Part shown: in pieces, positions 1 to 22,475 of the stretch
Layout of the letters: the number at the start of each line of letters is the position of its first letter
Position numbering within the stretch: the first letter of the stretch is position 1
Assembly: GCA_024401915.1 (NCBI GenBank)
Contig: JAKSKA010000003.1
Location: 1-22,475, forward strand
Length of the DNA stretch: 22,475 bases
Direction of reading: 5' to 3'
Source of the DNA: Bacteroidales bacterium
GTDB taxonomy: Bacteria > Bacteroidota > Bacteroidia > Bacteroidales > UBA932
The notes under the pieces: model-generated
Seen by the model: only the letters and a program-made list of their open reading frames with translations
Databases searched by the model: none
Told to the model about the DNA's origin: nothing
Position numbers and translations under genes: made by a program

Positions 1-39
1 GACATATTCATTTGTGTTTATTGATTTCAGAAAGGATAT

Positions 40-453
40 TTACAATTTGACTGCGCCTGTTCCCGCCGTGCTCGGTATTGCAATGACCGGCACTGTCTTC
101 TGAGGCACAATGAGGAATTTCTGGAGAAGAAGTTGGGCGGGAAGATGCTTCAACCGGCACCCGGCGGCAATCATCTTGCCCGTATCCATCACGGAACCGC
201 CGCCAAGGGAGATGATGCACTTCGCATCGTTTTTCAAAGCGATTGACCGTCCTGTTTCAATGTAGTCAAGTTTGGGCTCCGAGTTTATCTCATCGTAAAT
301 CCCGTATCGGATTCCCGCTTCCCTGCATATCCGACCGATTTGTCCGCGGCAGCCGAAGCCCTTTATGATGTCAGGTTCCGGTATTGGAACCGTCTTCATA
401 ACCTTTCCAGGCAATTTCCTTATGGCTTTTCTGGTTATGTACATATTCTCCAT
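40..453 (-). pseudogene. Iron-containing alcohol dehydrogenase remnant
   Basis: The 137-residue reading frame carries two signatures of the iron-dependent (type III) alcohol dehydrogenase family: the nucleotide-binding stretch GGGSVMDTGKMIAA (about residues 83-96) and PVIAIPSTAGTGA (about 121-133). Family members are about 380-400 residues long, with metal-binding His/Asp residues in the C-terminal half, which is absent here: the frame stops six residues after STAG. The distance from the GKGC-like start of the Rossmann region (GFGCRGQIGRICREAG) to YDEINSEP is also much shorter than usual, as if about 25-30 residues were deleted between CREAGIR and YGIYDE. I therefore read it as a decayed gene with an internal deletion and a lost 3' half, not an enzyme. 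It lies downstream of and on the same strand as the split tRNA-Leu. The family call is firm; that it is non-functional is an inference from length. Confidence 0.75.
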
Positions 454-492
454 AATGCAAAAATAATATTCGTACGAGTAATGAGCAAAAAA

Positions 493-651
493 TCAGTCGG
501 CACTATCCGAATAGTTGGTTACGGCATCTGTGACGGTAAAGTCATATTCCGGATATTGGAAAATCGGTGCGCGAGGCTCAGTCTCTGAGGAGGTGTATTC
601 CCATATTGACGAGTATTCGTCCGAATTCTCTGCTACCCCAGAAAAGGACAA
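493..651 (-). pseudogene. Coding-like remnant of unknown gene
   Basis: Between the tRNA terminator and the alcohol dehydrogenase remnant, one minus-strand frame reads like real protein for about 52 codons (...VAENSDEYSSIWEYTSSE, then EPRAPIFQYPEYDF, ending NYSDSAD and a stop). It is rich in acidic and aromatic residues and has balanced codons. There is no good ATG start in frame; further upstream the frame runs into the terminator hairpin and the tRNA, so an open frame extending there is accidental. It may be the 3' end of a gene whose front was lost when flanking DNA was rearranged, or chance. I recognise no family. The remaining bases of 454-728 show nothing else besides the hairpin. Confidence 0.25.
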
Positions 652-691
652 ACATACAATTTGTGTCCAAATTTGATGGGTAGAAAAACAG

Positions 692-724
692 AAACAGCCT
701 TGCAGGTACCTACAAAGCTGTTTT
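692..724 (-). terminator. Rho-independent terminator after tRNA-Leu
   Basis: An inverted repeat reads AAACAGCCTTGCAGGTA then TACCTACAAAGCTGTTT on the plus strand: 17-nt arms with two mismatches that are G.U pairs in one RNA orientation, meeting at GGTACC. On the minus strand it lies 5 nt after the discriminator base of the tRNA and is followed by a T-rich run (TTTCTGTTTTTCT). On the plus strand it is followed by seven Ts, so it could also stop transcription coming the other way. It fits as the end of the tRNA-Leu transcript. Confidence 0.75.
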
Positions 725-779
725 TTTGTGCCTCGGATGAGACTCGAACTCACACGGACATTGCTGCCCAAGGGATTTT

Positions 780-1506
780 CTTACCACTATGGCTTTCGCC
801 ACCTTAACGTTTGTGGTCCGGACTATTCCTTCACCTTGACTTTCGTTTTAGGTGTGTCGTGTCTAGTCTCTGCACCTTCCTTCATATTTTGAAGGCTTGG
901 CTCAAGATTACCATCGGCTTTACCCGTTAAGGCTTCCTTGAATTTACGACATTCTACTTCTCTCTTTTCAGAGCGAGCACTCAATGCTGCTCTCCCTCGA
1001 TAATATTTTGTAAGCGCATGGCAATTTGGACAAATTAATTGAAGGTTTTCAAGTCTGTTGTCCGTGTTGACACCGTTAATATGGTGAATTTCAAGAGGAA
1101 TGGGCTTCTCCATCCATTCGGACAACCCGCAACTTTCGCAAAATGAGATGTGTTTGAGACGTTTATATCGCTCTCGCAATCTCCAGGAACAAGTATAATT
1201 TGAGTTTTCAATAAAAATATCCTTATTCTCAATTGCTTTTTGTGGTTTGAAGGCTAATCCAACATTCCACCCTTGTCCAGTGAAATGAGAAATATCAATA
1301 TTGTTTTCAGAAATCAATTTCTTGATTGTCTTATAGTTTCCGCCAACTGGTCTTAAGCCAAGTTGCCTTAAAACTCCAGCTATTGACAGATTCTCTTCCG
1401 CTGCTTTGCGTATATCCTCAATATTGTACTTAACTCTTTTCATAATGAGAAGGCAAGGTAAGCACAAATTATCTATTACAAAAATATTATTTCAAAGAGC
1501 GTGTCT
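780..1506 (-). ncRNA. Group I intron (probable IC3) in tRNA-Leu(UAA)
   Basis: This self-splicing intron candidate is 727 nt long and bounded by U34 of the 5' exon and a terminal G (complement of 780). Core elements, in transcript order: P3 5' strand TGTCGT (951-946); P-like strand AATTCAAGGAAGCC (944-931); Q-like strand GGTAATCTTGAGCCAAGCC (912-894), whose CTTGAG pairs with TTCAAG to make P4; R-like strand GGTGCAGAGACTAGAC (876-861); P3 3' strand ACGACA (860-855); P8 arms CACCT and AGGTG; S-like strand GGAATAGTCC (829-820), whose TAGTC pairs perfectly with GACTA of R (P7); then TGGC-GAAA-GCCA (801-790), a GNRA-capped P9-type hairpin. From memory, P, Q, R, S and the GCGAAAGC hairpin closely resemble the Anabaena tRNA-Leu intron, hence IC3. 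P1 with its internal guide and P2 should lie in the first 63 nt, but I could not assign them confidently. An HNH gene fills the segment between the 5' region and the core. Confidence 0.92.
823..1443 (-). CDS. Intron-encoded HNH homing endonuclease
   Basis: The 206-residue protein has an N-terminal helical, DNA-binding-like part (YNIEDIRKAAEENLSIAG, resembling the HTH-like front of phage HNH enzymes) and a central HNH nuclease domain: CESC (Cys102, Cys105), IHHING with His120-His121, and CPNCH (Cys138, Cys141). The two CxxC pairs bind structural zinc and the HH...N residues form the metal-dependent nicking or cutting site. I chose the ATG at 1443; an in-frame TTG 24 bases upstream would only add a Cys/Leu-rich leader. 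It lies wholly within the tRNA-Leu intron and presumably cuts intron-less tRNA-Leu alleles to spread the intron. Its last ~43 residues (after VECRKF), rich in Lys and Glu, are encoded by the ribozyme core itself, so they are probably constrained by RNA structure rather than protein function. Target and cutting activity are inferred. Confidence 0.9.
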   Translation of the reverse strand: MKRVKYNIEDIRKAAEENLSIAGVLRQLGLRPVGGNYKTIKKLISENNIDISHFTGQGWNVGLAFKPQKAIENKDIFIENSNYTCSWRLRERYKRLKHISFCESCGLSEWMEKPIPLEIHHINGVNTDNRLENLQLICPNCHALTKYYRGRAALSARSEKREVECRKFKEALTGKADGNLEPSLQNMKEGAETRHDTPKTKVKVKE

Positions 1507-1559
1507 AAGTCCCTCGTGTCTACCATTCCACCACCAAGGCGGGATTTGTGTCATCCGGG

Positions 1560-1591
1560 TGCAAAGATAAACAAAATGAATTATCTTTGCA
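1560..1591. promoter_or_regulatory. Palindromic divergent promoter (tRNA-Leu / DUF456)
   Basis: The arms TGCAAAGATAA and TTATCTTTGCA are perfect inverted copies separated by 10 bases. Each arm contains TATCTTTG, matching the Bacteroidota -7 consensus TAnnTTTG, one facing the tRNA (1569-1562 minus) and one facing the DUF456 gene (1582-1589 plus). The tRNA would start about 15 nt before its 5' end. No clear TTG -33 box is visible at the expected distance on either side. The plus box lies so close to the ATG at 1594 that its transcript would be nearly leaderless, or the gene starts elsewhere. Promoter function is inferred from the motif. Confidence 0.5.
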
Positions 1592-1593
1592 TT

Positions 1594-2067
1594 ATGACAG
1601 GCTTGGAAATTTTAGCAATAATCCTCGGAGTCGTAGGTATAGTGGGCAGCATCGTTCCGGGGCTTCCCGGGCCCCCGGTCAGCTGGGTGGGCCTGCTGCT
1701 GCTCTATATCGGAAAATCCGGAGGGATCAGCCTCGGCTTCCTTATGCTGTGGCTGGTCATAACCATAGTCATCACCATCCTGGATTTCGTGATCCCGGCC
1801 TGGACCACAAAGGTGACCGGAGGCCACAAGGCGGCTTCGACGGGCGCTCTCGTGGGCCTTTTCGCGGGGATGTTCCTGACTCCCATCGGGGCCATAGCCG
1901 GCGCGCTCGCAGGAGCGGTGCTGGGAGAGCTGATGGTCACTGACGAAGGGGCCTGGCCCGCATTCAAAGCGGGTTTCGGAGCCTTCCTGGGCTTCCTGCT
2001 CGGCACGTTCCTCAAGATAGCGGCCTCCGGGCTTATGCTCTTCTACATCATCAAATTCGCCGTATGA
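1594..2067 (+). CDS. DUF456 family membrane protein
   Basis: The 157-residue, very hydrophobic protein shows the DUF456 pattern: an N-terminal segment ending in GIVGSIVPGLPGPPVSWVGLLLLYI, a middle helix LVITIVITILDFVIPAWTTK, then a Gly/Ala-rich run of helices with the family-like TKVTGGHKA and GALAGAVLGEL stretches. About four to five membrane spans can be counted, so it sits in the inner membrane. Function is unknown for the family. I chose the ATG at 1594 (MTGLEIL) because it begins right at the first hydrophobic segment; an in-frame ATG at 1576 would add MNYLCI and overlap the promoter box. Its stop overlaps the next start (ATGA at 2064-2067), so it is translationally coupled to the large lipoprotein. 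Confidence 0.85.
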   Translation: MTGLEILAIILGVVGIVGSIVPGLPGPPVSWVGLLLLYIGKSGGISLGFLMLWLVITIVITILDFVIPAWTTKVTGGHKAASTGALVGLFAGMFLTPIGAIAGALAGAVLGELMVTDEGAWPAFKAGFGAFLGFLLGTFLKIAASGLMLFYIIKFAV

Positions 2068-4592
2068 GACATTTCTGTTTTCCATTACTGATATCTCTCG
2101 CACTCCTCTCCTGCACAAAGGATAACGATCCCGGAAAAGAAGACCCCAACCCGCCGACCCCCGACGGCTACGTGACCTTCACGCTCGACGCCAAGCCTTT
2201 CGAACACTCCAAGGCCTCTCTCGACGGCGACAAGTTGAAGTGGAGCAACAGCGACCGCATTATGGTCAACGGAAAGACCTGTTTCGTGACCGTGTTGAAA
2301 TCGGGCGAGGCGACGGTGTCCGTGAAGCAGGCGTCCTCCTATGAGGCGCTCTATCCCGCCGACATCGTCAAGGACGGCCGTATGTTCATCCAGGGGGCGC
2401 AGTACTACAGCGCCGGTTCCTTCGGCGAGAAAGCCAATCCGGCGGTCGGCAGCGTGGACGGCAGCACAATGCGTTTCACCAGCCTCTGCGCCGTGATCGA
2501 GCTTCCCGTCAGGGGCAGCGGCGAGATTGCGTCCATAAACGTGCGCGACAACAACGGCGGCTTCCTCAGCGGCAGCGGCAGCGTGAAGGACGGACTGTTC
2601 GTGCCCGACGGCGAGGTGAAGTTCAGCGACGTGACGCTCAACTGCAAGACCAACAGCAACAACGGTGTGGCGCTCAGCAGCTCCGGCACCAGTTTCTACA
2701 TCGTCGTGCCTGCCGGGAAATACCCTTCCGGCTTCACGGTGACCATCTCCTCGAAGGACGGGCACGCTATGACAAGCCGCATCGGCAGCGGACTCGACCT
2801 CAAGGCCGGCAGCATCGCGACTCTCGACGCCATCGATTACGCCATACCCGAGAACCAGCTTTTCGCATACCACTTCGACTCGTTCTGCTACGGCGGCGAC
2901 CCGGTGGACGGCCTGAAGGGCTTCCGCAGCCCCGACAAGTCCAAGCCTTCAGGCTCCGCGCTCAGCAACGACGTGTCTGACGCAAACGAGGCCGGGGCGG
3001 ACGTGATGACGAACACGACCACCAACGGCAGCTTCCTCCTGCCGCAGTCTTACCGCTTCTACCGCAACATCCAGGACTTCACACTGCTCTGCAACGTCCA
3101 GGAGTTCCACGGCTGCCTCGGCTGCGGCGCCAACGGCCTTTCGCGGGCAACGCTGAAGCTCCCTCCTTTCACCGGCATTCCGAAAGGAAAGGTCTGTATG
3201 GCGGAAATCAGTTTCCGCATCGCAGCTCAGCCCGGTGTGGGCAAGGACGACATAGACTTCTTCACGACCTACTCCACTCCCGGCAAGGTCCTGGAGCTGT
3301 GGCTGGACGGCCGCAAGGTAGCCGATTTTACGCCTAACAAAAAGGCGACGGGATCCCTCGGCGATCCGAGCCGCTGGGCATCCGGGGCAGGTTCCGAAGG
3401 TTTTCCGAGCCTGAGCAGCCATCTCATCGAGCGGGTGCGCATCAAGGCGTCCGAGCTCAGCGACGGCAAGTGGCACGAGGCGCGTCTCGTGATGGGCGCC
3501 CTTGCATCCACCTCCACCATCGAGATCGGTCCGCATCCCTCTACCACCACCAGCGGAGCATTCTTCATCGACGACATAGTCGCCGTGCGCAAGGACTATG
3601 ACCTTCCCGACAACTTCCTCAATCCCGGCTGGATCAACTCGTTCAGCTCCTCCGCGACTGCCAATGCCCCCGTGCGCCTGAAGAACCACGGCAAGGTTCT
3701 CGGATCCGGACCGTATATGGACCTCTCGTTCTCCACATCCTTCTTCTCGAGCAGGAACTGGGATGATGCGACGATAAGCGCAGAGATAGCCAAGATAGCG
3801 AAAGTGGTCAGCGACTGCGGCGTGCGCGTATGGAATATCCACCTTCCCGCCACCGACCCCGACGGAAGCTACGACAAGGACATCTTCGAGTATTTCCACT
3901 ACGACGCCAAGGTACGCAAGGATGCCGTCGACCTCACCAAGCGCATCCTCAAGTGGGTCAAGCCCTTCGAGTCCGTGAACCTAATGGTCCACGCCACCGG
4001 CCCAGGCCGCAAATCTACGGACCCGCGCTTCTACTTTGAAAACGCGAAGGACAACGGCGTGGAGAGTTTCAAGGCCCTGAACACCTATTGCCAGAGCTCG
4101 GAGATGAAATACAGCGACGGCACCCATCCCGTCTTCTGCATCGAGAATATCCAGAACACCGGCACGCAGACTGTCAACGTGTGCGCCCTTCCGGAATATA
4201 TGAACTACTACTGTTCGCAGGTTCCGGGGATGAAGGTCTGCTACGATTCCTCCCACGGACAGGTCTGCGGCGCGGGCGGCGTATCCTCAGTCGAGTATCT
4301 GCGCCGTCTCGGCACCAATGTCTGCGCCCTCCATATGCACGGAAACGGCAAGACCACGGTTGACCGCCATCTGATGCCGGGCTACTCGAACGGTATCTAC
4401 ACTGCCGGCAACGACGACATCATCGACTGGCCGGAGATGTACAAGGTGCTGATAGAGGACTGCAAGTACACCGGTCCCTTTACCTATGAGATAGGCACCA
4501 ACGCCGAAGACTGCATCGCGTCGTGGAGCAACATCGTCCACAACTACTACACAGTGGTCCTGGAGCCCTACAAGAAGCGCTATAACAGGTAA
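2064..4592 (+). CDS. Lipoprotein with xylose-isomerase-like TIM barrel
   Basis: This is an 842-residue predicted outer-membrane or surface lipoprotein: residues 1-17 form a signal peptide ending in the lipobox LLSC (Cys17). Residues about 35-260 form a beta-rich region resembling fimbrillin-like Bacteroidales adhesin domains (for example FYIVVPAGKYPSGFTVTI). Residues about 270-515 look like a beta-sandwich with DGRKVADF and a terminal FFIDDIVAVRKD, similar in style to carbohydrate-binding modules. Residues about 535-842 resemble the xylose isomerase-like / AP endonuclease family 2 TIM barrel, with its usual metal-site pattern: Glu in FCIEN (about 695), Asp and His in CYDSSHG (about 728-731), LHMHGN (about 755), D-x-H then a Gly-rich segment and IDW (about 766-787), and a late Glu in YEIG. 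Members of that fold isomerise or epimerise sugars or cut DNA; here the export signal argues for a sugar-related role. The substrate is unknown. It is coupled to the DUF456 gene and its stop directly abuts the rodA stop. Confidence 0.75.
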   Translation: MRHFCFPLLISLALLSCTKDNDPGKEDPNPPTPDGYVTFTLDAKPFEHSKASLDGDKLKWSNSDRIMVNGKTCFVTVLKSGEATVSVKQASSYEALYPADIVKDGRMFIQGAQYYSAGSFGEKANPAVGSVDGSTMRFTSLCAVIELPVRGSGEIASINVRDNNGGFLSGSGSVKDGLFVPDGEVKFSDVTLNCKTNSNNGVALSSSGTSFYIVVPAGKYPSGFTVTISSKDGHAMTSRIGSGLDLKAGSIATLDAIDYAIPENQLFAYHFDSFCYGGDPVDGLKGFRSPDKSKPSGSALSNDVSDANEAGADVMTNTTTNGSFLLPQSYRFYRNIQDFTLLCNVQEFHGCLGCGANGLSRATLKLPPFTGIPKGKVCMAEISFRIAAQPGVGKDDIDFFTTYSTPGKVLELWLDGRKVADFTPNKKATGSLGDPSRWASGAGSEGFPSLSSHLIERVRIKASELSDGKWHEARLVMGALASTSTIEIGPHPSTTTSGAFFIDDIVAVRKDYDLPDNFLNPGWINSFSSSATANAPVRLKNHGKVLGSGPYMDLSFSTSFFSSRNWDDATISAEIAKIAKVVSDCGVRVWNIHLPATDPDGSYDKDIFEYFHYDAKVRKDAVDLTKRILKWVKPFESVNLMVHATGPGRKSTDPRFYFENAKDNGVESFKALNTYCQSSEMKYSDGTHPVFCIENIQNTGTQTVNVCALPEYMNYYCSQVPGMKVCYDSSHGQVCGAGGVSSVEYLRRLGTNVCALHMHGNGKTTVDRHLMPGYSNGIYTAGNDDIIDWPEMYKVLIEDCKYTGPFTYEIGTNAEDCIASWSNIVHNYYTVVLEPYKKRYNR

Positions 4593-5894
4593 TCAGAAAT
4601 ACTTGTTCTCCTGACGGTTCAGGGCGATGAAGATGAATATCATCACCGTGAACGCCCAGAGGGATGAGCCGCCGTATGAGAAAAGCGGCAGCGGGATGCC
4701 GATGATGGGCATCAGCCCTATGGTCATACCTATATTGATGAACAGGTGCATGAACAGGCACGAAGCCAGGCAGTAGCCGTAAATCCTCGTGAATGACTCC
4801 CGCGCCTTGTCCGCATCCTCCACTATCCAGAAAATGAGCAGCGAGTAGAGCACTATCACCGCCAGACAGCCCAGGAAGCCCCATTCCTCGCCTACGGTGC
4901 AGAAGATGAAGTCCGTGCTCTGCTCGGGCACGAAGCCGAAAGTGGTCTGCGTGCCGCCCAGGTAGCCCTTGCCGCTGAACCCTCCCGAGCCTATCGCAAT
5001 CATCGACTGGTGGACGTTGTAGCCGAGTCCGCGCGGGTCGTCGACGATGCCGAGCAGCACCTCGATGCGCTTGCGCTGGTGGTCCTGGAGCACGTTGTTG
5101 AATATGAAGCCGGTCGCCAGGATGAGGGCCGCACCGGCGCAGAAGGCCAGAATCGTGTTGCGCACCGCCTCCCTTCTCTGGCTGAGCACCCTGAAGCGCC
5201 GCAGCCTCGGCAGCAGGAACAGCAGGCACACCGCCAGCAGCACGCAAAGCGCCACCCACCAGCTCGTCGTGAGCCGAAGAATGAAGAGCAGTATGGCCAT
5301 CCCGACCATCGTGATCAGCCATCCCGACATCCCTTCCCGGTAGAGGACGAACATAAAGCCCACATAGACCAGTGCGGAGCCGGTCTCCTTCTCGAAGATG
5401 ATGGCCAGCATAGGCAGGGCGATGATGAGCGCCGCCTTGATGAAATCGCGCCTGTCGGAGAGCTTGAAGTTCTGACGGCTCATAACCGCCGCCAGGAACA
5501 GCGATGTCGTGATCTTCGATATCTCGGCAGGCTGGAAACTGATGGGTCCGAAACTGAACCAGGACAGGGAGCCCTTGTGCTCGGTGCCGAGGAACCTGAC
5601 GGCAAAAAGCAGCAGGATCACGATGCCGTAGCCGGGCAGCGCGAGGGCCTCCCAGATTTTCGGAGTCACGACGAAGAGTATCAGGGTCGCCAGCAGCAGC
5701 GCACCTCCCATCCAGACGGCCTGCTTGCCGCTGTTCGCTGAAAAATCAAAGATGGAAGAAGGCTCGGCGCTCTGGACGGCAGCATAGATGTTCACCCATC
5801 CGAAGAGCATTATCAGCAGGAAACAGACCACCAGCCTCCAGTCTACTGAAGACTTGAGGCCTCTCTCGTAAGATCTGTTCCTGACATCCTGCAT
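4593..5894 (-). CDS. rodA: RodA, SEDS peptidoglycan glycosyltransferase
   Basis: RodA polymerises lipid II into glycan strands in the elongasome, paired with PBP2. The 433-residue protein has about ten hydrophobic spans and the conserved SEDS block: YNVHQSMIAIGSGGFSGKG, then GGTQTTFGFVPEQSTDFIF, in which Asp328 corresponds to the essential periplasmic aspartate of RodA (Asp262 in E. coli), followed by VGEEWGFLG. The C-terminal IGLMPIIGIPLPLFSYGGSS is also canonical. It is somewhat longer than E. coli RodA (about 370) because of an extra region with two hydrophobic helices and an Arg-rich segment (RLRRFRVLSQRREAVR) before the catalytic block. It is last in the mreBCD-mrdA-rodA cluster, starting 1 nt after the mrdA stop, and its own stop directly touches the stop of the convergent lipoprotein gene, leaving no room for a terminator. 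Confidence 0.96.
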   Translation of the reverse strand: MQDVRNRSYERGLKSSVDWRLVVCFLLIMLFGWVNIYAAVQSAEPSSIFDFSANSGKQAVWMGGALLLATLILFVVTPKIWEALALPGYGIVILLLFAVRFLGTEHKGSLSWFSFGPISFQPAEISKITTSLFLAAVMSRQNFKLSDRRDFIKAALIIALPMLAIIFEKETGSALVYVGFMFVLYREGMSGWLITMVGMAILLFILRLTTSWWVALCVLLAVCLLFLLPRLRRFRVLSQRREAVRNTILAFCAGAALILATGFIFNNVLQDHQRKRIEVLLGIVDDPRGLGYNVHQSMIAIGSGGFSGKGYLGGTQTTFGFVPEQSTDFIFCTVGEEWGFLGCLAVIVLYSLLIFWIVEDADKARESFTRIYGYCLASCLFMHLFINIGMTIGLMPIIGIPLPLFSYGGSSLWAFTVMIFIFIALNRQENKYF

Positions 5895-5895
5895 A

Positions 5896-7719
5896 TCAAT
5901 ATAATCTTGTGTTCAACACCCTCTGCTCCACGTCCTTCCTTTCGTCGCAGATGCTCCCGTTGAGGTATTTCTCGACCATCAGGGACGCGATGGGCACCGC
6001 CCAGGCGGCTCCGAATCCCGCATTCTCGACGTACGCGGCCACGGCGATGCGGGGATTCTCGCGGGGAGCGAAGCAGATGAAAACGGAGTGGTCCTTGCCG
6101 TGGGGGTTCTGCGCCGTTCCCGTCTTCCCGCAAACCACGATGCCGGGGATCTGTGCTCCGAACGCCGTCCCGCCTGCGGAACCGCCGCCGTTGACAGCCA
6201 TATACATACCGTCGACAGCCGTCTCGAAATGGGCACGGTCCACCATAGTGAAATGCTTTTCGTGATATTTCGGATCAATCTCCAGTCCCGGTGAGTCCTT
6301 CACGATATGTGGGATGTAATAGTAGCCGCGGTTGGCCATAGTTGCGGCAAGATTGGCAATCTGGAGCGGTGTGGCGCCGATTTCCCCCTGACCGATGGAC
6401 AGGGAGACGATGGTCGGGAAACGCCAGGACCTGCGGTAGATCTTGTCGTAGTATGCCGACGTGGGGATGTTCCCGCCCCTTTCCGAAGGGAAGTCGCTGC
6501 CGAGTTTCTGCCCGAAACCGAAACTGAGCACGTACTCCCTCCATTTGTCGTACGCCTCGTGGAGGTTGTCGTATTGCTTGTTCTCGAGGATGTTCTTCAA
6601 CACATAGCAGAAGTAACCGTTGCAGGAGGTTGCAATCGCATCCTTGAAGGCCAGCGGGGAAGAGTGTGCGTGGCAGCCAAGCTTGTGGCCTTTCGCATAG
6701 GTGTATCCCTTGTCGCAGGGGTACATGTTCGAAGGCTGCAGAACTCCCTCCTGAAGGCCGATCAGGCCGTTTATCAGCTTGAATACCGAACCCGGAGGAT
6801 AGGACGCCTGGACCGTCCTGTTGAACATCGGCTTGTGTTTGTTGCGAGAAATCTCCCCGTAATACTTGCCTATGTTCGAAAGCACGTTGACATTGATTCC
6901 CGGACTGGAGACCATTGACAGGATCTCGCCGGTGGACGGTTCCAGTGCGATTATGCTCCCTATCTTGCCCTCCATAAGCGTCTGACCGTACTGCTGGAGG
7001 CGGGCGTCGATGGTTGTCACGATGTCCTTCCCGGGGACGGCCGGAGTGTCCATTGCACCATCGGCATAGGAGTCCTGCACCCTGTTGCGTGAGTCCCTGA
7101 GGAAGATGTGGTATCCCTTCTCGCCCCTGAGTTCGTTTTCCCTAACGGCTTCAAGACCCGTCTTTCCGATGAAATCGCCGGAACGGTATTCCCCGGGGTG
7201 CTTCTTCATATCGTCGGCATTCACTTCGGATATGTAGCCCAGGAGGTTGCCTCCTGCGTTGAAGGGGTGCTCCCTGAGATTCCTGACCTGGTATCTGAAG
7301 CCCGGGAAGCGGAATTGCTCTTCGGAGAACTTGGCGTAGGTCTCTACCGGCACCTGTTTGAGGAAGACCTCTGTGCGGTAGCCTATCTGGCGCCGGTGTT
7401 CGTAATACCACTTCATCTTCTTCCTGATGAAGTCCGGCTCCACGTCCAGCGCCTCCGCCAGCGCGAGGGTGTCGAAGGGCTTGACCTCCTTTGGCGTCAC
7501 GAGGATGTCGTAGCAGGTGGTGTTACCCACCAGAATCAGGCCGTTGCGGTCGTATATGATGCCCCTGGGCGGATAGATTGCCTCCCTGACCATCGAGTTG
7601 TTGTCGGAGTCGAGCTTGTATTTGTCATCGATGACCTGAATGTGAAAGAGCCTTATCAGGAGCACGATGGCGGCGGCGCCCAGGCCGATCAGCAGCTTGT
7701 TTTTCCTGTTTATCTCCAT
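5896..7719 (-). CDS. mrdA: Penicillin-binding protein 2 (elongation transpeptidase)
   Basis: This class B PBP cross-links new peptidoglycan during side-wall growth and activates RodA. The 607-residue protein has an N-terminal membrane anchor (KLLIGLGAAAIVLLIRLFHI), a dimerisation domain (with YPPRGIIYDRNG and the GYISEV...GDFIGKTGLE region) and a transpeptidase domain with all three active-site motifs: Ser311-x-x-Lys314 in PPGSVFK, Ser365-x-Asn367 in SCNG, and Lys532-Thr-Gly in CGKTGTAQN. Length is typical. It overlaps the end of mreD by 10 bases and is followed 1 nt later by rodA, so the three are very probably co-transcribed. Beta-lactams of the mecillinam type would act here by family knowledge. 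Confidence 0.97.
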   Translation of the reverse strand: MEINRKNKLLIGLGAAAIVLLIRLFHIQVIDDKYKLDSDNNSMVREAIYPPRGIIYDRNGLILVGNTTCYDILVTPKEVKPFDTLALAEALDVEPDFIRKKMKWYYEHRRQIGYRTEVFLKQVPVETYAKFSEEQFRFPGFRYQVRNLREHPFNAGGNLLGYISEVNADDMKKHPGEYRSGDFIGKTGLEAVRENELRGEKGYHIFLRDSRNRVQDSYADGAMDTPAVPGKDIVTTIDARLQQYGQTLMEGKIGSIIALEPSTGEILSMVSSPGINVNVLSNIGKYYGEISRNKHKPMFNRTVQASYPPGSVFKLINGLIGLQEGVLQPSNMYPCDKGYTYAKGHKLGCHAHSSPLAFKDAIATSCNGYFCYVLKNILENKQYDNLHEAYDKWREYVLSFGFGQKLGSDFPSERGGNIPTSAYYDKIYRRSWRFPTIVSLSIGQGEIGATPLQIANLAATMANRGYYYIPHIVKDSPGLEIDPKYHEKHFTMVDRAHFETAVDGMYMAVNGGGSAGGTAFGAQIPGIVVCGKTGTAQNPHGKDHSVFICFAPRENPRIAVAAYVENAGFGAAWAVPIASLMVEKYLNGSICDERKDVEQRVLNTRLY

Positions 7720-8231
7720 CTGCCCCTCTCCTCGTAAGTCAAAAGTCCCGTGATGAAGAAGGAAACAGTCGTGCTGAGCAGCAGCGAGAGCACGAACTTG
7801 ACGAGATTGAACCAGAACGGACGTGTCCCGGCCCCGTCAAGCCACAGATAGATGACGAGATACGCCGCAGTGGCGAAGATGATGCCGAGCAGCACCTTGC
7901 CGGAACCCTGTCTTGCCAGGGAAATATTTTCGGCCCTGGCGAACACCTCCTGGCCGAACACCAGCCTGACGATGCCCACCCTGGCCATTCCTATCGGCAC
8001 CAGCGCCGCCGTAGTGAGTCCGAGCTGCCCGTCGGAGAAGAAATCGACGGCGAAGCCTATGATGAAGGCCATCACGGTTGAGAATATGGTCCCTTTCGTG
8101 ACAGACAGGAAAAGGATCATCGCGGGCAGGTAGCAGAGCACGAGGTACTGCGAGAAGTTGAAGAAATTGTTCAGCAGTACCTGTGCAACCACGAGGATGC
8201 AGCAGATAAGGAAGTAACCGGGCCTGTTCAT
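7710..8231 (-). CDS. mreD: MreD, rod-shape-determining membrane protein
   Basis: The 173-residue integral membrane protein has about five hydrophobic spans (for example YFLICCILVVAQVLLNNFF, AMILFLSVTKGTIFSTVMAF, FVLSLLLSTTVSFFITGLL) and lies between mreC and the PBP2 gene. MreD sequences diverge strongly, so the call rests on size, topology and position. The patterns IGFAVDFFSDGQLGL and LTTAALVPIGMARV match the MreD style in Bacteroidales. It starts inside the mreC stop (4-base overlap) and its own end overlaps mrdA by 10 bases. It works with MreC to link cytoplasmic MreB filaments to the wall synthases. Confidence 0.88.
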   Translation of the reverse strand: MNRPGYFLICCILVVAQVLLNNFFNFSQYLVLCYLPAMILFLSVTKGTIFSTVMAFIIGFAVDFFSDGQLGLTTAALVPIGMARVGIVRLVFGQEVFARAENISLARQGSGKVLLGIIFATAAYLVIYLWLDGAGTRPFWFNLVKFVLSLLLSTTVSFFITGLLTYEERGRWR

Positions 8232-9064
8232 CTCAAATCCTCCTCTTCGCTGTTCTCAAGGTTCTCTATCTTGCCCCTTTCCGGGTTTTCCACTATCGTG
8301 ACATAGCGAAGCGTGGAGAAATCCTGGAAGAAGATGACGTCGGTGTTGTTGGTTACTCCGTCGGCCACGTGTGTGTCTCCTGTGACGCCAATCGGCAGGT
8401 CGGGCGGGAACACGGACGAGAAGCCGCTCGTGACCACCGTGTCCCCGGGCTCTATGCTGCAGTGCATAGGGATGTCCTTCAGGATTCCGCGGTTGCTGTG
8501 GATACCGTCCCACACCACCGGGGCGACGATGCCCGTCTTTCCTATCCTGGCGCTGATGCTCGTCTTGGTGTTCATTATCGTCAGCCCGTAGCTGTAGTGC
8601 TCGTCCACCGCGCAGACCGTGCCCACGACGCCCTTGTCGGCGATGATGCCGCTGTGGGGCTTGACCCCGTCCTCGCTGCCCTTGTTGAGGATGATGTAGT
8701 TGTGGGATGAGTTGCGGCTAATCTTTATCACGGTCGCCGGGATGGAGATGAAGCCCCAGTTGCGGTCGCTGACCACTGAATTCCTTTCGGTTTCAGCGTC
8801 CGCCGCGGCCCTGTATGCCTTGAGCTCCTCGTTGAGGCGGAAGTTCTCCTCAGCGAGCTCGCGGTTCTGTTTTTCGAGCCTGAAGTGGTTGCGTACAGTC
8901 TCTCCGGACCCCCAGAGCACAGCGAGGGTCTTGTGGGAAAACCGGTTTATCCAGATGTTCTGGAGAGTGGAACTGCTCTTCAGCATAGCAAGCGCAGCAA
9001 TCTCCAAAATAATGAAGACTGCTGCGTTCAAAGCCCATTTCCAGAGTCCGGATTCCTTTTGCAT
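8228..9064 (-). CDS. mreC: MreC, rod-shape-determining periplasmic protein
   Basis: The 278-residue protein has one N-terminal membrane span (ALNAAVFIILEIAALAML), a coiled-coil stretch (LEKQNRELAEENFRLNEELK) and the MreC beta-barrel core, with signatures NYIILNKGSEDGVKPHSGII, GVVGTV, and DTVVTSGFSSVFPPDLPIG. It bridges MreB/MreD to PBP2 and stimulates the RodA-PBP2 pair. I chose the ATG at 9064-9062 (MQKESGLWKWALN), which overlaps the mreB stop as ATGA; an open frame extends 48 bases further into mreB, but that extension has no MreC-like content. The acidic tail (ENLENSEEEDLR) overlaps the mreD start. Confidence 0.94.
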   Translation of the reverse strand: MQKESGLWKWALNAAVFIILEIAALAMLKSSSTLQNIWINRFSHKTLAVLWGSGETVRNHFRLEKQNRELAEENFRLNEELKAYRAAADAETERNSVVSDRNWGFISIPATVIKISRNSSHNYIILNKGSEDGVKPHSGIIADKGVVGTVCAVDEHYSYGLTIMNTKTSISARIGKTGIVAPVVWDGIHSNRGILKDIPMHCSIEPGDTVVTSGFSSVFPPDLPIGVTGDTHVADGVTNNTDVIFFQDFSTLRYVTIVENPERGKIENLENSEEEDLR

Positions 9065-10089
9065 CAGCGCATCAGGAATGAGTATTGTCCGGTGTGCTTC
9101 AGGGCGTCGCAAGTGCCTCTCGCCACTGCGTGGAGCGGATCCTCGGCGACGTGGAACTGGATGTTCACCTTGTCCGTGCAGCGTTGTGCGAGTCCGCGCA
9201 GCAGGGCGCCGGCGCCGGAGAGGCAGATGCCGTTCTTCACGATGTCGGAGTACAGCTCAGGAGGGGTGTTCTCGAGCACGTGGAGGATCGAGGTCTCGAT
9301 CTTGGCCACCGACTTGTCGAGGCAGTGCGCGATTTCCTGATGGGTGATGCGGGCCTCCACGGGGTGGGCCGTCATAAAGTTCGGGCCGTGGACCACGCAG
9401 GGCTCCGGGTCCTCTTCGTCGAGGTCCGGGATCACGGCGCCGACCGCAATCTTTATCTGCTCCGCGGTGATTTCACCGACGCGGATGTTGTGCTGCTGAC
9501 GCAGGTACTGCTGGATGTCGGTCGTGAACACGTCACCGGCCGTACGTATGCTGTCCTGCTGCACGAGGCCGCCGAGCGAGATGACTGCGATCTCGGTGGT
9601 GCCGCCGCCTATGTCGACGACCATATTGCCCTGGGGCGCTTCGACGTCGAGGCCGATTCCGAGCGCAGAAGCCATAGGCTCGAAAATCAGATACACGTCA
9701 CGGCCGCCTGCGTGCTCCGAGGAGTCGCGCACGGCTCGTATCTCGACTTCGGTAGAACCCGAAGGGATGCCGACAACCATCTTGATGTTGGGGGTGAGAA
9801 GACGGCTGCGGCGGTTATTCACCTGCTTTATGAAGCCGCGGATCATCATTTCCGCAGCGTTGAAGTCTGCAATCACTCCGTCGCGCAGAGGACGTATGGT
9901 CCTGATTCCGGGATTGGTCCTGTCGTGCATCAGCTTGGCCTTCTGGCCTATTGCAATGCACTTCTGCGTCATATTGTCCACTGCGACGATACTGGGTTCG
10001 TCAAGCACTATCTGCCCGTTCTGGTAGATGATGGTGTTCGCAGTGCCGAGGTCGATCGCGAGTTCCTGGTTCAAGAATGAAAATGCCAT
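9064..10089 (-). CDS. mreB: MreB, actin-like cell-shape protein
   Basis: This 341-residue cytoplasmic actin homologue forms membrane-associated filaments that orient wall synthesis. Visible ATPase motifs: phosphate 1 IDLGTANTIIY near the N-terminus, MVVGIPSG, the phosphate 2 loop VVDIGGGTTEIAVISLGG, and the adenosine motif LSGAGALLRGL near the C-terminus. The N-terminal MAFSFLNQELAIDLG has the short hydrophobic start typical of Bacteroidota MreB. It is the first gene of the mre cluster and faces ispD across a 76-base region holding the divergent promoter. The transcript probably runs through rodA. Confidence 0.98.
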   Translation of the reverse strand: MAFSFLNQELAIDLGTANTIIYQNGQIVLDEPSIVAVDNMTQKCIAIGQKAKLMHDRTNPGIRTIRPLRDGVIADFNAAEMMIRGFIKQVNNRRSRLLTPNIKMVVGIPSGSTEVEIRAVRDSSEHAGGRDVYLIFEPMASALGIGLDVEAPQGNMVVDIGGGTTEIAVISLGGLVQQDSIRTAGDVFTTDIQQYLRQQHNIRVGEITAEQIKIAVGAVIPDLDEEDPEPCVVHGPNFMTAHPVEARITHQEIAHCLDKSVAKIETSILHVLENTPPELYSDIVKNGICLSGAGALLRGLAQRCTDKVNIQFHVAEDPLHAVARGTCDALKHTGQYSFLMR

Positions 10090-10119
10090 ATCGGTATCGG
10101 TCTTGTTTTATAGACTTAT

Positions 10120-10149
10120 GCAAAAGTAAACAAAATTAGTTAATTTTGC
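10120..10149. promoter_or_regulatory. Palindromic divergent promoter (mreB / ispD)
   Basis: GCAAAAGTAA (10120-10129) and TTAATTTTGC (10140-10149) are inverted copies with one mismatch, separated by 10 bases. Each holds a TAnnTTTG box: TACTTTTG facing mreB (10128-10121 minus) and TAATTTTG facing ispD (10141-10148 plus). The design and spacing equal those of the element at 1561-1590, including the inner ACAAAAT. Expected start sites would leave leaders of roughly 25 bases (mreB) and 11 bases (ispD). Promoter function is inferred from motif and placement. Confidence 0.6.
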
Positions 10150-10165
10150 TGAAAGATTTTTCGCT

Positions 10166-10870
10166 ATGGAAAGAAAAATTTACGGAGTGTTCACGGCAGG
10201 TGGCAGCGGCGTGAGGATGGGGGCGCAGGTGCCGAAACAGTTTCTTGAAATCGACGGCAAGCCCATACTCCAGCGTACGATAGAACGTTTCCTTGAGGCC
10301 GTTCCGGAAATGGAGGTGATAGTGGTGCTTCCGAAGGACCATTTCTCCACATGGAACGAGCTGTGTATGAAGAACGCCTTCAACGTGAAGCAGACCCTTG
10401 TGGCGGGCGGTCTCACCCGTTTCCATTCCGTCCAGAACGCGTTGAGGAAAGTGCCTGACGGCGCGGTCGTGGCGATCCAGGACGGAGTGAGGCCCTTTGC
10501 GAGCATAGGATTCCTGCGCGGGATGTTCTCACGGATGGAGGATATTCCGGCCCTCATTCCCGTAAGGCCTGTCACGGATACTCTCAAGACACTCGAGCGC
10601 GATGTGGACGGCGTGCTCCGCACCTCAAACGTTCCGGACCCGGACAGGTCCGTCATTTTCGGCGCCCAGACCCCGCAGATATTCCATTCCGAAGACCTTA
10701 AGGAGGCCTACTGCACCGCATTCGACGTCTCGTTCACGGACGACGCCTCCGTGTTCCGTAAAAGCGGAAAACCCCTCGCCTGGTGTGAAGGCGAGAGGTT
10801 CAACATAAAAATCACGACCCCGGAGGACCTGAAGCTCTCCGAAGCCCTTATCGCGGGTCGAATGATTTGA
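10166..10870 (+). CDS. ispD: IspD, 2-C-methylerythritol 4-phosphate cytidylyltransferase
   Basis: IspD joins CTP and 2-C-methyl-D-erythritol 4-phosphate to CDP-methylerythritol, the third step of the non-mevalonate isoprenoid pathway that supplies undecaprenyl carrier lipid and quinones. The 234-residue protein has the nucleotide-binding start FTAGGSGVRMG followed by PKQFLEIDGKPILQRTIERF, the central VAIQDGVRPFAS (usual HDAARP region), PVTDTLK, and the C-terminal FTDDASVF and NIKITTPEDL motifs. The family normally has AAGxGxRM where this one has TAGGSGVRM, and HDxxRP where this has QDGVRP; both are minor variants. Its last 23 bases overlap the convergent Lrp gene. No other operon partner follows. 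Confidence 0.95.
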   Translation: MERKIYGVFTAGGSGVRMGAQVPKQFLEIDGKPILQRTIERFLEAVPEMEVIVVLPKDHFSTWNELCMKNAFNVKQTLVAGGLTRFHSVQNALRKVPDGAVVAIQDGVRPFASIGFLRGMFSRMEDIPALIPVRPVTDTLKTLERDVDGVLRTSNVPDPDRSVIFGAQTPQIFHSEDLKEAYCTAFDVSFTDDASVFRKSGKPLAWCEGERFNIKITTPEDLKLSEALIAGRMI

Positions 10871-11324
10871 CCCAGACCTGCCTTTCGAAGGCGGAGTCAA
10901 GGGAGATCATCGTTTCCGTGGACTGTATGTAAGGGATATTCTGGATGGTCTTGATAAGGATGTTGATGAGGTGATCGTTATCCCGGCAGAAGGCTTTCAG
11001 AAGCAGAGCGTACTTGCCGGTAACGAAGTGACATTCAACGATTTCAGGTATCGTTTTCAGCTTTTCGATAACGTCTTTATATTTCCCCGCCTCCGACAGG
11101 GAGATGCTGATGAAGACGCATACTCCGAGACCGATGGCGCTCGGCTTGACGCTGACCCTGGACCCAGTGATGACACCGGACTCCTCCAGCTTCGCCACCC
11201 TCTTGTGGATGGCGGCTCCGGAGATACCGCAGGAGCGGGCGATGTCCATATAGGGCCTTCTTGCGTCCTGGGCAAGTTCGAACAGGATCTTCCTGTCTAT
11301 GTCGTCAAGTTCGAACTTCGGCAC
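10848..11324 (-). CDS. Lrp/AsnC family transcriptional regulator
   Basis: The 158-residue protein begins FELDDIDRKILFELAQDARR, the standard Lrp opening, followed by a winged helix-turn-helix (ARSCGISGAAIHKRVAKLEESGVI) with a downstream GSRVSVKPSAIGLGVCVFI linker into the RAM ligand-binding domain (VECHFVTGKYALLLKAFCRDNDHL, then IPYIQSTETMISL). Such proteins form octamers that sense amino acids and bind many promoters; the ligand here cannot be told. The start is GTG, 3 bases after the topA stop, so the two are probably one transcript. Its 3' end overlaps ispD on the opposite strand. Confidence 0.93.
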   Translation of the reverse strand: MPKFELDDIDRKILFELAQDARRPYMDIARSCGISGAAIHKRVAKLEESGVITGSRVSVKPSAIGLGVCVFISISLSEAGKYKDVIEKLKTIPEIVECHFVTGKYALLLKAFCRDNDHLINILIKTIQNIPYIQSTETMISLDSAFERQVWVKSFDPR

Positions 11325-11327
11325 GCC

Positions 11328-13631
<2,304 letters not shown>

Positions 13632-13696
13632 AGTCGATTTTCTCATTTCGTTCTGCAAAGAAAAACAGAAACTCGGTAATTTTCAAAATTTAATCG

Positions 13697-13739
13697 TTAA
13701 TTTTGCGGACGCTATTTGCCGCCGTGATTATATCACGGC
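13697..13739 (+). promoter_or_regulatory. Promoter and leader hairpin of the PBP1A operon
   Basis: TTAATTTTGC (13697-13706) contains the box TAATTTTG, identical to the ispD -7 box, predicting a start near 13712. The leader would then contain a perfect 8-bp hairpin, GCCGTGAT (13721-13728), loop TAT, ATCACGGC (13732-13739), followed directly by seven As and the ATG 15 bases later. There is no T-run on the sense strand, so it is not a terminator for the downstream direction. It could shape mRNA stability or translation. For topA on the other strand, a weaker CTTTGC box is seen near 13655-13660. Confidence 0.45.
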
Positions 13740-13760
13740 AAAAAAATGACTTAGGTCCCG

Positions 13761-16151
13761 ATGAAAGATAATACACGCAAGACTCTGACAAAATGGTTCT
13801 GGATCATAGTGTGCACTCCGTTCGCACTGGTCCTCTTCCTCCTCCTTCTTGTGGGTGTGTTCGCCAGGATACCGTCCTTCGAGGAACTGGAACATCCCGA
13901 TAACAAGCTCGCCACGCTCATCATAGCGGAAGACGGCGAGGTGCTGACGACATTCCATATTGAGAACCGCACCTACGTTCCCTACGACGAGCTGTCCCCC
14001 TATCTGGTCCAGGCTGCAGTTGCAACCGAGGACGTGCGTTTCTACCGCCATTCCGGCGTAGATATGAAAGGCCTCGGCCGCGTGCTGGTGAAGACGCTGC
14101 TGCTTCACGATTCCAGCCAGGGTGGAGGAAGCACGATAACCCAGCAGCTTGCGAAGACGCTCTACCCCCGCGTCGAGAGCAAGAGCCGCATTCCGGGCTG
14201 GTCGAAGGTCGTGATGGTGTGGACCAAGCTCAAGGAATGGATTACCGCAGTCAAGCTGGAGCGCGACTATACCAAGGACGAGATTGTGGATATGTACCTC
14301 AATTCGATCTTCTTCGGCAGCGGTGCGTACGGTATCAAGTCCGCGTCGGAGACCTTCTTCGCCAAACAGCCTTCCGACCTCACGGTCGAGGAGAGCGCGA
14401 TGCTTGTCGGTATGGTCAACAAGCCCACGCGCTACAATCCCGCCCTCCATCCCGACCAGGCGCTCGCGCGCCGCAACTTCGTGATCGGGCAGATGGCAAA
14501 GGCGAAATACCTCACCCCCGCCCAGCGTGACTCCATCCAGCAGATTCCCATAACCCTCAACTATCAGGTCCAGGACCACAACGCCGGTCTTGCCCCCTAT
14601 TTCAGGGATATGCTGCGCAGGGACTTCAATGCGAAAAAGCCCAAGCGCTCATCATACGCTACGGCAGAGGACTACACCGCGGACTCGCTCCGCTGGCGTG
14701 ATGACCCCGTTTTCGGGTTCCTCAACAAGTACAAGAAAGCCAACGGCGAGAAATATGACATAGACCGGGACGGGCTGCGTATCTATACCACCATCAACTA
14801 CCGTATGCAGAAGTATGCGGAGGAGGCCGTTGCGGAGCACCTCGGAAAGACTCTCCAGAAGAGCTTCACCGCCGAGCAGAAGTGGAACAGGAATATGCCC
14901 TTTGCCAGCGACGTGGACAAGGCAACCGTCAACCTGCTTATGAACCAGGCCCGCAAGTGGAGCGACCGCTGGCGTCTGGGACGCAAGGCCGGCCTTGACG
15001 AGAAGGAAATCCTCGCCCAGTTCTCCAAGCCCGTGAAGATGCGTGTGTTCTCCTGGAACTCCCGCGGCTATCTCGACACGACGATGACCCCGGACGACTC
15101 GATAAAGTATTACAAGTCGATGCTCAGGACGGGATTCGTCGCGATGGAGCCGGGAACGGGCCACGTGAAGGCATACGTCGGCGGGCCGAACTACCGTTAC
15201 TTCAAATATGACAACGTGCGTCAGGGACGCCGTCAGGTCGGCTCCACGATCAAGCCCTTCCTTTATACCCTGGCTATGCAGTCGGGAATGAGCCCCTGCG
15301 ACCAGGTGGTGAACCTGCCACAGACCTTCATCCTCGCCGACAGCACGACCTGGACACCGAGAAGTACGGATTCGCCCACGATGATAGGTGAAATCGTAAC
15401 CCTGAAATGGGGCCTTGCCCACAGCTCCAACAATATCTCTGCCTTCCTGATGAAGCAGCTCGGACCCGAGGACCTTGTCAGGACCATCCACCAGATGGGC
15501 ATACGCACCCACATCGACCCTGTCTATTCGCTTTGCGTAGGCCCTGCCGACATCGCGATCTTCGATATGGTGGCGGCATACAATACCTTCCCCTCGAACG
15601 GCGTCTACATCACCCCGATGTATATCACCCGCATCGAGGACAACAGGGGTAACGTGATCGTGGAGAACACGCCCCGCCGCCGCGATGCCATCCCCGCATC
15701 CACCGCCTACCTTATGATCAACCTGATGAAGGGCGTGATCAACGAAGGAACCGGCGTTCGCCTCCGCACGAGATATGCCCTGAAGGGCGATATCGCAGGC
15801 AAGACCGGAACCACCAACGACAACTCCGACGGCTGGTTCATAGGCTACACGCCGAACATCACGGCGGGCGTCTGGGTCGGCGGAGAGGACCGCCAGACCC
15901 ACTTCAACTCCCTTGCCCTCGGCAGCGGTTCGAATATGGCGCTGCCCATCTGGGGCATCTGGATGAAGAAGTGTATGGAGGACGGAACGCTCGGCTTCAC
16001 GGAAAACGACGCTTTCATCGCCCCTCCGGGAGTGACGGTGAACCTTGACTGCGAGGATTCCGGGGAGTTCCTCGGCGGTTATCCTGAAGGATATGAGGGC
16101 GAGATCAAGTCGGAGCAGCAGGCAACGGAAGAAGAATATTATTTCAACTGA
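13761..16151 (+). CDS. Class A penicillin-binding protein (PBP1A type)
   Basis: This bifunctional murein synthase has 796 residues: a membrane anchor (WFWIIVCTPFALVLFLLLLVGVF), a GT51 glycosyltransferase domain with catalytic Glu90 in TEDVRFYRHSGVD, the GGGSTITQQLAKTLYPR motif and KDEIVDMYLNSIFFGSGAYG, and a transpeptidase domain with Ser495-x-x-Lys498 (GSTIKPF), SSNN (555-558) and Lys681-Thr-Gly (AGKTGTTND). It polymerises and cross-links glycan strands outside the elongasome. It leads an operon with ddl (1-base gap) and prmC. An acidic C-terminal tail (SEQQATEEEYYFN) follows the last domain. All catalytic residues are present. Confidence 0.95.
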   Translation: MKDNTRKTLTKWFWIIVCTPFALVLFLLLLVGVFARIPSFEELEHPDNKLATLIIAEDGEVLTTFHIENRTYVPYDELSPYLVQAAVATEDVRFYRHSGVDMKGLGRVLVKTLLLHDSSQGGGSTITQQLAKTLYPRVESKSRIPGWSKVVMVWTKLKEWITAVKLERDYTKDEIVDMYLNSIFFGSGAYGIKSASETFFAKQPSDLTVEESAMLVGMVNKPTRYNPALHPDQALARRNFVIGQMAKAKYLTPAQRDSIQQIPITLNYQVQDHNAGLAPYFRDMLRRDFNAKKPKRSSYATAEDYTADSLRWRDDPVFGFLNKYKKANGEKYDIDRDGLRIYTTINYRMQKYAEEAVAEHLGKTLQKSFTAEQKWNRNMPFASDVDKATVNLLMNQARKWSDRWRLGRKAGLDEKEILAQFSKPVKMRVFSWNSRGYLDTTMTPDDSIKYYKSMLRTGFVAMEPGTGHVKAYVGGPNYRYFKYDNVRQGRRQVGSTIKPFLYTLAMQSGMSPCDQVVNLPQTFILADSTTWTPRSTDSPTMIGEIVTLKWGLAHSSNNISAFLMKQLGPEDLVRTIHQMGIRTHIDPVYSLCVGPADIAIFDMVAAYNTFPSNGVYITPMYITRIEDNRGNVIVENTPRRRDAIPASTAYLMINLMKGVINEGTGVRLRTRYALKGDIAGKTGTTNDNSDGWFIGYTPNITAGVWVGGEDRQTHFNSLALGSGSNMALPIWGIWMKKCMEDGTLGFTENDAFIAPPGVTVNLDCEDSGEFLGGYPEGYEGEIKSEQQATEEEYYFN

Positions 16152-16152
16152 T

Positions 16153-17169
16153 ATGGCAAAATACAGCAAAATCGCAGTGATCTATGGCAGCGACTCTTCC
16201 GAGTGGGAAGTGGCGTGCCGCAGCGGAGAATACACGGCATCGTGCATAGATACCACAAAATATGACGTTTACGAGATTCTGGCCCGTTTCGGCAAGTGGC
16301 GCCTTGTCGCCTATCGCAAGAAGAACGCGATGAGGGTTGCTTTCCCCGAGGAGGCGCAGCCGGAGATCAACAAGGACGATTTTTCCGTAAACGTGCTCGG
16401 AGAGAACGTGAAGTTCGATTTCGCATATATAATGCAGCACGGCGCTCCGGGTGAGAACGGACTTATGCAGGGCTATCTCGAGATGGTCGGCGTGCCTTTC
16501 AGCAGCTGCTCGGCCTATGTGAGCACCGTTGCCTTCGACAAGTTCGCCTGCAAGTGCTATATACGCGAGCAGGGAATAGTGAAGTGTGCTCCCGATGCCT
16601 TCGTGCGCCAGGGAATGGATCTCAACCGCTTCGAGGAGAGGGTGGCCTCCACGCTCAAGTTCCCGGTGTTCGTGAAGCCCACCCAGGGCGGCTCGAGCTT
16701 CGGCGTGACCAAGGTGGCGAAGGCGGAAGACCTGCTGTCCGCAGTGAAATACGCGTTCTCGGAATGTCCCGGTGTGCTCGTGGAGCAGGGCATTGTCGGC
16801 CGCGAGCTCACCTGTGCGGCCTATTTCGACGGCAAGGAAGTCAGGACGCTGCCCCTCGTCGAGATAGTCACCGAGAACGAATATTTCGACTATGATGCCA
16901 AATATAACGGCCACAGCAGCGAAATCTGCCCCGCTCCCGTTTCCGCAGAGGAGACGGCGCTCGTGCAGAAGACGACAGCGGAACTCTATTCCTGCCTCGG
17001 CTGCAGCGGCGTCGTGAGGATGGACTACATCCTCGCGGAGGACGGCCTCTATTTCCTTGAGGTGAACACCATACCCGGAATGACGGGAGCGTCTCTCGTC
17101 CCGAAGATGGTGCGCACCGCCGGCATCGAGATGAGCGACTTCCTCAGCTGCATCATAGAGAACGCATAG
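16153..17169 (+). CDS. ddl: D-alanine--D-alanine ligase
   Basis: Ddl makes the D-Ala-D-Ala dipeptide of the peptidoglycan stem, using ATP. The 338-residue protein has the ATP-grasp features FVKPTQGGSSFGVTKV (ATP loop), VEQGIVGRELTCA, the omega-loop region YDAKYNGHSSEICPAPV, and the metal-binding end RMDYILAEDGLYFLEVNTIPGMT. The N-terminal part has HGAPGENGLMQGYLEMVGVPF, the usual HGxxGExGxxQGxLE block. I chose the ATG at 16153 (MAKYSKIAVIYG), 1 base after the PBP1A stop; the frame is open further upstream only inside PBP1A. The Tyr in the omega loop suggests an ordinary D-Ala-D-Ala rather than D-Ala-D-Lac enzyme. Confidence 0.96.
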   Translation: MAKYSKIAVIYGSDSSEWEVACRSGEYTASCIDTTKYDVYEILARFGKWRLVAYRKKNAMRVAFPEEAQPEINKDDFSVNVLGENVKFDFAYIMQHGAPGENGLMQGYLEMVGVPFSSCSAYVSTVAFDKFACKCYIREQGIVKCAPDAFVRQGMDLNRFEERVASTLKFPVFVKPTQGGSSFGVTKVAKAEDLLSAVKYAFSECPGVLVEQGIVGRELTCAAYFDGKEVRTLPLVEIVTENEYFDYDAKYNGHSSEICPAPVSAEETALVQKTTAELYSCLGCSGVVRMDYILAEDGLYFLEVNTIPGMTGASLVPKMVRTAGIEMSDFLSCIIENA

Positions 17170-18023
17170 TGCTCCTTTCAGCATTCATAAGAGAGGGCAC
17201 CGAAGCCCTCGAGGAACTTTACCCTTCGCCGGAAGCGAGGGGTTTGGTTTTGATGCTCTGCCACGAAAGGCTGGGCGTCGAAAGCTATACCCATATCATA
17301 GAGCCGCAGCGTGAAGTGCCTTCAGGGGCGCTGGAAGGGCTGCAGGCCGATATGGAAAGGCTCCGGAAGGGCGAACCCATACAGTATGTGCTCGGTTATG
17401 CCTGGTTCCGGGACCGCAAGTTCAAGGTCGGCCCGTCCGTGCTCATCCCGCGTCCGGAAACGCAGCAGCTCGTCGACCTGGCCCTGGAGGGGCTTGGCTC
17501 CGGAGCGGCGGTGCTCGACCTCTGTACCGGAAGCGGCTGCATAGCGTGGTCCATCGCCCTCGAGGCCGGGGACGCCGCAGTCACGGGAGTGGATATCTCC
17601 GACGCTGCGCTCGAGATGGCGGAAAGCCAGATGGGCGGCGCAGCAGGAAGGCCGGTCTTTCTCAAGGCAGACGTGCTGGAAGGGGCTGACGGCTTGCCAC
17701 AGGGGCCTTTCGACCTTATCACGAGCAATCCGCCTTATGTTATGGAAAGCGAGAAGCAGGCAATGAGGAGCAATGTCCTGGACTATGAGCCGGGCCTTGC
17801 CCTGTTCGTCCCCGACAACGACCCGTTGTTGTTCTACAAGGCTATAGCCGGTATCGCAGGCAGGCTGTTGAGGCCCGGGGGAAAGGGCGTCGTGGAGATA
17901 AACGAAGCGCTTTCAGCAGAGACCGCGGCCCTTTTCAGCGGCAGCCGTTTTGAAAACGTCTGCGAAATCTGCGACTATTTCGGGAAAAAGCGTTTCATCA
18001 GTTTCCGGAAAAAGGCAATCTGA
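17169..18023 (+). CDS. prmC: PrmC, release factor glutamine methyltransferase
   Basis: PrmC methylates the GGQ glutamine of peptide release factors using S-adenosylmethionine. The 284-residue protein has the PrmC N-terminal helical domain ending in GEPIQYVLGYAWFRDRKFKV, VLIPRPETQQLVDLAL, the SAM-binding VLDLCTGSGCIAWSIALE, and the catalytic NPPY (187-190, SNPPYVMESE), then the LALFVPDNDPLLFYKAI block. The start is GTG, overlapping the ddl stop (TAGTG). It is the last gene of the PBP1A-ddl-prmC unit and is followed by a terminator. Confidence 0.95.
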   Translation: MLLSAFIREGTEALEELYPSPEARGLVLMLCHERLGVESYTHIIEPQREVPSGALEGLQADMERLRKGEPIQYVLGYAWFRDRKFKVGPSVLIPRPETQQLVDLALEGLGSGAAVLDLCTGSGCIAWSIALEAGDAAVTGVDISDAALEMAESQMGGAAGRPVFLKADVLEGADGLPQGPFDLITSNPPYVMESEKQAMRSNVLDYEPGLALFVPDNDPLLFYKAIAGIAGRLLRPGGKGVVEINEALSAETAALFSGSRFENVCEICDYFGKKRFISFRKKAI

Positions 18024-18050
18024 ACAGCCAGGAGGCCATTTTCTCAACTT

Positions 18051-18083
18051 AGCCGTTTAAAATCGTAAAAAACGGCTCTTTTT
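18051..18083 (+). terminator. Rho-independent terminator after prmC
   Basis: AGCCGTTT (18051-18058) and AAACGGCT (18070-18077) form a perfect 8-bp stem with an 11-base A-rich loop, followed by CTTTTT. It lies 28 bases after the prmC stop and ends the PBP1A-ddl-prmC transcript. Confidence 0.8.
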
Positions 18084-18115
18084 CCGTCACTTTGCGAAGA
18101 GAAAAATGATGGAAT

Positions 18116-19273
18116 ATGAAACGGATTACGGTCTTGCTTCTTTTATGCGCAGTCTGCTTTTCCTGCAGCGAATTCGAAAACACTCTTCCGGATTTCGAGC
18201 CGCCCTCGGACGACTTCACCCTCGGGGAGGTAGCAAAAATCCTCTCCAGCCTCCCCCTGGGTCCGGATCAGCTCCAGGAGGTGTATGACGCCTCCTCCTC
18301 GTCATCCGTCAACGGTTATGATGAGGAATATACCCTGTCAGACCTCCTTACCTCGCCCGGTTCCGGTGTCGGGGACGATCCTGAAAGGGCCTCGCTCCGC
18401 GCACTGAAGTACAAAACCCCTTTGAAGGACCTCTTCGAGGAGTACTTCGAGCGCAACCCGAAGTCATTCACCAAGGGCGGAAGCGCCGGGGCGCAGGAAT
18501 GCTTGAGAAGGCTCAAGGAGACGGATTTCCAGATATATACCCCTTATTCCGACAAATGGGACGGGGAAAGCTATCCCATTATCACCTTCGACCCCGGTTA
18601 CGGGGCGGAATCCAATTTCGGCTATGAGATCTGTTTCGACGACGAAGGTGCGCGCATCGTGGATTCGGTTTATGTGGACGAAAACATAGCCCGCAGCCGT
18701 CCCGTGTGGGTGATCAACAACAATGACGATTCCGCCTTCACCCCTATGGAGATGGTCGTCCCGCTAAATTTCAAGTCCTCGAAGGACGGATTGAAATCAA
18801 TGGGCAGGACCCTGCTCCTGAAGTCCATCACGATGCTTCGCAACTACGATTCCTGGTTCGGCGGGGCCTCGGAGTTCTTTATCAAGTGCGGTTCCGCAAG
18901 CGGCTTCAAGGGAACTACGGACGAGGACCTGAAGCAGTTCTCCCCATCGCTGACCGACTTTATGATAGTGGTCAAGCGCCAGTACCTCGGCGTGGAGATC
19001 CCGCTCGACGCGGTTATGGTCAGCGACTTCACCAGCCAGATGGACAAGCTGGCCTTCCTGATGATTGAGGACGACGGGGGCAGCCGGACTGAATGGAAGT
19101 GCCAGGCAACCGTCAAGGTCAACTCCAAAGCCTACGGGTTCGACATAAACATACCTTATAATGAAAAGGACGACATCGTGTGGCGCGGCCAGCTCGCCGC
19201 CAGCTTCTTTCAGTCCGAAGACATCGTCGGCGGCCGCTTCGGAGACGTCCGCGTAACATTTGCTCTGGAATAG
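18116..19273 (+). CDS. Lipoprotein of unknown function
   Basis: The 385-residue protein starts with a lipoprotein signal peptide (MKRITVLLLLCAVCFSC, lipid-anchoring Cys17), followed by an acidic, Pro/Ser-rich linker with DASSSSSVNGYDEE. The body (about 95-385) is mixed alpha/beta with no motif I recognise; features include DFQIYTPYSDKWDGESYPII, FDPGYGAESNFGYEI, and SWFGGASEFFIKCGSASG. Two-thirds of the way in there is a run about mid-size hydrophobic strands, consistent with a folded extracytoplasmic domain. The ATG at 18116 is the only start giving a signal peptide. A possible weak box (CACTTTGC) precedes it. It has its own transcription unit between the prmC terminator and a strong hairpin that begins within its stop codon. 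Confidence 0.75.
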   Translation: MKRITVLLLLCAVCFSCSEFENTLPDFEPPSDDFTLGEVAKILSSLPLGPDQLQEVYDASSSSSVNGYDEEYTLSDLLTSPGSGVGDDPERASLRALKYKTPLKDLFEEYFERNPKSFTKGGSAGAQECLRRLKETDFQIYTPYSDKWDGESYPIITFDPGYGAESNFGYEICFDDEGARIVDSVYVDENIARSRPVWVINNNDDSAFTPMEMVVPLNFKSSKDGLKSMGRTLLLKSITMLRNYDSWFGGASEFFIKCGSASGFKGTTDEDLKQFSPSLTDFMIVVKRQYLGVEIPLDAVMVSDFTSQMDKLAFLMIEDDGGSRTEWKCQATVKVNSKAYGFDINIPYNEKDDIVWRGQLAASFFQSEDIVGGRFGDVRVTFALE

Positions 19274-19315
19274 GGATTCGTACACACGCCAGTCACTCGC
19301 GTGTGTACGAATCCC
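19273..19315 (+). terminator. 17-bp perfect hairpin at lipoprotein stop
   Basis: GGGATTCGTACACACGC (19273-19289) and GCGTGTGTACGAATCCC (19299-19315) are perfect inverted copies with a 9-base loop. The left arm begins at the last base of the stop codon. There is no T-run after it, so it is not a classical intrinsic terminator, but it may end or protect the mRNA, or mark the boundary where the AT-rich toxin-antitoxin segment joined. Confidence 0.45.
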
Positions 19316-19358
19316 GCAACTTATAAGTTGCGAAATTTAATTGTTTGTTTTACCTTTG
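19315..19358 (+). promoter_or_regulatory. Promoter with palindromic operator of the TA-like pair
   Basis: A full Bacteroidota-style promoter is visible: TTG (19328-19330), 20 bases, then TACCTTTG (19351-19358), predicting a start near 19365. The perfect 18-bp palindrome CGCAACTTATAAGTTGCG (19315-19332) covers the TTG. Since the second gene of the pair encodes an XRE-type repressor-like protein, this palindrome is a good operator candidate for autoregulation; that role is inferred. Confidence 0.6.
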
Positions 19359-19372
19359 TATTGAAATTTATT

Positions 19373-19924
19373 GTGAAGTTTGTTCGAAGTATCCCAGGAA
19401 GTAATCATTTATGGGCAGTTAAAGAAGAAGGAAAGGACACTGATGAGCTTTCGCTCCTATTTAGGCAATGGTGTGATTTTAATTATTTACTTGATTTTTT
19501 CTTTGCAAACCAGGATGATCTGAAACACTTTTTTAGAATTGAAAAAGTCAGCGATGCTATTAGGGATACAATGGAAGATGCCAGTGATTTGGAACAGTGT
19601 ATTTTAGACTTTCCATATACGGAAGAACTGGACGGGTTGTTCCATCCGCTCAGTCTCGCGGACAACAGGGCACATGAGTTGACGCGCGAGAAAGCAAGGA
19701 ATTGGAATCGGCCTCAGCACCCAAGTTGGCTACGGGTTTATGCTATACGAATGGAGCCGAATGTTTATGTTGTAACAGGAGGCGCGATTAAACTGACGGC
19801 GACTATGCAGGAACGGGAACATACTCAAAAGGAACTAGATAAGTTGAATGCTTGTCGTGATTTTCTGAAGCAAAATGGAGTATTTGATCAGGATAGCTTT
19901 GTAGATTTATTTGAGGAGAGATAA
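19373..19924 (+). CDS. Putative toxin of a HigBA-like pair
   Basis: The 183-residue protein has no clear catalytic motif, but its C-terminal part (LRVYAIRMEPNVYVVTGGAIKL followed by TATMQEREHTQKELDKL) resembles the RelE/HigB toxin ending, in which a strand, a Gly-containing turn and a Lys/Thr-rich segment precede a helix. The N-terminal ~90 residues (FRQWCDFNYLLDFFFANQDDL) are acidic and aromatic. I chose GTG at 19373 (then KFVRSIPGSNHLW), the first good start after the predicted transcription start; an upstream in-frame start at 19301 lies before the promoter. Base use is more AT-rich than the neighbouring core genes, as expected for a transferred module. The toxin role is inferred from the partner and the order toxin-then-antitoxin, as in higBA. 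Confidence 0.55.
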   Translation: MKFVRSIPGSNHLWAVKEEGKDTDELSLLFRQWCDFNYLLDFFFANQDDLKHFFRIEKVSDAIRDTMEDASDLEQCILDFPYTEELDGLFHPLSLADNRAHELTREKARNWNRPQHPSWLRVYAIRMEPNVYVVTGGAIKLTATMQEREHTQKELDKLNACRDFLKQNGVFDQDSFVDLFEER

Positions 19925-19926
19925 AT

Positions 19927-20232
19927 ATGAAACAAAAGACATTGAAATTCCTGGAGGCTCATCAGAGTGAGACGCCTTCAACCTTTACAGAAGATGCCAA
20001 ATGGCGTCGGGAGAATGAGGTGTGGCTTAAATGGTCACGTGGCGTCGCGATGTCTATTGTTGACTATATGCAAGAGAATGGACTGAGCCGTTCGGATGTA
20101 GCGTCCAAACTCGGAGTGTCTCCTCAATATGTCAGCCGCATCCTTTCCGGCAATACCAATTTTTCCTTCAAGAGCGTTGCGGATATAGAAGGGAAACTCG
20201 GGATATCGTGTATGAAGTTTGCTCTGGCGTAA
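19927..20232 (+). CDS. XRE-family antitoxin / DNA-binding protein
   Basis: The 101-residue protein starts 2 bases after the putative toxin stop. Residues about 55-95 form a helix-turn-helix of the XRE/Cro type: IVDYMQENGLSRSDVASKLG, VSPQYVSRILSGNTNFS, then a short tail KSVADIEGKLGI. The N-terminal ~45 residues (SETPSTFTEDAKWRRENEVW) would be the part that embraces a toxin in HigA-like proteins. It probably represses its own promoter through the palindrome at 19315-19332. Confidence 0.8.
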   Translation: MKQKTLKFLEAHQSETPSTFTEDAKWRRENEVWLKWSRGVAMSIVDYMQENGLSRSDVASKLGVSPQYVSRILSGNTNFSFKSVADIEGKLGISCMKFALA

Positions 20233-20277
20233 TCCGTTGAAAAAAGGAGTGATTCCAATTTTTTATATGCGGATCAG

Positions 20278-20344
20278 AAAATAGCGGTAGTCGGTACAGA
20301 AACAAATGAAAATATTTGTTTGCTGTACAAAATACCACTATTTT
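20278..20344. repeat. Long imperfect hairpin downstream of TA-like pair
   Basis: Paired blocks from the outside in: AAAATAG/CTATTTT, GGTA/TACC, GTACAG/CTGTAC, AACAAAT/ATTTGTT, with a GAAAAT loop: about 24 base pairs interrupted by small internal loops. It lies 46 bases after the XRE gene. It could be a structured transcript end or a small relic of a mobile element; I cannot tell which. The surrounding 20233-20400 is otherwise AT-rich with no gene. Confidence 0.45.
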
Positions 20345-20395
20345 TGCAAGGTGATTTTATAAATACACTTATCAAGGGTACATCAAGCATTCATT

Positions 20396-20485
20396 GTGGA
20401 GCCGTTCATCATTGACAGGCGAGAGCTCGATATCTGGTCCAACGACTACTTCCTTCAGCTTGCCGACAGAATCATTTTCAAATAG
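20396..20485 (+). pseudogene. Small coding-like remnant
   Basis: A GC-richer island within AT-rich DNA reads as 29 codons ending in a stop: VEPFIIDRRELDIWSNDYF then LQLADRIIFK. Residue and codon composition look like the C-terminus of a real protein, but nothing coding-like precedes the GTG. I recognise no family. Probably the surviving 3' tip of a lost gene. Confidence 0.3.
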
Positions 20486-20589
20486 ACAGCATTTCTGGAA
20501 ACAAAAGACATTGGAATTTACCTTTCCGGTATAACTCGTCCAGCTGCATAATTCTTTTTATTCTGAGACGTGACGAGTCAGTCTGGACA

Positions 20590-20717
20590 TGTTCCGCAAG
20601 GCCGAAAGGATTCCGCCAACCTCCGCGGGGCTTCGCCCAAGTGGAGGGGGATGCAAGGCCAAGGCCTTGCATCCCCCTCAATTGGACGCTTCGCTACAGC
20701 GGACGGCTAAAGCCGCC
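20590..20717. repeat. GC-rich multi-hairpin element
   Basis: Three or more strong stem-loops lie side by side: GGGC-TTC-GCCC inside CCTCC...GGAGG; then the 17-bp perfect arms GAGGGGGATGCAAGGCC (20644-20660) and GGCCTTGCATCCCCCTC (20663-20679) with an AA spacer; then CGGCT-AA-AGCCG (about 20701-20712). There is no reading frame of interest. Its GC content contrasts sharply with both flanks. It ends just before the stop of the FISUMP gene and looks like a dispersed intergenic repeat or integration relic. Family unknown. Confidence 0.5.
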
Positions 20718-20725
20718 CTTTAATA

Positions 20726-22414
20726 TTATTCTTGGACAGGACGGACAGACAGACCGTAGTAGCGGCAGCTGTAGTTCGTGTCCACGCCGACCGAATAGAA
20801 GCGCACGTAGTACGCGTAGTAAGGGTAGTCCGTAGGGAGAGAGGAAGACCAATAGTAGCCGTAGCCGTACGAACCGTACAGGTCGTCGTCGTCCCGAAAA
20901 CCGGCAACAGGCAGAAAGATTGACTTGTCCGTATAACCGGACTTGTTGCTGGTGACGATTTGGCCTTTTATTCCTGTTCCATTGTAATCATTGGTCCATT
21001 CCCAAGTGCAATTGTTTCTCAACTCAGTCCACTCGTCATATGTCGGCATACGCCAATCGCCACCGAGAGTGACGTGAGCAACGTCATCCTCCAGATCGAG
21101 GGTTGTCTTATTGTCGGGGCTACCGGTACCTGACCAATAAGAAGATTGTCCGCTAGGGATGTACTTGGTCCAGCCGTAGTATTCGCTTGAGCCGGTATGA
21201 TAAGGACAATTGCTACAGTCAAGATAAATGTTCTTGTCTGTCACGTCCTTTGTCCCTGCCCACTGGTAATGGCCGCCGTACTCCTCGGGCTTGGTCGCAC
21301 CGAGGTTGCAGGTACGCCATTTCACGCTTAGGCCAAGGTCAACGATTTCCGTTATTGGAGCGAGATATCCTCTTCCGCCAACCGATTTCCAAGCAGCGAG
21401 AGCATACTCATCGCCAATCAGTGAGCTGAACCTATCTGCATCCTCGAAATACAGGCCGCAGACAGGGTCGGTACACTGATAATAATCTTTCCAACCAGAA
21501 GATGTAAAAGTAGGAGTCTGACCGTTAATCTTTGTTAATGAATGTTTATGAGTGGACATACGAAGCCAGACAGGACGAACTGATAGACCATAATAGCGGT
21601 AACCAAGTCCACTAAATCTACCGCCATAATAGAAGCCCTCGTTGTACGCGCTGTAAGGGTAGCCCTCGAGAGCGGAAGACCAATAGAAGCCACTTGAACC
21701 GACATCGTACAGGCTACCACCATCCCGATAACCGGCAGCAGGCAGAAAGATTGACTTGTCAATATATCCAGGCTCATTGCTGGTGACGACATAGCCTTTG
21801 ACTTGTGTCCCGTTGTAATCCCAGGTCCATTCCCATGTACAATTGTATCTCAATTCATTCCACAGGGCTTTATTCGGCATACGCCAATTGTCGCCGAGCG
21901 TGACTTGCACGACGTCATCTTCTGTTTCAAGGATTGTCTTGTTGTCGGGATTGCCCGCACCCGACCAATAAGAAGACTTCCCGCTGGGAACATATTTGGT
22001 CCAACCGTAGAGTGCGCTTGAGCCGGTATGATAAGGACAATTGCTCCAGCCAAGATTAATGCTTGTACTTGTGACGTCCTCTAAACCTGCCCACTGGTAA
22101 TAGCCACCGTACTCCTCAGGCTTTGTTGCGCCGAGGTTCCAGGCCGCCCAATTCGCGCTAAGACCGAGGTCAACATATTCGGGACCCTCCACTATTGCTG
22201 GCGCGCAGGAATAAGAATACGCACAGCCGGCCTTGAACTCATTTGAAATGGAAATTGACGTTTTTGCAAAAGTCTTGACTCCGTATAATTTTACGTCAAG
22301 CGATTTATCCTTGATGCTCGATGTGGGGAGTAATGCAAGCCATACCGTGAGAACACTTCCAGAGGTGACATTGATATTACTCAACTTCAAATCATAGAAC
22401 GTATAATAATCCAA
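20726..22414 (-). CDS. Tandem FISUMP-domain surface protein, 5' truncated
   Basis: The 562-residue frame (counted from a TTG at 22414) holds two copies of the Fib_succ_major paralogous domain, common in Fibrobacter and Bacteroidales surface lipoproteins of unknown function. Copy 1 is residues about 80-282 and copy 2 about 357-560. Both begin VDLGLS...W...NLGATKPEEYGG, share YQWAG, SNCPYHTGSS, PDNKT, WRMP...W.ELR..CTWEW, DKSIFLP.AG.RD, and end YRYYGLSVRPV. The first ~75 residues (SGSVLTVWLALLP...FKAGCAYSYSC) look like the C-terminal end of a fimbrillin-like domain, so the true N-terminus with its signal peptide is missing. The linker (about 288-330) has HSLTKINGQ...YYQCTDPVCGLYFEDADRF, a Cys-containing motif seen in repeat-rich surface proteins. 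The frame is open to a TAG at 22433-22435 with no ATG, so the gene is cut at its 5' side. Confidence 0.8.
   Translation of the reverse strand: MDYYTFYDLKLSNINVTSGSVLTVWLALLPTSSIKDKSLDVKLYGVKTFAKTSISISNEFKAGCAYSYSCAPAIVEGPEYVDLGLSANWAAWNLGATKPEEYGGYYQWAGLEDVTSTSINLGWSNCPYHTGSSALYGWTKYVPSGKSSYWSGAGNPDNKTILETEDDVVQVTLGDNWRMPNKALWNELRYNCTWEWTWDYNGTQVKGYVVTSNEPGYIDKSIFLPAAGYRDGGSLYDVGSSGFYWSSALEGYPYSAYNEGFYYGGRFSGLGYRYYGLSVRPVWLRMSTHKHSLTKINGQTPTFTSSGWKDYYQCTDPVCGLYFEDADRFSSLIGDEYALAAWKSVGGRGYLAPITEIVDLGLSVKWRTCNLGATKPEEYGGHYQWAGTKDVTDKNIYLDCSNCPYHTGSSEYYGWTKYIPSGQSSYWSGTGSPDNKTTLDLEDDVAHVTLGGDWRMPTYDEWTELRNNCTWEWTNDYNGTGIKGQIVTSNKSGYTDKSIFLPVAGFRDDDDLYGSYGYGYYWSSSLPTDYPYYAYYVRFYSVGVDTNYSCRYYGLSVRPVQE
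20735..22177 (-). repeat. Two diverged direct repeats within the FISUMP gene
   Basis: The DNA of 21569-22177 and 20735-21346 is a direct duplication with an offset of about 830 bases. Several stretches remain nearly identical, for example GAGCCGGTATGATAAGGACA in both. Protein identity between copies is high in the core and lower in the loops facing PYHTGSS-to-YWSG and the Tyr/Gly-rich strand before YRYYGLS. Confidence 0.75.
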
Positions 22415-22426
22415 ACCTACCAGTAA

Positions 22427-22475
22427 TGTCCACTAAAAGTTGTGGACGGTTTATATAAGTTTAACAATTAAAATA
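22427..22475. mobile_element. Possible mobile-element end at window edge
   Basis: Immediately upstream of where the FISUMP frame loses its coding character there is GTCCAC-TAAAAGTT-GTGGAC (a 6-bp inverted repeat with an 8-base loop, 22428-22447), then purely AT-rich DNA to the window end. The abrupt change and the inverted repeat suggest the terminus of an insertion element that removed or displaced the gene's 5' end. No transposase is in view, so the call is tentative. Confidence 0.3.

Follow-up and report, generated by a model that had tools for sequence, protein, structure and literature searches.

The group I intron in the tRNA-Leu(UAA) gene of cyanobacteria and plastids is the textbook "ancient" intron. 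We take the plastid intron to sit at U34|A35, which is also the position of the intron described here. Rudi et al. are said to have reported, in 2002, horizontal transfer of the tRNA-Leu(UAA) intron in cyanobacteria, and we know of no enzyme for its spread. An endonuclease gene in a tRNA intron is presumably exemplified by I-SspI, encoded in the tRNA-fMet intron of Synechocystis, whose fold we take to be PD-(D/E)XK rather than HNH. A different arrangement is described for cyanophages, where the free-standing endonuclease F-CphI is encoded beside the intron-bearing psbA gene and the intron blocks cutting, which is termed collaborative homing (PMC6083498). In three further papers, 36 genomes had an fMet or Ile2 tRNA missed by tRNAscan-SE owing to group I introns (PMC8450103), a 2014 review placed all phage introns then known in protein genes (PMC3984707), and a 2021 paper found group I introns in some tRNAs of its genomes, nearly all of them CPR (PMC8172020). 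A search of the open-licence literature, by titles and the starts of abstracts, brought up neither a paper about Bacteroidota with introns in tRNA-Leu nor one about phage tRNA genes with group I introns, which is not proof that no such report exists.

Here we describe a tRNA-Leu(UAA) gene interrupted by what we read, with a probability of about 0.8, as a mobile group I intron that carries an HNH gene in its predicted P1 loop and likely self-splices, the HNH protein being predicted to drive homing into intronless tRNA-Leu(UAA) genes.

The split tRNA-Leu(UAA) gene

The gene lies in a 22,475-nt stretch of DNA, the whole of which is called the window. Table 1 gives the coordinates of its parts.

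Table 1. Features of the split tRNA-Leu(UAA) gene, its intron and the intron-borne HNH gene
Feature	Position	Strand	Remarks
tRNA-Leu(UAA) 5' exon	1507..1540	-	34 nt; terminates ...GGGACTT, U34 last
Group I intron, A-type	780..1506	-	727 nt; first letter A, last G; relatives' boundaries from empty-site alleles
tRNA-Leu(UAA) 3' exon	729..779	-	51 nt; starts AAAATCCC...
P1 extension helix 1, 5' strand GCUCUUU	1494..1500	-	predicted
P1 extension helix 2, 5' strand AUAAUAUUUUUGUA	1477..1490	-	predicted
HNH ORF, 206 aa	823..1443	-	ATG 1443-1441 (intron position 64); stop TAG 825-823
HNH domain, residues 102-142	1018..1140	-	Pfam match; AlphaFold pLDDT 93-95 in most blocks
P1 extension helix 2, 3' strand	1000..1013	-	predicted; within codons of the conserved HNH-part end
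P1 extension helix 1, 3' strand GGAGAGC	989..995	-	predicted
Internal guide sequence GAGU	979..982	-	pairs exon ACUU; U-G at 5' splice site; intron 525-528
Core P3-P9 + 7 nt of 3' exon	773..957	-	model R1, 209.3 bits; the window is one of R1's 21 seed rows
P3 5' strand	946..951	-	compensatory U-A to C-G in 6/21
P7 5' strand GACUA	864..868	-	RF00028 and 21-intron alignment
P3 3' strand	855..860	-	21-intron alignment
P7 3' strand UAGUC	821..825	-	its UAG doubles as HNH ORF stop
Terminator-like hairpin and T tail	692..723	-	directly after tRNA; weak, 1 found vs 1.1 expected in shuffles

ARAGORN folds the joined exons (1540-1507 and 779-729) into a tRNA-Leu(taa) with a few wobble pairs. Both exons, and the intron at 1506-780 between them, had been placed in an earlier note made from the letters alone, and by this fold they were placed correctly; the note's "perfect" class II tRNA-Leu(UAA) is right as to the Leu(UAA) fold and slightly strong in its adjective, given the wobble pairs. 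The note had also held that neither half is a tRNA alone and that scanners would likely miss the gene, and indeed ARAGORN reports 0 tRNAs on the unjoined window and, with introns enabled, miscalls the split gene as tRNA-Ser(aga).

Alleles of relatives bear on the junction. Occupied sites were set against orthologous empty ones in four comparisons (3 empty sites). All 4 differ at this junction, which is exact except for A's common to the intron start and the 3' exon. The alleles leave this ambiguity of the A's, and the final-G rule then fixes the insertion at U34|A35, so that an insert starting after U34 and ending in G, as first read from the window, is upheld by relatives. The exon end ACTT, a GAGTGC somewhere in the intron and the final G occur in 50/50 introns (the window and 49/69 related loci), where the search pattern itself asked for CTT at the exon end with errors allowed, and did not fix the final G.

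The intron has 39% GC vs 55%, which we count as foreign make-up. UUA, the codon read by the split tRNA, accounts for 1/374 Leu codons in ten window genes and for 130/574 in 29 open HNH frames. With UUA rare in the former and frequent in the latter, the host may tolerate a slow supply of this tRNA, and the HNH enzyme would, by its UUA usage, need the very tRNA that its intron interrupts.

The nearest TopA protein, at 68-69%, is from a rumen Bacteroidia MAG, and the HNH relatives are mostly in rumen and gut Bacteroidales MAGs. Both agree with the assignment to Bacteroidales that had been made from the letters, and the source is likely an uncultured gut Bacteroidales bacterium. Elsewhere in the window, 4593-10089 carries what we take, from the translations, to be cell-shape genes in a row (mreB/mreC/mreD, PBP2-like and RodA-like), and at 19301-20232 two ORFs lie side by side in a layout like that of a toxin-antitoxin pair, with a clear HTH_3 domain in the second.

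The ribozyme core

The Rfam family RF00028 (Intron_gpI), suggested in the earlier note as a check, matches positions 1021-803 of the minus strand, scoring 55.2 bits where the cut-off is 50 bits (E = 1e-11). The P3, P4, P7 and P8 pairings and the GAAA-capped hairpin described there hold over 21 related introns, with covariation. In a P3-P9 model over these 21 A-type introns, 97.4% of cells are paired, and two-sided changes are seen in 8 pairs (shuffles: 5.0) and in 44 cells (shuffles: 14); slid controls of the structure are 26-45% paired. P9 is the weakest helix, at 81.9%. By eye, the window intron also matches the IC3 motifs GAGCCAAGCC and GGAAGGUGCAGAGACU. The model match, the compensatory changes in P3-P9, the U-G pair at the guide sequence and the terminal G together confirm the insert as a group I intron, predicted to be self-splicing.

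RF00028 alone is insufficient for the relatives. At the gathering threshold it leaves 19 loci unmatched, among them the A-type L058, L060 and L061, is over cut-off in 5/20 genomes, and at E<=0.001 gives none in the B-type genomes G007, G008, G009 and G020 (best <=60 candidates scored in each). Our own model R1 was built for this reason. Across the order, with strict filters and the best 6 candidates scored per genome, R1 finds 3/393 genomes, and because of this weakness exact patterns were used for the family search.

The HNH gene inside the intron

The HNH ORF scores above cut-off with both PF13392 and PF01844, and aligns with phrog_10822 at E = 3e-43 over residues 1-168. It starts after the 5' splice site, and the guide sequence GAGU comes beyond the nuclease part, which places the gene in the predicted P1 loop. 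Its final ~53 codons traverse the guide sequence, P2 and P3-P6, and reach P7-P8. The AlphaFold pLDDT is 71-95 in the blocks that make up residues 1-150, and it falls below 50 at almost every residue of 153-206.

Among the 29 of 30 A-type HNH introns used for the ORF and pN/pS analysis (L022 is left out), the frame is open through FTGQGW and beyond in 29/29, with the HNH motif in 28. The HNH part has a median pN of 0.216 vs a pS of 0.822, and a dN/dS of 0.087 that comes from 10 pairs with usable dS only. These values show a gene that is intact and, by its substitution pattern, under purifying selection in the relatives. In the tail, from the guide sequence to P6, pS is 0.244 and dN/dS 0.32; the held synonymous sites and the low tail pLDDT suggest that the tail is constrained mainly as RNA. 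As ORF lengths vary between 183 and 215 aa, the overlap between ORF and ribozyme may be incidental at its far end.

Sequence search with the HNH protein finds no close solved structure. McrA, the best fold match at E = 0.002, is too weak to be taken as a structural relative, and identity with ZorE or IscB was rejected, as the NCBIfam matches cover the HNH part and are far below cut-off. The HNH domain and motif, together with the optional nature of the host intron, for which close relatives have intronless alleles, point to a homing-type endonuclease, predicted to cut intronless tRNA-Leu(UAA).

A-type HNH introns have a leader, GYUCUUU..AUAAUUAUUUGU, that pairs with codons in the conserved end of the HNH part, and this is the predicted P1 extension. 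Over 27 introns (27/29; L016 and L017 were left out of the alignment), 94.9% of cells are paired, with 5 cells changed on both sides vs 1.5 shuffled. Only 3 pairs change on both sides, with 33/500 shuffles as high; slid controls pair 44-62%, and one also reaches 3 pairs and 4 cells. The window leader deviates from the other introns, and its 3' strand deviates to match. A helix of this kind is also present in the B-type introns L040 and L042, where it spans the start codon of the HNH gene. An in-intron promoter at the conserved CUUUGAAAUAAUUAUUUG, where there is a sigma-70-like match, was considered and dropped because CUUUGAAAUAAUUAUUUG pairs with the end of the HNH gene.

Related introns in Bacteroidales

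Of 1521 candidates, 1397 are related to the HNH protein at E<=0.001. A scan of a species-genome collection gives 69 loci, and with the window there are 50 introns in which both splice sites are located; L050, a false exon pairing, is dropped from them. Thirty are A-type with HNH, the window included, and 9 are A-type without HNH, one of these (L052) a 395-nt remnant. B-type introns number 6 with HNH, five of them in Prevotellaceae/Bacteroidaceae, and 2 without; C-type introns, both in Paludibacteraceae, number 2, without HNH. The remaining intron, L043 (Onthovivens), is outside these tallies. The 20 other loci comprise 10 cut by contig ends (7 HNH-bearing and 3 further), the B-type L037 with its 5' exon not matched, and 9 that are free-standing or unclear (L035, L041, L046, L048, L050, L054, L057, L059 and L064). 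In L032, L044, L045, L051, L053 and L058 a tRNA-Leu with an ORF-less intron is followed downstream by the HNH gene. Three intron lineages (A, B and C) use this one site in Bacteroidales genomes, and the HNH gene may be internal to the intron, follow directly downstream or be missing.

At L058:2780-3500, downstream of the tRNA-Leu with its ORF-less intron, there is a partial second copy that looks like a recombination scar, made up of the 5' exon end GAGGGACTT, the intron start, the HNH gene and the core to P3. In the same order, L224 (G275) has a 212-nt intron in a tRNA-Ile-like gene, scoring 124.6 bits with R1, and in L263 (G584) a 755-nt insert splits tRNA-Leu(UAA), with a core that groups with the B-type.

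Free-standing relatives beside tRNA-Leu

The HNH ORF also abuts intact tRNA-Leu genes, in Hymenobacter (L046), Berkelbacteria (L054), Moranbacteria (L057), Lachnospiraceae (L041) and Pseudonocardia (L048), and in 5/5 of these loci it extends 10-54 nt into the tRNA. The R1 core has no match in those 5 or in 16 other free-standing loci (one is at E 0.97). Among the matches listed there are 33 viral HNH loci, 24 of them free-standing and 16 after removing copies. The nearest tRNA is Leu in 14/16 of these distinct viral loci, where 6.9 would be expected from array make-up (p 7e-6), and in 6/9 free-standing bacterial loci; in L050 and L064 Leu is the next tRNA after the nearest, and in L035 no tRNA is found. 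These isotypes are ARAGORN anticodon readings, and some of the tRNAs are short for Leu. From this neighborhood the enzyme would be specific for tRNA-Leu genes. The intron would protect its own copy.

L035, whose gene is the nearest outgroup of the A-type HNH clade, has at 2850-2880 an apparent tRNA 3'-end stub beside it. A plasmid search gives zero HNH relatives. Named phages give 208 records with relatives, 3 only with a place covering 80% of the query, and the two named-phage regions examined have no tRNA near the HNH relative.

Viral introns and the trees of core and nuclease

Outside Bacteroidales, the nearest relatives found are introns of viral tRNA genes. Among the matches listed from IMG/VR, tRNA-Leu(UAA) introns with HNH are L190, L191 (and two copies), L193, L195, L096, L114 and L210, to which L212 adds one with a truncated ORF; most of them lie within tRNA arrays. 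Nine records were tested for phage hallmarks: a T4-type capsid Gp23 is found in 3/9 (L210, L193, L194) and a large terminase in 5/9 (L210, L191, L193, L194, L195), and the records of L212, L190, L096 and L114, possibly fragments, have neither. PHROG matches were obtained for 7/17 neighbor proteins scanned.

The core tree has 41 rows including Anabaena, with partial core matches dropped and the alignment fitted to the A-type model. In it the B-type joins L210 (100/99), the C-type joins L212 (99/99), and the A-type joins L190/191/193/194 (92/88), which is below the strong line. The HNH tree, which omits L049 as too short, the viral copies, L212 and L222, is arranged differently. C-type-linked genes join viral L114 (100/99), the B-type joins bacterial and other viral genes, not L210, and the A-type joins bacterial L035, not L190-194. 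From this disagreement, nuclease genes seem to have been reshuffled or swapped among introns. Compared with the window exons, L210 and L212 have 28 and 30 nt of the 5' exon and 11 nt of the 3' exon in common, and the other six viral exon pairs have 4-8 and 5-12 nt. Given the long identity with L210 and L212, virus and host tRNA genes could serve as one target in the B and C cases. We consider phages a likely vehicle of the introns into Bacteroidales.

In L190, L191, L193 and L194, and in L043, the frame crosses the core into a stretch that by eye is Zn-ribbon/HTH-like; PF18024 and PF04640 are below cut-off in the two scanned, and R1 puts the stretch in the P8 region and scores the core there in two pieces. 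ARAGORN, with exact isotypes uncertain, also indicates viral group I introns of ~190-260 nt in anticodon loops of other tRNAs: L088, L133, L159 and L174 (tRNA-Asn-like), L111 and L184 (Asp), L147 (His), L116 (Lys), L082, L124 and L185. L096, L114, L116 and L159 each have a second core. At L194:2881-3960 a viral HNH intron lies in an apparent class I tRNA with UUAA in the loop, seen by eye and with no ARAGORN call.

These distributions also bear on where the nuclease acts. It might work mainly outside introns, by intronless or collaborative homing, with its place in the P1 loop a side branch and the introns spreading chiefly by reverse splicing. Such a role would fit the free relatives beside intact tRNA-Leu in other phyla and viruses, the six loci with the gene downstream of an ORF-less intron, the commonness of ORF-less introns and the disagreement of the trees. 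However, the A-type HNH clade (100/99) has 38/40 rows within introns and 2 downstream, and leader and ORF end fit each other as a P1 extension, which suggests that the gene has settled within the intron, so we regard this alternative as unlikely.

Empty sites and host phylogeny

Among 199 genomes sampled from the family of G001, the A core pattern occurs in 11 and an intact tRNA-Leu(UAA) in 41, with zero overlap; a search by the 5' half (71/198) adds G442 (ORF-less) and G584 (another type) among 30 loci read. G004, with an HNH intron, and G536, with an intact gene, have nearly identical TopA. Upstream they align over 2413 nt (96.4% identical) and over a further 531 nt (91.3%), the exons are 100% identical, the difference is the intron, and after the tRNA the two are unrelated. 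G551 and G424 against G600 give the same junction with the upstream about 81-82%, as does G560 against G458 with the upstream at 80%, and 91% over the last 100 nt. Four pairs (L015 and L300, L298 and L297, L299 and L297, L302 and L301) are alike to the tRNA 3' end and unrelated beyond, the contigs of L302 and L301 stopping there, as if the tRNA 3' end were an integration hot spot.

DUF456 adjoins the tRNA in the window and has only 2 weak matches among the loci, too few to use, and TopA was chosen as the host marker for that reason. On a TopA tree of 31 genomes, picked by state and not at random, the HNH, ORF-less and intact states need 11 changes vs a minimum of 2; shuffles need 15.0, and are as low as 11 in 3/200. 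G012 (an HNH remnant) and G013 (HNH downstream) are labelled ORF-less in this count.

The states on this tree weigh against an old, vertically inherited relic common with the cyanobacterial/plastid intron, in which the HNH gene would be a recent passenger with no role in spread. The same gene, the same U34|A35 site and similar core motifs would suit a relic, but HNH, ORF-less and absent states interleave among close relatives, three lineages at one site join viral introns (two strongly, one weakly), and the HNH gene is intact and under purifying selection. The window core is, moreover, just 61% identical to one Anabaena intron (an approximate sequence), which is itself 60-68% identical to several viral introns, some in other tRNAs, in a part of the tree without resolution. 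We hold such a relic to be very improbable. The earlier note had offered horizontal spread or shared ancestry; spread is favored by the interleaved states, the three lineages and the viral kin. Its interpretation is right as to the group I intron, the site and the spread, and incomplete in that it overlooked the P1 extension and the HNH gene, the latter of which changes the mechanism.

An intact tRNA-Leu(UAA) within 3 mismatches is not seen in 24/25 intron-bearing genomes, a count limited by MAG gaps, and is recovered in 6/6 intact control genomes. G014 has both an ORF-less split gene and an intact tRNA-Leu(UAA), by contamination, binning error or a true second gene. That the window gene is dead or misassembled, its insert decayed and the cell served by another intact tRNA-Leu(UAA), is hardly credible: G014 and the rarity of UUA in the ten window genes, by which a loss might be tolerated briefly, speak for it, but the same insertion recurs in 50 introns from many assemblies, the exons fold as a tRNA, the core is kept with compensatory changes, and nearly all intron-bearing genomes show no intact copy.

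Proposed mechanism

Under the preferred reading of a mobile intron driven by its own HNH enzyme, transcription would be followed by folding of P1 and the P1 extension, self-splicing and a restored tRNA. The P1 extension, whose 3' strand is provided by the last HNH codons, would close an ORF loop of ~500 nt and bring the 5' splice site to the guide sequence. The HNH protein, translated separately, would cut an intronless tRNA-Leu(UAA), and repair would copy the intron in. Ribosomes would cross P1, the guide sequence, P2 and P3-P6, and halt in P7. To do so a ribosome would need to open P1 and the core, which should make enzyme synthesis and splicing mutually exclusive on one RNA. Phages with tRNA arrays would carry introns and exchange them with Bacteroidales.

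A wider scheme is put forward tentatively, at somewhat short of even odds. A phage-borne, tRNA-Leu-specific HNH family would power introns at the anticodon site by passing from free to beside to inside, phage arrays would repeatedly seed the lineages, and the P1 extension and core would double as coding sequence, making translation and splicing exclusive. Free-standing, beside, intron-encoded and lost stages are found at one target among relatives near enough for comparison, which makes the proposed pathway of mobile-intron birth directly testable there.

Comparison with known systems

The window intron is like the cyanobacterial/plastid tRNA-Leu(UAA) group I (IC3) intron in its tRNA, its site and its similar core motifs. 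The identity of the insertion site had been claimed in the earlier note and is retained: U34|A35 is set here by alleles and ARAGORN, and the plastid intron is taken to have the same position. To our knowledge, the cyanobacterial/plastid intron is without an endonuclease gene, whereas the window intron has HNH in its P1 loop. I-SspI differs in its tRNA (fMet) and in its nuclease fold.

The F-CphI/psbA layout is matched by the six Bacteroidales loci with the HNH gene downstream of an ORF-less intron, where cutting and protection would be predicted from the layout. Unlike F-CphI/psbA, one nuclease family here additionally occurs within the intron and next to tRNA-Leu genes that have no intron, and the window locus itself differs from collaborative homing in that its HNH gene is intron-internal. 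For the phrog_10822 HNH family PHROGs gives no target, whereas the family here is tied to tRNA-Leu genes. The cases in PMC8450103 are fMet and Ile2, and the available part of that paper does not mention tRNA-Leu(UAA) in Bacteroidota; here the tRNA that a scanner drops is the one needed for reading UUA. Group I introns are also placed in phage tRNA genes. The site and the ribozyme class are known, and apparently new, within the literature searched, are the placing of an HNH gene in the P1 loop of an intron there, the range of states described and the introns in phage tRNAs.
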